Shown piece by piece: positions 1 to 64,000 of a stretch of 64,000 bases of DNA; position 1 is the stretch's first letter, and every line of letters begins with the position of its first letter. The notes beneath the pieces are model-generated. The model saw nothing but the letters and a program-made list of their open reading frames with translations, made no database searches and was not told where the DNA came from. The position numbers were made by a program, and so were the translations under genes. This DNA comes from SAR202 cluster bacterium bin87 (GTDB taxonomy: Bacteria; Chloroflexota; Dehalococcoidia; Lucifugimonadales; UBA3495). The stretch covers positions 62,001 to 126,000 of the forward strand of contig MPNC01000006.1 in NCBI GenBank assembly GCA_002238825.1, in the 5' to 3' direction.

Positions 1-107
1 TCATGGTCAGCGGAGTGATAATGGACCTCGCGCTCGCCGTCATCGCCTTCCGGTTCGTCCGCCGCAGATGGGGCGCCGCGTCACCCGCGACCGCCACCGT
101 GACCTGA
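1..107 (+). CDS. C-terminal end of a membrane protein, cut by the window edge
   Basis: Only the last part of this gene is visible, in the frame that starts at base 3 and stops at 105-107. The tail (LALAVIAFRFVRRRW...) resembles the C-terminus of the complete membrane protein at 565-1143 (VDAVLAIIASRLVRSR...). Both share a hydrophobic helix followed by Arg-rich residues and a Ser/Ala/Thr-rich end. It is therefore probably the end of a paralogue of that gene whose 5' part lies outside the window. An ATG at base 3 exists, but a 34-aa protein is less likely. Function is unknown. Confidence 0.5.
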   Translation, partial: MVSGVIMDLALAVIAFRFVRRRWGAASPATATVT

Positions 108-170
108 TAGGATGTTGCGGTCACCCTGCGCAAACCAGTCTTGGTAGCGAAGGCGCAGGAGCCGGCTGAA

Positions 171-240
171 ATGTACGACCTCAATGGTGCAACACCCTCG
201 GTCACCGGTGTCGGCGAAGGCGCTCCCTGGATCAGTTTGA
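171..240 (+). pseudogene. Remnant of the 5' end of an SDR gene
   Basis: The first roughly 45 bases from ATG 171 closely match the start of the intact SDR at 1214: both read MYDLNG, then a Val-Thr-Gly block. After that the similarity dissolves, and the frame stops near 240 after about 22 codons. The distance from the preceding membrane-protein stop (107) to the ATG (64 bases) is close to that between 1143 and 1214 (71 bases). The two intergenic stretches also share words such as acctgata-gatgtt. This looks like a decayed left copy of a tandem duplication, not a functional gene. Confidence 0.55.
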
Positions 241-297
241 CCGTCCGATGAACTGACCGAGCCGCGAATGGGCCCAATCCGGCAAGGAGGCGAAACC

Positions 298-561
298 ATG
301 TGTATGGGCGGCGACTGCTTTAACACGTCCGGTCTCGCAGAAGCTCTCATCATTGGGCTGCTTCTCTTGGCTTGCGCCGGCGCCGGCCTCGGGGCTTTCA
401 TCGGAGTAGTCTTCTCCGATTCTGGAAGAAAACTGCGCGGCGCCCTTACCGGCGGCATTATAGGCGCCGTTGTCGGCCCAATTGCGGGCCCCGTTGCCCT
501 GATACTTATCTGGTTTATGTTGATTGAATTCGGGACAAGACCCAGATGGTCAGGGATGTGA
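298..561 (+). CDS. Small two-helix glycine-rich membrane protein
   Basis: This 87-aa hypothetical protein starts at ATG 298, seven bases after a strong AAGGAGG. An in-frame ATG at 268 lies upstream of that ribosome site and is rejected. After a Cys-containing N-terminus there are two hydrophobic segments, about residues 14-39 and 51-77. Both are rich in small residues (ACAGAGLGAFIG, GGIIGAVVGPIAGPVA), a glycine-zipper pattern typical of tightly packed helices. It is followed after 3 bases by another membrane protein, so the two are probably co-translated. No family was recognised. Confidence 0.6.
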   Translation: MCMGGDCFNTSGLAEALIIGLLLLACAGAGLGAFIGVVFSDSGRKLRGALTGGIIGAVVGPIAGPVALILIWFMLIEFGTRPRWSGM

Positions 562-564
562 GCC

Positions 565-1143
565 ATGCCTCTGGCCATATACTTGACTGCTATCTCTGCC
601 AGCGTGCTGCCCATGATGGCCGTTTGCGCCCTCGCCGCCGTGGTCGCCGCCGCAGCGTTCGACGGTCCGCGCAGGTATGGACGCCGTGTCCTCATCGGCT
701 CCCTGATCGGTTTGCCGTTTGGGATCATCGGACACTATCCGGTGAGAATACTGGTCTTGTTGTTGACTTCAACCTGGTCAGACCCAATGGAACGACTCCT
801 CGCCGTGTCCATTGGTGCGATCGTCACGGCCCTTGCCGCCGCAGTAGCCGGCGCCGCGACGGCAAAACTATCCAGCGTGGCCTCACGATCCGTGCGTAAA
901 TGTGCCGCCATTGGGGGTGGGTTCGGCATGGTGGCGGGTATCGCAAATGCGGCAGTTGCCATGGTCGTGCCGGGCGTTGGCGTCGAGCCCACGACGGATA
1001 TCATCGTTGTACTGGCCCTGGTGTCTGCTGCAGCAGGTTTATCGGTCGCCGCGCAAATCGCCGTCGATGCCGTGTTGGCCATAATCGCTTCCCGGCTTGT
1101 CCGCAGTCGGACGACCTCAGGGTCATCTGCGACCAAAACGTGA
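565..1143 (+). CDS. Polytopic membrane protein, unknown function
   Basis: This 192-aa protein has about five hydrophobic, Ala/Gly/Val-rich stretches (roughly residues 5-32, 44-68, 80-100, 115-137 and 145-175) separated by short Arg-containing loops. It starts 3 bases after the stop of the 87-aa membrane protein, suggesting a two-gene unit. Its C-terminal helix and basic tail resemble the truncated gene at the left edge of the window, so the family is duplicated here. There are no conserved polar or metal-binding motifs that would point to a transporter or enzyme, and no function is assigned. Confidence 0.6.
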   Translation: MPLAIYLTAISASVLPMMAVCALAAVVAAAAFDGPRRYGRRVLIGSLIGLPFGIIGHYPVRILVLLLTSTWSDPMERLLAVSIGAIVTALAAAVAGAATAKLSSVASRSVRKCAAIGGGFGMVAGIANAAVAMVVPGVGVEPTTDIIVVLALVSAAAGLSVAAQIAVDAVLAIIASRLVRSRTTSGSSATKT

Positions 1144-1213
1144 ACCTGATACGATGTTATGCGTCTCATGCCTCGGCATACTCTCTGAACGTCAATCAAG
1201 CAGGAGCAACACC

Positions 1214-2062
1214 ATGTACGACCTCAACGGCAAAACAGCCCTCGTCACCGGCGCTGGCGGACGCCACGGCATCGGCCGCGCCATCGCCACCCGCCTCGCC
1301 TCCGAAGGCGCTGACGTCGTGGTAACCGATGTCGAGGCATCCCTGGACGCCATCCGCACCGAGGACCGCCTCGACGGCTGGGAGGGCCTTCCCAGCGTCG
1401 TCGACGAGATTCAGGCCATGGGCCGCCGCAGCCTCGGCCTCTATTACGACGTTGCCGACAGTACCCAGGTCGACGGTATGGTGTCCGATACCCTCAACGA
1501 GTTCGGCAAGATCGACATCCTCGTCAACAACGCCGGCTCCCGCCCCGGCCGCGACCGCGTTCTCGTCGTGGAGCTTGAAGAGGACGCCTTCGACGAGGTC
1601 ATGCGGGTCAACGTCCGTGGCACCTACCTGGTCAGCCGCGCCGTCTGCCGCCACATGGTCGGCCGGGGCGGCCCCGGCAAGATCATCAACATCTCCTCCG
1701 GCGCCGGCAAGCGCGGCATCGCCCGCTACGGGGCCTACTGCGCCAGCAAATTCGCCGTCATCGGGTTCACCCAGTCCCTGGCCCAGGAGATGGCCCCCTA
1801 CCACGTCAACGTCAACGCCATCTGCCCCGGCCTGGTAGACACCGAGCGCGTCGACTTCATCGCCGCGGCCCTGGCTCCCGAGGGAACCTCCGGCGAGGAG
1901 CACCGCGCCCTCATGGTGCGCGAGCGCGAGATCCGCGTGCCCCTGGGCCGCATCGCGCAGGGCGACGACATCGCCCGCATGGCCGCCTTCCTCTCCTCCG
2001 CCGAGTCCGACTACATGACCGGGCTCAGCATCAGCGTCTCCGGCGGCTCCGAAATGAGCTAG
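1214..2062 (+). CDS. SDR family NAD(P)-dependent oxidoreductase
   Basis: This 282-aa classical short-chain dehydrogenase has the Rossmann glycine motif TGAGGRHGIG at the N-terminus, the NNAG structural motif, and the catalytic Ser and YxxxK (ISSGAG; YCASK). A PG motif (ICPGLVDTER) follows the active site. A GG near the C-terminus ('SVSGGSEMS') fits the FabG-like fold. ATG 1214 is chosen because it is preceded by CAGGAG and places the Rossmann motif at residue 12. An upstream in-frame extension reads through intergenic sequence. Substrate is unknown. A decayed copy of its 5' end lies at 171-240. Confidence 0.85.
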   Translation: MYDLNGKTALVTGAGGRHGIGRAIATRLASEGADVVVTDVEASLDAIRTEDRLDGWEGLPSVVDEIQAMGRRSLGLYYDVADSTQVDGMVSDTLNEFGKIDILVNNAGSRPGRDRVLVVELEEDAFDEVMRVNVRGTYLVSRAVCRHMVGRGGPGKIINISSGAGKRGIARYGAYCASKFAVIGFTQSLAQEMAPYHVNVNAICPGLVDTERVDFIAAALAPEGTSGEEHRALMVREREIRVPLGRIAQGDDIARMAAFLSSAESDYMTGLSISVSGGSEMS

Positions 2063-2104
2063 CCTCCGCGGACAAACGCCCACGCTGTTGACCAGCATGA
2101 CAGC

Positions 2105-2262
2105 TCACGCGTACCCAGTTTCACCGGAACCGTCATTGCGAGCCCTCCCGAACCGTCATTGCGAGCGAAGCGCGGCAATCTCGTTGGGGCACGGAATGCT
2201 ACTACCGGGACGAGATCGCCACGTCGCTTCGCTCCTCGCGATGACAAAATGGGTACGCGTGA
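2105..2262. repeat. Family A dispersed palindromic element, copy 1
   Basis: The element is bounded by the inverted ends TCACGCGTACCCA and TGGGTACGCGTGA. Inside are the hallmark blocks GTCATTGCGAGCGAAGCG and CGCTTCGCTCCTCGCGATGAC, in opposite orientation. Related copies or fragments occur at 21172, 29364, 38439, 40023, 46364, 47639, 48588 and 54142. There is no coding capacity. Translations such as 'LRAKRGNLV' are repeat artefacts. It has the size and structure of a MITE-like or large REP element. Confidence 0.8.
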
Positions 2263-2338
2263 GGCATGACAGGCGCGGAAAGTCGGGCGACAAAGAACAC
2301 ATCCAACGACAGTCCGCCCCCCACCACAGGAGAAACAT

Positions 2339-2695
2339 TTGGGCACCGTCACCGTCACAATTCAGCTCGGCGACCACCTCGGCAACCAATTCGAGGAACT
2401 CGACATCATCGTCGACACCGGCTCGACCTACACTGCGGTACCACGCGCAACCCTCGAACGCCTGGGAGTTCCAGTCCAACGCTCACTGCCATCAGAGACT
2501 GCCGACGGCAGGATGGTCCCGGTCGACGTAGGCGAAACCACGATCAGACTCGAGGGACTGCAATTCCACACGCCGGTCATATTCACCGAAGCAAACGAGC
2601 CCAGTCTGCTTGGCGTGGTCACCCTCGAACAAGCTGCCCTCGCCGTCGACCCAGTGGCCGGCCGCCTGGTGCCCACACACCTCCTCCGCTACTGA
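2339..2695 (+). CDS. Clan AA (retropepsin-like) aspartic protease family protein
   Basis: This 118-aa protein has the single-domain layout of retropepsin-like bacterial aspartic proteases. The catalytic-type motif is at about residues 25-31 (IIVDTGSTYTAVP), with the flap and second half in the following 80 residues (HTPVIFTEA, SLLGVVTLE). Family members need to dimerise because each chain supplies one Asp; that is family knowledge. TTG 2339 is used as start because AGGAGAA lies 4 bases upstream and no ATG is available near the N-terminus. It stands alone after a repeat element. Substrate is unknown. Confidence 0.72.
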   Translation: MGTVTVTIQLGDHLGNQFEELDIIVDTGSTYTAVPRATLERLGVPVQRSLPSETADGRMVPVDVGETTIRLEGLQFHTPVIFTEANEPSLLGVVTLEQAALAVDPVAGRLVPTHLLRY

Positions 2696-2851
2696 CCGCA
2701 CAAAATGGCGCCGGGAGAAGAGGGCCGGCAGGCGAAAGGCCCACCCGCGAGACTTTGTCCACACGCCATAGGTCCGCCCTGGGTTCTGTTCCATTTGCGG
2801 GGTAGAACCGCCAAAGGACAAGGAACCGGAACAGAAAGAATAAGGTGATAG

Positions 2852-3445
2852 ATGATGACGCACAATGACCGGATGGCAAAGGCCGATGAAAAAGGCTGCG
2901 CCGAATTCTTTTTTTCATACGTGCTCCAGTTTGACGATGGCACATTTTACGTGGGGCACACTAACGCGCCGGCTGCGCGGTGGTCGGAGCATGCGGCTGG
3001 TCTATCTAAGGCTACCGCCGACAGAGGGGCGTTTCGTGTTCGGATGGCATTGCCTTTTGGGACGCGAAAGGAGGCACAGTACAACGAAGACCGCATCCAG
3101 GCATCTCTCCGAGTAGGAACTGACCGCGTAGAGGCTATGATCCGAGTGTTTGACCAGTTGATCAATGTCGTTCGCCCGCAGAAGACATTTTCAGAGTTGC
3201 AGAGAGAGGAAGCGGAATACGAAGCCGAGATGCAGCGGGTTTTCCACCATTCCGAAGCCCTGCTCTTCAATCTGGGAAGGCGACCGGGGACTGCCTGTGG
3301 CTACAACGGGTACCAGTTTTACAGTACCCAAGATTGGGGCACGCTGATAAAAATGGCCCGCGATGAGGACTTTACCGGCAACATATACGGTCGCGAAGTA
3401 TGTAGGCATTGTCTGGAGCACGCGCCGGCCAGTGTTATCGAGTGA
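2852..3445 (+). CDS. GIY-YIG domain protein
   Basis: The 197-aa protein begins with a GIY-YIG-type core: residues around 20-50 read YVLQFDDGTFYVGHTNAPAA, with YVL and YVG standing for GIY and YIG. An Arg and His follow in the first helix (RWSEH). The C-terminal half contains a CxxC pair (VCRHCLEH) that might bind a metal. Such domains occur in UvrC-like and homing nucleases but also in small stand-alone proteins of unknown role. ATG 2852 (or 2855) follows AAGGTGAT. It stands alone between the protease gene and gatC. Confidence 0.6.
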   Translation: MMTHNDRMAKADEKGCAEFFFSYVLQFDDGTFYVGHTNAPAARWSEHAAGLSKATADRGAFRVRMALPFGTRKEAQYNEDRIQASLRVGTDRVEAMIRVFDQLINVVRPQKTFSELQREEAEYEAEMQRVFHHSEALLFNLGRRPGTACGYNGYQFYSTQDWGTLIKMARDEDFTGNIYGREVCRHCLEHAPASVIE

Positions 3446-3594
3446 ACCACTCTGCAAATGGAGTAGAACCCGGCCCGGGCATTCTTCCGCACCTTCGAAC
3501 GGATCAGCCTTGCCGTCGCGGGCTGCATCGTTCTCTCAGTGATCGGCGTCAACGCCATTACAACTACATAGCAACATGGAGCAATAGTTAAACC

Positions 3595-3885
3595 ATGCCC
3601 ATAGACCGAGAACAGGTGGAACACATTGCCGCCCTGGCCCGCATCGCTCTCACCGATGCGGAGAAGGAGGCCTTCGCCCGCCAGCTATCCGACATCCTCG
3701 ACCAGTTCGAGGTCCTGCAGACGCTGGACACCGCCGGCGTGGAGCCCACCGCCCACGTCGCCGGTCTCGACACCGTCCTCCGCGACGACGAGCCCGCCGA
3801 GAGCCTCGACGCCGAGGACACGTTGCTCAACGCCCCCCGTCGTCGCGGCGACCTGTTCCAGGTCCGCGCCGTGCTGGACGAGTAA
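3595..3885 (+). CDS. gatC: Asp-tRNA(Asn)/Glu-tRNA(Gln) amidotransferase subunit C
   Basis: This 96-aa protein has the full GatC pattern. An N-terminal helix pair ([20 protein letters not shown], then [16 protein letters not shown]) is followed by the GVEPTAHV segment and the C-terminal LRDDEP...NAP...FQVRAVL motif. GatC stabilises the GatA-GatB amidotransferase that converts misacylated Asp-tRNA(Asn) or Glu-tRNA(Gln). It lies 4 bases upstream of gatA, the usual operon order. gatB is not in the window. With asnS also nearby, the pathway is probably needed mainly for Gln-tRNA(Gln); that is inference. Confidence 0.95.
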
Positions 3886-3889
3886 CCCC

Positions 3890-5389
3890 ATGAGCACACC
3901 CGCCGCCAGCGATCTCTGGCAACTGTCCGTAGCCGAGGCCTCCCGTCTCCTCGCCAACCGCGAAATCAGCAGCGTCGAGCTCACCGACGCCTGCCTGGAG
4001 CGCATCGCCGCAGTGGATGACCGGATATCCGCCTACATCACCGTAACCGCCGACATCGCGCGCCAGCAGGCCGCCGACGCCGACCGCCGCATCGCCGCTG
4101 GCGACGCATCTCCCCTTACCGGCGTTCCCATGCAGATCAAGGACCTGCTCTGCACCAACGGCGTGGCCACCACCTGCGCCTCCCGGATGCTCGCCGAGTA
4201 TGTCCCGGTGTACGATGCCACCGCCGTGGCCCGCCTCCGCGAGCAGGGCGCCGTCATGCTCGGCAAGGGCAACATGGACGAGTTCGGCATGGGCTCCTCC
4301 ACCGAGAACTCCGCCTTCTTCCCCACGCGCAATCCCTGGGATACGTCCCGCGTTCCGGGCGGCAGCAGCGGCGGCTCGGCGGCAGCGGTCGCGGCCGGCG
4401 CCGCCCCCTTCGCCCTCGGCACCGACACCGGCGGCAGCATCCGCCAGCCTGCTTCCTTCTGCGGCGTCACCGGCCTCAAGCCCACCTACGGCCGCGTCAG
4501 CCGCTACGGCTTGGTGGCCTACGCATCCTCGCTGGACCAGGTAGGACCCCTGGCCCGCGACGCCGCCGACTGCGCCTTGATCCTGCAGGCCATCGCCGGC
4601 CACGACCCCCGCGACGCCACCTCGCTGCCCGATCCGGTGCCCGACTACTCGGCCGCGCTGACCGGCGACATCAAGGGCCTGCGCCTGGGCGTGCCCCGCG
4701 AGTACTTCGCCGAGGGTATGGACCCGGGCGTCCGCGCCACCGTCACCGCCGCCATCGACCAACTGGCCGCCCTCGGCGCCGAGGTCCGCGAGGTCTCACT
4801 GCCTACCACCGAGTACGCCCTGGCCTGCTACTACATCATTGCCCCGTCCGAGTGCTCCGCCAATCTGGCCCGCTACGACGGCGTCAAGTACGGCTATTCA
4901 TATCAGGATGACGGCCGGGGCGACGTCGATATGTGGGAAGCCATGGAGCGCACCCGCCAGCACGGCTTCGGCCCCGAGGTCAAGCGGCGCATCATGCTGG
5001 GCGCCTTCGCCCTGTCCTCCGGCTACTACGACGCCTACTACCACAAGGCCCAGCAGGTGCGCACCCTCATCCGACAGGACTTCGCCCGCGTCTTCGAAGA
5101 GGTCGATGCTTTGGCCGCCCCGGTCTCGCCGGTAACTGCCTTCCCCATCGGCGACCGCACCGACGACCCGGTCCGCATGTACCTGGTGGACGTCTACACG
5201 CTCCCCGTCAACATGGCCGGCCTCCCCGCCATGTCCGTCCCCTGCGGCTTCAGCGACGGATTGCCGGTCGGCCTACAGCTGATAGGGTCGCACCTGACGG
5301 AGGGTCACCTGCTCAACATCGCCCACACCTACCAGCAGGCAACGGAGTGGCACCAGCAGCGCCCGGGGATCCCCCACCGGGGCCGGTGA
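3890..5389 (+). CDS. gatA: Asp-tRNA(Asn)/Glu-tRNA(Gln) amidotransferase subunit A
   Basis: This is a 499-aa amidase-signature protein, close to the usual GatA length. The Ser-cisSer-Lys triad is visible: Lys in [11 protein letters not shown], the cis-Ser in [15 protein letters not shown], and the nucleophile Ser upstream of it in the Gly/Ser-rich [14 protein letters not shown] region. GatA hydrolyses glutamine and channels ammonia to GatB. ATG 3890 is chosen, 4 bases after the gatC stop. A longer open frame from 3626 runs through gatC in another frame and is rejected. The C-terminus ([19 protein letters not shown]) is also canonical. Confidence 0.95.
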
Positions 5390-5404
5390 TCCCTGCTTGA
5401 AAGG

Positions 5405-5475
5405 TTAATTGCACCGTAATTGCGACAAATGCGACATTAATTGCACCATAATTGCACCATAAATGCACCATAGAT
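5405..5475. repeat. Short AT-rich tandem repeat (TAATTGCACCA units)
   Basis: About six imperfect 10-12 bp units based on TAATTGCACCA, including variants with GCGACA, lie between the convergent gatA and the AlbA_2 gene. The tract is distinctly AT-richer than its surroundings. It contains no hairpin with a T tract and no open frame. It could be a protein-binding array or a slippage product. Confidence 0.7.
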
Positions 5476-5481
5476 GGAGAT

Positions 5482-6873
5482 TCAGGCCAGTTGCCATCTG
5501 AAAGCACGACCCTGGCCGGATGTGGTGACAAGGTTTAACTCTTTCAAAGTTGACAGGTCGCGTTGTACTTGCCGTCGTGTAGCGTCTTCCGCAAGATAAG
5601 CGAGTATCTCCCGCAATGCCAACCCTGTACTGGATTCGTTCAGCAACGCAAGTATGCCTCTCTGCCGCTCGGTAAGGTCATGCTCCACCCGAAGTGGTGG
5701 TACATAGCGGCTGGGTCGGAAGCGGACAGTAACCGAGTCGAAGCCGTCTTCAATTTCCGGGTGGGGCAGGCCGGCGGCGGTGGTTAGCTGCGCCATCTTA
5801 ATCGTTCCCCGTCCCCACTGTTCAATGATTCCACGCCGGTAGAACGCATTGGCAATCAGCGGATTCCAGGGCCGCGATTCGTGGGATAGGAAAAGCAATT
5901 CCGGCGTCAGGCCGAAGTGCAGTGTGCCGGTTGAGGTAATCTCCAGGCGGTCGTCGTAAATGCCAACGCCCACCGACCCACCGCCGCTGGCGTAATCACG
6001 GTGGCAAAAGGCGTTGGCCAGGGCCTCCCGCAGCGCCAATGGCGGGTAAAGGGGTTCGTCCACCCGAACGAAAGAATCCGGCGTAATGCGCCCGGCGATG
6101 GGCAGATGCTCCTGTATAAACCGTTCCGCCTGAGTCAGTAGCGTAAAGGCGTTTCCACGAAACTGCCGGTTGTCCAGAAACTCGGTACGGTCAATGCCTT
6201 GGAAACGGGCAACTCTCAATAGACACTGCGTCCACTCGGCTGCGACGCGCCGGTTGTTTCCGAACAACGCCACGGCGGCCCGCAGCAATGCGCCGTCCTT
6301 GATGAGGCCCATACCCAACAGCAATTCCGCAGGGTCGGCAGTCCCGGGATCTCCTCTGCTCATCCTAATCGATTCGACGACTGTGCGACGGAGTTCGTCA
6401 AGGTCCAGGTCATCAGTTGACCAGCCGACAGCCGGTTGGTTTTCCCAACGCTCTTCGTTGTGCATCCGTTCAAGCAAAGTTTGGCTGTACTCTTCCTGCG
6501 TCATGCGCCGGTTGGTATTGCCGACTCTGCGGTAAGGGATATTTTTGTGGGCGTAAGGCCGCATCGCTCCACGACCGACTTGTACCATCAGCACGGTTTT
6601 ACCATTCGCCACGGGAACGCGATCTATGGTTGGGAAAACGGGCGGGTCGATATTTTGCAACTCCGCCGCTACACGCTCGATCGTGCCATCGCTCACATCC
6701 TGGCCGACGATGGTTCCGTCCTTGGCAACGCCGATCAGGACGACGCCCCCGCGATGATTCAGCATGGCGCAGGTAGTTTTGGCGGCCTCGACCCGTTCGC
6801 CGGTACTCTTCTTGAACTCCAGCGTTTCGGATTCTCCCTGCGTGACGAGGTTGGCGATTTCAGTGGGTATCAT
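5482..6873 (-). CDS. AlbA_2/Schlafen-type putative ATP-binding transcriptional regulator
   Basis: This protein of about 463 aa has three parts. The first is an N-terminal AlbA_2 (Schlafen AAA_4) domain with ESETLEFKKS and LNHRGGVVLIGVAKDG. A RecG-C/HATPase_c_4-like module follows (EALANAFCHRDYASGGG, then RGIIEQWGRGTIKM). The third is a C-terminal winged helix (TERQRGILALLNE...REILAYLAE). Family members are DNA-binding regulators or defence-associated proteins of poorly defined role. The start at 6873 is chosen because the reverse strand shows GAAGGAG upstream. An ATG at 6906 and a GTG at 6915 are alternatives. It is convergent with gatA and divergent from asnS. Confidence 0.75.
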   Translation of the reverse strand: MIPTEIANLVTQGESETLEFKKSTGERVEAAKTTCAMLNHRGGVVLIGVAKDGTIVGQDVSDGTIERVAAELQNIDPPVFPTIDRVPVANGKTVLMVQVGRGAMRPYAHKNIPYRRVGNTNRRMTQEEYSQTLLERMHNEERWENQPAVGWSTDDLDLDELRRTVVESIRMSRGDPGTADPAELLLGMGLIKDGALLRAAVALFGNNRRVAAEWTQCLLRVARFQGIDRTEFLDNRQFRGNAFTLLTQAERFIQEHLPIAGRITPDSFVRVDEPLYPPLALREALANAFCHRDYASGGGSVGVGIYDDRLEITSTGTLHFGLTPELLFLSHESRPWNPLIANAFYRRGIIEQWGRGTIKMAQLTTAAGLPHPEIEDGFDSVTVRFRPSRYVPPLRVEHDLTERQRGILALLNESSTGLALREILAYLAEDATRRQVQRDLSTLKELNLVTTSGQGRAFRWQLA

Positions 6874-6945
6874 CAGGGCTACGCTCCTTCGCTCGCCTGA
6901 GGTCATTATACCCACCAGAGCTCAACGCAAGACGAACGCTGCTCC

Positions 6946-6956
6946 TATGCTAAAAT
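6946..6956 (+). promoter_or_regulatory. Candidate extended -10 promoter of asnS
   Basis: TATGCTAAAAT contains an extended -10 (TGC followed by TAAAAT at 6951-6956), placed 37 bases before the asnS ATG. No convincing -35 box sits 17 bases upstream, as is common for extended -10 promoters. Confidence 0.45.
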
Positions 6957-6992
6957 CCGCCCCATAAACACCCCCGCCCCCGGAGGCCCGCC

Positions 6993-8408
6993 ATGCCTGC
7001 CCATCGCACCCGCATCAAAGACCTCCTCTCCGCCCAGAGCTCCGGCGATATCTCCGGCCCCGTCAACGTGAAGGGCTGGGTCAAGACCGTCCGCTCCTCC
7101 GGCGGCGTTGCCTTCGTGCAGATCAACGACGGCTCGACCCTGGCCGACCTGCAGATTGTCGTCGACGCCAACTGCCCTGACTACTCGCTGGTCGGCGGGC
7201 TCACCACCGGCTGCAGCGTCAGCGCCGACGGCAGCCTCCAGGACTCCCTCGGCCGTGGCCAGAAGTACGAGATCGCCGCCGCCAGCCTCGAGCTTCTGGG
7301 CGGCGCGGACCCCGAGGAATACCCCCTCCAGAAGAAGCGTCACACCCTGGAGTTCCTCCGCGAGCTGGCCCACCTGCGTCCCCGCACCAACACCTTCGGC
7401 GCCGTCGCTCGCGTCCGCAACGCCATGGCCTTCGGCATCCACAAGTTCTTCCAGGAGCGCGGCTTCCTCTATATCCAGACCCCCATCATCACCGCCAGCG
7501 ACGCCGAGGGCGCCGGCGCCATGTTCCGCGCCACCACCCTGGACCTCAACAACCTCCCCATCGCCGAAGGCCGCGTCGACAACGACGCCGACTTCTTCGG
7601 CCGCCCCGCCTTCCTCACCGTCAGCGGTCAGCTCGAGGCCGAGATCTTCGCCCAGTCCATGTCCGACGTCTACACTTTCGGCCCCACCTTCCGCGCCGAA
7701 AACTCCAACACCTCGCGTCACCTCGCCGAGTTCTGGATGGTCGAGCCTGAGGTTGCCTTCTGCGATCTTGATGGCCTGGCCCAGCTCGCCGAGGACTTCC
7801 TGCGCAGCATCTTCGCCCACGTCCTCGAGACCTGTCCCGAGGACATGGCCTTCTTCAACCGCTTCTACGACAAGGAACTCATCCAGACCCTGGAGGACAT
7901 CGCCAACTCCGACTTCGAGCGCATGACCTACACCGAGGCCGTCGCCGCCCTCCAGGCCTCCGGCGAGTCCTTCGAGTACCCCGTGGAGTGGGGCGCCGAC
8001 CTCCAGTCCGAGCACGAACGCTACCTGACCGAGCGCAAGGTGGGCCGGCCCGTCATCGTCACCGACTACCCCAGCGCCATCAAGGCCTTCTACATGCGCC
8101 TCAACTCCCCGGGCCAGGGTGAACCGGGCGAGACCGTCCGCGCCATGGACGTGCTGGTCCCCCGCATCGGCGAGATCATCGGCGGAAGCCAGCGCGAGGA
8201 ACGCCTCGACGTCCTGCAGCGCCGCATGGCGGAGGCTGGCCTGGACGACGCCCCCTACTGGTGGTACCTGGACCTGCGCCGCTACGGCACCGCCCCCCAC
8301 GCCGGCTTCGGCCTCGGCTTCGAGCGCACCGTCCAGTTCGCCACCGGCATGCAGAACATCCGCGACATCATCGCCTTCCCCCGCACTCCCCGCAACGCCG
8401 AGTTCTGA
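6993..8408 (+). CDS. asnS: Asparaginyl-tRNA synthetase
   Basis: This 471-aa class IIb synthetase, close to the bacterial AsnRS length, charges tRNA(Asn) with asparagine. The N-terminal OB-fold anticodon-binding domain shows [20 protein letters not shown]. Motif 2 is in [21 protein letters not shown], and motif 3 is at the C-terminus ([17 protein letters not shown]). AsnRS rather than AspRS is indicated by [17 protein letters not shown] and the C-terminal [14 protein letters not shown] 6993 follows GGAGG. Its last 90 bases have a nearly identical second copy at 10672-10763. Confidence 0.96.
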
Positions 8409-8577
8409 CCCGGAATCCAGACCCAGTCAGCATCGCAGGCCCGCTGTTGTCGGGCCTGTTGAACTTTGCGGCGATCTGGCATTTGTACCCTGTAGGTGTA
8501 CATGCAACGAACTGCGTGGGTATCTGGCATATCCATCAATGGAATCCGTTCACAACTGGGATCATGTGAAGTGATAA

Positions 8578-8606
8578 TTGACGTTGTATCGGGCATTTGA
8601 TACTGT
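8578..8606 (+). promoter_or_regulatory. Promoter of binding-protein gene 1
   Basis: TTGACG (8578-8583), a 17-bp spacer and TGA-TACTGT (-10 at 8601-8606) form an extended -10 promoter. The same arrangement recurs before the other three paralogues. It lies 71 bases upstream of ATG 8677 and excludes the longer open frame starting at 8578. Confidence 0.7.
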
Positions 8607-8676
8607 CTCGCCGCGAATGGAAATACTTCACCGTGCCTGCGCGGCAGTTCTCATTCTGTTGGTTGGAGGTTATCAA

Positions 8677-10503
8677 ATGACGAAACCTGTTCCCGTTCAA
8701 GTTTCACGAATCGTGATCCTGGCGGTGATGGCGCTGGTCATCGCTGTGGTTTGGGCCTGCGGTGGGTCTGCCGCCGAACCCCAACCGCCGGCGGCCGCGC
8801 CGGCCGCAACGGAAGCGGCCGCGCCCGCCCAGGTCGCAGCCACCGCGGCTCCCGAACCCACCGCCATGCCAGCCATGGCCGACGAAGACGCGGTGCTTCA
8901 CCTGGCCGTTACCCCGCTGCCCCAGGACACCTACCTGCCCTGGCTGGCCACCAGTGGCGGCCATTTGCCCATGCGCCCGATGTGGGAAAACTTGACGACG
9001 ATCAGCCCTGAAACCGGCGTGTCCACCGTTCTTCCTCAGCTGGCCAGGGCATGGGATATCAGCCCCGACGCCAGCGAGTACACCTTCTACCTCCAGGAGG
9101 GTGTCCAAATGCACCACGGCTGGGGTGAGTTCACCGTCAATGACGTGATTCTGACCATTGACCAGCAGACCTCCGACCCGCTGGCCGGATGCAGGTCCGC
9201 AGTCACTCGCTTCATGGGCGCAGACTCCATGACCGAGATGATTGCCAACGGCGACATGGACGTTATTGACGATTACACCTTCACCATGCGGCTGGCGGAG
9301 CCGCAGGTGGACGTGGCTGACTGGTGGTTCAACATCCTGGTGGTTCCCTGCGCCGCGGTTCGCAGTTCCGCTCAGCACGCCGCCCAGGGCGACGCCATGT
9401 TTGAGAACGGCCCCGCTGGCACCGGAGCCTACCAGTTCGTCGCACGGGAACTGAAGGAAACCGCAGAGTTCGAGGCCGTGCCCTACGAACACTGGCGCGT
9501 CAACCCTGAGTTCAAAAGCCTGAAAATCACCTCCTCGTCCGAAGACCTGACCCGCCTGGCGATGCTGCTCACCGGCGAGGCCAATATGGTGGACGTGCCC
9601 AAGGTGCTGCACCAGCAGGCGGTCGCCGAAGGCATGGAGGTGTTTGAAAGCCCGTTGCCCTCGGTCGGGTTGACCATCCTGCCCTTCGGCCAGTATCACC
9701 ATAGCGGGGTGAACTGGAATCCCGATACCGAGCCGTGGACCGCCCCCGGGGAAACCGGGAGGATGGTGCGCGAGGCCATGAACCGGGCCATCAACCGTGA
9801 CCAGATCATCAACGAGCTGTTCAAAGGATTGGGCGAGCCCATGTACAACACCATCTTCCACCAGTCGCTGGAGGGCTGGAACCCACGCTGGGAGGAAGAG
9901 TTCGACGATAAATACGGCTACGACCCGGAACTGGCCAAGCAACTGCTGGACGAGGCCGGCTTCCCCGGCGACAACGGCCAGAACCGCTTCCGCGTCGAGG
10001 TTTACCAGAGCAGCCTGCCCGGACTGCCGGAGACCATCGAGGTGGCGCAGACCGTGGCGCAGTCCCTGCAGGACATCGGCATCTCTGCCGACCTGGTCGA
10101 GGTGGAGTTTGCCCGGGCCCTGGAGGCCTTCCGCGGCCGCCACGACGCACACTTTATTTTGCCCGTGCGCCAGACCATCCGGCAGATCAACGCCAACGCG
10201 CGGATCTATTACTACACCGGCCCCACCGACCCTGAACTTGGTCGCCCCACCGGCGGGGTGGCCTACATTGAAGATCAACTCTACGACGATGTGTACGAGG
10301 CCCTTCTGAAAGAGACGGACCCGGACGAAAGACACCGTCTGACACAGATGATGGGCGACCACGTCTATGACAACTATCGCACCATCCCCATCGTCAACGT
10401 CCGCGCCACCCTGGTAGTCAACCCGGACGAAGTTCTGGAGTACGAGTTCGGCAGCCTCACCGGCGTCTTCGGTCATCTGGAGTACGCCAAGCGGGCCCAG
10501 TAG
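8677..10503 (+). CDS. ABC transporter substrate-binding lipoprotein, family 5 (paralogue 1)
   Basis: This 608-aa extracellular solute-binding lipoprotein is of the peptide/nickel/opine type (SBP_bac_5). A signal peptide ends in the lipobox IAVVWAC, followed by an Ala/Pro linker of about 50 residues and then the binding domain (HLAVTPLPQDT, RPMWENLTTISPETGVS, QLARAWDISPDASEYTFYLQ). ATG 8677 is preceded by GGAGG and directly gives the signal peptide. It is the first of four tandem paralogues, each with its own promoter and hairpin. No permease or ATPase of the Dpp/Opp type is adjacent, so the ligand and transporter partner are unknown. At residues 190-215 it resembles paralogue 4 and at the C-terminus paralogue 3. 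Confidence 0.88.
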   Translation: MTKPVPVQVSRIVILAVMALVIAVVWACGGSAAEPQPPAAAPAATEAAAPAQVAATAAPEPTAMPAMADEDAVLHLAVTPLPQDTYLPWLATSGGHLPMRPMWENLTTISPETGVSTVLPQLARAWDISPDASEYTFYLQEGVQMHHGWGEFTVNDVILTIDQQTSDPLAGCRSAVTRFMGADSMTEMIANGDMDVIDDYTFTMRLAEPQVDVADWWFNILVVPCAAVRSSAQHAAQGDAMFENGPAGTGAYQFVARELKETAEFEAVPYEHWRVNPEFKSLKITSSSEDLTRLAMLLTGEANMVDVPKVLHQQAVAEGMEVFESPLPSVGLTILPFGQYHHSGVNWNPDTEPWTAPGETGRMVREAMNRAINRDQIINELFKGLGEPMYNTIFHQSLEGWNPRWEEEFDDKYGYDPELAKQLLDEAGFPGDNGQNRFRVEVYQSSLPGLPETIEVAQTVAQSLQDIGISADLVEVEFARALEAFRGRHDAHFILPVRQTIRQINANARIYYYTGPTDPELGRPTGGVAYIEDQLYDDVYEALLKETDPDERHRLTQMMGDHVYDNYRTIPIVNVRATLVVNPDEVLEYEFGSLTGVFGHLEYAKRAQ

Positions 10504-10530
10504 GCGCACGACAACATGCGCCCGTCTGTT

Positions 10531-10562
10531 CGGGACGGAACCACGAGTTCCGTCCCGTTTTT
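10531..10562 (+). terminator. Rho-independent terminator after paralogue 1
   Basis: Stem CGGGACGGAA (10531-10540) pairs perfectly with TTCCGTCCCG (10548-10557) across a 7-base loop and is followed by TTTTTG. The same stem terminates paralogue 3. Confidence 0.9.
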
Positions 10563-10620
10563 GTGTCGCAATTCGCAACGGCCTGCTCGGCGACGCCGTG
10601 CCACCCACACCGGCTTCAAC

Positions 10621-10680
10621 TCCGCCGCCGGCCCACGCGACGGTTTCGGCCCCGCCGCCGGCCCACGCGACGGCTTCGAG
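10621..10680. repeat. Two 30-bp tandem units at the edge of the asnS fragment
   Basis: Bases 10621-10650 and 10651-10680 are nearly identical 30-mers built on CCGCCGCCGGCCCACGCGAC plus GG(T/C)TTCG. They precede, and slightly overlap, the duplicated asnS 3' end. They resemble the asnS segment around 8288-8320 (CACGCCGGCTTCGG...), so they are probably an expanded version of it. Confidence 0.6.
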
Positions 10681-10763
10681 CGCACCGTCCGGTTCGCCAC
10701 CGGCATGCGGAACATCCGCGACATCATCGCCTTCCCCCGCACCCCCGCAACGCCGAGTTCTGA
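10672..10763 (+). pseudogene. Duplicated 3' end of asnS
   Basis: About 92 bases match asnS 8317-8408 with only two substitutions and one single-base change or deletion in a C run. They include the motif 3 codons (GCTTCGAGCGCACCGTCC...) and the terminal GCCGAGTTCTGA. The single-base loss shifts the frame. Weaker resemblance may extend upstream through the 30-bp repeats. It has no start and cannot make a synthetase. Distance from this TGA to the next -35 box is 170 bases, the same as from the genuine asnS stop to its downstream -35 box. Confidence 0.85.
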
Positions 10764-10932
10764 CGCGAATTTGCGCACTTTGGCTTTGGTAGTCGCCGAC
10801 GAAATCGGTATCATGTTGGTTTATATTGCTGCGTGAACCTCAGTAATCCGCCTGAAATTGAGGGTTCGAACCTATTGTTACCCTGCCAAAATCTGGATTC
10901 TGTACCCATAAGAATATCACTGTAATTGATAA

Positions 10933-10961
10933 TTGACATGGCGTTTTGGCTTTGATACTGT
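10933..10961 (+). promoter_or_regulatory. Promoter of binding-protein gene 2
   Basis: A perfect TTGACA (10933-10938), a 17-bp spacer and TGA-TACTGT (-10 at 10956-10961) make up the promoter. The upstream GATAAT and downstream CTGG are shared with promoter 3. It lies 69 bases before ATG 11031. Confidence 0.75.
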
Positions 10962-11030
10962 CTGGTCAGAAACGAGCAACTGCAGTATGAACATGCAGTA
11001 TTTCGTAAATTCGTGGCCAGGAGTGATCAA

Positions 11031-12860
11031 ATGTCAAAACGTAGTACGGTCTTTTGGGCGCGTTTCGCAATACTGGTATCGCTGGCAATGACGCTTACCG
11101 CCGTATGGGCTTGCGGCGGCTCCACTGCGCCAGAGGCACAAACCGCGGCCCCCGCCGCGGCCACCGAGGCGCCGGCGGCTCCCGCCCAGGCTGCGGCCAC
11201 CGCCGCGCCCGAGCCCACGGCGATGCCGGCAATGGCCGAGGAGGACAGCTATCTCCACCTGGCGGTGACCCCGCTGCCCCAGGATACTTTCTTCCCCTGG
11301 CTCGCCACCAGCAGCGGCCAGCTCGTCTTCCGGCCCATGTGGGAGAACATAACCACCATCTCGCCCGACACCGGCGTCTCAACCATTCTGCCCCAGCTGG
11401 CGAGGGAGTGGGAGATGAGTCCCGACGCTGGCCAGTACACCTTCTACCTGCAGGAAGGCGTCGAGATGCACCACGGCTGGGGCGAGTTCACGGTCAAGGA
11501 TGTGGTCCTCACCATCGACCAGCAGATGTCCGACCCTCTGGCCGGTTGCAAGGGTCCCCTGAAGAAGTTCATGGGCTTCGATTCCATGACCGAGATGGTC
11601 GACGCCGGCAAGATGGAGATCATCGACGACTACACCTTCCGGATGGATCTGGCCCAGCCCCAGGTGGACGTCGCCGACTGGTGGTTCAACATCCTGGTGA
11701 TCCCCTGCGCCGCCGTCCGCAGCTCGGCCCAGTACGAGGCCGAGGGAGACTCCATGTTTGAAACCGGCCCCGCCGGAACCGGCGCCTTCATGTTCGTAAA
11801 CCGCGAGCTGAAGGAGTACACCGAGTACGAGGCCGTGCCCTACGACCACTGGCGGGTGAACCCCGAGTTCCAGCGCCTGCGCATCAGCACCACCCCCGAG
11901 GACCTCACCCGACTGGCCATGCTGCTCACCGGCGAGGCCAACATGGTGGACGTGCCCAAGGTGCTGCACCAGCAGGCCGTCGACGAGGGCATGGAAGTCT
12001 TCGAAAGCCCCCTGCCCTCCGTTGGCCTGTCCCTCTTCCCGCTGGGTCAGTACTACGTGAGCCAGGTCAACTGGAACCCTGACACCGAGCCGTGGAACGC
12101 TCCCGGAGAAACGGGGAACAAGGTTCGGGAAGCGCTGAACCGCGCCATCAACCGGGAGCAGATCATCAACGAGCTGTTCAAGGGTCGCGGCGAGCCCATG
12201 TACAACACCATCTTCCACCAAACCCTCGAGGGATGGAACCCGCGCTGGGAGGAGGAGTTCGACGAGAGGTACGGCTACGATCCGGAAAGGGCCAAACAGC
12301 TGCTGGACGAGGCTGGCTTCCCCGGCGACAACGGGCAGGACCGCTTCTTCATGGAGGTGTACCAGACCAGCTTGCCCGGCCTGCCGGAGACCATTGAAGT
12401 CGCACAGACAGTTGCGCAGTCCTTTGAGGACATCGGCATCGATGTGAAGTTGGTGGAGGTGGAGTTCGCCCGTGCGCTGGACGCCTTCCGCGACCTGCAC
12501 GACGCCCACTTCCTCCTCCCCGCGCGTCAGACCATCCGGCAGATCAACGCCAACACGCGCATCTACTACTATACCGGGCCCATCGATTCCGACCTGGGGC
12601 GGCCCACCGGGGGCGTTCTGTACATGGAGGGGCAGTTGTACGACGACACCTATGAAAAATTGCTGGTGGAAACCGACCCCCAGGTACGCCACGAACTCAT
12701 CATGAAAATGGGCGACGACATTTACGATACGTACCGCACGATTCCCGTCGTAAACATCCGCTCGACGCTGGTGGCCAACCCCGACGAGGTGGCCGAGTAC
12801 AAGTTCGGCAGCCTCACCGGTGTCTTCGGCCACCTGGAGTACGCCAAGCGGGCCAGGTGA
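11031..12860 (+). CDS. ABC transporter substrate-binding lipoprotein, family 5 (paralogue 2)
   Basis: This 609-aa lipoprotein has the lipobox LTAVWAC, an Ala/Pro/Thr linker of about 50 residues and the same binding domain as its neighbours (HLAVTPLPQDTFFPWLA, RPMWENITTISPDTGVS). ATG 11031 follows AGGAG, and an in-frame GTG at 11013 lies upstream of that site. Near residues 190-215 (KKFMG.DSMTEM.DAGK) it pairs with paralogue 3. The C-terminal stretch (MGDDIYDTYRTIP) and the terminator stem instead pair with paralogue 4, so the gene looks mosaic. It presumably captures an oligopeptide-like or other organic ligand outside the membrane for an importer encoded elsewhere. Confidence 0.88.
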   Translation: MSKRSTVFWARFAILVSLAMTLTAVWACGGSTAPEAQTAAPAAATEAPAAPAQAAATAAPEPTAMPAMAEEDSYLHLAVTPLPQDTFFPWLATSSGQLVFRPMWENITTISPDTGVSTILPQLAREWEMSPDAGQYTFYLQEGVEMHHGWGEFTVKDVVLTIDQQMSDPLAGCKGPLKKFMGFDSMTEMVDAGKMEIIDDYTFRMDLAQPQVDVADWWFNILVIPCAAVRSSAQYEAEGDSMFETGPAGTGAFMFVNRELKEYTEYEAVPYDHWRVNPEFQRLRISTTPEDLTRLAMLLTGEANMVDVPKVLHQQAVDEGMEVFESPLPSVGLSLFPLGQYYVSQVNWNPDTEPWNAPGETGNKVREALNRAINREQIINELFKGRGEPMYNTIFHQTLEGWNPRWEEEFDERYGYDPERAKQLLDEAGFPGDNGQDRFFMEVYQTSLPGLPETIEVAQTVAQSFEDIGIDVKLVEVEFARALDAFRDLHDAHFLLPARQTIRQINANTRIYYYTGPIDSDLGRPTGGVLYMEGQLYDDTYEKLLVETDPQVRHELIMKMGDDIYDTYRTIPVVNIRSTLVANPDEVAEYKFGSLTGVFGHLEYAKRAR

Positions 12861-12892
12861 TCCATCCTGACATCCTCCGAACCCGCAACAAA

Positions 12893-12932
12893 ATCGGGGG
12901 CGTCGGTCGACCGACGCCCCCGATGACCTTTT
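12893..12932 (+). terminator. Terminator after paralogue 2
   Basis: A perfect 32-bp palindrome (16-bp arms, ATCGGGGGCGTCGGTC) at 12893-12924 is followed by GACCTTTT. The GGGGCGTCGGT core is shared with the hairpin after paralogue 4. Confidence 0.8.
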
Positions 12933-13072
12933 AAGGCGTTATATCCGCAAATAGTGAAAGTTTCTGCTAATAAATCTCTGTATTTTGGATGAGAAAAGAC
13001 AGTATTGGCGAGACAATACAAAGCAAACGTTATCGGATGTTATGAGCAGAAATATATTCACTTAATTGATAA

Positions 13073-13101
13073 TTGACATCACAATTTGCTGGTGATACTG
13101 T
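13073..13101 (+). promoter_or_regulatory. Promoter of binding-protein gene 3
   Basis: A perfect TTGACA (13073-13078), a 17-bp spacer and TGA-TACTGT (-10 at 13096-13101) form this promoter. The context TTAATTGATAA before the -35 and CTGG after the -10 nearly equals promoter 2. It lies 69 bases before ATG 13171. Confidence 0.75.
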
Positions 13102-13170
13102 CTGGCGGGAAACGAAAAACCCCGTTATTTACGACGGTCGTTTCGTAGTCGAACGACAGGAGGTCACCCT

Positions 13171-15009
13171 ATGGCAAATATTCGTACGGCTCGCTTGCCG
13201 CGCCCGGCTCGTTTATATCGGATCGCCGTCGCCCTTGTGCTCGTGTTATCGCTGGCAGCCCTCTGGGCCTGCGGAGGTTCCGAGGCCCCGGCTCCGGCGG
13301 CCCCGGCGGCCACCGCCGCCCCGGCAGCCCCGGCTCAGGCTGCGGCAACCGCCGAACCCGAGCCCACCGCCATGCCGGCCATGGCCGACGAGGATAGTTT
13401 CCTCCACCTGGCCGTCACCCCGCTGCCCCAGGACACCTTCTATCCCTGGCTGGCCACCAGCAGCGGCCATCTGGTGTTCCGTCCCATGTGGGAGAACCTG
13501 ACCACCATATCACCGGCAACGGGTGTATCCACCATCCTTCCGCAACTGGCGCGCGAGTGGGACGTCAGCCCTGATGCCAGCGAGTACACCTTCCGCCTGC
13601 AGGAAGGCGTCCAGATGCACTACGGCTGGGGCGAGTTCACCGTCAAGGACGTGGTCCTCACCATTGACCAGCAGATGTCCGACCCGCTGGCCGGCTGCAA
13701 GGCGCCCCTGAAGAAATTCATGGGGTACGACTCCATGACCGAGATGATCGATGCCGGCAAAGCGGAGATCATTGACGACTACACCTTCAAGATGACATTG
13801 GCCCAGCCGCAGGTGGACGTGGCGGACTGGTGGTTCAACATCCTGGTCATCCCGTGCGCCGCCGTGCGCAGCGCGGATCAATACGCGGCCGAGGGCGATG
13901 CCATGTTTGAAAGCGGCCCGGCCGGCACCGGCGGTTACCAGTTCGTCAACCGGGAGCTCAAGGAGTTCACCGAGTACGAAGCGGTGCCCTTTGACCACTG
14001 GCGGGTGAACCCGGAGTTCCAGCGGCTGCGCATCAGCACGACCCCCGAAGACCTGACCCGGCTGGCCCTGTTGTTGACCGGCGAGGCAAACATGGTGGAC
14101 GTGCCCAAGGTGCTGCATCAGCAGGCCATTGACGAGGGCATGGAGGTGTTTGAGAGCCCCCTGCCGACCGTCGGCCTGACCATCGTTCCCCATGGCCAGT
14201 ACTACGTGAGTGAAGCCAACTGGAACCCCGACTCTGAGCCCTGGGCCGCTCCCGGCGAGACCGGTCGGATGGTCCGTGAAGCGATGAACCGGGCCATCAA
14301 CCGTGAGCAGATCGTCAACGAGCTGTTCAAGGGCCGCGGGGAGCCGATGTACAACACCATCTTCCACCCAACACTGGAAGGCTGGAATCCTAGGTGGGAG
14401 GAGGAGTTCGAGGAGAATTACGGCTACGATCCGGAACGGGCCAAGCAGTTGTTGGACGAGGCCGGCTTCCCCGGCGACAACGGCCAGAACCGTTTCTTCT
14501 TGGAGGTCTGGCAGAGCAGCCTGCCCGGGTTGCCCGAGACCATCGAGGTGTCCCAGACCGTTGCCCAGTCCCTTGAGGATATCGGCATTGAGGTGAAGCT
14601 GGTGGAAGTGGAGTTCGCCCGTTCGCTGGACGCCTTCCGCGACCTGCATGATGCCCACTTCATCCAGCCCCTGCGCCAGACCATCCGGCAGATCAACGCC
14701 AACGCCCGCATCTACTACTACACCGGTCCCACCAACCCCGATACGGGCCTCCCCAACGGCGGCGTTATCTATATGGAGCACCAGATCTACGACGACAATT
14801 ACGAGGCGCTGCTGAAAGAAACTGATCCCGCCGAGCGACACCGGCTGGCGCAGGAGATGGGCGATCACATCTACGATAACTATCGCAGCATCCCCATCGT
14901 CAACATCCGCTCCACCCTCGTGGTGAACCCCGACGAGGTGCTGGAGTACGAGTTCGGCAGCCTCACCGGCGTCTTCGGCCACCTGGAGTACGCCAAGCGG
15001 GCCAAGTAA
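13171..15009 (+). CDS. ABC transporter substrate-binding lipoprotein, family 5 (paralogue 3)
   Basis: This 612-aa lipoprotein starts at ATG 13171 behind a strong AGGAGGT. A basic n-region (RTARLPRPARLYR), a hydrophobic core and the lipobox LAALWAC lead into an Ala/Pro linker and the SBP_bac_5 domain. From about residue 350 on (GETGRMVREAMNRAIN, KETDPAERHRLAQ, YEFGSLTGVFGHLEYAK) it follows paralogue 1, and the terminator stem does too. Around residues 190-215 it follows paralogue 2. VWQSS and EVSQTVAQS near residue 440 group it with paralogue 4. These shifting affinities point to conversion among the tandem copies. Confidence 0.88.
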   Translation: MANIRTARLPRPARLYRIAVALVLVLSLAALWACGGSEAPAPAAPAATAAPAAPAQAAATAEPEPTAMPAMADEDSFLHLAVTPLPQDTFYPWLATSSGHLVFRPMWENLTTISPATGVSTILPQLAREWDVSPDASEYTFRLQEGVQMHYGWGEFTVKDVVLTIDQQMSDPLAGCKAPLKKFMGYDSMTEMIDAGKAEIIDDYTFKMTLAQPQVDVADWWFNILVIPCAAVRSADQYAAEGDAMFESGPAGTGGYQFVNRELKEFTEYEAVPFDHWRVNPEFQRLRISTTPEDLTRLALLLTGEANMVDVPKVLHQQAIDEGMEVFESPLPTVGLTIVPHGQYYVSEANWNPDSEPWAAPGETGRMVREAMNRAINREQIVNELFKGRGEPMYNTIFHPTLEGWNPRWEEEFEENYGYDPERAKQLLDEAGFPGDNGQNRFFLEVWQSSLPGLPETIEVSQTVAQSLEDIGIEVKLVEVEFARSLDAFRDLHDAHFIQPLRQTIRQINANARIYYYTGPTNPDTGLPNGGVIYMEHQIYDDNYEALLKETDPAERHRLAQEMGDHIYDNYRSIPIVNIRSTLVVNPDEVLEYEFGSLTGVFGHLEYAKRAK

Positions 15010-15037
15010 ACCGCAAGGCGACACCGGCTGACCCATT

Positions 15038-15069
15038 CGGGACGGAATTCGTCATTCCGTCCCGTTTTT
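15038..15069 (+). terminator. Rho-independent terminator after paralogue 3
   Basis: CGGGACGGAA (15038-15047) pairs with TTCCGTCCCG (15055-15064) and is followed by TTTTTG. Both stem and T tract equal those after paralogue 1; only the loop differs. Confidence 0.9.
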
Positions 15070-15110
15070 GTTGTGTATTATTTCACAAAAAGGACTGATG
15101 ATAATTGTTA

Positions 15111-15139
15111 TTGACAAAGAATAGGTGAACTGCTACGAT
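15111..15139 (+). promoter_or_regulatory. Promoter of binding-protein gene 4
   Basis: A perfect TTGACA (15111-15116), a 17-bp spacer and TGC-TACGAT (-10 at 15134-15139) form an extended -10 promoter. It keeps the architecture of the other three with a diverged spacer, and lies 60 bases before ATG 15200. Confidence 0.7.
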
Positions 15140-15199
15140 TTAAGTAACATAGGCGCAACCGCGGTGCGCGATCCGGCAACGAACGACGGAGGTGTGACC

Positions 15200-17020
15200 A
15201 TGTCCGTTCATCGATTGACCCAACCGTTTCGCACGATTCAACTGCTCCTGTTGTTGCTGGCCCTGCTTGCGGTGTGGGCGTGTGGCCAGGCGGCCGCTCC
15301 CCAGGAGGAAGTCGCCGCCCCAATTCCCGTCGGCGGAGAAGCCGCCAGCTCGGCGTCCACGGCGGTGCCGGCGCCCACCCGTGTGCCCTCCCTGTCCCAA
15401 AGCGAGGCCATGCTCCACCTGGCGGTCACCCCGCTGCCCCAGGACACCTTCTATCCCTGGCTCGCCACCAGCAGCGGCCACCTGGTCTTCCGCCCCATGT
15501 GGGAGAACCTGACCACCATGTCTCCCACAACCGGAGTGTCGGAGGTCTATCCGCAATTGGCCCGGGATTGGGAGATCAGCGCCGATGCCAGCGAGTACAC
15601 CTTCTACCTGCAGGAGGGCGTACAGTTCCACTTCGGTCAGGGCGAGTTCACGGTTGAGGACGTCATATTCACCGCGGACCAGCAGATGTCCGACCCGCTG
15701 GCCGGCTGCAAGGCCACGCTCAGCCGTTTCATGGGCGCCGACTCCATGACCGGGATGATCGAAAACGGCGACATGGAGGTTATCGATGACTACACGTTCA
15801 AGATGACCCTGGCCCGCCCGCAGGTGGACGTCGCGTCCTGGTACTTCAACATCCTACAGATCGGCTGTATGGCCGTGCGCAGCTCGGCCCAGCACGCCGC
15901 CCAGAGCGACGCCATGTTCGAGAGCGGCCCGGCCGGCACTGGCGCCTACCAGTTCGTGAACCGGGAGCTAAAGGAGTACACCCAGTACGAAGCGGTGCCC
16001 TACGACCACTGGAGGGTCAACCCCGAGTTCAAGCAGCTGCGCATCACCACCACTCCGGAGGACCTGACCCGCCTGGCCCTGCTGCTGACCGGCGAGGCCA
16101 ACATGGTGGACGTACCCAAGGTGCTGCACCAGCAGGCCCTTGACGAGGGCATGGAGGTGATCGAAAGCCCGCTGCCCACTGTGGGACTGACCATCCTCCC
16201 CTTTGGTCAGTACTACGTCAGCCAGGTGAACTGGAACCCCGACACCGAGCCGTGGAACGCTCCGGGTGAGACCGGCGCGCTGGTACGGCAGGCCATGAAC
16301 CGCTCCATCGACCGCGAGCAGATCATCAATGAACTGTTCAAGGGCCGGGGCGAGCCGATGTACAACACCATCTTCCACCAGTCTCTCGAGGGTTGGAATC
16401 CCCGCTGGGAAGAGGATTTTGACGACAAGTACGGCTACGACCCCGAAATGTCCCGGCAGCTTCTCGACCAGGCCGGCTTCCCCGGCGACAACGGCCAGAA
16501 CCGTTTCAGCCTGGAGGTCTGGCAGAGCAGCCTGCCCGGATTGCCCGAAACCATCGAGGTGTCCCAGACAGTTGCCCAGTCCTTTGAGGATATCGGCATC
16601 AACGTGAAGCTGGTGGAAGTCGAATTTGCCCGGGCCATCGACGCCTTCCGGGACCGGCACGACGCTCACTTCATACTCCCGGTCCGGCAGACCCTCCGGC
16701 CCATCACCGCCAATGCCCGCATCTACTACTACACCGGCGAAACCAATCCGGAAACGGGCATTCCCGGCGGCGGCGTGGCCTACATGGAAGACCAACTCTA
16801 TGACGATACCTATCACCGGCTCCTGGAGGAAACCGACCCCGCCGAGCGCGAACGCCTGGCCCGGGTGATGGGCGACGACATTTACGACACCTACCGCACC
16901 ATCCCCATCGTCAACATCCGCTCCACCCTGGTGATCGATCCTGACGAGGTGTCCGAGTACATCTTCGGCAGTATCACCGGCGTCTTCGGCCACCTGGAGT
17001 ACGCCAAGGCTGCCAGATAG
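15200..17020 (+). CDS. ABC transporter substrate-binding lipoprotein, family 5 (paralogue 4)
   Basis: This 606-aa lipoprotein is the most divergent of the four. ATG 15200 follows ACGGAGGTG. The signal peptide has a long Leu core and the lipobox LLAVWAC. The linker is shorter and less Ala-rich than in the other copies. Binding-domain landmarks are the same (PLPQDTFYPWLATSS, RPMWENLTTMSPTTGVS, GEANMVDVPKVLHQQA). SRFMGADSMT and NGDM group it with paralogue 1, whereas GDDIYDTYRTIP groups it with paralogue 2. RQTLRPITANARIYYY replaces the RQTIRQINAN shared by the others, a possible specificity change. It ends the tandem array. Confidence 0.87.
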   Translation: MSVHRLTQPFRTIQLLLLLLALLAVWACGQAAAPQEEVAAPIPVGGEAASSASTAVPAPTRVPSLSQSEAMLHLAVTPLPQDTFYPWLATSSGHLVFRPMWENLTTMSPTTGVSEVYPQLARDWEISADASEYTFYLQEGVQFHFGQGEFTVEDVIFTADQQMSDPLAGCKATLSRFMGADSMTGMIENGDMEVIDDYTFKMTLARPQVDVASWYFNILQIGCMAVRSSAQHAAQSDAMFESGPAGTGAYQFVNRELKEYTQYEAVPYDHWRVNPEFKQLRITTTPEDLTRLALLLTGEANMVDVPKVLHQQALDEGMEVIESPLPTVGLTILPFGQYYVSQVNWNPDTEPWNAPGETGALVRQAMNRSIDREQIINELFKGRGEPMYNTIFHQSLEGWNPRWEEDFDDKYGYDPEMSRQLLDQAGFPGDNGQNRFSLEVWQSSLPGLPETIEVSQTVAQSFEDIGINVKLVEVEFARAIDAFRDRHDAHFILPVRQTLRPITANARIYYYTGETNPETGIPGGGVAYMEDQLYDDTYHRLLEETDPAERERLARVMGDDIYDTYRTIPIVNIRSTLVIDPDEVSEYIFGSITGVFGHLEYAKAAR

Positions 17021-17069
17021 CCGGGCTCCATATCGATAGAGCCAGGCAGACAGCAGAGCCAGGCAGACA

Positions 17070-17097
17070 GCGGGGCGTCGGTCATCCGACGCCCCGC
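17070..17097 (+). terminator. Hairpin after paralogue 4
   Basis: A 12-bp stem, GCGGGGCGTCGG with CCGACGCCCCGC, closes a TCAT loop. There is no T tract, so termination efficiency is uncertain. The stem core matches the terminator of paralogue 2. Just upstream, AGCCAGGCAGACAGC is directly repeated. Confidence 0.6.
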
Positions 17098-17101
17098 GCC
17101 T

Positions 17102-17217
17102 GTGCAAAGTCGTTTCATCCGCTCATGGTGAGCCTGTCGAAGGATGTTTCTTGCAAATCGGAGGATGGTTCGACAGGCTTACCATGAGCGGTAAAAGGCT
17201 ATACGGGGACTTTGCAC
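17102..17217. repeat. Family B dispersed element, copy 1
   Basis: The outer inverted ends are GTGCAAAGTC (17102-17111) and GACTTTGCAC (17208-17217). A large inner inverted repeat has arms CGCTCATGGTGAGCCTGTCG at 17120 and its near-complement ending at 17190. A second copy with the same outer and inner arms is at 47787-47917. It has no coding capacity and lies between convergent genes. Confidence 0.75.
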
Positions 17218-17344
17218 CGGCCCTGCCTGATGCCGCGGTTCTTTGCTCCGTCAGGGCGGCGGATGCTAAACTGACCCGGCCGGGAGGAGGGATCCGACCG
17301 GGCCAGCCGCCTGAGTGGGGGCAGGATACGGGGCGCTACCGCCG

Positions 17345-18484
17345 CTAAGGCAGCGCCCCGACCTCTTGCAGCAGGGCCTGCGTGCCGGCCAGGTCAGCCA
17401 GGTCGGCCAGGGTGATGTCGGGCTGGCCGATGTCATCCAGCGGCGTCAACAGGACCGAAGGCCGTACTTCCTCAACCATCGGGTACTCGAAGGTGGAGCC
17501 GGCAAAGTACTGTTGCGCCACCTTGCTCAGCAGAAAGCGGACGAAAGCCTCGGCGTTTTCCGGGTTGTCCGCAGACTCGAGGATGCTGACGCCGGAAACC
17601 AGCACTATGGCGCCGGGGCCGGCGGCGCGCAGGTGGGCGTTCCGCGCCGGGAAGTCCTCACCCTCTTCAGCGATGAAGCGATACAGGTAATAGTGGTTCA
17701 CCAGGCCGACGTCGATTTCGCCGGACGCGGCAGCCGCCACCTGTGGGGTGTTCTTGGGATAGTCCTGGACGTCGTTGTCCAGCATGGCGCGCAGCCACTG
17801 CTCGGTGCGTTCTTCGCCCCAGCCGGCGCGCAGGGCGGTCACCATGGCCTGGAAGGAGCCGTTGGTGGGCGCCCAGCCGACCCGTCCCTTCCAGCGCGGT
17901 TCGGTGAAGCCCCAGAGGTCGTCGGGCAGATCGGCCTCGGTGAGATCGTCGGTGCCGTACACCACCACCCGGGCGCGGCCGGTGATGCCCACCCAACTGC
18001 CGTCGGCGGAACGCGCCCACTCCGGCGTCATCGCGATGACATCCTCCGGCAGCGCCACCATCATTTCGGAAACCGCGGCGAGGCCTCCGGGATCCTGAGC
18101 GTAGAACACGTCGGCCGGCGAGTTGCCGCCTTCCTCAAGGAGCGTGGCCGCCAACGCGCTGGTCCCGGCATACTTGACCTGCACATCGATGCCGGTGGCG
18201 CCCTTGAACTGCTGGATGATCGGATCCACCAGCGACTCGCTGCGGCCCGAGTATATGACCAGCTTCCCGGGGTCGTCGTTGCCGGATGATTCCGGCGCCG
18301 CCCGCGTGACCTCGACCGGCACTTCGCGGGTCACCTCGACCACGCGCGTCACCTCAACCGGAGCCGGCGCGGGTTGAGCGGCGGGCGATCCACAGGCCAC
18401 TATCAGCGGGATGAGGGCCAGCGCGGCCGCTATCAGCAGCCAGGGAAGGGTACGCCGGCCTGGTTTCGCTTGTCTGTGCATCAT
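17345..18484 (-). CDS. Iron-type ABC transporter substrate-binding lipoprotein
   Basis: This is a 379-aa ferric-iron binding protein of the FbpA/FutA type (SBP family 1). The signal peptide ends at LIPLIVAC (lipobox), followed by the linker VEVTRVVEVTREVPVEVTR, a style frequent in Chloroflexota lipoproteins. The mature domain starts GKLVIYSGRSESLVDPI, and the double-Tyr iron-ligand motif appears in LVNHYYLYRF. The start at 18484 (or the next ATG, 18481) follows GGAGG on the reverse strand. It is divergent from an ABC ATPase gene at 18960 that would power uptake. The permease is missing from the window. Confidence 0.85.
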   Translation of the reverse strand: MMHRQAKPGRRTLPWLLIAAALALIPLIVACGSPAAQPAPAPVEVTRVVEVTREVPVEVTRAAPESSGNDDPGKLVIYSGRSESLVDPIIQQFKGATGIDVQVKYAGTSALAATLLEEGGNSPADVFYAQDPGGLAAVSEMMVALPEDVIAMTPEWARSADGSWVGITGRARVVVYGTDDLTEADLPDDLWGFTEPRWKGRVGWAPTNGSFQAMVTALRAGWGEERTEQWLRAMLDNDVQDYPKNTPQVAAAASGEIDVGLVNHYYLYRFIAEEGEDFPARNAHLRAAGPGAIVLVSGVSILESADNPENAEAFVRFLLSKVAQQYFAGSTFEYPMVEEVRPSVLLTPLDDIGQPDITLADLADLAGTQALLQEVGALP

Positions 18485-18959
18485 GGGTTCCTCCGCGATG
18501 GTCGCTAGAATTGCTCGGTTCGATGCCCGTCAGCCATCAATACGGAGCGCCACAAATGCTGGTGTGGCGGTACATCGTCATATCGTTCAGGCTGAACGCG
18601 TCAATAAATTAGTATAGACTTACTTTGGTGTCAAGTCCCGAATTAGGCGAAAAATCAAGCAACGCCGTCTGGCGGTTTGAAGCACGGATTCCCACGCGAC
18701 AACCTTGGCGCGACGCATCGATCAACCCTGTGGGCGGGCGGCAGGAACGGTTCTGCGGCGGGTATATTGCGGATGGGCCCGGCCTCGGTTTGCGGCGCCG
18801 TGCGGCCTCAGCGGTGGTTGCTCCGGTTTCAGGGTCAGTTCCGCTGCGGGTCAATCTGCGGATTCTGAGTGCCGGATGTGTTGACAGGTAATTGGGGCGC
18901 AGATACACTGATGCCAGCGTTCAATCAGCCTTCATTCGACAATGTGATATGGCCTGAAA
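18485..18959. other. 475-bp divergent intergenic region
   Basis: This gap separates the divergent iron-binding-protein gene and ABC ATPase gene. It contains a candidate minus-strand promoter (18606-18634) in a locally AT-rich patch. No convincing operator palindrome and no supportable gene was seen. Short open frames here lack ribosome sites. Confidence 0.6.
18606..18634 (-). promoter_or_regulatory. Candidate promoter of the iron-binding-protein gene
   Basis: On the minus strand TTGACA (18629-18634) and TAATTT (18606-18611) are separated by exactly 17 bp in the AT-richest part of the gap. It sits about 120 bases upstream of the start codon. The -10 box is weak. Confidence 0.4.
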
Positions 18960-20117
18960 ATGCTCTTCGCTCAATCTAAACAGCAAACACAGGCGGCAGT
19001 CAGCGACGCGGTTACCGGGCACAAGGCCCTGCGGTTGTCGGGCTTGTGGAAATCCTTTCGGGACACGCAAGCCGTCGCCAACGTCGACCTTGACGTTGAA
19101 CCTGGCGAGATCCTGTGCCTGCTGGGCCCCAGCGGCTGCGGGAAGACCACCACCCTGCGGCTGATCGCCGGTTTTGACGCCCCCGACGCCGGGACTATAG
19201 AGATTGGCGGGCGCACCGTGTACGGGCCGGGCGTGAACGAGAGCCCGGAGAAGCGCCGCGTCGGCATGGTGTTCCAGGAAGGCGCCCTGTTCCCCCACCT
19301 GACCGTTGCCCAGAACATCGCATTCGGGCTGGGTCGGGCGCGGCACCGCAAGGAGCAGGTGGCTGCGGCGTTGCGGATGGTCGACCTGGAAGGATACGAC
19401 GAACGGTACCCGCACCAGCTCTCGGGCGGACAGCAGCAGCGCGTGGCGCTGGCCCGCGCCCTGGCCCCGGAGCCCGACCTGATCCTCATGGACGAACCCT
19501 TCTCCAGCCTGGACCGGAGCCTGCGGGAACAGTTGCGCACCGAAGTGCGGGCCATATTGCGGGAGCGCGGCGCCACCGTGGTCTGCGTGACCCACGACCA
19601 GGAAGAGGCCATGCAGCTGGGCGACCGCGTCGTGGTGATGAATGAGGGGAAGATCGAACAGCTGGGCTCGCCCGAGTCGATATTTCACAACCCGGACAAT
19701 CGGTTCACCGCCGAGTTCTTCGGCACGGCCGACTTCCTGCCGGCGTGGCAGGATGGAGACTTCCTGGCCTGCGAGGTGGGCAGCATGCCTTGGCCGTCGT
19801 TCTGGCCTTCCCCCTGGCCGGAGCACAAGGACCTGCAGGTGATGGTGCGGCCGGACTGCATGGACATCGTGCCGGATCCTTCGGGCGATTGCACCGTGAC
19901 CCGGCAGGAATTCATGGGTGCCTTCCACATGTACACGGTGGAGTTGCCGTCGGGACAGCGGGTGCAGGTGATGAAGTCACACGTGGAGCACGTCGAGCCC
20001 GGCTCCCGGGTTCGCATCGTCCTCCGCGACGGCCACAAGCTTCTGCCATTCGTGGACGGCCAGGCCTTCTTCGACGGGCCGGCCTACGCCGCAGAGCTGG
20101 ACGCGGCGCGGGGGTAG
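18960..20117 (+). CDS. ABC transporter ATP-binding protein, FbpC/PotA-like
   Basis: This 385-aa ATPase has Walker A GPSGCGKTTT (about residue 60), Q-loop VFQEGALFPHL, signature LSGGQQQR, Walker B DLILMDEP and the switch His in VTHDQEEA. It carries a C-terminal TOBE-like regulatory region of about 130 residues, the layout of the iron/spermidine/molybdate importer group. Together with the divergent iron-type binding protein it probably forms a ferric-iron importer. The membrane subunit is not encoded nearby. No clear ribosome site precedes ATG 18960, so the first few residues are uncertain. Confidence 0.88.
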   Translation: MLFAQSKQQTQAAVSDAVTGHKALRLSGLWKSFRDTQAVANVDLDVEPGEILCLLGPSGCGKTTTLRLIAGFDAPDAGTIEIGGRTVYGPGVNESPEKRRVGMVFQEGALFPHLTVAQNIAFGLGRARHRKEQVAAALRMVDLEGYDERYPHQLSGGQQQRVALARALAPEPDLILMDEPFSSLDRSLREQLRTEVRAILRERGATVVCVTHDQEEAMQLGDRVVVMNEGKIEQLGSPESIFHNPDNRFTAEFFGTADFLPAWQDGDFLACEVGSMPWPSFWPSPWPEHKDLQVMVRPDCMDIVPDPSGDCTVTRQEFMGAFHMYTVELPSGQRVQVMKSHVEHVEPGSRVRIVLRDGHKLLPFVDGQAFFDGPAYAAELDAARG

Positions 20118-20176
20118 GAGCGGCTACCTCACCCTCCACGCGCACATCCTGGAGACGAACGGCGACGGCTGCGGCC

Positions 20177-20983
20177 TCATTCGATAAAGATCGAACCGTT
20201 AGAAGTAGCAAGCGTCAGATCAGTATTGCCATCTCCAATCACCGCGGACAGGCGGTTGTTGTGGCGGACTGCGGAAGCGACCGGAAGGGCCGGTCCCATC
20301 ACGATATCGCCGTTACTGGTCTGTGCATCCACGCTCAAGCTGACCGGCTTGCCCTCAAGCAAGGTCGTGATGTTCCCGTTGGAAGTTTTGAACTGATTGC
20401 TCGTTCCGTGAGCCAGTTCTCCCTCAAACCGAATTCCGCCGTTAGAGGTCCTGATGCGGAAGGCCCCTTTGCCGTCATCGACCTCAATCTTTCCGTTGGC
20501 AGTCGTGATGTCGTATTCCCCTGCCACGTCCGCGACTTTGATAGCTCCGTTGTACGTCGCCAACTCCACCGTGCCGGTGACGTCGCGCAAGGTGATGGCT
20601 CCATTGTCAGCCTTTACCTGGACGTCCAAATTGCGCGGCACGGTGACTTCGATTGTCGCCCGTCGCCCCCTGGGGAAGTGGTTTGCCCAGAGGCCGACCC
20701 CTCGTGCCGTAATTGTGACCGTATTCCCGCTCTGCACCGCCTCGTAAGTCAACCGGTCAGGACGCCTCAGATCCGTCGCCACGCTGATGCGGTTGCCGTA
20801 CTCGCTGCCGGACACCTTGACGCTGCCGTTGAAGTTATCGACGACCAGGGTGGACCCATCCGTAACCACAAACGTGTCGTTACTGCGCACCTCCGGCCAG
20901 GACTGTTGCCCCGGCGGCGCCCCGCAGGCTGCCAACATCGACGCCATGGTCGCCAATAAAATCCAAACAGTGATCAATCGCAT
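20177..20983 (-). CDS. DUF4097-type lipoprotein
   Basis: This protein of about 268 aa has a lipoprotein signal (MRLITVWILL..., lipobox MLAAC). Behind it is a right-handed beta-repeat domain of the DUF4097/putative adhesin family. Successive strands carry the recurring pattern NGxIxxxD/T (DNGAITLRDV, YNGAIKVADV, ANGKIEVDD, SNGGIRFEG, SNGNITTL, SNGDIVMG, SNGSIFIE), roughly one repeat per 20 residues. Function in this family is not established. The start at 20983 gives the best signal peptide; ATG 21001 in the same frame is an alternative. It is convergent with the ABC ATPase gene. Confidence 0.75.
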   Translation of the reverse strand: MRLITVWILLATMASMLAACGAPPGQQSWPEVRSNDTFVVTDGSTLVVDNFNGSVKVSGSEYGNRISVATDLRRPDRLTYEAVQSGNTVTITARGVGLWANHFPRGRRATIEVTVPRNLDVQVKADNGAITLRDVTGTVELATYNGAIKVADVAGEYDITTANGKIEVDDGKGAFRIRTSNGGIRFEGELAHGTSNQFKTSNGNITTLLEGKPVSLSVDAQTSNGDIVMGPALPVASAVRHNNRLSAVIGDGNTDLTLATSNGSIFIE

Positions 20984-21171
20984 AGCTGCGCCATACCCCA
21001 TATCCGACCGAGACCGTGGCGATCACATCAAACCATTAGTGGTCGCGCAGTATAAGCATATCAGTTGTGATGGGTGAGCCAATCCTGAAACGCGCCTCAC
21101 CGCAGAGCGATCCCGCGTTGCGGCAATCGGTATAATCAGCTCATAGACCGGTGTCTGAATAGTGCCCGCGC

Positions 21172-21306
21172 TGACGCGTACCCAGTTTGTCATCGCGAGG
21201 AGCGCAGCGACGCGGCGATCTCGTTGCCACAGCGACCACTGCACCAACAACGAGATTGCCACGCTTCGCTCGCAATGACAACTCAGATGAAACTGGGTAC
21301 GCGTGA
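21172..21306. repeat. Family A dispersed element, copy 2
   Basis: Inverted ends TGACGCGTACCCAGTTT and AAACTGGGTACGCGTGA enclose the GTCATCGCGAGGAGCGCAGC and CTTCGCTCGCAATGACA blocks. It is shorter than copy 1 and lies directly upstream of the HAD gene. Confidence 0.8.
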
Positions 21307-21343
21307 GAGTCCCCGCATCCAGTTTGCATCATGGAGATAAAGC

Positions 21344-22030
21344 TTGAACCAGATCAAAGCGATATTTTTCGACGGGGACGACACCCTGTGGGATTTCCGC
21401 TCCGCCATGTTGAGCGCGCTGGAGGTGACGCTGGTTGAGCTGCGGCGGATGGTGGGCAACGAGGCGGCGGAATCCCTCACCGTGCAACGGATGACGGAGA
21501 TCCGGGAGGCCGTCGCCGAGGAGATGAGCGAGGCCACGACCTCGGTGGAGGTAATCCGTCACGAGGCCCTGGCGCGGACGCTGGCCGAGGTCGGCCACCC
21601 CAGCGATGACGGTGCCCAGCGGCTATACGAGGTCTATACCGAGGCCCGGTTCGAGGCGACCCGGCCGTTCCCGGGCGTGGTCGAATTGCTGAACGACCTC
21701 AGAGGCCGGTACGTGCTCGGCCTGGTATCCAACGGCAACACCTACCCGGAGCGGGCCGGTCTCGATGGGATTTTCAACTTTGTGATCCTGGCCGTGGAGT
21801 GCGGCATCGCCAAGCCCGACCCGCGCATCTTCGAGCTGGCTTTTGACAAGTGCGGCTGCGAGGCATCGCAGGTGGTCCACGTTGGCGATTCCCTGCAGTC
21901 CGACATTGCGGGAGCAAACGGGTGCGGCATCCGCAGCGTGTGGCTGAACCAGGACGGCGCGGCCAACGCTTCGGGCATCACGCCGGACCACGAGATCAGC
22001 GATTTGCGGGAGTTGCTGGAGTTCCTGTAG
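21344..22030 (+). CDS. HAD superfamily hydrolase
   Basis: This 228-aa HAD-IA type phosphatase shows the four signature regions. Motif I with the Asp nucleophile is FFDGDDTLWDF. An alpha-helical cap follows. Motif II is LVSNGN. The Lys of motif III is in GIAKPDPRIFELA, and motif IV is VVHVGDSLQSDIAGA. It probably dephosphorylates a small phosphorylated metabolite; substrate cannot be deduced. TTG 21344 is chosen because GGAGATAA precedes it and motif I then begins at residue 9. A family A repeat element ends only 37 bases upstream and may contribute to its promoter. Confidence 0.85.
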   Translation: MNQIKAIFFDGDDTLWDFRSAMLSALEVTLVELRRMVGNEAAESLTVQRMTEIREAVAEEMSEATTSVEVIRHEALARTLAEVGHPSDDGAQRLYEVYTEARFEATRPFPGVVELLNDLRGRYVLGLVSNGNTYPERAGLDGIFNFVILAVECGIAKPDPRIFELAFDKCGCEASQVVHVGDSLQSDIAGANGCGIRSVWLNQDGAANASGITPDHEISDLRELLEFL

Positions 22031-22055
22031 CGACGCCGACGTCGAGAATGCGAAC

Positions 22056-22081
22056 GGGAGTCCCTCCAGCGAGGGGCTCCC
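22056..22081. terminator. Hairpin between convergent genes
   Basis: GGGAGTCCCTC pairs with GAGGGGCTCCC (one G-T pair) around a CAGC loop. It lies between the ends of the HAD gene and the minus-strand secreted protein. No long T tract is present on either side, so it is a possible bidirectional terminator. Confidence 0.5.
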
Positions 22082-22127
22082 GGGATATAGCTCGGTCGGC
22101 CGACCGGAACGGTTGCGGGTTGGCCGG

Positions 22128-24014
22128 CTACGGCCTGACGGCCAGCGCCTCGTCTTCCACCTCGGTCAGGGACACGGTGTACTCGCCGGTGTTGCCAACG
22201 CTTTGGTACGGTGTGCCGACGCCGAAGTAGTGCGTACCGGGGCTGAAGTTCCCTACGAAAGCGTCCACCGGCGCCTCGTAGGAAAGATAATCGCCTCCGC
22301 CGTCGGCATACCAGAGTGCCCAAAGTCCCACACCGGTCGGGCCATCCAGCATCTCGAGGCGATAGGCGCCCGCGTCTGTGATCTCGAAGCGGAACACGTC
22401 CTTGTCGTCTGCGGACTCGAGCCCCCACCATGGTACGTAGTCACCGCCTCCCGTTTCCGCCCAGGCCCAGGCATTGGGGTTCGTGCTGTCGCCCGGGGCC
22501 ACGTCGGAGTTGATCCGAGCGGTTATTGTGTCTCCCGGATGCATAACGACGCCAGGGCGAGTGCGGGTGTCGTCCGCGTGGTCATCCTGCCGCACGGATA
22601 TGGTGTAATGGCCGGTGCCGATGCGGTACTGCGCTCCGGAGCCGACGGCGATGTAGTAGGTTCCATCCTCTTCAGGGGTGAAGTACGCCCGCGCCCAGTT
22701 GGAGATGAACCCGCTCCCGTCCTGCTCACCCAACACCTGATCGCCCGTTTCGTTCACGATCTCCAGGATGCAGGGATCGATGAGGTGGTTGTCCACGTAC
22801 TGAGTGCCACCGTCAGGGAGGAATTCCATCCTGCTTTCGACCTCGATGATGAAGCTTTCCCCGGCGGCAGCCGTGAAAGCGAACCAGTCCCGGCCATCGT
22901 CCTCGTCGGTGAGTTCACCGTGCTCGACGCTGAAGAAGCCGTCGCCAGCCGATATGGAGTTTGCCATCCCCAGGTCCGTCGGAGGCTCCGGGTTGGTGAT
23001 GGCAGGAGGATCCACGATCGGTTCCACCGGCGGCGTGATCACGGGCTCGTCGATCTTCACCTGGAACACCGGGTGGGCGGGGTCGTCGTCCAACCCGTGG
23101 AAGAGGCGATTGATTCGGGTGCTGCCGGTTTCGGTGATCCAGATGCCGCCATAGCGTTTGTTCGGGTTGTAGCCAAGGCCGTCGCCGGGGCCGCCGCCTT
23201 CGACGCTGATGCCGTTGGCGTCCAGGTCGTCGGCCTGAACCGTGTAGCCGAAGACCAGAGCGTTGGCGCCGTAGTTGCGCAGGACGGGCGCGAACCGGCG
23301 GTTTTCTCCCACCTGGAGGTAGATGCCGGCGTAATTTGCCTGCACGCCCGTCCGGGGATTGACGGTCGTCACACCACCGGTGAAGTACGCGGTGATCTCG
23401 ATGACGTCACCCTGTGCATAGCCGACCTGTGGCTTTTCACCCTCGGCTGCCGGCAGTGGCCGCGGGGTCGAGGTGATCTCGAGATCGTAAATGCCCACGC
23501 CGTCGTCGTCGGTAATGGTGATGACGCACTCGCCGTCGTGGCCGTAGTCCACGGAGTTGTTGAACCGGACCATGAAGGTCTCGTCGGTTTCGGGGTAGTT
23601 GTCCTCCAGAGTGTGGAAGTCGCGACCCATCCTGCCGTGCTTGGACTGGTAGCCGTTGCTGGATTGCCGCTCGGCGTAGAGGCGCTCGTAGTCCGTTGCG
23701 TCCGCCGTGATCGGGTCGGTGTACCAGAACACGCGCATGGTCTCGTGAGGCCATTCGGAATCGAACTTCTTGTTGACGATGAGCCTGAAGTCCTCTCCCT
23801 CTTCGACCACGGTCTCCAGGCAGTTGATCTCCAGCCAGGGCTCGTTGCCCACCGCGTGGGGAGCCGCAACCACCGGATTGTGCGGATAGAGGGAGCCAAC
23901 CAGGATGGCAAGTCCCAGGACCCCGATCAGGGCCGCCAGCGTGGAAATGTTTATCGTCCTTGTTTCCCTGACTCCCAGTATCCTGAAGGCGCGTCGTATC
24001 GTTATCATGAGCAT
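22128..24014 (-). CDS. Large secreted beta-domain protein (Calx-beta-like and PPC-like)
   Basis: This 628-aa exported protein starts at ATG 24014 behind GGAGG. An uncleaved-looking N-terminal hydrophobic segment (LAALIGVLGLAILVGSL) anchors or exports it. Residues about 50-170 look like a Calx-beta domain (FMVRFNNSVDYGHDGECVITITDDD). Next comes a beta-rich block with GDVIEITAYFTGGV, then about 300 residues with two PPC-like domains (DWFAFTAAAGESFIIEVES, GTYYIAVGSG; DVFRFEITDAGAYRLEMLD, GTHYFGVG). Such domains mediate extracellular binding or adhesion. No catalytic domain is visible. Confidence 0.7.
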   Translation of the reverse strand: MLMITIRRAFRILGVRETRTINISTLAALIGVLGLAILVGSLYPHNPVVAAPHAVGNEPWLEINCLETVVEEGEDFRLIVNKKFDSEWPHETMRVFWYTDPITADATDYERLYAERQSSNGYQSKHGRMGRDFHTLEDNYPETDETFMVRFNNSVDYGHDGECVITITDDDGVGIYDLEITSTPRPLPAAEGEKPQVGYAQGDVIEITAYFTGGVTTVNPRTGVQANYAGIYLQVGENRRFAPVLRNYGANALVFGYTVQADDLDANGISVEGGGPGDGLGYNPNKRYGGIWITETGSTRINRLFHGLDDDPAHPVFQVKIDEPVITPPVEPIVDPPAITNPEPPTDLGMANSISAGDGFFSVEHGELTDEDDGRDWFAFTAAAGESFIIEVESRMEFLPDGGTQYVDNHLIDPCILEIVNETGDQVLGEQDGSGFISNWARAYFTPEEDGTYYIAVGSGAQYRIGTGHYTISVRQDDHADDTRTRPGVVMHPGDTITARINSDVAPGDSTNPNAWAWAETGGGDYVPWWGLESADDKDVFRFEITDAGAYRLEMLDGPTGVGLWALWYADGGGDYLSYEAPVDAFVGNFSPGTHYFGVGTPYQSVGNTGEYTVSLTEVEDEALAVRP

Positions 24015-24270
24015 TGGATATCCTCCTTCGGTTTCAGTTATTCCCGGCTGGTTGCCGGCGCCCGATGCAAGGGAAGGGCCTGGTCGGGCAGTCTATCCTT
24101 ATGATGGATATTCATTATTGTAATATGCAATATTAAGTGTATGAGCGAAGGTCGAATGTGTCAACTCTGCCAGTAACCTGCCCGCCGGGATGCGATGACG
24201 GCTACCGCCATCCATGCGTTGCCAGGGCAGGCGCTGGCGTGGCAAGGTTAAATGCGGGAAGCGCACACCC

Positions 24271-24720
24271 ATGACTAGCCGTTCGCCCGCCGACGAATAC
24301 CGCTCGATCCGGATACTGGTGATCTGCACCGGAAACCGGGCGCGTTCGCAGATGGCCCACGGCTGGCTCAATCATCTGGGCGGTGAGAGGGTGGCCGTGG
24401 ACAGCGCCGGCACCGAGCCGCGCGGCGTGCATCCGCTGGCGGTGCGCGTCATGGCCGAGGTCGGCATCGACATATCGGGCCACACTTCCGACCACGTTGA
24501 CCGGTACGCCGCTGACGATTACGACCTGGCGCTGACCGTGTGCGACGCCGCGCGGGAAGCCTGCCCCGTCTTCCCTGGCGCGCAACGGACCGTGCACCAC
24601 GGGTTTGTTGACCCCGACCAACCCGGGCTCGAGGAGCCGGCGCTGGTCGAACTGTTCCGAACCGTGCGTGATCAGATCGGCGAGTTCTGTCGCGAGTTGC
24701 TCGACGCCGGACTTGACTGA
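24271..24720 (+). CDS. arsC: Arsenate reductase-type low-molecular-weight phosphatase
   Basis: This 149-aa protein of the LMW-PTPase/thioredoxin-coupled ArsC family has the P-loop CTGNRARSQMAHG (nucleophile Cys about residue 15). It also has the VDSAGTEPRGVHPLAVRVM and ISGHTSDHVD signatures and the redox pair C-x6-C in VCDAAREACP, as in pI258-type arsenate reductases. It would reduce As(V) to As(III) using thioredoxin. The usual MHHHH-like ArsR or efflux neighbours are absent; a DtxR-type regulator follows instead. ATG 24271 is preferred over ATG 24214 because the extra residues are Arg-rich and unlike the family. The symbol is given by family only. Confidence 0.8.
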   Translation: MTSRSPADEYRSIRILVICTGNRARSQMAHGWLNHLGGERVAVDSAGTEPRGVHPLAVRVMAEVGIDISGHTSDHVDRYAADDYDLALTVCDAAREACPVFPGAQRTVHHGFVDPDQPGLEEPALVELFRTVRDQIGEFCRELLDAGLD

Positions 24721-24859
24721 AAGCGCGGGGTTGGCCGGTTACGCCACCGGGCCGCGTGGTCGATGGGGTTCCAAGGCCGGCCCTCCGGTCCGGACGGCGG
24801 TGGCCGGCGGATGGGGTATAATCGCGCCAATCCTAGACATATCCCCGGAGGAAGGGGTC

Positions 24860-25627
24860 GTGCCGCGACCGCGAAAAACCGCCACCGAGTCCAGGGCCCA
24901 GACCGAAGGGCACGACACGCCGGACCGACTGTCGCCGGTTACCGAGAACTACCTGCTGTCCCTGTACAAGATGTGGGAGGACTCGGAGATCCCGACGCTG
25001 ACGCAGTTGACGGAAGCGTTGCGGCAGTTGCCGCCCACTGAAGGGCTGGGGACGTCGGTCCCGTCAGTTGCCGGGATGCTGAGGCGGATGCAGAAGCAGG
25101 GCCTGGTGGACATCGGCAACGACAAGCGCATCCGGATGACGAGGCGAGGACAGACCGAAGGCGAGAACATCGCGCGCCGCCACCGGCTGGCGGAGTGGCT
25201 CGTGGTGAGCCTGCTGGGCATGGAGCTGCACGAGGCCCACATCGAGGCGCACCAACTGGAGCACGGCATGTCCGACGCCATGGAAGCCAAGCTCATGGAG
25301 CGGTTGGGCAACCCGACCCACTCGCCCTTCGGCTGGCCGATACCGGGCAGCGGGCCAAGCACGCCGTCGCCGGGCGCGGTCACCCTGGACAACGCCGCCA
25401 ACGGCACGGCCTACGTGGTGGATCGGGTCCCGGAAGAGGATGCGGAGTTGCTGAAATTCCTGGGCTCCGCGCAGTTGGTGCCCGAACGCTGCATCACCCT
25501 GCTGGAGGGGATGCCCTACTTGGGGGTCATGCAGGTGGAGACGGAGGTGGACCGCATCTCCATCGGCTACAACGTGGCGCGGCAGATCGTGGTGCGGCCG
25601 GCCGTGGAAAACGAGGGCGACGACTAG
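24860..25627 (+). CDS. DtxR family metal-dependent transcriptional regulator
   Basis: This 255-aa regulator has three parts. The first is an N-terminal winged helix (VTENYLLSLYKMWEDSE, SVPSVAGMLRRMQKQGLV). The second is the dimerisation/metal domain with the hallmark pattern RRHRLAEWLVVSLLGM, EAHQLEHGMSD and LGNPTHSPFGWPIP. The third is a C-terminal SH3/FeoA-like region (VDRVPEEDAELLKFL, INV-type ending). DtxR/IdeR/MntR proteins repress iron or manganese uptake when metal-loaded. GTG 24860 is chosen because GGAGGAAGG lies just upstream. It could regulate the iron-type transporter at 17.3-20.1 kb, which is inference. Confidence 0.85.
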   Translation: MPRPRKTATESRAQTEGHDTPDRLSPVTENYLLSLYKMWEDSEIPTLTQLTEALRQLPPTEGLGTSVPSVAGMLRRMQKQGLVDIGNDKRIRMTRRGQTEGENIARRHRLAEWLVVSLLGMELHEAHIEAHQLEHGMSDAMEAKLMERLGNPTHSPFGWPIPGSGPSTPSPGAVTLDNAANGTAYVVDRVPEEDAELLKFLGSAQLVPERCITLLEGMPYLGVMQVETEVDRISIGYNVARQIVVRPAVENEGDD

Positions 25628-25941
25628 AGCGTGTTGACATTCATAACGACCCTGTAGGCACCGCGTCTGCGGGGTCGGGCGTTGGTTATTGGCGTTGCCG
25701 TGGCCCGAGGCGTCCGTCATGGTTACCGATCGTGCGGCCATCCACCCCGCGTTCTCGTGTTCAACGACTGGGGAGAGTTTACTCTGGCAATTGCCGCCAA
25801 ACTTCCTTGACAACGTTGTTCCATGTTGTTAGCCTCAGGGCTGACAGGCCAGCCCCTGACTATTAGTCAGGGGCTGGTAGACTTTAAAGGAACGTCGAAA
25901 CTCGGTGAATGTTTCGATAATCTCATTCCGTGGAGACAGTT
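25628..25941 (+). promoter_or_regulatory. Leader region with promoter candidate and strong hairpin
   Basis: TTGACA (25807-25812), a 17-bp spacer and TGT-TAGCCT (25830-25835) resemble the extended -10 promoters elsewhere in the window. Right downstream, CCAGCCCCTGAC (25849-25860) pairs perfectly with GTCAGGGGCTGG (25866-25877) around TATTA. There is no T tract. The hairpin would lie in the leader of the 105-aa gene or terminate upstream transcription. No gene is seen in this stretch. Confidence 0.45.
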
Positions 25942-26259
25942 ATGGACATCGGACAACAGTCAAAGGTTTTTTACGATGCCCCCATCATGGTCGGGCTTCG
26001 TTACGAGGAAATTGTCAAGGAACCGTCACCCGAACCGCAGGAAGCAGAGGCGCGTTTCCAAGTAAACGGTAAGAGCGAAATGGCTTTTGTGCCTTTGTAC
26101 GCCGTCAACGAAGAGCATTGCAGGGCGTACGGGGCGATTATCGGCGGCAAGGGAAACGAAGTGATCGTGGAGTTCCCACCGACTACGTTGGGGCAGTCTC
26201 GCTTTGTTGCTCTGAAAGACGACTTAGATCACATCGCCATCTATAAGGACGGGGGCTGA
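25942..26259 (+). CDS. Unknown 105-aa protein coupled to dCTP-deaminase-like gene
   Basis: This small soluble protein (MDIGQQSKVFYDAPIMVGL...) is unrecognised. It has an acidic/proline segment near residue 35 (EPSPEPQEAEA), followed by a compact alpha/beta-looking domain with VIVEFPPTTLGQSRFVAL. ATG 25942 follows GGAG; a GTG at 25930 is in frame further up. Its stop overlaps the next start (TGATG at 26257-26261), implying translational coupling to the dCTP-deaminase-like gene and probably a shared role in nucleotide metabolism. That role is inferred from position only. Confidence 0.6.
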   Translation: MDIGQQSKVFYDAPIMVGLRYEEIVKEPSPEPQEAEARFQVNGKSEMAFVPLYAVNEEHCRAYGAIIGGKGNEVIVEFPPTTLGQSRFVALKDDLDHIAIYKDGG

Positions 26260-26807
26260 TGATACTCTCGCGAGTTGCGATTCGGGCTGAAATCGAAGCG
26301 GGCAGGCTCACTATCGAACCGCTCGATGATTCGCAAATAGGGGTCTCATCGATTGACCTAACTCTCAGCGAAAGCCTTTTGGTCATGCCGAGCATCGAGG
26401 GCGCAGGCGACATCATTGAACCGTCCAAACCGGGTTTTAAGGTGATGCCTGAACTGACCGGACGGGGCGACCTACGCCCCATACCAGAGCGGGACCCGTA
26501 CATTCTCAAACCCCAAGAGTTGGTATTGGGTTGGACTCGGGAAAACCTAAAATTGGCAACCAGCCTTGCCGCACGGGTTGAGGGCAAAAGTACCCTGGCT
26601 CGGCTTGGCCTTTCAGCGCACATCACGGCCCCCACAGTTCTCGCCGGATATCGCGGTACATTGTGCTTGGAAATGTACAACTGCGGCCCGTACCGCATCA
26701 AGCTCGAAGAAGGCATGGCGGTTGCTCAACTCGTCGTGGAGCAAGTCGAGTCGCCAACACGCGAAGGGTACGACGGGCAATTCGTGAACCAGCAAAATCC
26801 CGTCTAG
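26259..26807 (+). CDS. dCTP deaminase/dUTPase family protein
   Basis: This 182-aa trimeric dCTP deaminase-like protein has the conserved core VEGKSTLARLGLSAHITA, in which Ser and Arg contact the triphosphate. It also has the catalytic Glu in GTLCLEMYNCGP and the C-terminal tail region (EGYDGQFVNQQNP). The N-terminal SSIDLTLSESLLV matches the family's first strand. Such enzymes deaminate dCTP to dUTP or remove dUTP. Bacterial homologues also occur as antiviral nucleotide-depletion enzymes. It overlaps the upstream 105-aa gene by 1 base, unlike typical housekeeping dcd genes. Which activity applies cannot be settled from sequence alone. Confidence 0.8.
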   Translation: MILSRVAIRAEIEAGRLTIEPLDDSQIGVSSIDLTLSESLLVMPSIEGAGDIIEPSKPGFKVMPELTGRGDLRPIPERDPYILKPQELVLGWTRENLKLATSLAARVEGKSTLARLGLSAHITAPTVLAGYRGTLCLEMYNCGPYRIKLEEGMAVAQLVVEQVESPTREGYDGQFVNQQNPV

Positions 26808-27153
26808 CTTCCCATTAGCCCCATGGCCCTGCCCCGCACGCGTCAGCAGGGCCGTTTGCTGCCCCCCCACACGCTTGCCCGGGCCGAAAACGCAGGCAGG
26901 CAGTCAGGGTTAGTTTTTGCAAATGGGCTCGCCCGTCCGAGAGGTTGCAAACGGTCTGCCGTGCAAAGACCTTCTTAGGTCGGGCCGGCTTCAATCTGGT
27001 CACCAAAGCACCCGTGTAACGAGCGCGGGTGCTTCAGATTTATAAGCGGTTATGTCATCTGTGGTTTTCCCTGCCCCTGGTTAGGGTGCGGGATAAGCAT
27101 ACCAACCGGGCGCGCAACCGGGATTCGGAAAGCGGCGAGAAACATCCTGAATG
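26808..27153. other. Intergenic stretch with hairpin, no gene recognised
   Basis: Between the dCTP-deaminase-like gene and the minus-strand TPP-like gene, the only structured part is a hairpin. AAGCACCCG (27006-27014) pairs with CGGGTGCTT (27026-27034) and could terminate transcription. The segment at about 26925-27000 has tRNA-like words and three GCAAA motifs, but no cloverleaf could be closed. It may encode a small RNA. Confidence 0.4.
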
Positions 27154-27732
27154 TCAACAGGCTCTGGTCTCGTCGCTGAGGGCGCGGCGCACCTCGGCCC
27201 AGCCGTCGGCCATGGTGCGTTCCGGGAAGGCCGGCAGTTCCGGCTCAGGCAGGACCTTGACGGCGACGAGTATCGGGCCAGTGCGGGCCATGATGTCCTC
27301 CAGGCCGATGAGGAACTCCTCCAGGTTGTCGAACCGGCAGGCGTGGGCGTAGCCGGCGCTGCGGGCCATACCCTCGAAATCGATACGGTCCAGCCCGCGG
27401 ATGGGCGTTCCGTCGGTGGACGAGTGGTCGGCGTCCTCCAGCACGAAGTGGACGAAGTTTGCCGGCGAGGCCTCGCCGATGGTGACCAGACTGGCCAGGT
27501 CGGTGCGCAGGGTGGCGTCGCAGTCCAGCACCAGGATGCGGCGGTTGGGCTGGGCCAGGGACAGACCGAGACCGACGGCCGGCGCCCGGTCCATGCAGTC
27601 AGTGAGGTCGATGTCCAGGTCACGCCGGTCGGAGACGTTGTGCCAGTCGCGCAGGGCGGCCGAGGTCGACACCACCAGCGAGTCCTGGCGATGGTAGTTG
27701 ATGGCGCGGGCCACTTCACGAGAGGGGATCAT
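27154..27732 (-). CDS. TPP-enzyme C-terminal-domain paralogue with lost cofactor motif
   Basis: This 192-aa protein aligns end to end with the beta subunit at 28091-28687: MDRAPAVGLGLSLAQPNRRI against MGKASNVGLGIALAQPGRKV, then matching blocks around GTPIRGL and FDNLEEF. Where functional thiamine-diphosphate enzymes have GDG(S) and a downstream Asn for Mg-diphosphate (VLDGDGSLLMNLGAL in the neighbour), this copy reads VLDCDATLRTDLASL. The first Gly and the Asn ligand are therefore gone. It is probably not catalytic by itself. It may be a structural or regulatory partner of the alpha/beta pair, or a diverged enzyme. No ribosome site is evident. Confidence 0.65.
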   Translation of the reverse strand: MIPSREVARAINYHRQDSLVVSTSAALRDWHNVSDRRDLDIDLTDCMDRAPAVGLGLSLAQPNRRILVLDCDATLRTDLASLVTIGEASPANFVHFVLEDADHSSTDGTPIRGLDRIDFEGMARSAGYAHACRFDNLEEFLIGLEDIMARTGPILVAVKVLPEPELPAFPERTMADGWAEVRRALSDETRAC

Positions 27733-27795
27733 TGAGTTTTACATCGATAGACAGGATGGACAGGATCCAAACCGAATGGAGACGGGATGCCGCGA

Positions 27796-28014
27796 TCAGT
27801 CATCGCCGTTGGGTTCTCGATCCGAATCGCGGCGGGCCTCGGTGCGTCGGGACGACACCATGAGGTACAGGCCGGCGGGAATCAGCACGGCGCCGGGGAC
27901 GGCCTTGAGCGCGTTGCCCTCGATGAACCCCAGCCACAGCAGGTAGAATCCGGCGACGACCACAGCCGACGCGAACAGGCGGCCAAAGATGCTGAAGGGG
28001 CGGAACCTGGGCAT
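27796..28014 (-). CDS. Small two-helix membrane protein
   Basis: This 72-aa open frame between two TPP-enzyme-like genes encodes two hydrophobic segments (FASAVVVAGFYLLWLGFI and LKAVPGAVLIPAGLYLMV). A basic, then acidic, hydrophilic tail follows (RRTEARRDSDREPNGDD). The composition looks protein-like, but the ribosome site before ATG 28014 is weak. Longer in-frame starts run through a palindromic repeat and the neighbour. The function is unknown. Confidence 0.45.
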   Translation of the reverse strand: MPRFRPFSIFGRLFASAVVVAGFYLLWLGFIEGNALKAVPGAVLIPAGLYLMVSSRRTEARRDSDREPNGDD

Positions 28015-28037
28015 GAGCGAGAGGAGATTACCTAATC

Positions 28038-28065
28038 GTAGGGGCGAATGATCATTCGCCCCTAC
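28038..28065. repeat. Perfect 28-bp palindrome (GTAGGGGCGAATGA half-site)
   Basis: GTAGGGGCGAATGA is followed directly by its complement TCATTCGCCCCTAC, with no loop. It lies in the 76-bp gap between the small membrane protein and the beta subunit. This kind of sequence is known as a dispersed repeat in many bacterial genomes. Only one copy is seen in this window. Confidence 0.75.
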
Positions 28066-28090
28066 AAGTGGATGCTGAGTGGCAAGTTGG

Positions 28091-28687
28091 TTAGTTGTCG
28101 CCGGCGAGGGCGGCGGTGACTTCCTGGTAGGCCTGTTGCGCGGTGCGGGAGGCACGGGTGCGGAACTGCACCGGCGTATTCTCGATCTCTGGTTCCACCG
28201 CCAGGTGGATGAAGACCGGGCCCTCGGCGGCGAGCGCGTCGCTGATGCCGGTGGTGAAGTCTTCCAGGTTGTCGAAGGAGAAGACGGCGGCATAGCCGGC
28301 GCCCCGAGCGACTTCCTCCCAGTTGGTGACGCCCTCGGAGCCGGGAATGGGCTGCCCGCCGGTGACCGCGTAGACGCCGTTGTTGAAGAGGAAGTGGTAG
28401 AAGTTCTTGGGCGCCTTGGTGGAGGTGGTGACCAGCGCGCCGAGGTTCATCAGCAGGCTGCCGTCGCCATCGAGCACGAAGACCTTGCGGCCGGGCTGGG
28501 CCAGGGCGATGCCCAGCCCGACGTTGCTGGCCTTGCCCATTGCGCCGGAGATCGGCAGGTCCAGGTTCTGGTTGGTGGTGACGGAGGGCAGGCCGAACCG
28601 GTGGTTGCCGGCGTTCATGGTGGGGACGACTACGGCGTCTTCGCGGTTGGAGTCGATGACGCGCACGGCATCGGTGTTGTTGATCAT
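28091..28687 (-). CDS. TPP-dependent decarboxylase-like beta subunit
   Basis: This 198-aa protein is a stand-alone C-terminal (PP) domain of thiamine-diphosphate decarboxylases, most like the beta subunit of sulfopyruvate/phosphonopyruvate decarboxylases. The cofactor motif is GDGSLLMNLGALVT (Asp and Asn bind Mg-diphosphate), followed by FYHFLFNNGVYAVTGGQPI. It should combine with the PYR-domain subunit encoded 55 bases upstream to decarboxylate a 2-oxo acid. Start 28687 has AGGAG on the reverse strand. A decarboxylation of sulfonate- or phosphonate-derived 2-oxoacids is plausible, but the substrate is not proven by sequence. Confidence 0.8.
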   Translation of the reverse strand: MINNTDAVRVIDSNREDAVVVPTMNAGNHRFGLPSVTTNQNLDLPISGAMGKASNVGLGIALAQPGRKVFVLDGDGSLLMNLGALVTTSTKAPKNFYHFLFNNGVYAVTGGQPIPGSEGVTNWEEVARGAGYAAVFSFDNLEDFTTGISDALAAEGPVFIHLAVEPEIENTPVQFRTRASRTAQQAYQEVTAALAGDN

Positions 28688-28742
28688 GGGATTTGCTCCT
28701 GGGTTCGTGGGCGCGGGATGCGCGGGGAATGGTTGCTATCGA

Positions 28743-29255
28743 CTAGACGCCGAACTCGGTGCCGATGAGGACGGCCACGGGCCGGTTGAGGCGCACGGAT
28801 TCGTCGAATGCGATGCTGATGCGGTCGGCGTCGTCATCGGTTTCCACGAGGTAATAGTTGATGCCCCAGGCGTGGAGGATGTGCTCGATGAAGCGCCCGG
28901 CGGAGTCTGGAGTGGGACCGCGGCGGGTCCAGCCGCGATAGCCGACCAGCATGACCAGGGGCTGGTTGAGGTCCAGGCACAGGCCGCGAATGGAGTCGCC
29001 CGCCTCGAAGACACCGGTGTTCTGTATGAGCACCACTGGATTGGCGCCGCCGACCCAGAGCCCGGCGGCCACGGCCATGGTCTCGCCCTCGCGGCACACT
29101 GGAATCAGGTCCAGGGTGGGCTCTTCCATCATCATGTTGTAGAGGAAGTTGGTCTCGCTGTCGGGGAGCCAGACGACGTGCGAAACGTTGTTCTTCTTCA
29201 GCTCTGCGACCAGGGATTGCGGGTGCAATACAGATTCGTAGACTTCGGTGGTCAT
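28743..29255 (-). CDS. TPP-dependent decarboxylase-like alpha subunit (PYR domain)
   Basis: This 170-aa protein is a stand-alone N-terminal pyrimidine-binding domain. The family Glu that activates the thiamine aminopyrimidine sits in CREGETMAVAAGLWVGG. VVLIQNTGVFEAGDSIRGL and PLVMLVGYRGWTRRG are also characteristic of sulfopyruvate/phosphonopyruvate decarboxylase alpha subunits. The start at 29255 is preceded by AAGGAG. It is the first gene of a minus-strand cluster, with the beta subunit directly downstream. Together they should form an alpha/beta heteromer. The repeat-filled region upstream must carry the promoter. Confidence 0.8.
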   Translation of the reverse strand: MTTEVYESVLHPQSLVAELKKNNVSHVVWLPDSETNFLYNMMMEEPTLDLIPVCREGETMAVAAGLWVGGANPVVLIQNTGVFEAGDSIRGLCLDLNQPLVMLVGYRGWTRRGPTPDSAGRFIEHILHAWGINYYLVETDDDADRISIAFDESVRLNRPVAVLIGTEFGV

Positions 29256-29363
29256 TCGGGAGACTCCTTAGAGCGATGCGCCGGGAAGGGCGTGCTGGCA
29301 GTGCGTTTTGGTCCACCCGGCATTATATGGGGTGGCATTTGGGGCGTCAACGAAAGCGGAGTC

Positions 29364-29666
29364 TGACGCGTACCCGGTTAGTCATCGCGAGGAGCGCAGC
29401 GAGGTGGCGACCTCGTTGCCGGAGGGACCCCGTTGCCATCACGAGATTGCCACGCTGCGCTCGCGATGACATAGGAGTTACGCACTTGAAATTACCAACC
29501 GGGGATTCCTGCATTCGCAGGAATCCCCAGACTTCACGGTGAACGAATCGGGAACCCGTTTAACGATTTCGGCCACTGGATTCCCGCGAAAGCGGGAATG
29601 ATGGTTGTTATGCTGCCAAACTGCGTAAGTCCTGTGACGGTTCCAGTGAAACTGGGTACGCGTGAG
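29364..29666. repeat. Family A element with a nested palindromic repeat (compound copy)
   Basis: The outer ends are TGACGCGTACCC (29364) and AAACTGGGTACGCGTGA (about 29650-29666), enclosing the left family A block. In place of a short centre there is an inserted module. It is bounded by GTTACGCACTTGAAAT on the left and CTGCGTAAGTCC on the right. It contains ATTCCTGC...GCAGGAAT and GGATTCCCGCGAAAGCGGGAAT hairpins. The same compound arrangement recurs at 54142-54444. Confidence 0.8.
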
Positions 29667-29685
29667 TAACGGAGTGAGCAGAAGT

Positions 29686-29713
29686 CGGCCCGGCGCTGAA
29701 GAGAGCCGGGCCG
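29686..29713. terminator. Hairpin downstream of the secreted-protein gene
   Basis: CGGCCCGGC (29686-29694) pairs perfectly with GCCGGGCCG (29705-29713). It lies about 70 bases beyond the stop of the minus-strand gene at 29785. No T tract follows, so it is only a terminator candidate. Confidence 0.4.
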
Positions 29714-29784
29714 GGATCGGGTTGCCAGGAGCGAGGCTGTGGCGCCTTCTGCGCAGCGCCGGGCCTCGCCCGGTGATCAGGTGA

Positions 29785-31521
29785 TCATGGGAAGACCACT
29801 GTCTGCGGTGAGGTCGTCTGCTCCGTGGCCCCGCCAACGGTCAGGTTGACCAGATTATGGTCCGTGTCGTAGTGAATCTCAGCGTTCGGGAAGTCGGTCG
29901 GGCCGTTGCCGTAACTGGTGACCCCATGGGACGACGCTGCGCCGTCCCCAACCGGGCGTTGGACGCTCACCTCCCATACCGGAACGTCGATGGGCCGGAT
30001 GGGGCGGCCGTAGATTTCTATGGTGCTATAGGATGACCCCTTGATCCACGCCTGTTCTTCATCGTCGGCGAAAGGAAACTTCAAGGACCCGAACCAGGTG
30101 GTCGTGTCGGCATCGACGTCGGTGATCCACACGCCAAACCATTCTCCGTCGTCGTCCGCCCCATCGGAGGCCAGGCGCACCCGGTAGTCGCCGTCGCTCC
30201 ATTCGTAGTGGCGCCTCACGGATATGAAGTCTCCCTCGTAGTCGCCAGCTTCCGAAAAGCCGCCGGGCGCTACCCTGGCGTTGGCCAGGTCCGTGGTGCC
30301 CCACCTGGAGAAGATCAGAGCCTTGCTGCCGTCGTTTCTGGTCTGTATGCCGTAGTAGAGCAGCGTGTCGGAGATCTTATGGACGCCAAGCATCAGGTAA
30401 AGTCCGCTTCGGCTGGAATAATTGCCGACGTCATTGTGTATCGTGAAGTCGGTCGTCATCTCCCGGAACCTCGGACGCTGGCGAGTTTCAGCGTCTATGC
30501 GCCACTTCCACCTGATATTGGCCATGTGCTCGGGCGTCGTTCCCAGGTCGTAGAGTTCCGGTCGCCCCGGTATCTGTGTGGGAGCAGGTGTCGGCGTAAC
30601 GGAGGGCGTTGGTGTGGGGGTCGGCGGCGCCGGCGTCGGAGCGTTGGATCCGGTCACCCGGAATTTCAGGTCGTTGTACAGTTTCCTGCCGTCCCTGGTG
30701 CAGACGGCGGCCTGGTGGGAGCACTGCCGGCCGGCCAGCAGGTAGAAGTTTATGTGGTCAGGCGAATCGGGCTGCACCGTAATGTCCCAGATGCGGTTGG
30801 AACCCTTCGTCCTGCGCTTGGCTTTGGTCACCGACGCGTTGGTCATGTCCAGCACCTGGTCGCGCAGCCTCTTGTAACTCATCCGGATTTGTTCGGTGAA
30901 GTGAAGACTGAATGTGAAGGGATCAGTGCCATTGTGGTCCTCCGGCAGGCTCCTCGCATAGGCTAAGGGGCGGGCGGCGGCCCTTTCCGGCAAGGCGCCC
31001 GAACCCTCGACCATGGTGATGTTCACTTCGACAGTGTCGCCACTCTTCCAGTCAAGGTCGTCGGCCTTCCACCAGTAACGTCCCGCGGCGACGGTAGACG
31101 GCTTCAAGCTGTCCGACGCGACGAAATCCTGGTCTCCGATCTCCAGCGTGAAGTCCTTGGGGAGTTCGCGACTGATGTTGAGGTACAGCCCTCCGGCCAG
31201 GGTCAGCATGGTCAGCACACGATATGATCGTTCATCCACCGAAAATGACTGGCTGGAGACCGCTCCCATCTCATCTCCCCAGGTTGAGTATCCGGTTATT
31301 GCGGGAACGTACGACGTGTCCGTGCCCACGGTCAGCGTGGCCGACCAGGCGGCCTGCGGGTCCTCCTCACTCTGGGCAGATGCCAAACTCCCGGTGAACA
31401 GGGCAGCGCCCAAGCACGCCAGCAGAACGAGGCATGCAAAGACAAGCAGGGCCAGACGTAAGATGAAACGGTTGGAAAGGGTGCGATGTGCTTTTTCTAT
31501 TGCGATGCCAGTTATACGCAT
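29785..31521 (-). CDS. Secreted beta-rich protein with Pro/Thr linker
   Basis: This 578-aa protein has an N-terminal signal (FILRLALLVFACLVLLACLGAALF, then Ala-Ser-Ala-Gln cleavage-like site). Two regions are separated by a proline/threonine linker (TPAPPTPTPTPSVTPTPAPT, about residues 300-325). The first region is beta-rich and has GLYLNISRELPKDFTLEIGD. The second resembles carbohydrate-binding or sensor-like beta sandwiches (WFGVWITDVDADTTTWFGSLKF). No catalytic motif was recognised. ATG 31521 is chosen because GGGAG lies 7 bases before it; ATG 31554 has none. An extracellular or cell-surface role is inferred. Confidence 0.65.
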   Translation of the reverse strand: MRITGIAIEKAHRTLSNRFILRLALLVFACLVLLACLGAALFTGSLASAQSEEDPQAAWSATLTVGTDTSYVPAITGYSTWGDEMGAVSSQSFSVDERSYRVLTMLTLAGGLYLNISRELPKDFTLEIGDQDFVASDSLKPSTVAAGRYWWKADDLDWKSGDTVEVNITMVEGSGALPERAAARPLAYARSLPEDHNGTDPFTFSLHFTEQIRMSYKRLRDQVLDMTNASVTKAKRRTKGSNRIWDITVQPDSPDHINFYLLAGRQCSHQAAVCTRDGRKLYNDLKFRVTGSNAPTPAPPTPTPTPSVTPTPAPTQIPGRPELYDLGTTPEHMANIRWKWRIDAETRQRPRFREMTTDFTIHNDVGNYSSRSGLYLMLGVHKISDTLLYYGIQTRNDGSKALIFSRWGTTDLANARVAPGGFSEAGDYEGDFISVRRHYEWSDGDYRVRLASDGADDDGEWFGVWITDVDADTTTWFGSLKFPFADDEEQAWIKGSSYSTIEIYGRPIRPIDVPVWEVSVQRPVGDGAASSHGVTSYGNGPTDFPNAEIHYDTDHNLVNLTVGGATEQTTSPQTVVFP

Positions 31522-32715
31522 GCGCTGTCTCCCAGATGCTTTGTATTGACGCAAGCCGGGACGCCGGAACAGCCGTAATCGCGCTCAAAATCAAGACCGC
31601 GATCCGAGTGGCGACCTCCGCTGACGCCGATGCGTCCCAGATTTTTGGTTATGCCCCCTCGGTCCTGTCCGACGTATGCGTCAGCGCAGGGTTTTGCGAG
31701 GCCCGTTGCACGTGACGGGCCATGAGAGAGCTTGAGCCCCGAATCCGGTTATTTCGATGCGTGGCGGGGCTCACGGGTCGACGTTATCGTCGTTGATTTT
31801 CAGTTATCGGGTTGCCTCCCCAGAACGAAGCGGCGCTCGCTCTCGCGCGGTGTTCCGGTCCTTGGGGTGATTTATCCTCCTGAGGGGTTCGCGAACACGG
31901 CTCCCGGCCCCAAATGAGTAGCAGATGGATTGCGCCTGACCGTGCTATACGCAAGGCCGAATACGTACTCGTCCACGCTCACCATTTGCCGGGGGGCGGG
32001 GTGTACCAGTGCGGGACGCGACCACCGGATGGTAGTTGCGCGTCAGGTAGCGCTACCGAGGTGGATGCTTCCGCTCAAGGTTGCCGGTCGAACCGGGCCC
32101 GGTCCCTGCGCTCCGTTCTGCCCCTGGTTATGGGAGCAGCGGGTTGTTTCACTTATTGGATAGACAACGCGCACGGGGTGAGGCCGGTTGAGGCACGCAA
32201 TGGCCCCGTTCCGTGTATCTGCTCACCGTTTGCATAATCGATGATCATCATTCGATCCGATGTATTTCTAATTTCGCTATGGGACGTAAAGGCGGGTATG
32301 GGCATCAAGGCTAAAAGGCGGTTCAGGACTCGTCAATTGGAATTTCGTGACGAAATCGTGCATGTTTTGTGAACATGGCAAACGCCCTATTGTGGTGGCG
32401 TTCAGCGCGCTGACCATGCGCACGCCGGCGGTTCCGGCAGCCAGCATCCGCGGCAGATCCCATGCTGGCCCGCCTGTGGATTTTGCCCATCGTCGCTCGT
32501 TGCGAAATAAGGATGAGGTGCAAAACGAGCGGGCTGAGGCGTCGGCGGCAGCCACGAAAGGGGCGTTGGGTGTCCGCGAATCTTGTTGACAGGCCAAATT
32601 GAATGTGATAATTTTCACCAGCCAAAAACGGGCCGCGTAATTTCAGCCGCTTTACGTGGTCGATCTCGGGTAGAATACCCAGCGTCATACGTTCGAGCGC
32701 AGGTTCACCAGCCAC
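31522..32715. other. Gene-poor 1.2-kb region upstream of the respiratory cluster
   Basis: No open frame here has a plausible ribosome site together with protein-like composition. The candidates at 31732, 31914, 32277 (minus) and 32347 overlap one another in different frames. The composition is less GC-rich than flanking genes. The only feature supported is the promoter at 32586-32614. It could be a decayed gene region or hold a non-coding RNA. Confidence 0.5.
32586..32614 (+). promoter_or_regulatory. Candidate promoter of the alternative complex III operon
   Basis: A perfect TTGACA (32586-32591), a 17-bp spacer and TGA-TAATTT (-10 at 32609-32614) make an extended -10 promoter. The spacing equals that of the four binding-protein promoters. 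It lies 102 bases before the first gene of the operon. Confidence 0.6.
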
Positions 32716-33018
32716 ATGCCGCAAACCGACCCCAACGCGATGAACGCGGCTCTCTGGGCCGATGTCAGCCTCTGGCTGACATACCTGTGGATTTATTTCC
32801 CCCTGATCATCATCTTCGCGTTCAGCATGCTGATCGCCCATGCGCTGATCCCGTCGGGCGTGCAGACCGGAACCTACCCGGCGGTCTTCTCGCGTTTGCG
32901 ATTACCCCTTACCGTGATCGGTGTCGCCGCGCTGGCGGGGGCCGTGGTCATGATGATTTTGACGGTCATGCAGTCGCCGGTCACGCTGCAGAACGTTTGG
33001 GAACGCCTCTTCGTATAA
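32716..33018 (+). CDS. Small membrane protein at the head of the complex III operon
   Basis: This 100-aa protein has two hydrophobic segments: about residues 18-45 (LWLTYLWIYFPLIIIFAFSML) and 62-86 (LTVIGVAALAGAVVMMILTVM). A short loop containing GTYPAVFSRLR lies between them. It has no Cys or His pattern for a cofactor. Its position 84 bases before the pentahaem cytochrome gene, in the same direction and behind a good promoter, suggests an accessory or assembly subunit of the complex. No family was recognised and the role is inference. Confidence 0.65.
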   Translation: MPQTDPNAMNAALWADVSLWLTYLWIYFPLIIIFAFSMLIAHALIPSGVQTGTYPAVFSRLRLPLTVIGVAALAGAVVMMILTVMQSPVTLQNVWERLFV

Positions 33019-33101
33019 CGCGCAGGGCACCTGACCGCCGCGCTGCGAAACCCGCCGCCTGACCCAACCGGTCCCTGCCGCCCACCTACCTGACGATATT
33101 C

Positions 33102-33779
33102 ATGCCACCCCTCCCACCCACCCGACAGCTCATCCCGATGGCGATCGCCGGCCTCGTTGTGACGGCCATCGTCGCGTTCATCCTGGTGGTGCTGTTCATA
33201 TCCTGGTTCTCCAACCCGCCCTTCGGCTGGGGAAACGCGCCAGCGCAGCCGATTGACTTCCCGCACACGGTGCATGCAGGATCCGTTGAGGAGGGCGGCC
33301 ACGCCATCCAGTGCGAGTTCTGCCACCGCAACGTCACCTCGGGAGCGGCGGCCACCGTGCCGGCCGTGGAGGTCTGCGTGATCTGCCACAAACAGGTCAA
33401 CGGCAGCAACGTGACTACCGACGCAGTGGCGCCCGAGACGCTCATCAACATTCAGCGGGTGCTGGACAAGCACGCCGAAGAGCGTCCCATCGACTGGGAA
33501 CGGGTGCATCGCATGCCGGACCACGTGCGTTTCGTGCACGAAGCCCACATCCGGTTCCTGACCCAGGGCGAAGAGCGCACGGTCACGCTGCCCGTGGGAG
33601 ACGAAAAGCCGATGAACCTGCCGGTGACGGTGCCCGAAGCCTGTTCGGTGTGCCACGGTGACGTTGCGAACATGGAAGTGGTGCAGCCGCAGGATGGACA
33701 GTCGCTGAAGATGGGCACGTGCCTGGACTGTCACCGGGAAAACAACGTCAGCACCGACTGCACGATCTGCCACAAGTAG
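33102..33779 (+). CDS. actA: Alternative complex III pentahaem cytochrome subunit (ActA-like)
   Basis: This 225-aa membrane-anchored multihaem cytochrome has one N-terminal helix (about residues 12-35). A periplasmic domain follows with five haem c sites: CEFCH (71-75), CVICH (92-96), CSVCH, CLDCH and CTICH. Several extra His residues serve as distal ligands (DFPHTVHAG, RFVHEAH). This matches ActA of alternative complex III, which passes electrons from the quinol-oxidising part towards a periplasmic acceptor. Haem attachment would need the Ccm machinery encoded at 41.8-46.3 kb. It starts the canonical act gene series here. Confidence 0.88.
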   Translation: MPPLPPTRQLIPMAIAGLVVTAIVAFILVVLFISWFSNPPFGWGNAPAQPIDFPHTVHAGSVEEGGHAIQCEFCHRNVTSGAAATVPAVEVCVICHKQVNGSNVTTDAVAPETLINIQRVLDKHAEERPIDWERVHRMPDHVRFVHEAHIRFLTQGEERTVTLPVGDEKPMNLPVTVPEACSVCHGDVANMEVVQPQDGQSLKMGTCLDCHRENNVSTDCTICHK

Positions 33780-33809
33780 GCCGCACGCCGAAACCGGACT
33801 CTTGAACCA

Positions 33810-36074
33810 ATGAAACTAACGCGCCGCAACTTCCTCGCCTGGGCTGGCATCGCTGCAACCGGAGCGATCGCCTGCGACCTGTTCGACGACGAACTGCGGG
33901 TGCAGAGCCCGGCGCTGATTCCTGAAGACCTGGTCAAGGGCCGGGACAACTGGTACGCCACCTACGACGGGTCGGTTCCCGGGGGAGAAGGCGTACTGGT
34001 CCGAGTGATGGAAGGGCGCGCCAAGAAGGTGCGCGGCAACCCCCGGTTCCCAACGAACCAGGGTAAGCAGTCGGCCGCGTCCGATGCGCTGCTGCAATCG
34101 CTTTACCACCCCGACCGGATCGCAGGACCCATGCTGCGCAACGGGCCGAGAGGGTCCGGACGTTACCGGCCGATATCCTGGGAAGAGGCGCTGAACCGGT
34201 TCAACGCGGCAGTGGAAGACCGCGGCAATGGGATGCTGCTGATCACCGAGGACCGCAAGTGCAGCTTCGCCAAGATCTGCGGCGCCTTTGCTGAGACGTT
34301 TGGCGGCCGGCACGTGGCCTTCGGCGGCGCGGCGGACGACACAGCGTACCGGGCGGCGGTGAAGGACGTGATGGGCACCGACAGCTTGCCCTTCCACGAC
34401 ATTGCCAATGCGCACGCACTGGCCAGCTTCGGCTCCGACTTCCTTTCTACCTGGGGCAACCCCACCGCCTACTCGGTGGCGTACGGCAAGTTCCGCTCCC
34501 ACGCCGATGTCGGCGATCGGGGTCGGCATTACCACTTCGGCTCCCGCTACTCGATGACCGCGGCCAACGCCGACAAGTGGATACCCATCAATCCCGGCTC
34601 GGAAGGCTATGCTGCCATGGCTGTGGCATGGGCGGTCGCGTCGACCCATCCGGAATCGTCGGCGGTGGCGCAGATCACAGGCGAGGCCGGACCGGGCGCG
34701 TTGAGTGAATTCATCCCCGACGCCCTGGTGGACGTGCTGGGCATACCGGACGAAGTTCTGGACGGATATTCGATCCGGGAGTTTTTTGAGAACCTGGCGC
34801 ACGACTACATGGCCCACGGCGGACTGGCCATCGGCGGCGGCGGCGAGGCCGGCGCGTACAGCAACGGGCAGTTCAACGCCTCGGCAGTCCTGATCCTTAA
34901 CCACATCCTGGGCAACGTGGGAGAAAAAGGCGGCCTGCTGCCTGATCCCGGGAGCCCGATTTCCGACACCCCGACGGCGGCTCCCGTGGCGTCCCTGGCC
35001 GATTGGCAAAGGATCGCCGGCGACATCAACAGCGGCGCCGCTCCCCTGGTAATCATCCACAATGCCAACCCCGTCTATGGCCTGCCGCCCAGCATCGGCC
35101 TGGAGGGCGCGCTGGGCAACGAGGGTGTGGTGGTGATCAGCGCCAGCCAGTTTCTGGACGAGACATCGGCCATGGCCGACCTGCTGCTACCGGACCGCGC
35201 CGCGCTGGAAGACTGGGGCGATGACCTGCCCGACCCGATGCCCGGTTACCACTTGTACGCGGTGCAGCAGCCCGTGGTGAATCCGCTGGCGGATCTGGAT
35301 CCGCGAAGCTTCCCGGATGTGCTGCTCAACGCAGCGGCAACGCTGGGCCGCGGCGACAGCATGCCGGCCGAGAACTACGAAGCGATGATCCGCTCGAACG
35401 TTGAAGAAATACTTGGAGCGGACCTCAACGATACGCTGATGTACGGCGGCTGGTGGAATGAGAACGTAACCGGCCGGGCGGCGACGCCCCCGGAGGGTAC
35501 GCTGGCCCGGATCGCGCGGAACGCATCGCCGGCCAATATCGTCGGCAGCGGAAACTTCCATCTGCAGCCCTACGAACACCATACGGTGAGGGACGGCCGC
35601 AACGCCCACCTGCCGTGGGCTCAGAGCGCCCCGGACCCGTTGACCACGGTGACCTGGCAGACCTGGGTTGATATAAATGAGAAGCAGGGCCGGGACGAGT
35701 TGGGTCTCCGTGAGGGAGACGTCGTAAACATCACCACCGGCGCCGGTAGCATCCAGGCGCTGGTGTACCTGAACCCGGGAACTCCGCCTGGGATCGCTGC
35801 GGTGCCCATGGGCGGCGGCCGCACCCTGGGGTCCAGCTACGCGACGGACCGGGATGCGCGCGAAAGCAGCAACGTGATGTCCATCCTGGAGCCCGTCGTA
35901 GTGGACGGCTCCGGTGGGTTGGCCTGGAGTTCAAACCGCTGCTCGATTACGCCCACGGGCGACAGCATGGCGGTCTCCAAGCTGGAGGGTGACTACACCA
36001 GCCGCGAGGTCGGGGAGCATCCCGCAGAGCAGGTTTATAAGAGCGTCAGCGCGGAGGGAGGTCATGGTCACTAG
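33810..36074 (+). CDS. actB: Alternative complex III ActB, molybdopterin-oxidoreductase-like part
   Basis: This 754-aa exported protein begins with a twin-arginine signal (TRRNFLAWAG) and a Cys that could be lipidated (GAIAC). The rest has the fold markers of molybdopterin oxidoreductases (YRPISWEEALNRF; C-terminal LREGDVVNITTGAGSIQALV and PGIAAVPMGGGRT). It lacks the usual N-terminal iron-sulfur Cys motif. In ActB this domain is structural and holds no Mo cofactor (family knowledge). In most described complexes it is fused to the ferredoxin-like part. Here that part is a separate gene 41 bases downstream. Confidence 0.87.
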   Translation: MKLTRRNFLAWAGIAATGAIACDLFDDELRVQSPALIPEDLVKGRDNWYATYDGSVPGGEGVLVRVMEGRAKKVRGNPRFPTNQGKQSAASDALLQSLYHPDRIAGPMLRNGPRGSGRYRPISWEEALNRFNAAVEDRGNGMLLITEDRKCSFAKICGAFAETFGGRHVAFGGAADDTAYRAAVKDVMGTDSLPFHDIANAHALASFGSDFLSTWGNPTAYSVAYGKFRSHADVGDRGRHYHFGSRYSMTAANADKWIPINPGSEGYAAMAVAWAVASTHPESSAVAQITGEAGPGALSEFIPDALVDVLGIPDEVLDGYSIREFFENLAHDYMAHGGLAIGGGGEAGAYSNGQFNASAVLILNHILGNVGEKGGLLPDPGSPISDTPTAAPVASLADWQRIAGDINSGAAPLVIIHNANPVYGLPPSIGLEGALGNEGVVVISASQFLDETSAMADLLLPDRAALEDWGDDLPDPMPGYHLYAVQQPVVNPLADLDPRSFPDVLLNAAATLGRGDSMPAENYEAMIRSNVEEILGADLNDTLMYGGWWNENVTGRAATPPEGTLARIARNASPANIVGSGNFHLQPYEHHTVRDGRNAHLPWAQSAPDPLTTVTWQTWVDINEKQGRDELGLREGDVVNITTGAGSIQALVYLNPGTPPGIAAVPMGGGRTLGSSYATDRDARESSNVMSILEPVVVDGSGGLAWSSNRCSITPTGDSMAVSKLEGDYTSREVGEHPAEQVYKSVSAEGGHGH

Positions 36075-36115
36075 GCCGGCCGACGCGCCCGCCGTGACCT
36101 GGGGACAAGTGAGAA

Positions 36116-36898
36116 ATGCCTAACGCCGAATTTCCGCACAAATGGGGAATGGTCATTGACCTGGACAAGTGCACGGGCTGCCAGGCCTGTGTGATCGCCT
36201 GCCAGGCCGAGAACAACATCCCCATCAACACCAAGGACTACTTCCTGCAGCGCCGCGCCTACGAATGGATCCGCATCGAGCGCTACTGGGAAGGCGAGTA
36301 CCCGAACATCAAGGCGCGGTTCATGCCGGTGCTGTGCCAGCACTGCGAGAACGCGCCGTGCGAGCCGGTCTGCCCGGTGTTCGCCACCTACCATAACGAA
36401 GAAGGCCTGAACGTCCAGGTGTACAACCGCTGCGTCGGCACCCGGTACTGCATCAACAACTGCCCGTACCAGGTGCGGATGTTCAACTACTGGCATCCCA
36501 ACTGGCCGGCCCGGCTGGAAAACCAGCTCAATCCCGATGTAACCGTGCGGACGCGGGGCATCACTGAGAAGTGCACCTTCTGCGTGCAGCGGCTGCGCCG
36601 GGGAGAAATCGAGGTCGAGGCTCGTGGCGGACAGCGCCTGAGCGACGAGCGCATCACCGGAGGCAACTACGACCCGGCGTGCGTCCAGGCCTGCCCCACC
36701 AACGCCCTGGTGTTCGGCGACCTGGAAGATCAGGATACGTCCATAAAGCCGTACTTCGACGACGTGAATGCGCATCCGGGCCACGGCGAGCACGACCGTG
36801 AGACCCGAGGCTACCGGCTGCTGGAAGAGATGAACACTCGCCCCAGCGTCATCTACCTGAAGAAAATCGACCAGTACCCCCTTAAGGGCGGACACTGA
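36116..36898 (+). CDS. actB: Alternative complex III ActB, iron-sulfur (ferredoxin-like) part
   Basis: This 260-aa protein has four cysteine clusters typical of NrfC/ActB-type iron-sulfur subunits. They are CTGCQACVIAC (about residues 19-29), CQHCENAPCEPVCP, CVGTRYCINNCP, and CTFC paired with CVQACP. Cluster composition ([4Fe-4S] and [3Fe-4S]) follows the family. It carries electrons between the quinol site in the NrfD-like subunit and the haem chain. It has no signal peptide of its own, so export with the TAT-signal-bearing partner by hitchhiking is likely. The stop overlaps the next start (TGATG). Confidence 0.88.
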   Translation: MPNAEFPHKWGMVIDLDKCTGCQACVIACQAENNIPINTKDYFLQRRAYEWIRIERYWEGEYPNIKARFMPVLCQHCENAPCEPVCPVFATYHNEEGLNVQVYNRCVGTRYCINNCPYQVRMFNYWHPNWPARLENQLNPDVTVRTRGITEKCTFCVQRLRRGEIEVEARGGQRLSDERITGGNYDPACVQACPTNALVFGDLEDQDTSIKPYFDDVNAHPGHGEHDRETRGYRLLEEMNTRPSVIYLKKIDQYPLKGGH

Positions 36899-38418
36899 TG
36901 GCTAGCGAAGCACACGCTCAACCCGGACCGGGCCACGATCACGACGCCCACGGGGTCGCTTCCCCGGGGCATGATTCCCACGAGCACGGCCATTTCGGGC
37001 CGGAAATGTGGGTAATCCCCGAACGATCGGAGTTGGTGTCCGGTGTTGTCCAGCGGCAGCAAGAAGGTTCGAGCCTGCTGCGCTGGGTCTTTATCGTCGG
37101 TGGAATACTGACGATACTGGGCATCGTGGGCTTCGTGCTCAAGCTGGTCACGGTCGGGTTCTCCGACCACAATGATTGGGGGTTTTACGTCGCGGCGTTC
37201 GCGTTCGTTTTCACGCTGTCCGCCTCGGCCCCGCTGGCCGCCTGCGCTTTCCGGTTCACCAAGAGCCACTGGCGGCGGCCGCTGACGCGCATCGCCGAGG
37301 TGTTCTCGGTGGTGAGCATTGTCAACATTCTGCTGTTCATCCCCGCGCTGATCGCGTTGCCCGAAATCGGGGTGATGACGGAAAGCGGCGAGGAAATGGT
37401 TCGCCGGTCCATCTGGTTCCAGGAGCTGAGCAACCCGTCGGGATGGCTCATGGCCTCGATGATCGGGCTGGTGTTCTGCTCGTTGTCCATACTGTGGCTT
37501 TCGGCGATGCCGGACATGGCCCAGAGCCGTTCGATGATGACCGGGTTCCGCGCATCCCTGTACGCCAGGCTGGCCGGCGGCTGGTACGGCACCAAGCGGC
37601 AGTGGCAGATCCAGAAGGGTGGCCTGGCCATCCTGGGCGGTCTGTACTTCATGCTGGTGGTGTTCGTCCAGTTCCTGATTGTCAGCGACTTCGCCATGGC
37701 GATGATACCGGGCTGGAAGGACTCGATCCTGCCGCCCTTTTACACGGTGATCAGCTTCCAGGGGGGCCTGGCGGCCATCCTGCTGACGGCCTACGCGCTG
37801 CGGCGCTGGGGCGGCTACCGTGAATACATGGGGCAAGCGCCCTTCTGGGCGGCCAGCAAGGTTCTGCTGGGCCTGACGCTGCTGCACACGTACCACCTGT
37901 TCGCGTTCTTCATCACCTACTGGTACGGCCGGCTGGAGGTTGAGCAGGCGATCCTGAACTACCTGATGTTCAAGTCGTACATTGGTATCTTCTGGGCCCA
38001 GTTGTTCTTCACCTTCTTCATCCCGTTCCCGATCCTGGTGTCCAACCACGCCCGCCGCGAGGGCTGGGGCGCCCCGTTGGCAGCCGTCTTCATTCTGATC
38101 GGCCTGATGCTCTTCCACATCCGGATATTCGCCGCGGCCTTCGCGGCGGCGCCGGCCGACCTGCACGGGCTGTATTACCTGCCTTCGGACGCGTTCTCCT
38201 TCCCGGCGCTGCTGTTGCCGCCGCCGGGGGCGACATTCCCCGATCTTTGGGACATCTTCATGCTCCTGGGCGGCGTGGGCATAGTGCTCTTCCTGCTGCG
38301 TGTCGCTCTCATGGTCCTGCCGCCGCTTTGCCTCTGGGAAATGAAAGAAGGTTCGATGTACCAGCGGGTCGACACGCTGATCCGCGGGCGTTACCTCGTG
38401 CTCGCCAAGCCGGAGTAG
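36898..38418 (+). CDS. NrfD-like integral membrane subunit (ActC/ActF type), first
   Basis: This 506-aa protein has a His-rich hydrophilic N-terminus (about residues 10-35, GHDHDAHG, HDSHEHGH), then roughly ten membrane segments. An NrfD-type signature is visible (FTKSHWRRPLTRIAEVFSVV). The family binds quinol at the iron-sulfur-facing side and is thought to be coupled to proton translocation. It overlaps the iron-sulfur gene by one base, so the pair is tightly coupled. The His-rich extension is unusual for NrfD proteins and could bind metal. Which of the two NrfD-like genes equals ActC or ActF is not certain. Confidence 0.82.
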   Translation: MASEAHAQPGPGHDHDAHGVASPGHDSHEHGHFGPEMWVIPERSELVSGVVQRQQEGSSLLRWVFIVGGILTILGIVGFVLKLVTVGFSDHNDWGFYVAAFAFVFTLSASAPLAACAFRFTKSHWRRPLTRIAEVFSVVSIVNILLFIPALIALPEIGVMTESGEEMVRRSIWFQELSNPSGWLMASMIGLVFCSLSILWLSAMPDMAQSRSMMTGFRASLYARLAGGWYGTKRQWQIQKGGLAILGGLYFMLVVFVQFLIVSDFAMAMIPGWKDSILPPFYTVISFQGGLAAILLTAYALRRWGGYREYMGQAPFWAASKVLLGLTLLHTYHLFAFFITYWYGRLEVEQAILNYLMFKSYIGIFWAQLFFTFFIPFPILVSNHARREGWGAPLAAVFILIGLMLFHIRIFAAAFAAAPADLHGLYYLPSDAFSFPALLLPPPGATFPDLWDIFMLLGGVGIVLFLLRVALMVLPPLCLWEMKEGSMYQRVDTLIRGRYLVLAKPE

Positions 38419-38438
38419 AGATTGCAGCCAGAGGGCAC

Positions 38439-38554
38439 GAGATTGCCGCGCTACGCTCGCAATGACATCCAATGCCAGACCGATGCGCTAATCTCGCATT
38501 GACACCAAAACGCTTGAAATGACACCCAACGCCAGGCCGACGCGCTAAACTCTC
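38439..38554. repeat. Family A fragment followed by an imperfect 57-bp-spaced direct repeat
   Basis: GAGATTGCCGCGCTACGCTCGCAATGACA (in two pieces, 38439-38467) is the right half of a family A element. Overlapping it, AATGACATCCAATGCCAGAC... (38461) recurs as AATGACACCCAACGCCAGGC... (38518). The copies are about 36 bp long and end in GCGCTAA. It fills the 189-bp gap between two subunit genes of one operon. Confidence 0.6.
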
Positions 38555-38607
38555 CACAACGCAAGAAACGAAACCGCCAGAGCCACCACAGGTAAGAGTA
38601 AGTCAAA

Positions 38608-39996
38608 ATGCAGGAAGGCAAAGTCCTACCCGCAGCGCAAGTTAACCGGGACCTGCTGCGGTCCATACTGGAAACGCCCCGCTGGTTCTGGCCGGTGGTG
38701 TCGTTGCTCGGTATGATCGTGCTGGCGGCCGCCGTAACCATCGGCATCATGGTTGACCGGGGTCTCGGGATAACCGGCTTGAACTACAAGGTGGTCTGGG
38801 GCTTCTTCATCACCAACTTCGTGTTCTGGATTGGCATCAGCCACGCCGGCGTGATGCTCTCCGCCATTCTGCGCCTGGCCAAGGCCGAATGGCGCCGCCC
38901 GGCGACCCGCGCGGCCGAGGTCCTGACCATCTTCTCGCTGATGACGGCGATGATCATGCCGATCATCCACACCGGACGGCCGTGGCGCATCCTGTACTGG
39001 GCTTTCCCCTACGACTTCGCCCGCGGCGTTTGGCCCAACATCCGCACCCCGCTGGTGTGGGACCCCTCCGCCATCCTGACCTACCTGACCTCCTCGACAC
39101 TGTTCGTGCTCATCGCCCTGGTGCCGGACTTCGCGGTGCTGCGTGACCGCACCACCGGCTGGCCCAAGATCGTCTATACGATGCTGGCCATGGGCTGGGA
39201 GGGCAATCCCCGTCAATGGAAGCTGCAGATCATCGCCGGCGTCCTGCTGTCCGCGCTGATCCTTCCGGTGTTCGTCTCCGTGCACTCCATCGTGTCCTGG
39301 GACTTCGGCATGGCCGTGGCCATCAAGTCGTGGCACAGCACGGTGTTCGCGCCCTACTTCGTGGTCGGCGCGGTCCACTCCGGCGTGTCCGCGGTGGTGT
39401 TCGCCATGATCCTGCTGCGCTGGGCCTACGGCTGGCAGGACTACATCCGCCACGAGCATATCGACGCGTTGGGACGCCTGCTGATCGTCGTGGCCACGGG
39501 ATGGTTCTACTTCCTGGTGATGGAGATCATCTTCGGCATCTACGGTTTGGAAGGCGACGAGCTGGCCGTGCGCGCCCTGCAGTTCCTCCCCGGCGACCAC
39601 GGCGTGGCCTACAACGTCTGGATGATAGTGTTCGTCGGCATCACCTACTTCCTGCCGGTGATCCTGTGGCTGCCCAAGGCCTGGCGACGTAACCTGTGGA
39701 TCATGTCCGTGGCGTGTATCTCGGTGAACGTGGGCATGTGGCTGGAGCGGTACCTGTTGTTCGTGCCCGGCCAGGCCAACAAGCAATTCCAGACCTTCAC
39801 CTGGAACGACTACCTTCCGCAGTGGCCGGAAGCCCTGATCGTGGGCGCGACGTTCGCCTTCGTATCCATGCTGATGCTGCTATTCAGCCGGGTATTCCCG
39901 CTGGTGCCGCTGTACGATATCAAGGAAGGCGACATCCTGAAGACCGAAATGCAGATTGGCCGACGCACCGTGCCGGCGACCTTCCGAGAGGACTAG
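38608..39996 (+). CDS. NrfD-like integral membrane subunit (ActC-like), second
   Basis: This 462-aa polytopic protein has about ten helices. It includes the NrfD/PsrC-type stretch ISHAGVMLSAILRLAKAEWRRP and AAEVLTIFSLMTAMIMPIIH, and the conserved HTGRPWRILYW quinol-region motif. LERYLLFVPG and DYLPQWPEALI appear near the end. This is the closest match to ActC, the main quinol-binding subunit. The gap to the upstream NrfD gene holds repeat sequence. ATG 38608 lacks a textbook ribosome site, although AGGTAAGAGTAAG lies 8 bases upstream. Confidence 0.86.
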   Translation: MQEGKVLPAAQVNRDLLRSILETPRWFWPVVSLLGMIVLAAAVTIGIMVDRGLGITGLNYKVVWGFFITNFVFWIGISHAGVMLSAILRLAKAEWRRPATRAAEVLTIFSLMTAMIMPIIHTGRPWRILYWAFPYDFARGVWPNIRTPLVWDPSAILTYLTSSTLFVLIALVPDFAVLRDRTTGWPKIVYTMLAMGWEGNPRQWKLQIIAGVLLSALILPVFVSVHSIVSWDFGMAVAIKSWHSTVFAPYFVVGAVHSGVSAVVFAMILLRWAYGWQDYIRHEHIDALGRLLIVVATGWFYFLVMEIIFGIYGLEGDELAVRALQFLPGDHGVAYNVWMIVFVGITYFLPVILWLPKAWRRNLWIMSVACISVNVGMWLERYLLFVPGQANKQFQTFTWNDYLPQWPEALIVGATFAFVSMLMLLFSRVFPLVPLYDIKEGDILKTEMQIGRRTVPATFRED

Positions 39997-40022
39997 CCTG
40001 GCATGGGTGGACGGGATTTTCC

Positions 40023-40050
40023 GGATTGCCGCAGTGCGCTCGCAATGACA
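40023..40050. repeat. Family A half-element fragment
   Basis: GGATTGCCGCAGTGCGCTCG plus CAATGACA matches the right half of family A elements. It lies in the 79-bp gap between the second NrfD-like gene and the first ActD-like gene. Confidence 0.6.
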
Positions 40051-40075
40051 AGGAACAAGGTTTAGAGTTATCGTC

Positions 40076-40636
40076 ATGGCAATGCAAGGGATAATGGGGA
40101 TGTTGCGGAACGCGATGCCCGCAGCCAGCGCGAAGCACACCGTGCTGGGAGTGTTCTCGGACGCCGAGTCCGCGGCCACCGCTGGCGACGAGCTCAAATC
40201 GGCCGGCATACCGGACACCGATTACGACTTCCTGACCGACTCGCCATATCCCGAAGGTTCCCTGGGAGAACGGGACGAGCCGCACCGCCTGTATCTCTAT
40301 CCCTTCATTGGGGCGCTTCTGGGACTATCGTCCGGCATCATGATCACGGCGATGACGCAGGTGGCATATCCGCTGGTCACGGGCGGCAAGCCCGTGCTGT
40401 CCCTGCCGCCAATGGCCATCGTCTGCTACGAAGGGACCATGCTGGGCGCCATCCTGTTCACGGTGATCGGCATCGTCTTTGAATCGCGCCTGCCCAAGTT
40501 CGACCTGGGCCTCTATGACAACCGAATCACCCAGGGATTCCTCGGATTGCGCGTCAAGGCGGAACCCGAGCAGAGCCGCGAGGTGGTACAGATAATGAAC
40601 GCCGCCGGCGCCGTAGACGTCAAGACGGACCAGTAG
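40076..40636 (+). CDS. actD: ActD-like (DUF3341) subunit, first copy
   Basis: This 186-aa protein of the DUF3341/ActD family has an N-terminal soluble ferredoxin-like fold (HTVLGVFSDAESAATAGDEL, DYDFLTDSPYPEG). Two membrane helices follow (LYPFIGALLGLSSGIMITAM and MAIVCYEGTMLGAILFTVIGIVF), then a C-terminal tail (NAAGAVDV). ActD is a small membrane subunit without cofactors. A second, shorter paralogue follows after 19 bases, so the subunit is duplicated. ATG 40076 sits near TTAGAG with no strong ribosome site. Confidence 0.85.
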   Translation: MAMQGIMGMLRNAMPAASAKHTVLGVFSDAESAATAGDELKSAGIPDTDYDFLTDSPYPEGSLGERDEPHRLYLYPFIGALLGLSSGIMITAMTQVAYPLVTGGKPVLSLPPMAIVCYEGTMLGAILFTVIGIVFESRLPKFDLGLYDNRITQGFLGLRVKAEPEQSREVVQIMNAAGAVDVKTDQ

Positions 40637-40655
40637 CAAGGACCGGAACGAACGC

Positions 40656-41165
40656 ATGGCAACGCAAGCAATACTGGGCCTGTTCGAGGACGCTTCGTCG
40701 GCTGCCGACGCCGGAGACGCGCTGAAAGCGTCGGGTGTCGCCGAGTCGGACTACCAATTCCTGACTGACATCCCGTATCCCGAAGGGGCGTTCGGCGAAC
40801 GGATGGAGCGACACAGCCTGTTCATATGGACGTTGATCGGCGGAGCGCTGGGGATTGTTTTGTCCCTGATAGTAGCGGGAATGACCCCGCTGGCCGTGCC
40901 GATGACCATCGAACCCAAGCCCATCCTGGCGATGCCGCCGCTGGCGGTGATCTGCTTCGCCGGAGCGATGTTGGGTGCGATTCTGTTCACCGTGATTGGG
41001 ATTGCGCTGTCACTGCGAGGGAATCTTGCGTCTCCGCACAGTGACGACCGGATCGCCATCGGATTGATCGGGCTCCTGGTCAACGCCGGGGCGGCACAGG
41101 CGCCCCAGGTCACTGAAATCCTGAACGATGCCGGCGCAGTGGACGTTACGACCAACCGCGCCTAG
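40656..41165 (+). CDS. actD: ActD-like (DUF3341) subunit, second copy
   Basis: This 169-aa paralogue of the preceding ActD has the same order of parts: QAILGLFEDASSAADAGDAL, YQFLTDIPYPEGAFGER, two membrane helices (LIGGALGIVLSLIVAGM and MLGAILFTVIGIALSL), and NDAGAVDVTT at the end. It lacks the short N-terminal extension of copy 1. The two could form a heteromeric pair or be alternatives. It probably arose by local duplication, since the shared blocks are short but in identical positions. Confidence 0.83.
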   Translation: MATQAILGLFEDASSAADAGDALKASGVAESDYQFLTDIPYPEGAFGERMERHSLFIWTLIGGALGIVLSLIVAGMTPLAVPMTIEPKPILAMPPLAVICFAGAMLGAILFTVIGIALSLRGNLASPHSDDRIAIGLIGLLVNAGAAQAPQVTEILNDAGAVDVTTNRA

Positions 41166-41221
41166 ACTGGCCCGGCCGGTGCGATGATCGAATCTGAAAG
41201 TAGCAATGGCTGAAAGTAGCA

Positions 41222-41779
41222 ATGAGAAACTTGATGACACGGTTTAGCTCGATCCCCGGGAGGTTCCGATTGCCGCTGCTGTTGGCGGCGTTGGCCACGG
41301 TGGGGATCGTGGCGGCCGGCTGTTCGCAGGGGTCATATCCGCTGGATATCTTCTACGAAATGCACTATCAGCCGGCGTACAAGGCGCATGAGCCGCCGCG
41401 GCTCAGCGTGCCGGCGTCGGCGGTGCCGTGGTACGGTTCGGAGCCGCCGAAGTCGACCTCGTTTGCCGGGTCGGGCGAGCACATCTTTGCGACCAACTGT
41501 GTCATGTGCCACGGGGCCGAGGGCTTGGGCAACGGTCCGGTCCTGGCGCGGATGATCGTGGACTACGGCTACCAACCCCTGGACCTGGCCACGCAGAACC
41601 CCAACCTCACGTCAGAGGCGGCCCGGAGCCTGGATCGAGACGGCCTGCGCGGCGTGATTGAAGGCGGCGTGAACGTGATGCCCTCCTTCAAGAAGCTGCT
41701 GACCCCGGATGAGATCGAACTGGTGCTGGACTACGTGGAAGGTTGCCTCCAGAATGGCAATGCCGCGGCGTGCCAGTAG
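41222..41779 (+). CDS. actE: Alternative complex III monohaem cytochrome c (ActE-like)
   Basis: This 185-aa lipoprotein cytochrome has a signal peptide ending in the lipobox VAAGC. A conserved segment follows (DIFYEMHYQPAYKAHEPPR), then a single class I cytochrome c domain with CVMCH (about residues 93-97) and a Met axial ligand in VNVMPSF. It is the expected monohaem subunit receiving electrons from ActA. Start 41222 is used, and ATG 41234 is also possible. AAAGTAGCAATG is directly repeated just upstream. No strong ribosome site was seen. Confidence 0.86.
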   Translation: MRNLMTRFSSIPGRFRLPLLLAALATVGIVAAGCSQGSYPLDIFYEMHYQPAYKAHEPPRLSVPASAVPWYGSEPPKSTSFAGSGEHIFATNCVMCHGAEGLGNGPVLARMIVDYGYQPLDLATQNPNLTSEAARSLDRDGLRGVIEGGVNVMPSFKKLLTPDEIELVLDYVEGCLQNGNAAACQ

Positions 41780-41809
41780 CCCCGGCCCCCGGATGACTTC
41801 TGGGCAGTT

Positions 41810-42370
41810 ATGATGAGAACATGCAACGAACTCGCCCCGGCACGCCGGGGCGTTTTTCTGATCGTGATTGCTGCGATGTCTGTGATGATGCCTCTGACGT
41901 CGGTAGGCGTAGTTGCCGCCCAATCCGGAGAAGGCGCAGGTTCGTACGACGAGGCGAAGGCGCAGGAGATTGACCGGATGCTGATGTGCCCGGTTTGTCC
42001 GGCGCAGACCATCGACCAGACCGAGGTGCCGTTGGCCAAGCAGATGCGGGCGCAGGTGCGAGAACTGCTGGCGTCAGGCGCAACCCGGGAGGAAGTGCTG
42101 GGCTGGTTCTCCGCGCCGGAACGCTACGGGCCCAGCGTGCTGGCCGAGCCGCCGCGCTCGGGGTTCTACCTGATTGCCTGGATTGTCCCTGGCGTTGTCG
42201 TCGTGGCGGCGCTGGCCGGCGGCCTGCTCACATTGCGGGCGATGCGCGGGCGGCGCGGAGATGGTGACGAGCTTCCCGGACCGGGAGATTCTGACGAATT
42301 GCAGCCTTACCTGGCAGCGGTGGACCGCGACTTGGCGCTGGACCGCCGGGATCCTGAGGGAGAAGCCTGA
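41810..42370 (+). CDS. ccmH: Cytochrome c maturation protein CcmH
   Basis: This 186-aa protein has an N-terminal signal/anchor, then the CcmH redox motif LMCPVCPAQTIDQT (Cys pair about residues 60 and 63, where LRCxxCQ is usual). The REEVLGWFSAPERYGPSVL helix and a C-terminal membrane helix (LIAWIVPGVVVVAALAGGLL) follow. CcmH keeps apocytochrome CxxCH thiols reduced for haem ligation together with CcmF. It lies directly after actE and 2 bases before ccmF, so complex and maturation genes form one block. Confidence 0.88.
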   Translation: MMRTCNELAPARRGVFLIVIAAMSVMMPLTSVGVVAAQSGEGAGSYDEAKAQEIDRMLMCPVCPAQTIDQTEVPLAKQMRAQVRELLASGATREEVLGWFSAPERYGPSVLAEPPRSGFYLIAWIVPGVVVVAALAGGLLTLRAMRGRRGDGDELPGPGDSDELQPYLAAVDRDLALDRRDPEGEA

Positions 42371-42372
42371 AC

Positions 42373-44358
42373 ATGGCTGACCTGGGTGCGGCCTGCCTCT
42401 GGATGGGGTTAGCGCTGGCAGCTTACTCCTGCTTCGCGTCGGTGGGCGGGCAGCTGCGCGGATCGTCGGCGCTGGTGGACAGCGGACGCAAGGCGTCCTA
42501 CGTGCTGGTGGTGGTGCTGCTGGTGTCCACCCTGTCGCTGGTGCAGTCGTTCATCACGCGGGATTTCTCGCTGAAGTACGTGGCCGAGCACAGCAACCTG
42601 GCGATGCCCAACATCTACACCTGGGTCGCCTTCTACGCCGGCAACGAGGGTTCGCTGCTCTACATCGCCTTCGCGCTGTCGGTGATGGCCGCGCTGGCGA
42701 TCTGGCTGGCTCCCGCCTCGACGCGGCCCACGCTGGCGTGGACCACGGCCATCCTGATGCTGATCGAGGTGTACTTCCTGGCGGTCATGGGTTTCATGGC
42801 GAATCCCTTCGCCAAGCTGCCCTTTCCCGTTCCCGACGGGCAGGGCATCAACCCGCTGCTGACCCACTTCGGGATGTTCTTCCACCCGCCGGCGCTGATG
42901 GCCGGCCTGGTGGGCATCAGCATCCCCATGGCCTTCTCCCTGGGCAACCTCATCGGAGGCAAGGGCGGCGACGAGTGGATCGATGCCGGCCGCGCCTGGG
43001 GCGTGGGCATCTGGGCATTGCTGGCCGCCGGCCTGCTGCTGGGCTCCTGGTGGGCCTACACCATCCTGGGTTGGGGCGGGTTCTGGTTCTGGGACCCGGT
43101 GGAGAACGCGGCCTTCATGCCGTGGATCGCGCTGACGGCCTTCGTGCACTCGATCATGGTGCAGAAACGACGCGGCATGTTCCGGATGTGGAACATCGTG
43201 CTCATCGACGTCGCCTTCGGGCTCGCGCTCTACGGGATGTTCATGAACCGGGGCGGGCCCGTGCCCTCGGTGCATTCCTTCGGCGCGTCCACCTTGGGCT
43301 GGGTGTTCCTGCTGTTCCTCGCCTTTGGCGTGATCGTGCCGCTGGCGATTTTCTTCTGGCGCTACGACCGAATGAAGAGCGCGCAGAGCCTGGACTCGAT
43401 GCTGTCCCGCGAATCGGCGTTCCTGGTGAACAACCTGCTGCTGCTGGGGATCGCCTTCGCCACGCTGTGGGGCACGGTGTATCCGCTGCTGTCGCGGCTG
43501 TTCGCCGAGCAGGAGATCACGGTGGCCCGGCCCTTCTACGACCAGGTGAACGGCCCGCTGATGCTGGGGCTGGTGCTGCTGATGGGTGTCGGGCCGCTGC
43601 TGCCGTGGCGCCGGGCGAACCTGCGATCGCTGCAGCGGGCGGTGCTGATACCGGGGATCGCCGCGCTGGCGACCATTGCCGTCCTGTTGGTTGTCGGTAT
43701 CCGGCAGCCCTACGCGGTGGTCGGGTTCGGCCTGTGCGCGCTGGTGACGGCCAGCATCGTTTCGGAGTGGGTTCGCGGGACCATCGCCCGGCGGCGCAGC
43801 GTCGGCGACAATCCGGCGGTTGGGTTCGTGCGCCTGATCCTGGCCAACCGGCCGCGCTACGGCGGTTACATCGTGCACCTGGCGGTGGTGATGGTCGCCC
43901 TGGGCGTCGTGGGCCAGTCGTTCTACGGCGTGCAGCGGGACGTCGCGCTGATGCCGGGCGAGTCGGTCACCGTGCAAGACTACACGCTGGAGTACGTGGA
44001 CACCACCGCGCTGGCCTTCTCCGACCGCACGGAGTTCCGCACCACCGTGGAGGTGTACCGTGACGGCGAACTGCTGGAGACCATGCACCCGCAGCGAACG
44101 TTCCATCCGGCGTTCAACATGGCGTCGACCCGCGCGGCGATACGCTCCACGCCGGTGGAGGACTTCTACGTGGTGCCCAGCGAGAACCGCGAAGATGGAG
44201 CAGTGGGATTCCGCATCCTGGTCAACCCGCTGGTCTGGTGGATGTGGGTGGCCGGCCCGGTGATGATATTCGGCATAGTGGTCGCGCTGTGGCCGTCGCG
44301 GGCTCCGGTGAGGCGTCCGGTCGTGGTCCCGACGCCGGCGACCGGCGCGGCCGACTAG
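42373..44358 (+). CDS. ccmF: Haem lyase CcmF
   Basis: This 661-aa polytopic protein (about 15 helices) has the WWD-type tryptophan-rich haem-handling motif LGWGGFWFWDPVENAAFMPW. Conserved His residues are present (HFGMFFHPPALM, AFVHSIM), as is the C-terminal periplasmic domain (VQDYTLEY, FHPAFNMASTRAAIRST). It ligates haem to apocytochromes and is the core of System I. The start follows the ccmH stop by 2 bases. CcmA-E are not in the window. Confidence 0.93.
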   Translation: MADLGAACLWMGLALAAYSCFASVGGQLRGSSALVDSGRKASYVLVVVLLVSTLSLVQSFITRDFSLKYVAEHSNLAMPNIYTWVAFYAGNEGSLLYIAFALSVMAALAIWLAPASTRPTLAWTTAILMLIEVYFLAVMGFMANPFAKLPFPVPDGQGINPLLTHFGMFFHPPALMAGLVGISIPMAFSLGNLIGGKGGDEWIDAGRAWGVGIWALLAAGLLLGSWWAYTILGWGGFWFWDPVENAAFMPWIALTAFVHSIMVQKRRGMFRMWNIVLIDVAFGLALYGMFMNRGGPVPSVHSFGASTLGWVFLLFLAFGVIVPLAIFFWRYDRMKSAQSLDSMLSRESAFLVNNLLLLGIAFATLWGTVYPLLSRLFAEQEITVARPFYDQVNGPLMLGLVLLMGVGPLLPWRRANLRSLQRAVLIPGIAALATIAVLLVVGIRQPYAVVGFGLCALVTASIVSEWVRGTIARRRSVGDNPAVGFVRLILANRPRYGGYIVHLAVVMVALGVVGQSFYGVQRDVALMPGESVTVQDYTLEYVDTTALAFSDRTEFRTTVEVYRDGELLETMHPQRTFHPAFNMASTRAAIRSTPVEDFYVVPSENREDGAVGFRILVNPLVWWMWVAGPVMIFGIVVALWPSRAPVRRPVVVPTPATGAAD

Positions 44359-44385
44359 CAGACCGGCGTCGGGACGGGCGGCTGG

Positions 44386-44673
44386 ATGCAACTGGGGTTG
44401 GCGATAGCGGTGGCGCTGCTCGTTGTGGGGGCGGTGGCGTGGCCGTTCCTGGCCGGGCGATGGCGGGCGTCGGGCAACCTTCCGGAGCGCGAGGACGGGG
44501 ACGGCGCCGCGGTGACGGGCTCTGCTGCACTGGAGGACGTGTACGAGGCGATACGTACGTTGCAGATGGACCACAACCTGGGGCGCATTGCCGACGGCGA
44601 TTTCCGCGAGCAGCTGGGCGAGTATCGGAGGCAGGCGGCGGAGATCATGCGGGATTTGGACCGGCAGGGCTAA
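44386..44673 (+). CDS. Short CcmI-like membrane protein
   Basis: This 95-aa protein has one N-terminal helix (LGLAIAVALLVVGAVAWPFL) and a soluble coiled region (ALEDVYEAIRTLQMDHNLGRIADGDFREQLGEYRRQAAEIMRD, in parts). The region matches the first part of CcmI (small N-terminal membrane anchor plus heptad-like helix). It lacks the C-terminal TPR domain of full-length CcmI that holds apocytochrome. It lies 27 bases after ccmF and 1 base before the next gene, in an operon with CcmF/H/G. CcmI-like identity is by pattern and position. Confidence 0.65.
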   Translation: MQLGLAIAVALLVVGAVAWPFLAGRWRASGNLPEREDGDGAAVTGSAALEDVYEAIRTLQMDHNLGRIADGDFREQLGEYRRQAAEIMRDLDRQG

Positions 44674-44674
44674 C

Positions 44675-45745
44675 ATGGCCAGGCATGGGATGGTCTATCC
44701 CCGATCCCTGATCACGGCGTTCGCAGTGGCCATGACTATGGCAATATTGCTGGCGATCTGGCCCTCGGTTCTCCATGGCCAGTCTCCGGACACGGTGTCC
44801 GTGACTGGCACGGTGGTCAACGGCACGCAGGGCGTGGATGCTCCATCCGGCGTGACCGTGCTGCTGCACCGATTTGGCGCGGGTTCGGGATCGGTGGATA
44901 CCTACGAAGAGACCACGGACGATGGCGGCGCTTTCCGTTTCGACAGGGTGCCGGCGGTGTCCGACGGTGACAGCCTGGCGCTGGCCGTCGATTACGGGGA
45001 GACCCGTTACACGGAGGTGCTCTCACAGTCCGATATCGCTGAGCCGGTGGCGCTGACGGTGTACGAATTCACCCGTGACGTGGGCGTGGTTACCACCAGC
45101 GAGCAGTCGATAATCGTCGCGGGGATCGACTCGGCGACCCGGCGCATGGCCGCGGTGCAGCTGTTCACGCTGGAAAACCGCAGCGACACCACACTGGTGC
45201 CGGACCTGTCCGCGCCGCCCATGATCGGGCAGTTCAGCTTCCTGAGGTTCTCCCTGCCGGCGGCGGCCACCGACCTGGACGTTTCCACCAACCTGGTGGG
45301 CGGCGAGGTGATTCCGGTTGGCACCGGCTTTGCCATCACCGCGCCGGTGCCCCCGGGGAGACACCAGGCGAGTTTCACGTTCACCGTGCCCTACGAGGGC
45401 AACGAGGTGGCGTGGAGGGACAACACCCTGCAGGGGGCGGAATCGCTGAAACTGCTGATCCCCGCAGAGTTCGGCAACATCGGCGTGGGCGGACTGGAGC
45501 CGGATGAAGGGTTCTCAGTGGGCGAGGTCACTTACCGGGCGTGGGGGGCGGAAAACCTTGCGCCCGGAGCCGGGGTCAGCATCACGCTGTCCGGCCTGCC
45601 CGAACCGACCTGGATAGACCGCGTGGGCAACCCGCTGTCGGAGGCGCGGTTCTGGTTCGGCGCGCTGCCCATCATGGTGGGTGTTGCGCTGGCGGGATTG
45701 CTGGGATGGGGCATCTGGCGGCGTCCGGCGGCGAGCGCGGGCTGA
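44675..45745 (+). CDS. Exported protein with carboxypeptidase-regulatory-like domain in the ccm operon
   Basis: This 356-aa protein has a signal peptide (ITAFAVAMTMAILLAIWPS, then Ser-Val-Leu-His-Gly-Gln), and after it a beta-sandwich similar to carboxypeptidase regulatory-like domains (VTGTVVNGTQGVDAPSGVTV, GAFRFDRVP). A long beta-rich middle follows, and one C-terminal helix (ALPIMVGVALAGLLGWGIW) ends in RRP. It therefore appears periplasm-facing and anchored at the C-terminus. Start and stop interlock with its neighbours (TAACATG upstream, TGATG downstream), implying a conserved role in cytochrome maturation or periplasmic redox chemistry. No known ccm gene matches. Confidence 0.7.
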   Translation: MARHGMVYPRSLITAFAVAMTMAILLAIWPSVLHGQSPDTVSVTGTVVNGTQGVDAPSGVTVLLHRFGAGSGSVDTYEETTDDGGAFRFDRVPAVSDGDSLALAVDYGETRYTEVLSQSDIAEPVALTVYEFTRDVGVVTTSEQSIIVAGIDSATRRMAAVQLFTLENRSDTTLVPDLSAPPMIGQFSFLRFSLPAAATDLDVSTNLVGGEVIPVGTGFAITAPVPPGRHQASFTFTVPYEGNEVAWRDNTLQGAESLKLLIPAEFGNIGVGGLEPDEGFSVGEVTYRAWGAENLAPGAGVSITLSGLPEPTWIDRVGNPLSEARFWFGALPIMVGVALAGLLGWGIWRRPAASAG

Positions 45746-46320
45746 TGTCTCGGCGGGGTTGGATCATCCTGGGAACGGCGGCGGCGCTTCTCCCGCTGTT
45801 CGCCCTGTTGGCCTGGGCCGCCGTCCAACAGCAGGGCCAGCCGCCCGGCACGGGCATCAACGCGCAGTTCGGAGAGGTGCGAGTGTCGGAGTCCCGCGCT
45901 GCGGACTTCGCGCTGGAATTGGCTGATGGCAACACCCTTCGACTGTCCGACCTCAGGGGCAGCGTGGTGATGGTGGATTTCTGGGCGTCCTGGTGCGGGC
46001 CGTGCCGGCAGGAAGCCGCGACGCTGAACCGCATCTACGCCGCCTATTCCGACGCGCCGGTGGAGTTCGTGGGTGTGAACCTATGGGATACGCCGGACGC
46101 GGCGGAGGTGTTCCTGGTGGAGTTTGGCGTCGCCTATCCCACCGGTGTGGACACCGGCGGCGGGATCGCCCTGGAATACGGCGTGCGCGGCATACCGGAG
46201 AAGTTCTTTATCGACGCCGATGGGACGATACGGCGCAAGTACGTCGGGCCGATGCCGGAGGACGTGCTGCGAGGCACGCTGGATGAGTTGTTGTCGGAGG
46301 CGCCGGCGCAGGGCGGGTGA
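45745..46320 (+). CDS. Thioredoxin-like CcmG/ResA family protein
   Basis: This 191-aa protein has an N-terminal anchor (WIILGTAAALLPLFALLAWAA) and a periplasmic thioredoxin domain with the active site WASWCGPCRQEA. A cis-Pro loop (RGIPEKFFIDADG) also fits. It should reduce cytochrome CxxCH cysteines for CcmH/CcmF. The start overlaps the preceding stop by 1 base (TGATG). A longer open frame from 45541 lies inside the neighbour and is rejected. It closes the ccm operon, and a repeat element follows. Confidence 0.88.
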   Translation: MSRRGWIILGTAAALLPLFALLAWAAVQQQGQPPGTGINAQFGEVRVSESRAADFALELADGNTLRLSDLRGSVVMVDFWASWCGPCRQEAATLNRIYAAYSDAPVEFVGVNLWDTPDAAEVFLVEFGVAYPTGVDTGGGIALEYGVRGIPEKFFIDADGTIRRKYVGPMPEDVLRGTLDELLSEAPAQGG

Positions 46321-46363
46321 CCCGTGCCGACCACGGGCAGAGTGATACAATCCCGCGCACCGG

Positions 46364-46498
46364 CTCACGCGTACCCATTTTGTCATCGCGAGGAGCGAAG
46401 CGACGTGGCGATCTCGTTCCCACAGCAGCGTTCTTTGCCCCAACGAGATTGCCACGCTTCGCTCGCAATGACGGTTCCAGTGAAACTGGGTACGCAAG
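46364..46498. repeat. Family A dispersed element, copy 3
   Basis: TCACGCGTACCC on the left and AAACTGGGTACGC on the right flank the GTCATCGCGAGGAGCGAAGC and CTTCGCTCGCAATGACGG blocks. It fills most of the gap between the ccm operon and the ROK gene. Confidence 0.8.
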
Positions 46499-46520
46499 AG
46501 CGCGCACCGGAGGCCGGAAC

Positions 46521-47552
46521 ATGACCACGCGCGAGAGCAATGTTAACGCGGGAGACGCGCCGGTGGCGCTGGCGATGGACTGGGGCGGGACGTGGGCTCG
46601 CGCCGCAGTCATCGACCGGCAGGGAACCATCCTGTGGCAGGACCGGGTCGCCAATGAGCCGGGCGCGATGCAGGAGCAACTGGTGCATGCCGCCGGAGGG
46701 CTGCTGCAAACGGCCAGGGATTGGGCTGGGGGACGTACCGTCGCCGGAGCGGGAATCGCCCTGGCCGGCTCGATCGACGCGGCGAGCAACATGCTGCTGT
46801 CATCGCCCAACCTGCCGGCTCTGAACGGTGTGACGCTGCCCGCGCTGTGGGAGCCGATGCTGGGCGCGCCGGTCTGGGTGGGCAACGACGCCAACCTGGC
46901 GGCCCTGGGCGAATACTACTACGGCGCCGGAAGGCCGGTCCGGCCGCAGGACGCTGCGTCACGCACGCTGGTTTTCATAACCTTCAGCACCGGCGTGGGA
47001 GCGGGCATCGTCGACCGGGGGGATGTCTTCACCGGCGCGGTGGGCGCGGCCGGCGAAGTGGGGCACATGACCATCGACCTGCGGGCTGATGCGCCGCAAT
47101 GCTCCTGCGGCAACAGTGGCTGCCTGGAGGCCCTGGCCTCCGGTACCGCCATCGCTCGCGCCGCCCAGGCCCGACTGGCCGATGCCACTCCGGGTTCGCC
47201 GCTGCAGCGGGCCCACGAGGCCAGCGCGTCGCTGACCGGCGAGGCCGTGTTCGCCGCCGCCGCACGGGGCGACTACGTGGCCCTGGAGGTGATCGAGGCG
47301 GCGGTGGGGGCGATCATCGTCGGGTTGGGCAACGTGCTGAACATCTTCAATCCCGACGTGGTGGTCATGGGCGGCGGGGTGACGCTGGGCCTGCAGGAGT
47401 TGGGCCTGCTGGGCCAGATCGAGGAGGGCACGCGGCGGCGAGGGATGAGCTCCGGGCACCGCGCGTTCTGGCTGGCTCCAGCAACCTTCGGCGACAGCCA
47501 GGGCATGGTGGGGGCCGCCAGCCTGGTGTGGGCGGAGACGGCGAAGGGCTAG
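46521..47552 (+). CDS. ROK family sugar kinase
   Basis: This 343-aa ROK-family kinase has an ATP-binding N-terminal motif (ALAMDWGGTWARAAVID), a catalytic Asp region (VWVGNDANLAALGEYYYG) and the ROK/zinc signature GEVGHMTIDL. Cys ligands follow (CSCGNSGCLEALASGTAI). It phosphorylates glucose or a related sugar. No N-terminal helix-turn-helix is present, so it is not a repressor of the NagC type. ATG 46521 follows CGGAGGC; the longer frame from 46317 includes a repeat element. It stands alone. Confidence 0.88.
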   Translation: MTTRESNVNAGDAPVALAMDWGGTWARAAVIDRQGTILWQDRVANEPGAMQEQLVHAAGGLLQTARDWAGGRTVAGAGIALAGSIDAASNMLLSSPNLPALNGVTLPALWEPMLGAPVWVGNDANLAALGEYYYGAGRPVRPQDAASRTLVFITFSTGVGAGIVDRGDVFTGAVGAAGEVGHMTIDLRADAPQCSCGNSGCLEALASGTAIARAAQARLADATPGSPLQRAHEASASLTGEAVFAAAARGDYVALEVIEAAVGAIIVGLGNVLNIFNPDVVVMGGGVTLGLQELGLLGQIEEGTRRRGMSSGHRAFWLAPATFGDSQGMVGAASLVWAETAKG

Positions 47553-47638
47553 GCTCCTCGAGCCATTCCCCTGGTTTGTACTCGGGGGTGGCCTGTGCGT
47601 CGGTTCAGCGCTGGGTGGCCAGCGTGCGTGGGACTGCC

Positions 47639-47773
47639 TGACGCGTACCCGCTTTGTCATCGCGAGGAGCGCAGCGACATGGCGATCTCGTTGCCGGAAG
47701 AGACCCCGTTGCCATCGCGAGATTGCCACGCTCCGCTCGCAATGACGGTCCCAGTGAAACTGGGTACGCTTGA
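47639..47773. repeat. Family A dispersed element, copy 4
   Basis: Ends TGACGCGTACCC and TGGGTACGCTTGA (one change) flank the internal inverted blocks GTCATCGCGAGGAGCGCAGC and CTCCGCTCGCAATGACGG. A family B element starts only 14 bases further on. Confidence 0.8.
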
Positions 47774-47786
47774 GGTCGCAGGGCTT

Positions 47787-47917
47787 GTGCAAAGTCCTTC
47801 CTCCTGCTCATGGTGAGCTTGTCGAACCACGACGCCGGTAACGGCGGCATCCTTCGACAGGCTCAGGATGAACAGGCTCAGGATGAGCGGAAACCAAAGA
47901 AGCCCATCACTTTGCAC
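47787..47917. repeat. Family B dispersed element, copy 2
   Basis: The outer ends GTGCAAAGTC (47787) and ACTTTGCAC (47909) and the inner arm GCTCATGGTGAGCTTGTCGA match the copy at 17102-17217. The centre differs and carries a partly repeated ACAGGCTCAGGATGA. It is not coding. Confidence 0.75.
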
Positions 47918-48013
47918 CGGGCCTGGTGAGGTGGGACTGCCAATTGACGAACCGGGCGGCCTGCGCTACGCTTGCCCGTGCACTAAATCTCCACCGTTAC
48001 GGAGCATTTCCCT

Positions 48014-48568
48014 ATGACTCAACAAGCCCCTCCCACCGCACTGACGCCCGAAGTGCAGGCCATGGTGGGCGTCAGCGGCGACATAGTCGAATCCTGGGGC
48101 GTGATGGACGCCGAGTACATGCGCCGGTTCACCCAGGCGTTGATGGACCCCGACCCGCGCTACTGGGACGACGAGTTTGCCAAATCCACACGCTACGGCC
48201 AGATCATCGCGCCGCCGATCATGGTGAGCTACCTCGCCAGCCGCATACGGCCCGACCAGGGCGACCCCATCACCGCGGCCTTCGAGGAGAACCCTGAATC
48301 GGACGGCATCGGTTCCGTGGAGCGCCCCGGGGAGTTGCCTCCGGTGCCCACCAACCTGGTACGGGTGCTCAACGCCGGCAACGAGATCGAGGTCTACGCC
48401 TATCCCAGCATCGGGGACAAGATCTTCTTCCAGAATCGCTATTCGGACATCCGCGAGCGCCTGGGCCGCGACGGCACGCCGTTCCTGATCATCACCCGCG
48501 AGACCCGATTCTGGAACCAGGACGACGTCACGCTGTGCATCACCCGCGCTTCGACCATTCGTCGCTGA
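48014..48568 (+). CDS. MaoC-like dehydratase domain protein (first of a pair)
   Basis: This 184-aa protein resembles the N-terminal MaoC/FAS1-type hotdog domain of two-domain acyl dehydratases. An N-terminal helix is followed by DPDPRYWDDEFAKSTRYGQIIAPPIM, then a hotdog strand set with YSDIRERLGRDGTPF. The catalytic Asp/His pair of (R)-specific hydratases is not clear in this half. The second gene (48705) probably supplies it. ATG 48014 has no strong ribosome site. A MaoC pair suggests fatty-acid-like acyl-CoA hydration; substrate is unknown. Confidence 0.7.
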   Translation: MTQQAPPTALTPEVQAMVGVSGDIVESWGVMDAEYMRRFTQALMDPDPRYWDDEFAKSTRYGQIIAPPIMVSYLASRIRPDQGDPITAAFEENPESDGIGSVERPGELPPVPTNLVRVLNAGNEIEVYAYPSIGDKIFFQNRYSDIRERLGRDGTPFLIITRETRFWNQDDVTLCITRASTIRR

Positions 48569-48587
48569 TTCAGCGAAGCTTTTCGGT

Positions 48588-48680
48588 TGTCATTGCGACG
48601 AGCGTAGCGACGTGGCAATCCCGCTGCCGTAGTGACTATCTTTGCCGCAACGAGATTGCCGCGCTTCGCTCGCAATGACA
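48588..48680. repeat. Family A variant with truncated outer ends
   Basis: Bounded by TGTCATTGCGA and TCGCAATGACA, it keeps the inner family A blocks (GCGTAGCGACGTGGCAAT and ACGAGATTGCCGCGCTTCGC) but lacks the ACGCGTACCCAGTTT ends. It sits inside the MaoC-like gene pair. Confidence 0.7.
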
Positions 48681-48704
48681 GTTGCGCAACACTGGAGAGA
48701 CACC

Positions 48705-49265
48705 ATGACCACCCTGCTGGACGACCTGCTCAACATGGAGGCCGAGGAGATCTGGAAGCTCAACGAGCGCCCGGACGCCGATGGCCTGCGGGCCAAGGAG
48801 CAGATCTACTACGAGGACGTGAACGAGGGCGACGAACTGCCCAAGTACATCTACAAGCCCACGCCAACCCACCTGTTCCGGTGGAGCGCGGCCATCGAGA
48901 ACTTCCACCGGATCCACTATGATCTGGACTTCGGCCTGAACCACGACCGCAACCCCAGCATCCTGGTGCATGGCTCGTGGAAACAGAGCGTGGCGCCGCA
49001 GTACCTGAAGGACTGGACGCTGCCCAACGGCTGGCCGTGGAAGGCGCGCTTCGAGCACCGGGCGATGCTGGTTCCCGGCGATGTGCTGATCATGTGGGGT
49101 CGGGTGACCAGCAAGTACGAGAAGAACCAGATGGGCTTCATCGAGCTGGAAATCGGCATGAAAACCCAGGATGGGATCGAGAGCATGCCCGGAACGGCGA
49201 CGGTGGTTCTGCCCCTGCGGAACGGCCCGCCGATACCGTATCCCTTCGTACCGCCCGCTGACTGA
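48705..49265 (+). CDS. MaoC-like dehydratase domain protein (second of a pair)
   Basis: This 186-aa protein completes the presumed MaoC-type pair. The N-terminal helix has WKLNERPDADGLRAKEQIYYEDVNEGDELP, given in part. The hotdog region contains HRIHYDLDFGLNHDRNPSILVHGS, in part, the location of catalytic Asp and His in hydratases. LVPGDVLIMWGRVTSKYEKN is the next strand pair. ATG 48705 follows TGGAGAGA. The repeat between the two genes probably does not stop co-transcription, but this is untested. Confidence 0.7.
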   Translation: MTTLLDDLLNMEAEEIWKLNERPDADGLRAKEQIYYEDVNEGDELPKYIYKPTPTHLFRWSAAIENFHRIHYDLDFGLNHDRNPSILVHGSWKQSVAPQYLKDWTLPNGWPWKARFEHRAMLVPGDVLIMWGRVTSKYEKNQMGFIELEIGMKTQDGIESMPGTATVVLPLRNGPPIPYPFVPPAD

Positions 49266-49294
49266 CCCCACCGTCGATCCGCCTACCGCCTGAT

Positions 49295-49390
49295 CGTCAT
49301 TCCGGCCACCCTACCGTCATTCCCGTGAAAGCGGGAATCCAGAAGCGCCGCCGGCGTGGAATACTCTGGATTCCGGCGAAAGCCGCAATA
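49295..49390. repeat. Family C palindromic repeat (ATTCCCG-GAAAGCGGGAAT type)
   Basis: ATTCCCGTGAAAGCGGGAAT and GGATTCCGGCGAAAGCCG form a pair of short hairpins around about 30 bp. This is the same kind of sequence as that nested in the compound elements at 29364 and 54142. It lies before the 89-aa gene. Confidence 0.65.
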
Positions 49391-49416
49391 TCGGGCTGAA
49401 TATTTGGAGTTAACCA

Positions 49417-49686
49417 ATGGCACGTTTCATCGCCGTTCACAACGTCCCCGGCATCACCGAGGCCGACTTCCGGGACAAGCTGGACGCCGTCCGCAAGTGG
49501 CGACCCGACCGGCGCACCACCATCCTCAAGGTCTACGGAGACCTGGAGAATGGCAAGCTCATCTCCGAGTGCGAGGCGGTGGAGCAGTCCCACTTCGAAG
49601 ACTGGCTCAAAATGGTGGGCTGGCCCGCCGAGTCCATCAACAAGGTGGACATCGTCTGCCAGGTGGGAAGCTTCTGGAAATTGTAG
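49417..49686 (+). CDS. Small alpha/beta protein, unknown function
   Basis: This 89-aa protein (MARFIAVHNVPGITEADF...) has predicted beta-alpha-beta composition. It has charged KWRPDRRTTILKVYGD and a hydrophobic end (VDIVCQVGSFWKL). It fits the size of dimeric alpha/beta-barrel or nickel-sensor-like small domains but shows no diagnostic residue. It precedes the aminotransferase with a terminator between, so it is transcribed separately. No identity is claimed. Confidence 0.55.
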   Translation: MARFIAVHNVPGITEADFRDKLDAVRKWRPDRRTTILKVYGDLENGKLISECEAVEQSHFEDWLKMVGWPAESINKVDIVCQVGSFWKL

Positions 49687-49746
49687 GCTCGTCGCGGGCT
49701 TTGCTGCGGCGCCCCGGGCGCGACGAAGGTTGAGGAACGAACCTCA

Positions 49747-49777
49747 GGGCTGGAGCCAGTCTCCGGCCCGTTTTTTT
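49747..49777 (+). terminator. Rho-independent terminator
   Basis: GGGCTGGAG pairs with CTCCGGCCC (one G-T) around CCAGT and is followed by a G and TTTTTTT. It terminates the 89-aa gene upstream of the aminotransferase. Confidence 0.85.
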
Positions 49778-49884
49778 CGGCCGGAATGGACGGCGCCCTC
49801 GCTACCGCCCCCATCGGATGTGATAACCTTTCGAAAAGGCCGAAGGCCCATTGCCGAAAAACTGATTTTGAGGGATGCCTGGTT

Positions 49885-51051
49885 ATGACTATTGCCACCC
49901 GAATGAGCCGCCTGGGAACCGAATCCGCCTTCGAGGTGCTGGCCAGGGCGCGGGCGCTGGAAGCCCAGGGACGCGAGATCGTTCACCTGGAGATCGGCGA
50001 GCCCGACTTCGAGACGCCGGAGCACATCGTGCAGGCCGGCATCAAGGCGCTGCAGGACGGCTACACCCACTACGGTCCCACGCCGGGACTGCCGGAGCTG
50101 CGCCAGGCCGTGGCCCGCAACAGCCGGGAGGTTCGCGGCATTGACACCGACTGGGAGCAGGTGGTGGTCACGCCGGGTGCCAAGCCGATCATGTTCTACG
50201 TCCTGCTCGCCCTCGCCGAGGCCGGCGCGGAGGTGATTTACCCCAACCCCGGGTTCCCCATCTACGAGTCCATGATCGAGTTCAGCGGGGCCACGGCGGT
50301 GCCGATGCAACTGCTGGAAGACAAGGCGTACCATCCCGACCTGAGCCGCCTGCCCGATATGGTGAACGAGCGCACGCGGCTGCTGATCGTCAACTCGCCG
50401 GAGAACCCGTGTGGTTCAGCGTTCACGCTCGAGGAGCTGGAGACCATCGCCGACGTGGTGCGCAGCCACCCCGACATGTACGTCATGTCCGACGAGATCT
50501 ACAAGGACATCCTGTACTCCGGCGAGCACCATAGCATTGCCGCGCTGCCGGGCATGGCCGACCGCACCATCATCCTGGACGGATTCTCCAAGAGCTACGC
50601 CATGACCGGCTGGCGGCTGGGCTACGGGATCCTGCCCGAAGAGTTGGTGCCCCACGTGTCGCGGCTGGCCACGAACAGCGTGTCCTGCGCCGCGTCGTTC
50701 AGCCAGATGGCCGGCGTGGCCGCGCTGGACGGGCCGCAGGACGCCGTGCAGGCGATGGCCGCCGAGTTCGCGCGCCGTCGCCGCCTGATCGCCGACGGGT
50801 TGCAGTCAATCCCCGGTATCAACTGCCCGGAGCCGGAAGGCGCGTTCTACGCCTTTCCCAGCATCAAGGACACGGGACTGACCAGCGCCGAGTTCGAGGA
50901 GCGGGCCATGCAGGAGGCCGGCGTCGCGCTGCTGTCCGGCGCAGCCTTCGGCGAGTTCGGCGAGGGCTACGTGCGCCTGTCCTACGCCAACAGCCAGGAG
51001 AACATCAGCAGGGCGCTGGAGAGCCTGGACGCCATGGTCCGGGCGCTGTAG
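49885..51051 (+). CDS. PLP-dependent class I/II aminotransferase
   Basis: This is a 388-aa fold-type I aminotransferase of the aspartate/alanine-aminotransferase-like group. Landmarks are the N-terminal EIGEPDFETPEHI, the cofactor region GAKPIMFYVLLALAEAGAEV, LIVNSPENPCGSAF, and MSDEIYKDI (Asp and Tyr contact PLP). The catalytic Lys is in ILDGFSKSYAMTGWRLGY, and the substrate-binding Arg is in VRLSYANS. It transfers amino groups between amino acids and 2-oxoacids; exact substrate is open. ATG 49885 gives family-typical length. Confidence 0.9.
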   Translation: MTIATRMSRLGTESAFEVLARARALEAQGREIVHLEIGEPDFETPEHIVQAGIKALQDGYTHYGPTPGLPELRQAVARNSREVRGIDTDWEQVVVTPGAKPIMFYVLLALAEAGAEVIYPNPGFPIYESMIEFSGATAVPMQLLEDKAYHPDLSRLPDMVNERTRLLIVNSPENPCGSAFTLEELETIADVVRSHPDMYVMSDEIYKDILYSGEHHSIAALPGMADRTIILDGFSKSYAMTGWRLGYGILPEELVPHVSRLATNSVSCAASFSQMAGVAALDGPQDAVQAMAAEFARRRRLIADGLQSIPGINCPEPEGAFYAFPSIKDTGLTSAEFEERAMQEAGVALLSGAAFGEFGEGYVRLSYANSQENISRALESLDAMVRAL

Positions 51052-51079
51052 CAACGTCACCGGCAGACGAGGTACTACC

Positions 51080-51682
51080 ATGGCTACTATACAGACCAAG
51101 CTACCGTCGCATTCCGCCGACGTGTCTCAACTCCCGCTGCGCCGTTTCACCGTGGATGAATACTTCGCCATGGCTGAAGCGGGAATCCTGAAGAGAAAAG
51201 AGCGGGTTGAGTTGATTGACGGGGTGATAGTCGAAATGGCGCCGATCGGAAACAACCATATGGGGACAACGGATCTGTACAATATGTCGTTCGCCCGAGA
51301 GGTAGGAGATCGGGCCATTGTGCGGGTTCAAGGCTCGATACTGTTGGCCGAGCGCAGTATGCCCGAACCGGATTTGGTACTGCTGCGAGCGCGTCAGGAT
51401 TTCTACCGTTACCAGGCCGCGGTACCCGATGACGTCCTGCTGCTGATCGAAGTGGCCGAGAGTTCGGTGAACTACGACCGCTACCAGAAATTGCCGAGAT
51501 ATGCCCAGGCTGGAATTCCCGAGGTCTGGATAACGGTCCTGCCGGAACGCATTATAGAGGCCCACTCTGAGCCTGTTGACGGGGTGTACACCCGCAATCT
51601 CATCTATGTCCCCGGCGACACCATCTCCCCCAGCGCCTTACCCGACATAGAGCTTGCCGTCAGCGATATTCTGCCCGAATAG
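51080..51682 (+). CDS. Uma2 family (DUF820) nuclease-fold protein, copy 1
   Basis: This 200-aa protein of the PD-(D/E)xK-like Uma2 family shows FTVDEYFAMAEAGIL, RVELIDGVIVEMAP, PEPDLVLL (Asp) and LLIEVAESSVNYDR (Glu-x-x family motif). The Lys-containing QKLPRYAQAGIPEVWI follows. Uma2 genes are often multiplied and of uncertain role. ATG 51080 is 5 bases after TACTACC, with no strong ribosome site. It is the first of three tandem copies separated by 15 bp each. Confidence 0.82.
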   Translation: MATIQTKLPSHSADVSQLPLRRFTVDEYFAMAEAGILKRKERVELIDGVIVEMAPIGNNHMGTTDLYNMSFAREVGDRAIVRVQGSILLAERSMPEPDLVLLRARQDFYRYQAAVPDDVLLLIEVAESSVNYDRYQKLPRYAQAGIPEVWITVLPERIIEAHSEPVDGVYTRNLIYVPGDTISPSALPDIELAVSDILPE

Positions 51683-51697
51683 CCGGAGCCAGCAGCC

Positions 51698-52297
51698 ATG
51701 ACGACGCAGACCAAGCCGCCGCCACAATCGTCAAGCGTGTTGAACCTCCCCGTGCGCCGGTTCACGGTGGCGGAGTATTACGCCATGGCTGAGGCGGGCA
51801 TACTGACCGAGGATGATCGGGTTGAATTGCTCGACGGAGTGATAGTAGAAATGGCCCCAGTCGGCAGCCGGCATGTTGGTTGTGTCAATCTCTATACGAG
51901 GTGGTTGGTCCGGTTGGTCGAGGATCGGGCGATCCTGCAGGTGCAAGGATCTGTTCACTTGGCTGACGACACCGAGCCGCAACCGGATCTGGCGCTGTTG
52001 CGTGATCGTCCAGATTTTTATTCCTCCAGCCATGCGGAGCCTTCCGACGTGCTTCTCTTGATCGAAGTTGCGGACAGTTCCGTCGGCTACGACCGCAGCG
52101 AGAAGCTGCCGAGATATGCCCAGGCTGGAATTCCCGAGGTCTGGATAACCGTCCTGCCGGAACGCATCATCGAGGCCCATACGGAACCCATGAATGGCCA
52201 GTACACCCACCGGCACATCTACGTGCCCGGCGACGCGATCACTCCCGGCTGCTTTCCCGACATCGTGCTGCCGGTTAGCGAGATTCTGCCCGATTAG
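51698..52297 (+). CDS. Uma2 family (DUF820) nuclease-fold protein, copy 2
   Basis: This 199-aa protein has the same motif order as copy 1 (RFTVAEYYAMAEAGILTEDD, RVELLDGVIVEMAPVG, PDLALL, LLIEVADSSVGYDRSEKLP). ATG 51698 follows CCGGAGCC. A stretch of more than 40 bases, from CTGCCGAGATATGCCCAGGC to GTCTGGATAAC, is identical to copy 1 although flanking codons differ. This indicates recent conversion between the two. Confidence 0.82.
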   Translation: MTTQTKPPPQSSSVLNLPVRRFTVAEYYAMAEAGILTEDDRVELLDGVIVEMAPVGSRHVGCVNLYTRWLVRLVEDRAILQVQGSVHLADDTEPQPDLALLRDRPDFYSSSHAEPSDVLLLIEVADSSVGYDRSEKLPRYAQAGIPEVWITVLPERIIEAHTEPMNGQYTHRHIYVPGDAITPGCFPDIVLPVSEILPD

Positions 52298-52312
52298 AGA
52301 GAGGACGGGGCC

Positions 52313-52918
52313 ATGACGACGCAGACCAAACCACCGCCGCCATCGTCAAGCACGTTGAACCTCTCCATGCGCCGGTTCACGCCGGCAGAATTCCTGGCGT
52401 TGGTAGAAGCGGGGATCCTCACTTCAAGCGACAGGGTAGAGCTTCTGGATGGAGTGATAATTGAGATGGCCCCGAATGGCGACCGTCATGCGGGTACGGT
52501 TGACATATACACCGAGATGTTGCCATCGGGAGTTGATCAGGGGACGCTGCTGCGGGTGCAGGGACCGCTGGCATTGGATGAACACTCCAGGCTTTATCCC
52601 GATCTGATGCTGCTAAGCAGGCGGGCGGACTATTATCGATCGCGACCGCCCGTTCCCGAGGATGTGCTGCTCCTGATCGAAGTTTCGGATTCATCCGTGG
52701 ATTACGACCGTCTTGAAAAACTACCCCGATATGCCCGAGCGGGCATACCCGAGGTCTGGATCACCGTCCTGCCGGAGGAAGTGATCGAGGCGCACACGGA
52801 GCCAACCGAGGGTGGCTATCGCGTCACGCGACGGTTCCGAGCGGGCGACGTGCTGAGACCGGGTTGCTTCGAGGACATTGAGATACCGGTTGCAGCGATA
52901 CTTCCCGGCCGGCTGTAG
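52313..52918 (+). CDS. Uma2 family (DUF820) nuclease-fold protein, copy 3
   Basis: This 201-aa protein is more diverged than copies 1 and 2: RFTPAEFLALVEAGIL, RVELLDGVIIEMAPNG, YPDLMLLSRR, LLIEVSDSSVDYDRLEKLP. The N-terminal codons for MTTQTKPPP are almost the same as in copy 2. ATG 52313 follows GAGAGGACGG. All three copies point in the same direction and end before a convergent LLM gene. Confidence 0.82.
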   Translation: MTTQTKPPPPSSSTLNLSMRRFTPAEFLALVEAGILTSSDRVELLDGVIIEMAPNGDRHAGTVDIYTEMLPSGVDQGTLLRVQGPLALDEHSRLYPDLMLLSRRADYYRSRPPVPEDVLLLIEVSDSSVDYDRLEKLPRYARAGIPEVWITVLPEEVIEAHTEPTEGGYRVTRRFRAGDVLRPGCFEDIEIPVAAILPGRL

Positions 52919-52960
52919 TAGCGGAGCGCAATCGCCGGCAACTGCCCTGGCACACAGCCG

Positions 52961-53995
52961 CTAGGCGAAGTGCGGCATCACCTTCTCGCCCAACATCCGC
53001 ATGGATTTCTGCACCTTGTGGGTGTCCATTTCACCGACGTTGAGCTTGAGCATCAGGTTGCGCACGCCGATGTCGCGCATGGCAGCGACCTGCTCGGCCA
53101 CTTGGGACGGCGTGCCCATGATGAACGAGTGCTCCAGGCTCTCTCCGGCGGGGATGGGACGGTTAGGATCAGGAGGAGGAAAGCCGCCGGGGTTGTAGAG
53201 TTCGCGGGCCTGACGGAAGTGGGTGCGCTCACGTTCGAAGCCCGCGGCCGCGATCTCGTGCGCCTCTTCGTAGCTTTCGGCCACGAAGAGGTCACGGGAG
53301 GCCCAGCACTGGTCCAGGGTGGCCTCGGTCTGCTCTTCGGTGAAGCCTGAATCCAGCATGGTGGCGCGGTAACGCTCCAGCCGTGACTGCAGATTGGCGA
53401 GGGTCTGGATCCCGATCATCACCGGGCGGCCTATCTCCGCCATCCGGACCGTGGATGCCTCGCTGATGCAGGCGCGGATCAGCGGCGGATGGGGCTGCTG
53501 ATATGGGCGCGGCCGCAGCAGCGGAAACTCCACGTCCCAGTGGGCGCCTTCGTGCTGCAGCGGTTCACCGGTCCACGCCTTGACCAGCAGATCTTCGGCT
53601 TCGTCCAGACGCGCCAGGCCGTCTTCCATGGTGATGCCGAACCCGATGTACTCGTAGTGGTTGTAGGCAGACCCCCGGCCGGTGCCGACGATGAGGCGCC
53701 CGTGGCTGAGGTTGTCCAGCAGGGAGGTTTGTACGGCAAGGCGCACGGGATGATGGAAGGCCAGTTCGACAACGGCGAAACCAATCTTGAGATCCGTGGT
53801 TCGGGAGGCAACGGCGGCTCCCAGCACCAGCGGGTCCGCATGGGCCGCTGCGCCGTCGAAATGGTGCTCGGTCAGCCAGACCGAGTGCATGCCGATCTTT
53901 TCGGCCAGCACGATCTCATCAAGGGTGCTATCGATGATGGCCGAGTCGTTCTCGGGGCGGTGGCTGACGGGAAATACGAAGGAGCCGAAGCGCAT
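52961..53995 (-). CDS. LLM class flavin-dependent oxidoreductase (luciferase-like)
   Basis: This 344-aa luciferase-like monooxygenase-fold protein has an N-terminal strand MRFGSFVFPVS, EIGMHSVWLTEHH, the FMN-side region SHGRLIVGTGRGSAYNHYEY and RPRPYQQPHPPLIRACISE. It uses FMN (or F420) as hydride carrier for an unknown substrate. A second LLM gene lies at 62215. The start at 53995 is consistent with the fold's first strand. It is convergent with the Uma2 cluster. Confidence 0.85.
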   Translation of the reverse strand: MRFGSFVFPVSHRPENDSAIIDSTLDEIVLAEKIGMHSVWLTEHHFDGAAAHADPLVLGAAVASRTTDLKIGFAVVELAFHHPVRLAVQTSLLDNLSHGRLIVGTGRGSAYNHYEYIGFGITMEDGLARLDEAEDLLVKAWTGEPLQHEGAHWDVEFPLLRPRPYQQPHPPLIRACISEASTVRMAEIGRPVMIGIQTLANLQSRLERYRATMLDSGFTEEQTEATLDQCWASRDLFVAESYEEAHEIAAAGFERERTHFRQARELYNPGGFPPPDPNRPIPAGESLEHSFIMGTPSQVAEQVAAMRDIGVRNLMLKLNVGEMDTHKVQKSMRMLGEKVMPHFA

Positions 53996-54141
53996 ATCTG
54001 CCTCACGTGGAGCGTCGAGATGGGAGTGACTAGATTATAGACCAAAATATCTGCCACGCGCTGAGGCCAATGCGCCGAGGTCTGCAGGCCAAGCAATCTC
54101 CTGGGATGGTCTTGTGTTTCAGCATTTCGGTAACCCGGCGC

Positions 54142-54444
54142 TGACACGTACCCAGTATGTCATCGCGAGGAGCACAGCGACGTGGCGATCTCGTCGCTGG
54201 AAGAGACCCCGGCTACCATCACGAGATTGCCACGCTTCGCTCGCAATGACATAGGAATTACGTACTTGAAATCACAAACCCGTCATTCCTGCGAAAGCAG
54301 GAATCCATAGGCTTTCCAGTGAACGAATCTGGAACACTGTTAACGAATTCGACCACTGGATTCCCGCTTTCGCTGGAATGACGGTTGTTAGGCTGCCCAA
54401 CTGCGTAAGTCCTATGACAGTTGGAGTGAAACTGGGTACCCGTG
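54142..54444. repeat. Family A compound element with nested family C, copy 2
   Basis: It is organised like the element at 29364-29666. On the left is TGACACGTACCCAGTATGTC (54142). The family A inner blocks follow, then ATTACGTACTTGAAAT. The nested ATTCCTGCGAAAGCAGGAAT and GGATTCCCGCTTTCGCTGGA come next, then CAACTGCGTAAGTCC and the right end AAACTGGGTACCCGTG. The co-linear match over about 300 bp shows one compound unit was copied. Confidence 0.8.
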
Positions 54445-54853
54445 GGCAACCCGGTGGCATTGCGCCGTCGTGCAGCAGTCCCTATACTTCTTGGGTACTT
54501 CTTACGAACGCCCGTGGCGGCCAGACCAGGCGAAAACCCGGACGAGGACGATCAGAGTAGCAATCGCTGGCGTCCCTCCGGAACCACAGGTATTTCTCGT
54601 GCTGCGCGGGTCGGGACGGCGACCAAAACGCGTCGACCGACGACTATTGATTTTGCTCGGCTGCCGGATTGATTCCCGCTGCGGTATCGTACTCCGCTTC
54701 GAGAACGGTTGGGTGCTGAGCAATACAATGGATACTCGTTTTAGAGCCAGTCCGGTTTCATGTTTCGACACGTATATAGTTTGTAACCGTTAGAAATTCT
54801 CCAGCGAAGTCAGAAGGTTTGCATTGACCGCATCTTGCCCCAGTCTGGTCAAT
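54445..54853. other. Stretch without recognised gene
   Basis: There is no open frame with a plausible ribosome site and protein-like codon use. Short frames such as 54442, 54470 and 54502 overlap each other. A weak promoter-like box (GATACT near 54732) lies before the thioredoxin-like lipoprotein gene. Nothing else was seen. Confidence 0.5.
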
Positions 54854-55825
54854 ATGGTCAGGGAGTGGAAAGTCAGTCGCCCGGTGTCGCCACAGAATTT
54901 GACGATGGCGCTCATTCTGGCTTGGCTGGCGGCGCTGGCGTGCGCGCCGGCGGAGACTCCGGACAGTCCTTTGGCGCTGCCCCCGGGCGGGCCTCCGGTA
55001 AGCCTGGTGGTGAGCAACAGCGACCTCGCCGTGGGAGACAACCGCGTGTCGTTCGGATTGGTGGATCGTGACTATATGCCAGTGCGCCCCGACGCCGTGG
55101 CGTTGCGCGCGGTGTATTATGAGCCCGGAGCTGTCACGGGCCAGGTGCGATACCGAACCGAGGCGGAATTCCTGCCCTGGCCGCCCGAAGGCCGGCGGGG
55201 CGTGTTCATCGCCGACGTGTCTTTCGACCAGGCAGGAACTGCCACCGGCGATACGCTGGGAATCTGGGAGCTGCACGCCACGTTCGACTATGCCCAGTCT
55301 CCCGCGGAAGCCGCGGAATCGCTGACGATAGGCTCGGTGGTGTCGGTGGCTCCGACTCATCGCGCGCCGTTTATCGGAGACGCGGCGCCCCTGTCCGACA
55401 CGCCCACGGTGATGACGGTCACTGACCTTCGAACCATCAGCAGCAGCCCCGAACCGGATCCCGCGCTGTACAGGCTGTCGGTGGCGCAGGCGGTGAGATC
55501 GGGTAATCCCACGGTCGTCACGTTCGCCACGCCGGCCTTTTGCGTTACCGCTACGTGCGGGCCGCAGGTTTCGGACCTATCGGAACTGGCGGCAGGGTAT
55601 GAAGGCCAGGCCAACTTCGTCCACGTCGAGGTGTACCGCGACCCGCACCGGATCAACCCCGCTGACCCGGCGCGTGAGCTGGTTCCCGCCGTCGACGAAT
55701 GGGGGCTCGTATCCGAACCCTGGACGTTCGTAGTTGGAAGCGATGGCCGGATCACTGATCGTTTTGAGCAATATGTACCGCCGCGAGTATTGGAAGCGGC
55801 GTTATTGGCTGCGATTAATCCGTGA
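54854..55825 (+). CDS. Exported lipoprotein with C-terminal thioredoxin-like domain
   Basis: This protein of about 323 aa has an N-terminal lipoprotein signal (MALILAWLAALAC, lipobox LAALAC). An N-terminal beta-sandwich (VVSNSDLAVGDNRVSFGLVD) with repeated Gly/Pro follows. The C-terminal thioredoxin-like region shows TFATPAFCVTATCGPQVSDL (C-x4-C instead of C-x2-C) and EPWTFVVGSDGRI. The unusual spacing makes a classical redox role uncertain; it may bind copper as in Sco-like proteins. The exact start (54854, 54905 or a TTG at 54824) is uncertain because no ribosome site is evident. Confidence 0.6.
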   Translation: MVREWKVSRPVSPQNLTMALILAWLAALACAPAETPDSPLALPPGGPPVSLVVSNSDLAVGDNRVSFGLVDRDYMPVRPDAVALRAVYYEPGAVTGQVRYRTEAEFLPWPPEGRRGVFIADVSFDQAGTATGDTLGIWELHATFDYAQSPAEAAESLTIGSVVSVAPTHRAPFIGDAAPLSDTPTVMTVTDLRTISSSPEPDPALYRLSVAQAVRSGNPTVVTFATPAFCVTATCGPQVSDLSELAAGYEGQANFVHVEVYRDPHRINPADPARELVPAVDEWGLVSEPWTFVVGSDGRITDRFEQYVPPRVLEAALLAAINP

Positions 55826-55857
55826 AATTAATTTTGGTTATTGAGTGGTATGGTGTA

Positions 55858-55885
55858 TTGAGCAATACGTATGTTAGATTATATT
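55858..55885 (+). promoter_or_regulatory. Candidate promoter of the 172-aa hypothetical gene
   Basis: TTGAGC (55858-55863), a 16-bp spacer and TATATT (55880-55885) lie in a markedly AT-rich patch 46 bases upstream of the TTG start at 55932. Confidence 0.45.
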
Positions 55886-55931
55886 GAACACCGGCAGCAC
55901 AGCGTAAAACCGGGCAACCAGGAGCAAAACT

Positions 55932-56450
55932 TTGGCCAATGTCACAATAACGATTGAGGGCGATGTGGAGGAAGTGGTGGCGACGCTGAGGGGGATGGCC
56001 GGCCGGGCTTCGGAACCGATCACGGCCGCACCTACCGCAGCAGAGGGAGAAACGGCCGGTGAAGCGACAGCCGTTACCATGATGCCGGAAGCTGGAACAG
56101 AAGAGGGAGAGCCGTCCGAATCGGCGGCGGGATCATCGGGAATTACCTGGAACGCAAGTTACGTCACAACGTTCTGGCGGAATCTGTCAGACACCGCGCG
56201 GCAGGCCATGCTGCGCGTGTCCCGGTCGCCCAATCACACGCAGAAGCGCGCCCAGTTGATGCATACGCTGCGGCTGACACAACGCGAATTGTCCGGCTCG
56301 CTGTCTAGCCAGGGCCACAGTCTGAACCGACTGAAGCGCCGTCGTGGGAACGTGGACCTGCCCCGGCCACTGATTTACGACCGGACCGAAGACGCCTATG
56401 TCCTGGATTCCAACTTTGCCAACGCGCTGCGTGAATTGGGCATGAGTTGA
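55932..56450 (+). CDS. Hypothetical protein with disordered middle and basic C-terminal domain
   Basis: The 172-aa protein starts at TTG 55932 with AGGAG 7 bases before. The N-terminus (VTITIEGDVEEVVATLRGM) could form a small alpha/beta element. Residues about 30-70 are low-complexity Ala/Glu/Thr. The C-terminal 100 residues (SYVTTFWRNLSDTARQAML, RLTQRELSGSLSSQGHSLNR) are helical and basic, compatible with a helix-turn-helix-like nucleic-acid-binding domain. That reading is tentative. No family was recognised. Confidence 0.55.
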   Translation: MANVTITIEGDVEEVVATLRGMAGRASEPITAAPTAAEGETAGEATAVTMMPEAGTEEGEPSESAAGSSGITWNASYVTTFWRNLSDTARQAMLRVSRSPNHTQKRAQLMHTLRLTQRELSGSLSSQGHSLNRLKRRRGNVDLPRPLIYDRTEDAYVLDSNFANALRELGMS

Positions 56451-56538
56451 AGGCCTGTTGGGCCGCGCCACCGCACGGGCGCGGCTCCAGAGCGAGGTCC
56501 GAGACCGGCTGCTCCCGGGTTCGACAGGCGGCGTGCGG

Positions 56539-57333
56539 TTAGAAGTGCACGCCCCGCCCGGCCCCGCCGTCTACCGCTATGGTCTGGCCCGTGATTGCGG
56601 AGGCCAGATCTGAGCACAGGAAGGCAGCCAGGTTGGCAATGTCGTCCGGCTCGATCATGCGGCCGATGGGTATTTCGGAGACGGAACCGGCCAGCTCTGC
56701 CTCGGATGACGTGTTGTTCCGGACGGCCCGCTCTGCGACCAGTCCCATGTAGCGTTCCGTCCGGGTGCTGCCCGGGTGGATGCAATTGACGAGGATGCCA
56801 TCCGCGGCCACATCGTCGGACAGGGCCTTGGAATAGTTGGACATTGCCGAGTTGGTGACGCCTGACCCCGGGTTGGTGGGGCTTGAGTTTCGCGCCGCCA
56901 TGCCGCCGATATTGATGATGCGTCCGCCGCCGGAGGCGACCATGTGCGGCACGCACTCCCGGGCGCAGCGAATGTATCCCATCACCTTGGTGGTGATGTG
57001 GTTCAGGATAACGTCGTCCGGAATCTGGCTGGCGCGGTCGCTGGTGCTGTTGACCGCGTTGTTGATCAGGATGTCCAGGCGACCCAGACCGTTCACGGTC
57101 TCACGCACCAGGTTGACGATGTCGTCAGGCGCCGTCATGTCGGCGCGAATAGGTATGACGCGCGCGCCGGTGGCGTCACCGATTTCGGCGGCGGCGGCCC
57201 GCAGGTCGTCCTCTCCTCTGGCGCAGATGGCGACGGCGCAGCCATCCCTCGCCAGGGCATAGGCGATGGATTTACCGATGCCCTTGCTCCCGCCGGTAAC
57301 CAGCGCGGCCTTGCCTTCCAGTCCTGGCAGCAT
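56539..57333 (-). CDS. SDR family oxidoreductase with atypical active site
   Basis: This 264-aa Rossmann protein has the glycine motif LVTGGSKGIGKSIA, the NNAV variant of the NNAG motif and IHPGSTRTERYM. Where the catalytic Tyr-x3-Lys should be, the aligned region reads SGVTNSAMSNYSKAL. Neither Tyr nor Lys occupies the expected positions, so typical SDR chemistry is doubtful. The start at 57333 follows AGGAG on the reverse strand. It is upstream-adjacent to MmgE/PrpD, and both may serve a shared catabolic route. Confidence 0.8.
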   Translation of the reverse strand: MLPGLEGKAALVTGGSKGIGKSIAYALARDGCAVAICARGEDDLRAAAAEIGDATGARVIPIRADMTAPDDIVNLVRETVNGLGRLDILINNAVNSTSDRASQIPDDVILNHITTKVMGYIRCARECVPHMVASGGGRIINIGGMAARNSSPTNPGSGVTNSAMSNYSKALSDDVAADGILVNCIHPGSTRTERYMGLVAERAVRNNTSSEAELAGSVSEIPIGRMIEPDDIANLAAFLCSDLASAITGQTIAVDGGAGRGVHF

Positions 57334-57432
57334 GATTTTCTCCTGTGATCGATTGTGTTGGTTGACCGGTCGGGCAGTCAACGGGAATTGTAGGACCTGT
57401 CGGCCGTTCGGCTCGACCCGGGCACGAAACTT

Positions 57433-58845
57433 TCAGGGCGTGGCGGCGACGATGAGGTCGCTGATGTCGGCGGCGTTGGGGATATCGCGCACCGCGCCTA
57501 CTGTAGCCTCCAGCTTTTCGGTCGGCCAGTGGATCTGCGGGAACAGTGGCTGAAGGCGCTCGACCTCGGTGTCCAGGCCCCATTCCAGTTCGTTGCCCTG
57601 GTATTCGCCGCGGTACACGTTCCCACCGGCCATATCGATGGTGATGCGCGGGGCAAAAGCCGGCCGGTCCTTGTGACCGACGATTTGGACTTTATGCATC
57701 AGGGAGAGCACGGCGTCGTGGTTTTCGGCGGTGGCAGCTTCGGAACCGTCGCCCGGATCGATGCGCGTGCGCAGGGGCGGATAGCTACCGTTCACCGCGA
57801 CGTAGGCGGTGAAATAATGCGTGCTGCCCACGATTGCCTGACCCCGGGACGGGTTGGGGAAGGCCGGCGACGGGTAGAGGGTCTCGAGCCAGTTCATGTC
57901 GATGGTGATGCGTTCGATCTCGTCAATGGCCAGCTGGTGGGAGCGCCGTATGTCCGTCATCAGGTCGATCACGGGGCAGTTATAGCCGGCCGTAGGGTAC
58001 ATTTTGAGCACGGTGTGCAGCAGATCCCAACGGGTTCCCAACCCTTCGGTTACGGGCTCAAAGGACACCCGCTGAGGGCCGGTGAACACGTAGGAGAGCT
58101 CGCCGCGGTTGTTGCCCGTGAAGGCGTTGTAGAACCCGGCTGCCCCTTCCAGTGCCTCCTCGGACCCTCGGACGTCCTCGCGAGCCAGCAGCGCGGCCAT
58201 GATGCCGCTGCGCGTGGACTGGGGCTCGTGGAACATCATCTCCCGCCCGCCGGAGCGGGGCCCCTCGTTGGTCCCGGCCGTGAAGGTGCAGGCCAGGGCG
58301 ATGGCGGTGACCATCTGGTCCTCGGTGAGCCCCAGCAACTTGCCAGTGGCGACGGCGGCTCCGAGAGTGCCATAGATGGGGCTGGAGCGAAAGCCCCGGG
58401 CTTGGGTGGACGCGATAAAGTCGCCGGCGATGCGTGATTCCACCTCGTATGCGGCGGCCATGGCGGTGAGCAGCTGGGCCCCGGTGGCCCCGCCCAACTG
58501 AGCCGAGGCCAGCGCGGCGGGTATGACGCACGGGCCCGGGTGGGTGAGCATGCGATAAGAGTCTGCCTGGTTGGTGGCATGCATCAGCTTGCTGTTGGCG
58601 AAGGCGGCCCCGCAGCGGGTGGCGCGTCCGCCTGAAGCCAGGATGCTTGCGCCATGGGCTGAGGCTTCTTCGGCCAGTGTCAGGTTCACTGCGGCCTCGC
58701 CGTGGTGGGTTCCGGCGCCGACGATGGCGACCACGGTGGCGTGCAGCAGGGAGGTCTGCATCTTGTCGACTACAGCCGGCGGCAGGTCGGCGGCGTCCAG
58801 GTTGACGGCCCAGCGGGCCAGCTGGCGGGAAAGGGAGTCGGGCAT
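57433..58845 (-). CDS. MmgE/PrpD family protein
   Basis: This 470-aa protein of the MmgE/PrpD family (2-methylcitrate dehydratase-like) shows the family's GAGTHHGEAAVNLTLAEEA region. FANSKLMHATNQADSYRMLTHPG, given in part, carries the active-site-region His, and VIDLMTDIRRSH and PTAGYNCP follow. The actual substrate varies among family members. The start 58845 has AGAGGA upstream on the reverse strand. The longer frame to 59094 overlaps the PIN gene and is rejected. Confidence 0.85.
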   Translation of the reverse strand: MPDSLSRQLARWAVNLDAADLPPAVVDKMQTSLLHATVVAIVGAGTHHGEAAVNLTLAEEASAHGASILASGGRATRCGAAFANSKLMHATNQADSYRMLTHPGPCVIPAALASAQLGGATGAQLLTAMAAAYEVESRIAGDFIASTQARGFRSSPIYGTLGAAVATGKLLGLTEDQMVTAIALACTFTAGTNEGPRSGGREMMFHEPQSTRSGIMAALLAREDVRGSEEALEGAAGFYNAFTGNNRGELSYVFTGPQRVSFEPVTEGLGTRWDLLHTVLKMYPTAGYNCPVIDLMTDIRRSHQLAIDEIERITIDMNWLETLYPSPAFPNPSRGQAIVGSTHYFTAYVAVNGSYPPLRTRIDPGDGSEAATAENHDAVLSLMHKVQIVGHKDRPAFAPRITIDMAGGNVYRGEYQGNELEWGLDTEVERLQPLFPQIHWPTEKLEATVGAVRDIPNAADISDLIVAATP

Positions 58846-58858
58846 GTTTGGGTCCTCT

Positions 58859-59263
58859 TTATCCGATGGTAGTAACGTGAGGATAATCCAGGATACGACC
58901 GTCCGAGGTGACCAGCGGGCAGGAGTACTCCAGAGCGGTGGCAACCAGGATGCGGTCGGCGGGATCGCGGTGGAAGGGCTCCGGTAGGGTGTAAGCGCGC
59001 ACGGCGATTTCGGGCGTAATTGGGATGAGTTGTACGTTGGGATAAGTGAGGCTGGTACGGAGCCATGACAACGCGTCGCGTCCGTGGAGGTCAAGGCGCT
59101 GCCCCTCTACCAACATAGCGATTTCCCAGCAGGTTATGGCGCTGATTCCAACCTCACCGCCCGGACGCAGTTCTCGTCTTATGGCGTCTTGTTGCGAAGC
59201 GGTAGTTGCAGTCGGATCTTCGCTTTCCCACCAGATCCAAGTATGGGTGTCCAGGATGATCAT
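58859..59263 (-). CDS. vapC: PIN domain ribonuclease toxin (VapC family)
   Basis: This 134-aa PIN protein has the acidic active-site residues in MIILDTHTWIWWESED (first Asp), ISAITCWEIAMLVEGQRL (Glu) and DPADRILVATAL (Asp). It is a presumed RNase toxin inhibited by the antitoxin encoded just upstream; the genes overlap by 4 bases (ATGA), the usual translational coupling. The 13-base gap to the MmgE/PrpD gene downstream makes co-transcription of these possible. Confidence 0.85.
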   Translation of the reverse strand: MIILDTHTWIWWESEDPTATTASQQDAIRRELRPGGEVGISAITCWEIAMLVEGQRLDLHGRDALSWLRTSLTYPNVQLIPITPEIAVRAYTLPEPFHRDPADRILVATALEYSCPLVTSDGRILDYPHVTTIG

Positions 59264-59553
59264 TGCTGCTCCTGGTTTTTGACGGTCGATCCACGCGCTT
59301 GTTGCTCACGCTCCAATCTATCCCAGGATTCGAGCACTAAATCCAACTCTTCATCGGTGATTACCGGATCAAACGGGCGATCATACCGCAAAACTGTTCC
59401 CCGGTTGGGATGTGGCGGAAGTTCTGACAAATCTGTCCCAATATCAATTCCCGTTACGGTGACGTCAACTTCTACCCCTTCCGCAAAAGGAAGGTTGTGG
59501 AGCGTCAGAACGCCGCCTTTGGTGATTTTGGCGGTGGTCTTGAACTCGTCCAT
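59260..59553 (-). CDS. VapB-type antitoxin
   Basis: This 97-aa protein has a short beta-rich DNA-binding-like N-terminus (MDEFKTTAKITKGGVLTLHN) and a C-terminal acidic, helical tail (VITDEELDLVLESWDRLERE) typical for toxin neutralisation. Its overlap with vapC supports the assignment. The start at 59553 is preceded by GCGAGG on the reverse strand. Upstream Mets at 59643 and 59580 lie outside this logic. Confidence 0.75.
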   Translation of the reverse strand: MDEFKTTAKITKGGVLTLHNLPFAEGVEVDVTVTGIDIGTDLSELPPHPNRGTVLRYDRPFDPVITDEELDLVLESWDRLEREQQARGSTVKNQEQQ

Positions 59554-59660
59554 AGTCGGCCTCGCGAGACAGGATGGCATTGGCTGATCCCGGTAGATTG
59601 CAAACATGGTAGCACAGCCGTTTGCCGCAGCCGACGAGACCAATGTTTCCGGTTCACGGG

Positions 59661-60209
59661 TCAGTCCAGGTCGCGGATGTAGGCGCGGAAGATAACCTTG
59701 CTGAGAGCCAGAGTAAGGACGGCGGCGATGAACAACATCACCAGCGTGAATTCCAGGCTCTGCAGGGCGAAACCCAGGCCGGTCGCGGCAGCCGGCGGGT
59801 GCTCGGTGTCCGTTATCGACATGAGCAGGATCACCACGCCCAGCGTCATCGCCGCCGCAACATCGGCAGCCCAGTGGTGCGCGCTATCGGGTACCGGGAC
59901 CCAGCCGGCATGGAACAGCGCGAAGGACGTCAACGCTCCCACTGTCAGCCCGAGAATGTGCCCGCCCACCAGGTGCCGCAGCGCCGCGCTGCTGGAGTTG
60001 GGATGCACGAATACGATAACCGCGCTGGAGCCAAGGCCGGCGGCCAGTACCGCGTCGGCCACGGAATCCACCATAAGCATGACGACAAGCATCACCACCG
60101 CGGCCAGGGCCGATTGCCACAGGTAGCGCGTCTTGAGGCGGAAAAACTGTACGTTGTACAGTTCGATGAACAGGGGCAGATGGAGGCGTCGGCTCATACG
60201 GCGGGGCAT
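59661..60209 (-). CDS. HPP family membrane protein
   Basis: This protein of about 182 aa has the HPP signature: VIVFVHPNSSSAALRHLVGG and TDTEHPPAAATGLGFAL. Four hydrophobic helices follow a basic amphipathic N-terminus. HPP proteins occur in bacteria and plants; some are linked to nitrite/chloroplast transport, but the function here is unknown. The start at 60209 is a choice among in-frame Mets (60374, 60209, 60197); none has a good ribosome site. It is convergent with nothing on the plus strand and is followed by the antitoxin gene. Confidence 0.75.
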   Translation of the reverse strand: MPRRMSRRLHLPLFIELYNVQFFRLKTRYLWQSALAAVVMLVVMLMVDSVADAVLAAGLGSSAVIVFVHPNSSSAALRHLVGGHILGLTVGALTSFALFHAGWVPVPDSAHHWAADVAAAMTLGVVILLMSITDTEHPPAAATGLGFALQSLEFTLVMLFIAAVLTLALSKVIFRAYIRDLD

Positions 60210-60386
60210 GAGCTGCAGTTCGCCGTAGGAGATCAGCCGGTCCAGGAACCCGGTCGAGTGACGCGCCCGGCGTTCGCGCGCGCGACGGCGTGTGTGAGAG
60301 TTTGCTCTCCGTCTCCGCCGTGACGCCTCACCACCCGCGATGTCTCCAGGGTCCGACCTGGCGCGGTTTGCCATAGCTCGGCGAGG

Positions 60387-61181
60387 CTATGCCAAGCTGC
60401 GAGCGAAGTCCAGCCAGACCCGGGCGCAGGGCACGGGCAGGATGTGTTGGACGAAACCGGACACTCCCGGGAATACCACGGCGCGCCCGTTGGGGAACAC
60501 GTCCGCGGCGCCGCGGAAGTCTCCAAGCACCTCCTCACGGAGTGCGGCGGCGGCGATGATCAGCACCGGCGTTTGCACGTCTTTCAGGAGTGGTCGCAGG
60601 TCGCCCGATGCCTGGGCCTGGAAGCCCGCAACCACGTGGGGCGCGGTCGCCTTCATCTGGTCGGCGTACCAGCGGGTGTAGGCGGGGTCCACGATCTGTG
60701 GGTCAAGACGGCGCCCGATGCTGCCCTCGACCCAGGCGCCGATGCCGTCGTTTTCGATCTGCACCGCCGACTCGGCGTGGTGGGCGTCGTTGAAGCTGGT
60801 GGGCGAAGTGCAGGCGGTCAGGGAGAGGAGCCGTTCCTGGTGCATGGTGGCGTAGCGCATGGAAATGCTGCCGCCCACAGTCTCACCGATCAGGTGAAAC
60901 TTTTCCAGCCCCAGCTTGTCAGCAAACTCCGCCAGATCCTTGGCGAAGTTGTCCACCGACCACGGGTAGCCGGGGTCGGGGACGTCGGACTGGCCCATGC
61001 CACGCATGTCCAGTCGGATGACGCGATAGTGGCGGGCAATGATGGGAACCCAGCCGAACCAGAGTTTGTGGTTCTTGGCCATGCCGTGGTGCATCACCAC
61101 GGTCTCCGGCTCCGTCCACGGGTCCGTGAAGTCGTCAATGGTGTAGAACAGCTCGCAGCCGTCGTCCAAGCGCAGTTTCAT
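60387..61181 (-). CDS. Alpha/beta hydrolase with Thr in the nucleophile elbow
   Basis: This 264-aa alpha/beta hydrolase fold protein shows VVMHHGMAKN (oxyanion strand), RVIRLDMRGMGQSDVP and the nucleophile elbow LIGETVGGSISM. In the usual G-x-S-x-G the Ser is replaced by Thr here. The C-terminal His region reads SGFVQHILP instead of GH. If the elbow is aligned correctly, the nucleophile is Thr or the enzyme is non-canonical. Start 61181 is chosen because GGAGG precedes it on the reverse strand. Confidence 0.78.
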   Translation of the reverse strand: MKLRLDDGCELFYTIDDFTDPWTEPETVVMHHGMAKNHKLWFGWVPIIARHYRVIRLDMRGMGQSDVPDPGYPWSVDNFAKDLAEFADKLGLEKFHLIGETVGGSISMRYATMHQERLLSLTACTSPTSFNDAHHAESAVQIENDGIGAWVEGSIGRRLDPQIVDPAYTRWYADQMKATAPHVVAGFQAQASGDLRPLLKDVQTPVLIIAAAALREEVLGDFRGAADVFPNGRAVVFPGVSGFVQHILPVPCARVWLDFARSLA

Positions 61182-61295
61182 GTTGTTGCTGCCGACCTCC
61201 GTGCTGTCTGGTATTGGTTTCGTCCCAAAGCACAAGCGCGAGGCGACTACCTCGCGCTATCGATGACGATTGTTGCTCCGTGCCTTTGGTAAACG

Positions 61296-62087
61296 CTACT
61301 CGATCTCCAGTTCGTTGAATACCGAGCGGGCGATGCGCATGGAGGTGCGGGTGTTCATATACCCGCCGTACATGGACAAGTGTATGAAGATCTCCATCAC
61401 TTCCTCGGAGGTGAGCCCGACCCCGATGGCTCCGCGAATACGGCGGCGCATCTGGGCGTCGTACACGCCCATGCTGGTGAGGGCAGCCAGGGAAATGATG
61501 GCCCGTTCTTTGTCGTCGAGCAAGCTACGGCTGTAGATTGCGCCCCAGTTGTATTCGTCGACAATGCGTTCTAACTGGCCTTCAGGGGTCTCGTCGTCGT
61601 AGGTAGTCAGGGTGTTGCCCATATGGCGATGGTGGATTTCCTGTCCCAGCGCCAGCAACTCGTCCGGATGACGGTTGACGTCGTACTCCACGGCCGGTTC
61701 GTAATCGATGCCCAGTTCTTCGTAGATGTCCTTGGTCAGCCGCAGGGCGGACTCGACGGCGGGGACGCCGATGTAGAACGTGGACTGGATGAAGATCTCC
61801 ACCACCTGGTTGGGGGTGAGACCGACATTCAGGGCGCGCACGATGTGCCGGCGCAGCAGGTTCAACTCGCCCTGGGTCATCAGGGCGGATATTGTGGCGA
61901 TGCAGCGCTGCTTGAGGTCCAGTCCCGGGCGACGCCAGATGGTGCCGAAGAGGGCCTCGTCGATGATGCGCTTGAGGTCGGGCGCCAGCTGATCGACGCC
62001 GGGCAGGGCATAATGCGTGGAATCGCCGCCGGACATCTGTCCGCGCATGTCACGGCCGGCGTCATAGCGGTCATTGAGGGAAGTCAA
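61296..62087 (-). CDS. Two-domain carboxymuconolactone decarboxylase-like protein
   Basis: This protein of about 263 aa contains two tandem CMD domains. Domain 1 has RCIATISALMTQGELNLLRRHIVRALNVGLTPNQV, and domain 2 has RAIISLAALTSMGVYDAQMRRR and VGLTSEEVMEIFIH (in parts). Neither has the AhpD-type CxxC, so it is not an obvious peroxidase-reductase. TTG 62087 is chosen because AGGAGGAAT lies 6 bases before it on the reverse strand; the longer frame to 62222 would overlap the next gene. Confidence 0.75.
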   Translation of the reverse strand: MTSLNDRYDAGRDMRGQMSGGDSTHYALPGVDQLAPDLKRIIDEALFGTIWRRPGLDLKQRCIATISALMTQGELNLLRRHIVRALNVGLTPNQVVEIFIQSTFYIGVPAVESALRLTKDIYEELGIDYEPAVEYDVNRHPDELLALGQEIHHRHMGNTLTTYDDETPEGQLERIVDEYNWGAIYSRSLLDDKERAIISLAALTSMGVYDAQMRRRIRGAIGVGLTSEEVMEIFIHLSMYGGYMNTRTSMRIARSVFNELEIE

Positions 62088-62214
62088 GGCAGTATTCCTC
62101 CTCGCGAAAAGCGGCTGACTTGAAATGGAGGCAACGATGGAACTGCGGCGCAGGCGCAGACCGTCAAGCCGTGAAATTATAGCATAGGGGCGTTTGGCTC
62201 CCACCGGCGACGGG

Positions 62215-63159
62215 TCAGTCAACCTGTCGCATCACGTCGCCGGCAAACCAGTCCAACCGCTCCAGGGCCTGGTTGAGGTCGCTCCCGCGGATGTCAAAAA
62301 TGGTGTGGGAAACGCCCACTTCGGAATAGGTGTGGATGTCCTCAAGGATGGCGTCAGCTGATCCGGAGAATCGGCGGCGCGGGCCGGTCTGCATGGTCCC
62401 CGGATCGTAGAGTGGGGCCTTCATGGAGATCTGGATTTCGGCAGGGTCGCGGCCGGCCTGTTCCGCGAACCGGTTGAGCGTCACCAGGTCACCCGCCAGC
62501 TCCTCGGGCTCCAGGGTCGCAGCCGGGATGGTGCCCACCGGGTGCCAGCCGTCGCCGATGGTCGCGGCGCGGCGAATGGCGGGACGGCTCTGGCCGCCAA
62601 CCCAAATCGGCGGATGGGGCTTCTGCACGGGCTTGGGCAGGAACTGGATGCCAGAGAACTGGACGTACTTCCCGTCGAACTCAGGATTGGGGCTGGTCCA
62701 CAGCTCCTTGTAGGCCTGCAGGTATTCGTCGGTCACCGCGCCACGCTCGGCGAAGGGGGGCGTGCCCAGCGCCTCGAACTCCTCTTCCATCCAGCCCACG
62801 CCGACGCCCAGGATGAGGCGGCCCTGGGAAAGCACGTCCAGCGTGGCCAGGATCTTGGCGGCCAGGATGGGCGGGCGGTAGGGGACGATCATCACGCTGG
62901 GGACCATGCGGATGTTCTCAGTCACGCCGGCGAGGTAGGTGAGCAGGGTCAGTTGCTCCAGATACTCCCCGCTTTCGCCGGTGGGGAACTCGCCGCCCAC
63001 GGTGTAGGGATAAGGCGAGTCAATCTGGCTGGGCACCAGCACGTGGTCGCCGGCCACCATGCAGTAAAAGCCGAGACGGTCGCCGGTTTGCGCGATCTGA
63101 GCCAGCGGGCCGGGCTGGGCGTTGGGACCATGGTTGGGCAGGTAGAATCCGAACTGCAT
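62215..63159 (-). CDS. LLM class F420-dependent-type oxidoreductase
   Basis: This 314-aa luciferase-like protein begins MQFGFYLPNHGPNAQPGPLA and has MIVPYRPPILAAKILATLDV, SQGRLILGVGVGWMEEEFEALG and KPHPPIWVGGQSRPAIRRAA, in parts. This pattern is common in F420-dependent LLM oxidoreductases. Cofactor F420 or FMN is expected; the substrate is unknown. The start at 63159 is preceded by AGGAG. Together with the gene at 52961 it shows two LLM genes in 10 kb. Confidence 0.85.
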   Translation of the reverse strand: MQFGFYLPNHGPNAQPGPLAQIAQTGDRLGFYCMVAGDHVLVPSQIDSPYPYTVGGEFPTGESGEYLEQLTLLTYLAGVTENIRMVPSVMIVPYRPPILAAKILATLDVLSQGRLILGVGVGWMEEEFEALGTPPFAERGAVTDEYLQAYKELWTSPNPEFDGKYVQFSGIQFLPKPVQKPHPPIWVGGQSRPAIRRAATIGDGWHPVGTIPAATLEPEELAGDLVTLNRFAEQAGRDPAEIQISMKAPLYDPGTMQTGPRRRFSGSADAILEDIHTYSEVGVSHTIFDIRGSDLNQALERLDWFAGDVMRQVD

Positions 63160-63195
63160 ACTCTCTCCTGGGCGTAGCGATGCTGGGAGGATGGG

Positions 63196-63321
63196 TTAAA
63201 AACCGTTGACCTCACAGTTGCCGAACACAAAACCGATTATTACGAGAGCGATGACCAGGCCGGCCATCACGCCAAGGGCGCAGCCGCAGCCCTTCTTGAA
63301 TGAGTCGAAGAAACCGAACAT
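63196..63321 (-). CDS. Short membrane peptide, unknown
   Basis: This 41-aa open frame, MFGFFDSFKKGCGCALGVMA..., has a short amphipathic basic N-terminus, a CGC motif and one hydrophobic helix (LVIALVIIGFVFG). No ribosome site is evident. The protein-like layout and compact size make it plausible. It is adjacent to the F420-type gene. Confidence 0.4.
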   Translation of the reverse strand: MFGFFDSFKKGCGCALGVMAGLVIALVIIGFVFGNCEVNGF

Positions 63322-63471
63322 GGTGGAGCGTGTCCCGTGAACCGGCGTGGCGCCCGCTTTGTGCGGGGGTCTGGCCGGCTGCGCTGCTATAATAGCGCAG
63401 CCCGTTGAATTCACTCAACCGGACGGGTGTTCAGACAGATTTGAAACTGATGCACAAGGAGACATTTGACC

Positions 63472-63891
63472 ATGCCTAACATCACCCTCGACCAGGCGGA
63501 AGCGGTATTGGCTGGCGCGAAAGCTGCCGCCCTGGATCTCGGCAAAGCGTTCAGTTTTTCGGTGGTGGACGCTCGCGGCGACCTGATTACGATGTGCAAG
63601 ATGGATGGCTCCGCCTGGCGGACACCGTACGTGTCGCGCGGCAAGGCGCGGGCGTCGGCCTGCTTTGGCGAGCCCAGCGGAGACCTGACCGAGCGGTCCA
63701 CCACGCCCATCATGCGGGCGGTGATGGAAGTGGAACGCGGCGAGTTCGTGCCGGGACAGGGCGCGCTCCCCATATACATGAACGGAGAGTTGATCGGCGC
63801 GGTTGGCGGCAGCGGCGGTACTGCTCAAGAGGACGAGGACTGCTCGCGGGCCGGCATTGCTCGCGTGTCGGGCGCCAGCGCCAGCCGTTAG
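63472..63891 (+). CDS. GlcG/HbpS family protein
   Basis: This 139-aa protein of the GlcG/HbpS (DUF336) fold has [38 protein letters not shown] and PIYMNGELIGAVGGSGGTAQEDEDCSRAG, in parts. HbpS proteins bind haem or act as stress sensors, but the GlcG group is mostly uncharacterised. ATG 63472 is used because AAGGAG lies 10 bases upstream, whereas a TTG at 63466 would be only 4 bases away. A terminator follows. Confidence 0.8.
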   Translation: MPNITLDQAEAVLAGAKAAALDLGKAFSFSVVDARGDLITMCKMDGSAWRTPYVSRGKARASACFGEPSGDLTERSTTPIMRAVMEVERGEFVPGQGALPIYMNGELIGAVGGSGGTAQEDEDCSRAGIARVSGASASR

Positions 63892-63920
63892 CGTCAGCCT
63901 GAGAAGCAGGCACAAAGTAC

Positions 63921-63950
63921 GGCCCCGCTCCAATCGGAGCGGGGCCTTCT
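63921..63950 (+). terminator. Rho-independent terminator after the GlcG/HbpS gene
   Basis: GGCCCCGCTCC (63921-63931) pairs perfectly with GGAGCGGGGCC (63936-63946) around AATC and is followed by TTCT. Confidence 0.8.
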
Positions 63951-64000
63951 GCTGCGCGCTGGATCGAAAAGCGAGGTCAGTCGGTGGACGCGACTTCGAA

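Follow-up and report, generated by a model that had tools for sequence, protein, structure and literature searches.

A degenerate beta paralogue of a split ThDP enzyme is paired with a predicted membrane hairpin gene in SAR202 bacteria

Introduction

Why would a bacterium keep a third copy of a ThDP-enzyme subunit whose cofactor motif has changed, next to an intact alpha/beta pair? The question is raised by the window analysed here, the whole stretch of 64,000 nucleotides on contig C45 of a 4.96 Mb genome assembly (G000). The host belongs to a widespread, hardly cultured marine lineage of the Chloroflexota. An earlier note on this DNA proposed that the third copy, called beta' below, had lost its cofactor motif and was kept for a non-catalytic function such as stabilisation or control of the pair. 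The copy offers a directly testable case of an enzyme subunit turning into something else.

There seems to be little literature on pseudo-subunits that descend from ThDP enzymes, as nothing relevant was found among titles and abstract openings. By title, no paper on sulfopyruvate decarboxylase paralogs concerned a degenerate copy, and no literature joining SAR202 and sulfopyruvate decarboxylase was found. When two SAR202 papers were searched by term, ThDP enzymes were absent from the body text: PMC6946804 gave one reference-list passage only, and PMC10444878 one unrelated passage only.

Results

Gene organization of the locus

The span 27154-29255 contains four open frames on the minus strand, in the transcription order alpha, beta, a two-helix membrane gene and beta'. 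The alpha subunit (170 aa, 28743..29255, PF02776 at 1.8e-6) and the beta subunit (198 aa, 28091..28687, PF02775 at 6.4e-19) represent a ThDP enzyme split into separate PYR and PP subunits. Beta retains an intact GDGS/NN motif, and by sequence and alignment its GDGS codons (residues 74-77) lie at 28457..28468. Residue E56 of alpha, within 'CREGE', was E in 48/48 alpha rows, and we take it to be the expected catalytic glutamate. Beta' (192 aa, 27154..27732) matched PF02775 with 28.1 bits (E=2e-6), over the gathering cut-off of 21.9, which confirms a third TPP-enzyme paralogue beside the intact pair. The earlier account of the span was correct for these three genes and overlooked the fourth, the membrane gene (72 aa, 27796..28014), which was recognized by hydropathy, an AlphaFold model and its conserved position.

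Alpha scored 82 bits against TIGR03845 (sulfopyruvate decarboxylase alpha), under the cut-off of 147.95. Beta scored 114.2 bits against TIGR03846 and 117.6 against TIGR03297, and beta' scored 65.1 and 76.6, all under the equivalog cut-offs of 221.5 and 312.5. Because these cut-offs were missed, the likeness to RhiEF and ComDE gives alpha/beta no substrate call. The neighbouring genes of the family loci gave no substrate hint either.

The family-recurrent neighbours around the cassette were asnS, an amidase, an ABC ATPase and a DtxR-type metal-dependent regulator with a FeoA domain. This regulator (window 24605-25627, plus strand) is convergent with the cassette and has relatives in 36/46 family loci compared. 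The interval between asnS and the cassette holds a variable gene of about 400-540 aa in several genera (L063 1898-3109, L070 2783-4363, L073 2998-4572 and L132 5370-6995). No Pfam match was obtained for the three copies checked, and those of L070 and L073 matched BREX-2 PglX of NCBIfam faintly (2e-5 and 1e-6, respectively).

Cofactor loops and predicted fold of beta'

Beta' aligned with beta from end to end (36% identity, E=5e-43), in agreement with the earlier statement that the two share a layout. In this alignment, GDGS of beta corresponds to CDAT of beta' (residues 71-74, codons 27511..27522), GAMG to DCMD (residues 45-48, codons 27589..27600) and N103 to D100 (codon 27433..27435). The changed positions align with the cofactor loops of benzoylformate decarboxylase, which grip the pyrimidine and diphosphate parts of ThDP; the aspartate that binds the metal in that enzyme aligns with D72 of beta'.

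D45, C46, M47, D48, C71, D72, T74, R76 and D100 were each invariant in the 46/46 family orthologs of beta'. The loops read DCMD and either CDAT or CDST in all 46, and none read GDG(S). The cognate beta rows had GDGS in 43/43, after 7/50 were set aside (six from other family clusters and one remnant). Such uniformity on both sides indicates that the change to CDAT and DCMD is not due to chance. A pattern for the TPP signature PS00187 was found in 0/52 beta' rows versus 77/79 GDG rows. In a 31-row alignment that includes distant families, D45, C46, D72, R76 and D100 did not vary, and D48 was kept in all rows of the beta' clade except one.

The earlier note read the replacement of GDG-S/N by CDAT/D as loss of the cofactor motif. 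The glycines are indeed lost in 46/46 orthologs. However, the metal Asp72 is kept, and the N-to-D change at the second metal ligand is rejected as a loss marker since D is likewise found there in paralogues of the order whose GDG is intact; D100 may therefore be ancestral. D72, the Asp of GDG, and D100 are each retained in 46/46 and are presumably, by homology, the side-chain metal-ligand positions, so that beta' may still be able to bind a metal or a diphosphate ligand. On this evidence the motif reads as remodelled, not erased: the loop glycines are replaced and the metal-ligand Asp is kept. A conserved two-cysteine metal site formed by C46 and C71 was considered and rejected as not general, since the copies read from f12 and f17 have S or T in place of C71.

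The AlphaFold model of beta' (pLDDT 94.6) keeps the PP fold. ThDP catalysis is likely lost in beta'. Judged by its sequence and predicted fold, beta' is a probable pseudoenzyme, in which a key motif is lost while fold and selection are kept.

A second kind of altered motif was seen in other alpha/beta pairs of this family, at L093 (G000:C28), L094 (G000:C42), L076, L077, L078, L127, L128 and L131. In these betas SEG replaces GDG, the metal Asp becoming Glu, and two such pairs lie in the window's own genome.

Selection on beta'

The comparison of non-synonymous and synonymous change that the earlier note had proposed was performed with 13/14 genomes of the genus, and the family ortholog L043 was left out. 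Within the genus, beta' had a median NG86 dN/dS of 0.108 (range 0.021-0.196 over 72 pairs), compared with 0.078 over 77 pairs of beta and 0.049 over 65 pairs of alpha. The value of beta' was higher than that of beta in 44/58 shared pairs. Beta' is under clear purifying selection, slightly weaker than that on beta.

Frameshifts or relaxed constraint in relatives had been named as the sign of a decaying pseudogene. Full-length frames were found in 46/46 family orthologs. The 'stops inside' flags of 5/46 rows (G012, G016, G008, G018 and G028) proved to be terminal stops, their frames ending a few residues from the C-terminus. Invariant positions showed synonymous codon variation (45 rows, L043 left out), apart from the single-codon Met. 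The idea that the full-length frame is maintained by selection is thus borne out by the dN/dS of 0.108, the 46 full-length family orthologs and the invariant loops.

Distribution and history

An ortholog of beta' was present in 46/50 family genomes; completeness is 67-85% in the other four. Seven genomes from outside the family also had copies belonging to the beta' clade, namely G083, G084, G085 and G087 of f12, G113 and G114 of f24, and G096 of f17. These copies had CDST, CDSV, SDAT, SDAA, TDAA or SDTA where GDGS stood. At 1e-20, 129 order genomes outside the family matched beta', and the motif was read in 31 of them, the better-scoring ones included; the count of 53/250 genomes is therefore a minimum.

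A tree was built from 143 rows (L043 left out), and all 52 rows of beta' were monophyletic in it with support of 98/99. The clade grouped, at the lower support of 93/78 and 91/82, with extra betas from other lineages, and several of these betas have an intact GDGS. Operons of alpha with two or three betas, mostly intact, occur elsewhere in the order and the class. The descent of beta' from an extra beta of a ComDE/RhiEF-type alpha/beta ThDP enzyme is well established at the level of sequence comparison, and in the simplest history a second, active beta would have degenerated once. Class-wide, the profile of beta' had matches with E of 1e-50 or better in 16/393 genomes, of which two are family members. 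Loci were read in 10 of the 14 others; the beta' loops and the membrane gene were absent from all of them, and two copies in these loci had ADGS or TDGG.

Extra betas of other kinds were also observed. L113 and L117 (G101 and G098) carry one alpha and three betas with the motifs GDGS, TDGG and GDGS. L115 (G068) has a far more degenerate extra beta at 4082-4621, with SNES for GDGS, after an intact alpha/beta pair and without a membrane gene.

The membrane gene as a partner of beta'

The membrane protein has two hydrophobic 19-mers with mean hydropathy of 2.23 and 1.69. AlphaFold, run with 10 sequences, gave helices at residues 6-32 and 35-66 (pLDDT 83.8, pTM 0.60), and a helical hairpin is predicted. 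Nothing above the Pfam cut-off was obtained in the three orthologs tested.

The membrane gene was present in 53/53 beta'-clade loci and missing wherever an inspected locus had an extra beta with intact GDGS. The altered extra betas of L113, L115 and L117 also stand without it. A membrane-gene profile search of 247 order genomes gave 55 clear matches, from the 53 beta' genomes plus G081 and G082, and one weak, unconfirmed match in G230. This search agrees with the beta' count and is independent of the reading of the beta' motif. The four family genomes without beta' lack the membrane gene too. At L145 and L146, from the small, related genomes G081 and G082, the membrane gene has no adjacent alpha, beta or beta'.

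With the start of beta' taken as the start of its profile match, the stop of the membrane gene overlaps the start of beta' in 36/53 loci (37/54 rows, L075 and L059 being one genome). The gap between these two genes was never >100 bases, whereas that between beta and the membrane gene ranged from 0 to 1405 bases and was >500 in 6/50 rows. The overlap and the short gap, set against the variable beta gap, make the membrane gene and beta' the tighter unit. No asnS, regulator or other flank gene was found in L097, L099, L101, L103, L145 and L146, which means that the flanks differ outside the family. In f12 the membrane gene and beta' are kept although the family flank genes were not found around them. 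Gene overlap and co-occurrence suggest that beta' works with the membrane hairpin.

Loci without cognate alpha/beta

All four genes were found in the same order in 49/53 loci. In L051 the contig end cuts the locus before alpha. In G042, G044 and G047 the locus consists of asnS, an unknown gene and then the membrane gene with beta', and in G044 a 99-aa beta remnant lies in between. Cognate alpha and beta were not found elsewhere in these three assemblies, although hidden copies are possible since the assemblies are 87-91% complete. The best beta match elsewhere was 45% identical in G042 and G044 and was beta' itself in G047, and the best alpha match was 61%, 61% and 23% identical, respectively; cognate family copies are at least 72% identical for alpha and at least 57% for beta. 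Thus 3/53 genomes carry beta' without the cognate pair at the locus, which speaks against beta' being an obligate accessory of it.

G042 and G044 form a sister pair in the tree (100/96), and the partner of G047 there is G040 (100/85), a genome with alpha/beta; this placement implies two losses of alpha/beta. At 77 conserved columns, beta' deviated at 0 in G042, 0 in G044 and 1 in G047, comparable to the 0-3 deviations in 77-79 columns of neighbouring beta' copies with alpha/beta. Usable dN/dS values of beta' from the genomes without alpha/beta were 0.03-0.11; 9/10 G044 pairs were saturated and gave no value. Replacement of alpha/beta by another ThDP enzyme was rejected for the three genomes, as the upstream gene of 524-541 aa has no TPP domain. 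In other genomes, moreover, relatives of this gene occur upstream of an alpha/beta pair that is present.

A path can thus be read in living genomes, from alpha with two intact betas, through a degenerate second beta with the membrane gene, to the pair without enzyme genes.

Discussion

We favour, with moderate confidence, the reading that beta' is a repurposed, probably ThDP-free PP-fold protein that works with the membrane hairpin and is not only a stabiliser of alpha/beta. The sequences show that both cofactor loops of the extra beta were stripped of their glycines in one clade, with D45 and R76 fixed there, and that beta' and the two-helix membrane gene form a conserved pair under purifying selection. 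In two lineages the pair persists where the cognate alpha/beta is missing. Beta' would no longer support ThDP catalysis, and the hairpin would bind it and place it at the membrane, where it may act as a non-catalytic scaffold or sensor. Where alpha/beta is present, beta' may also hold the enzyme at the membrane, given its descent from the partner of alpha, though this would hardly be its only job. Several findings stand against such a repurposed pair: the Asp ligands are kept, most loci still show all four genes together, the three assemblies lacking cognate alpha/beta are incomplete, the hairpin gene stands alone in G081 and G082, the altered betas of L113, L115 and L117 have no hairpin gene, and beta' changes slightly faster than beta.

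An alternative that we consider rather unlikely, and still a serious candidate, is that beta' serves the enzyme as a pseudo-subunit dedicated to regulation or stabilisation. It would replace beta against alpha and form half-inactive or membrane-tethered alpha-beta-beta' complexes. The order alpha > beta > membrane gene > beta' in 49/53 loci still favours a tie of beta' to the enzyme, and the model of beta' has the fold of a PP subunit, with many conserved positions common to beta and beta'. However, beta' persists in G042, G044 and G047, where the cognate alpha/beta is missing, with 0, 0 and 1 deviations, and the best alpha match of G047 is distant at only 23% identity. The stabilising or controlling role proposed earlier may hold where the enzyme exists, and it is weakened as a general account because beta' is unrelaxed without cognate alpha/beta and because gene order and overlap tie beta' more closely to the membrane protein.

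It is improbable, though less so than decay, that beta' still binds a ligand or catalyses a reaction through a pocket rebuilt from D45, C46, D48, D72, R76 and D100, with the hairpin as its membrane partner; such a pocket would hold a different metal-bound ligand or ThDP in an altered mode. The five residues that are invariant down to distant families, both acidic positions kept at the former metal site, and the S or T found in place of C71 in f12 and f17 speak for this pocket. Against it, four cofactor-loop glycines have become larger residues, and D100, being D in intact paralogues, may be ancestral. Decay into a pseudogene or neutral relic, to which the faster change of beta' relative to beta and its changed cofactor motif could point, is very improbable and is ruled out in practice by the low dN/dS of all 72 pairs, the full-length frames with invariant loops in 46/46 orthologs and the synonymous changes at invariant codons.

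Returning to the repurposed protein, beta' probably has a job of its own, being preserved and tied to the membrane gene even where the enzyme is seemingly lost. More speculatively, and at a probability that we regard as low, the ThDP domain and the Pfam-less hairpin may form an independent membrane module with its pocket rebuilt for a new metal-bound ligand, which would have its origin within an operon for a decarboxylase and would have survived the loss of that enzyme in two lineages.

Among known systems, the nearest solved pair is the phosphonopyruvate decarboxylase RhiEF (PDB 9IZ3/9IZ4), whose two chains are matched by the window's alpha and beta. Its chain 9iz3_B is the solved chain nearest to beta by sequence (8.6e-19) and also the closest fold to the predicted beta' (Z 24.8, rmsd 1.9, 173 residues aligned). 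RhiF is part of an active ThDP enzyme, whereas beta' lacks the GDGS motif and its gene is coupled to that of a membrane hairpin. In the parts of PMC12141560 consulted, RhiEF alpha and beta are encoded separately, as in the window, and no third degenerate copy is mentioned for the sulfopyruvate decarboxylase ComDE, whose profiles the window's alpha (82 bits) and beta (114 bits) match below cut-off; the window has beta'. The PP domain of E. coli pyruvate oxidase (3eya, titled a peripheral membrane enzyme) resembles the fold of beta' (Z 20.9). Unlike beta', this oxidase is an active single-chain enzyme. It attaches to the membrane through its own C-terminus. Plant PDX1.2 and the kinetoplastid prozyme are pseudoenzyme subunits in which an impaired paralogue is retained alongside active copies. 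Beta' differs from both in that it also persists where active copies are missing, and in that its gene overlaps that of a membrane protein.
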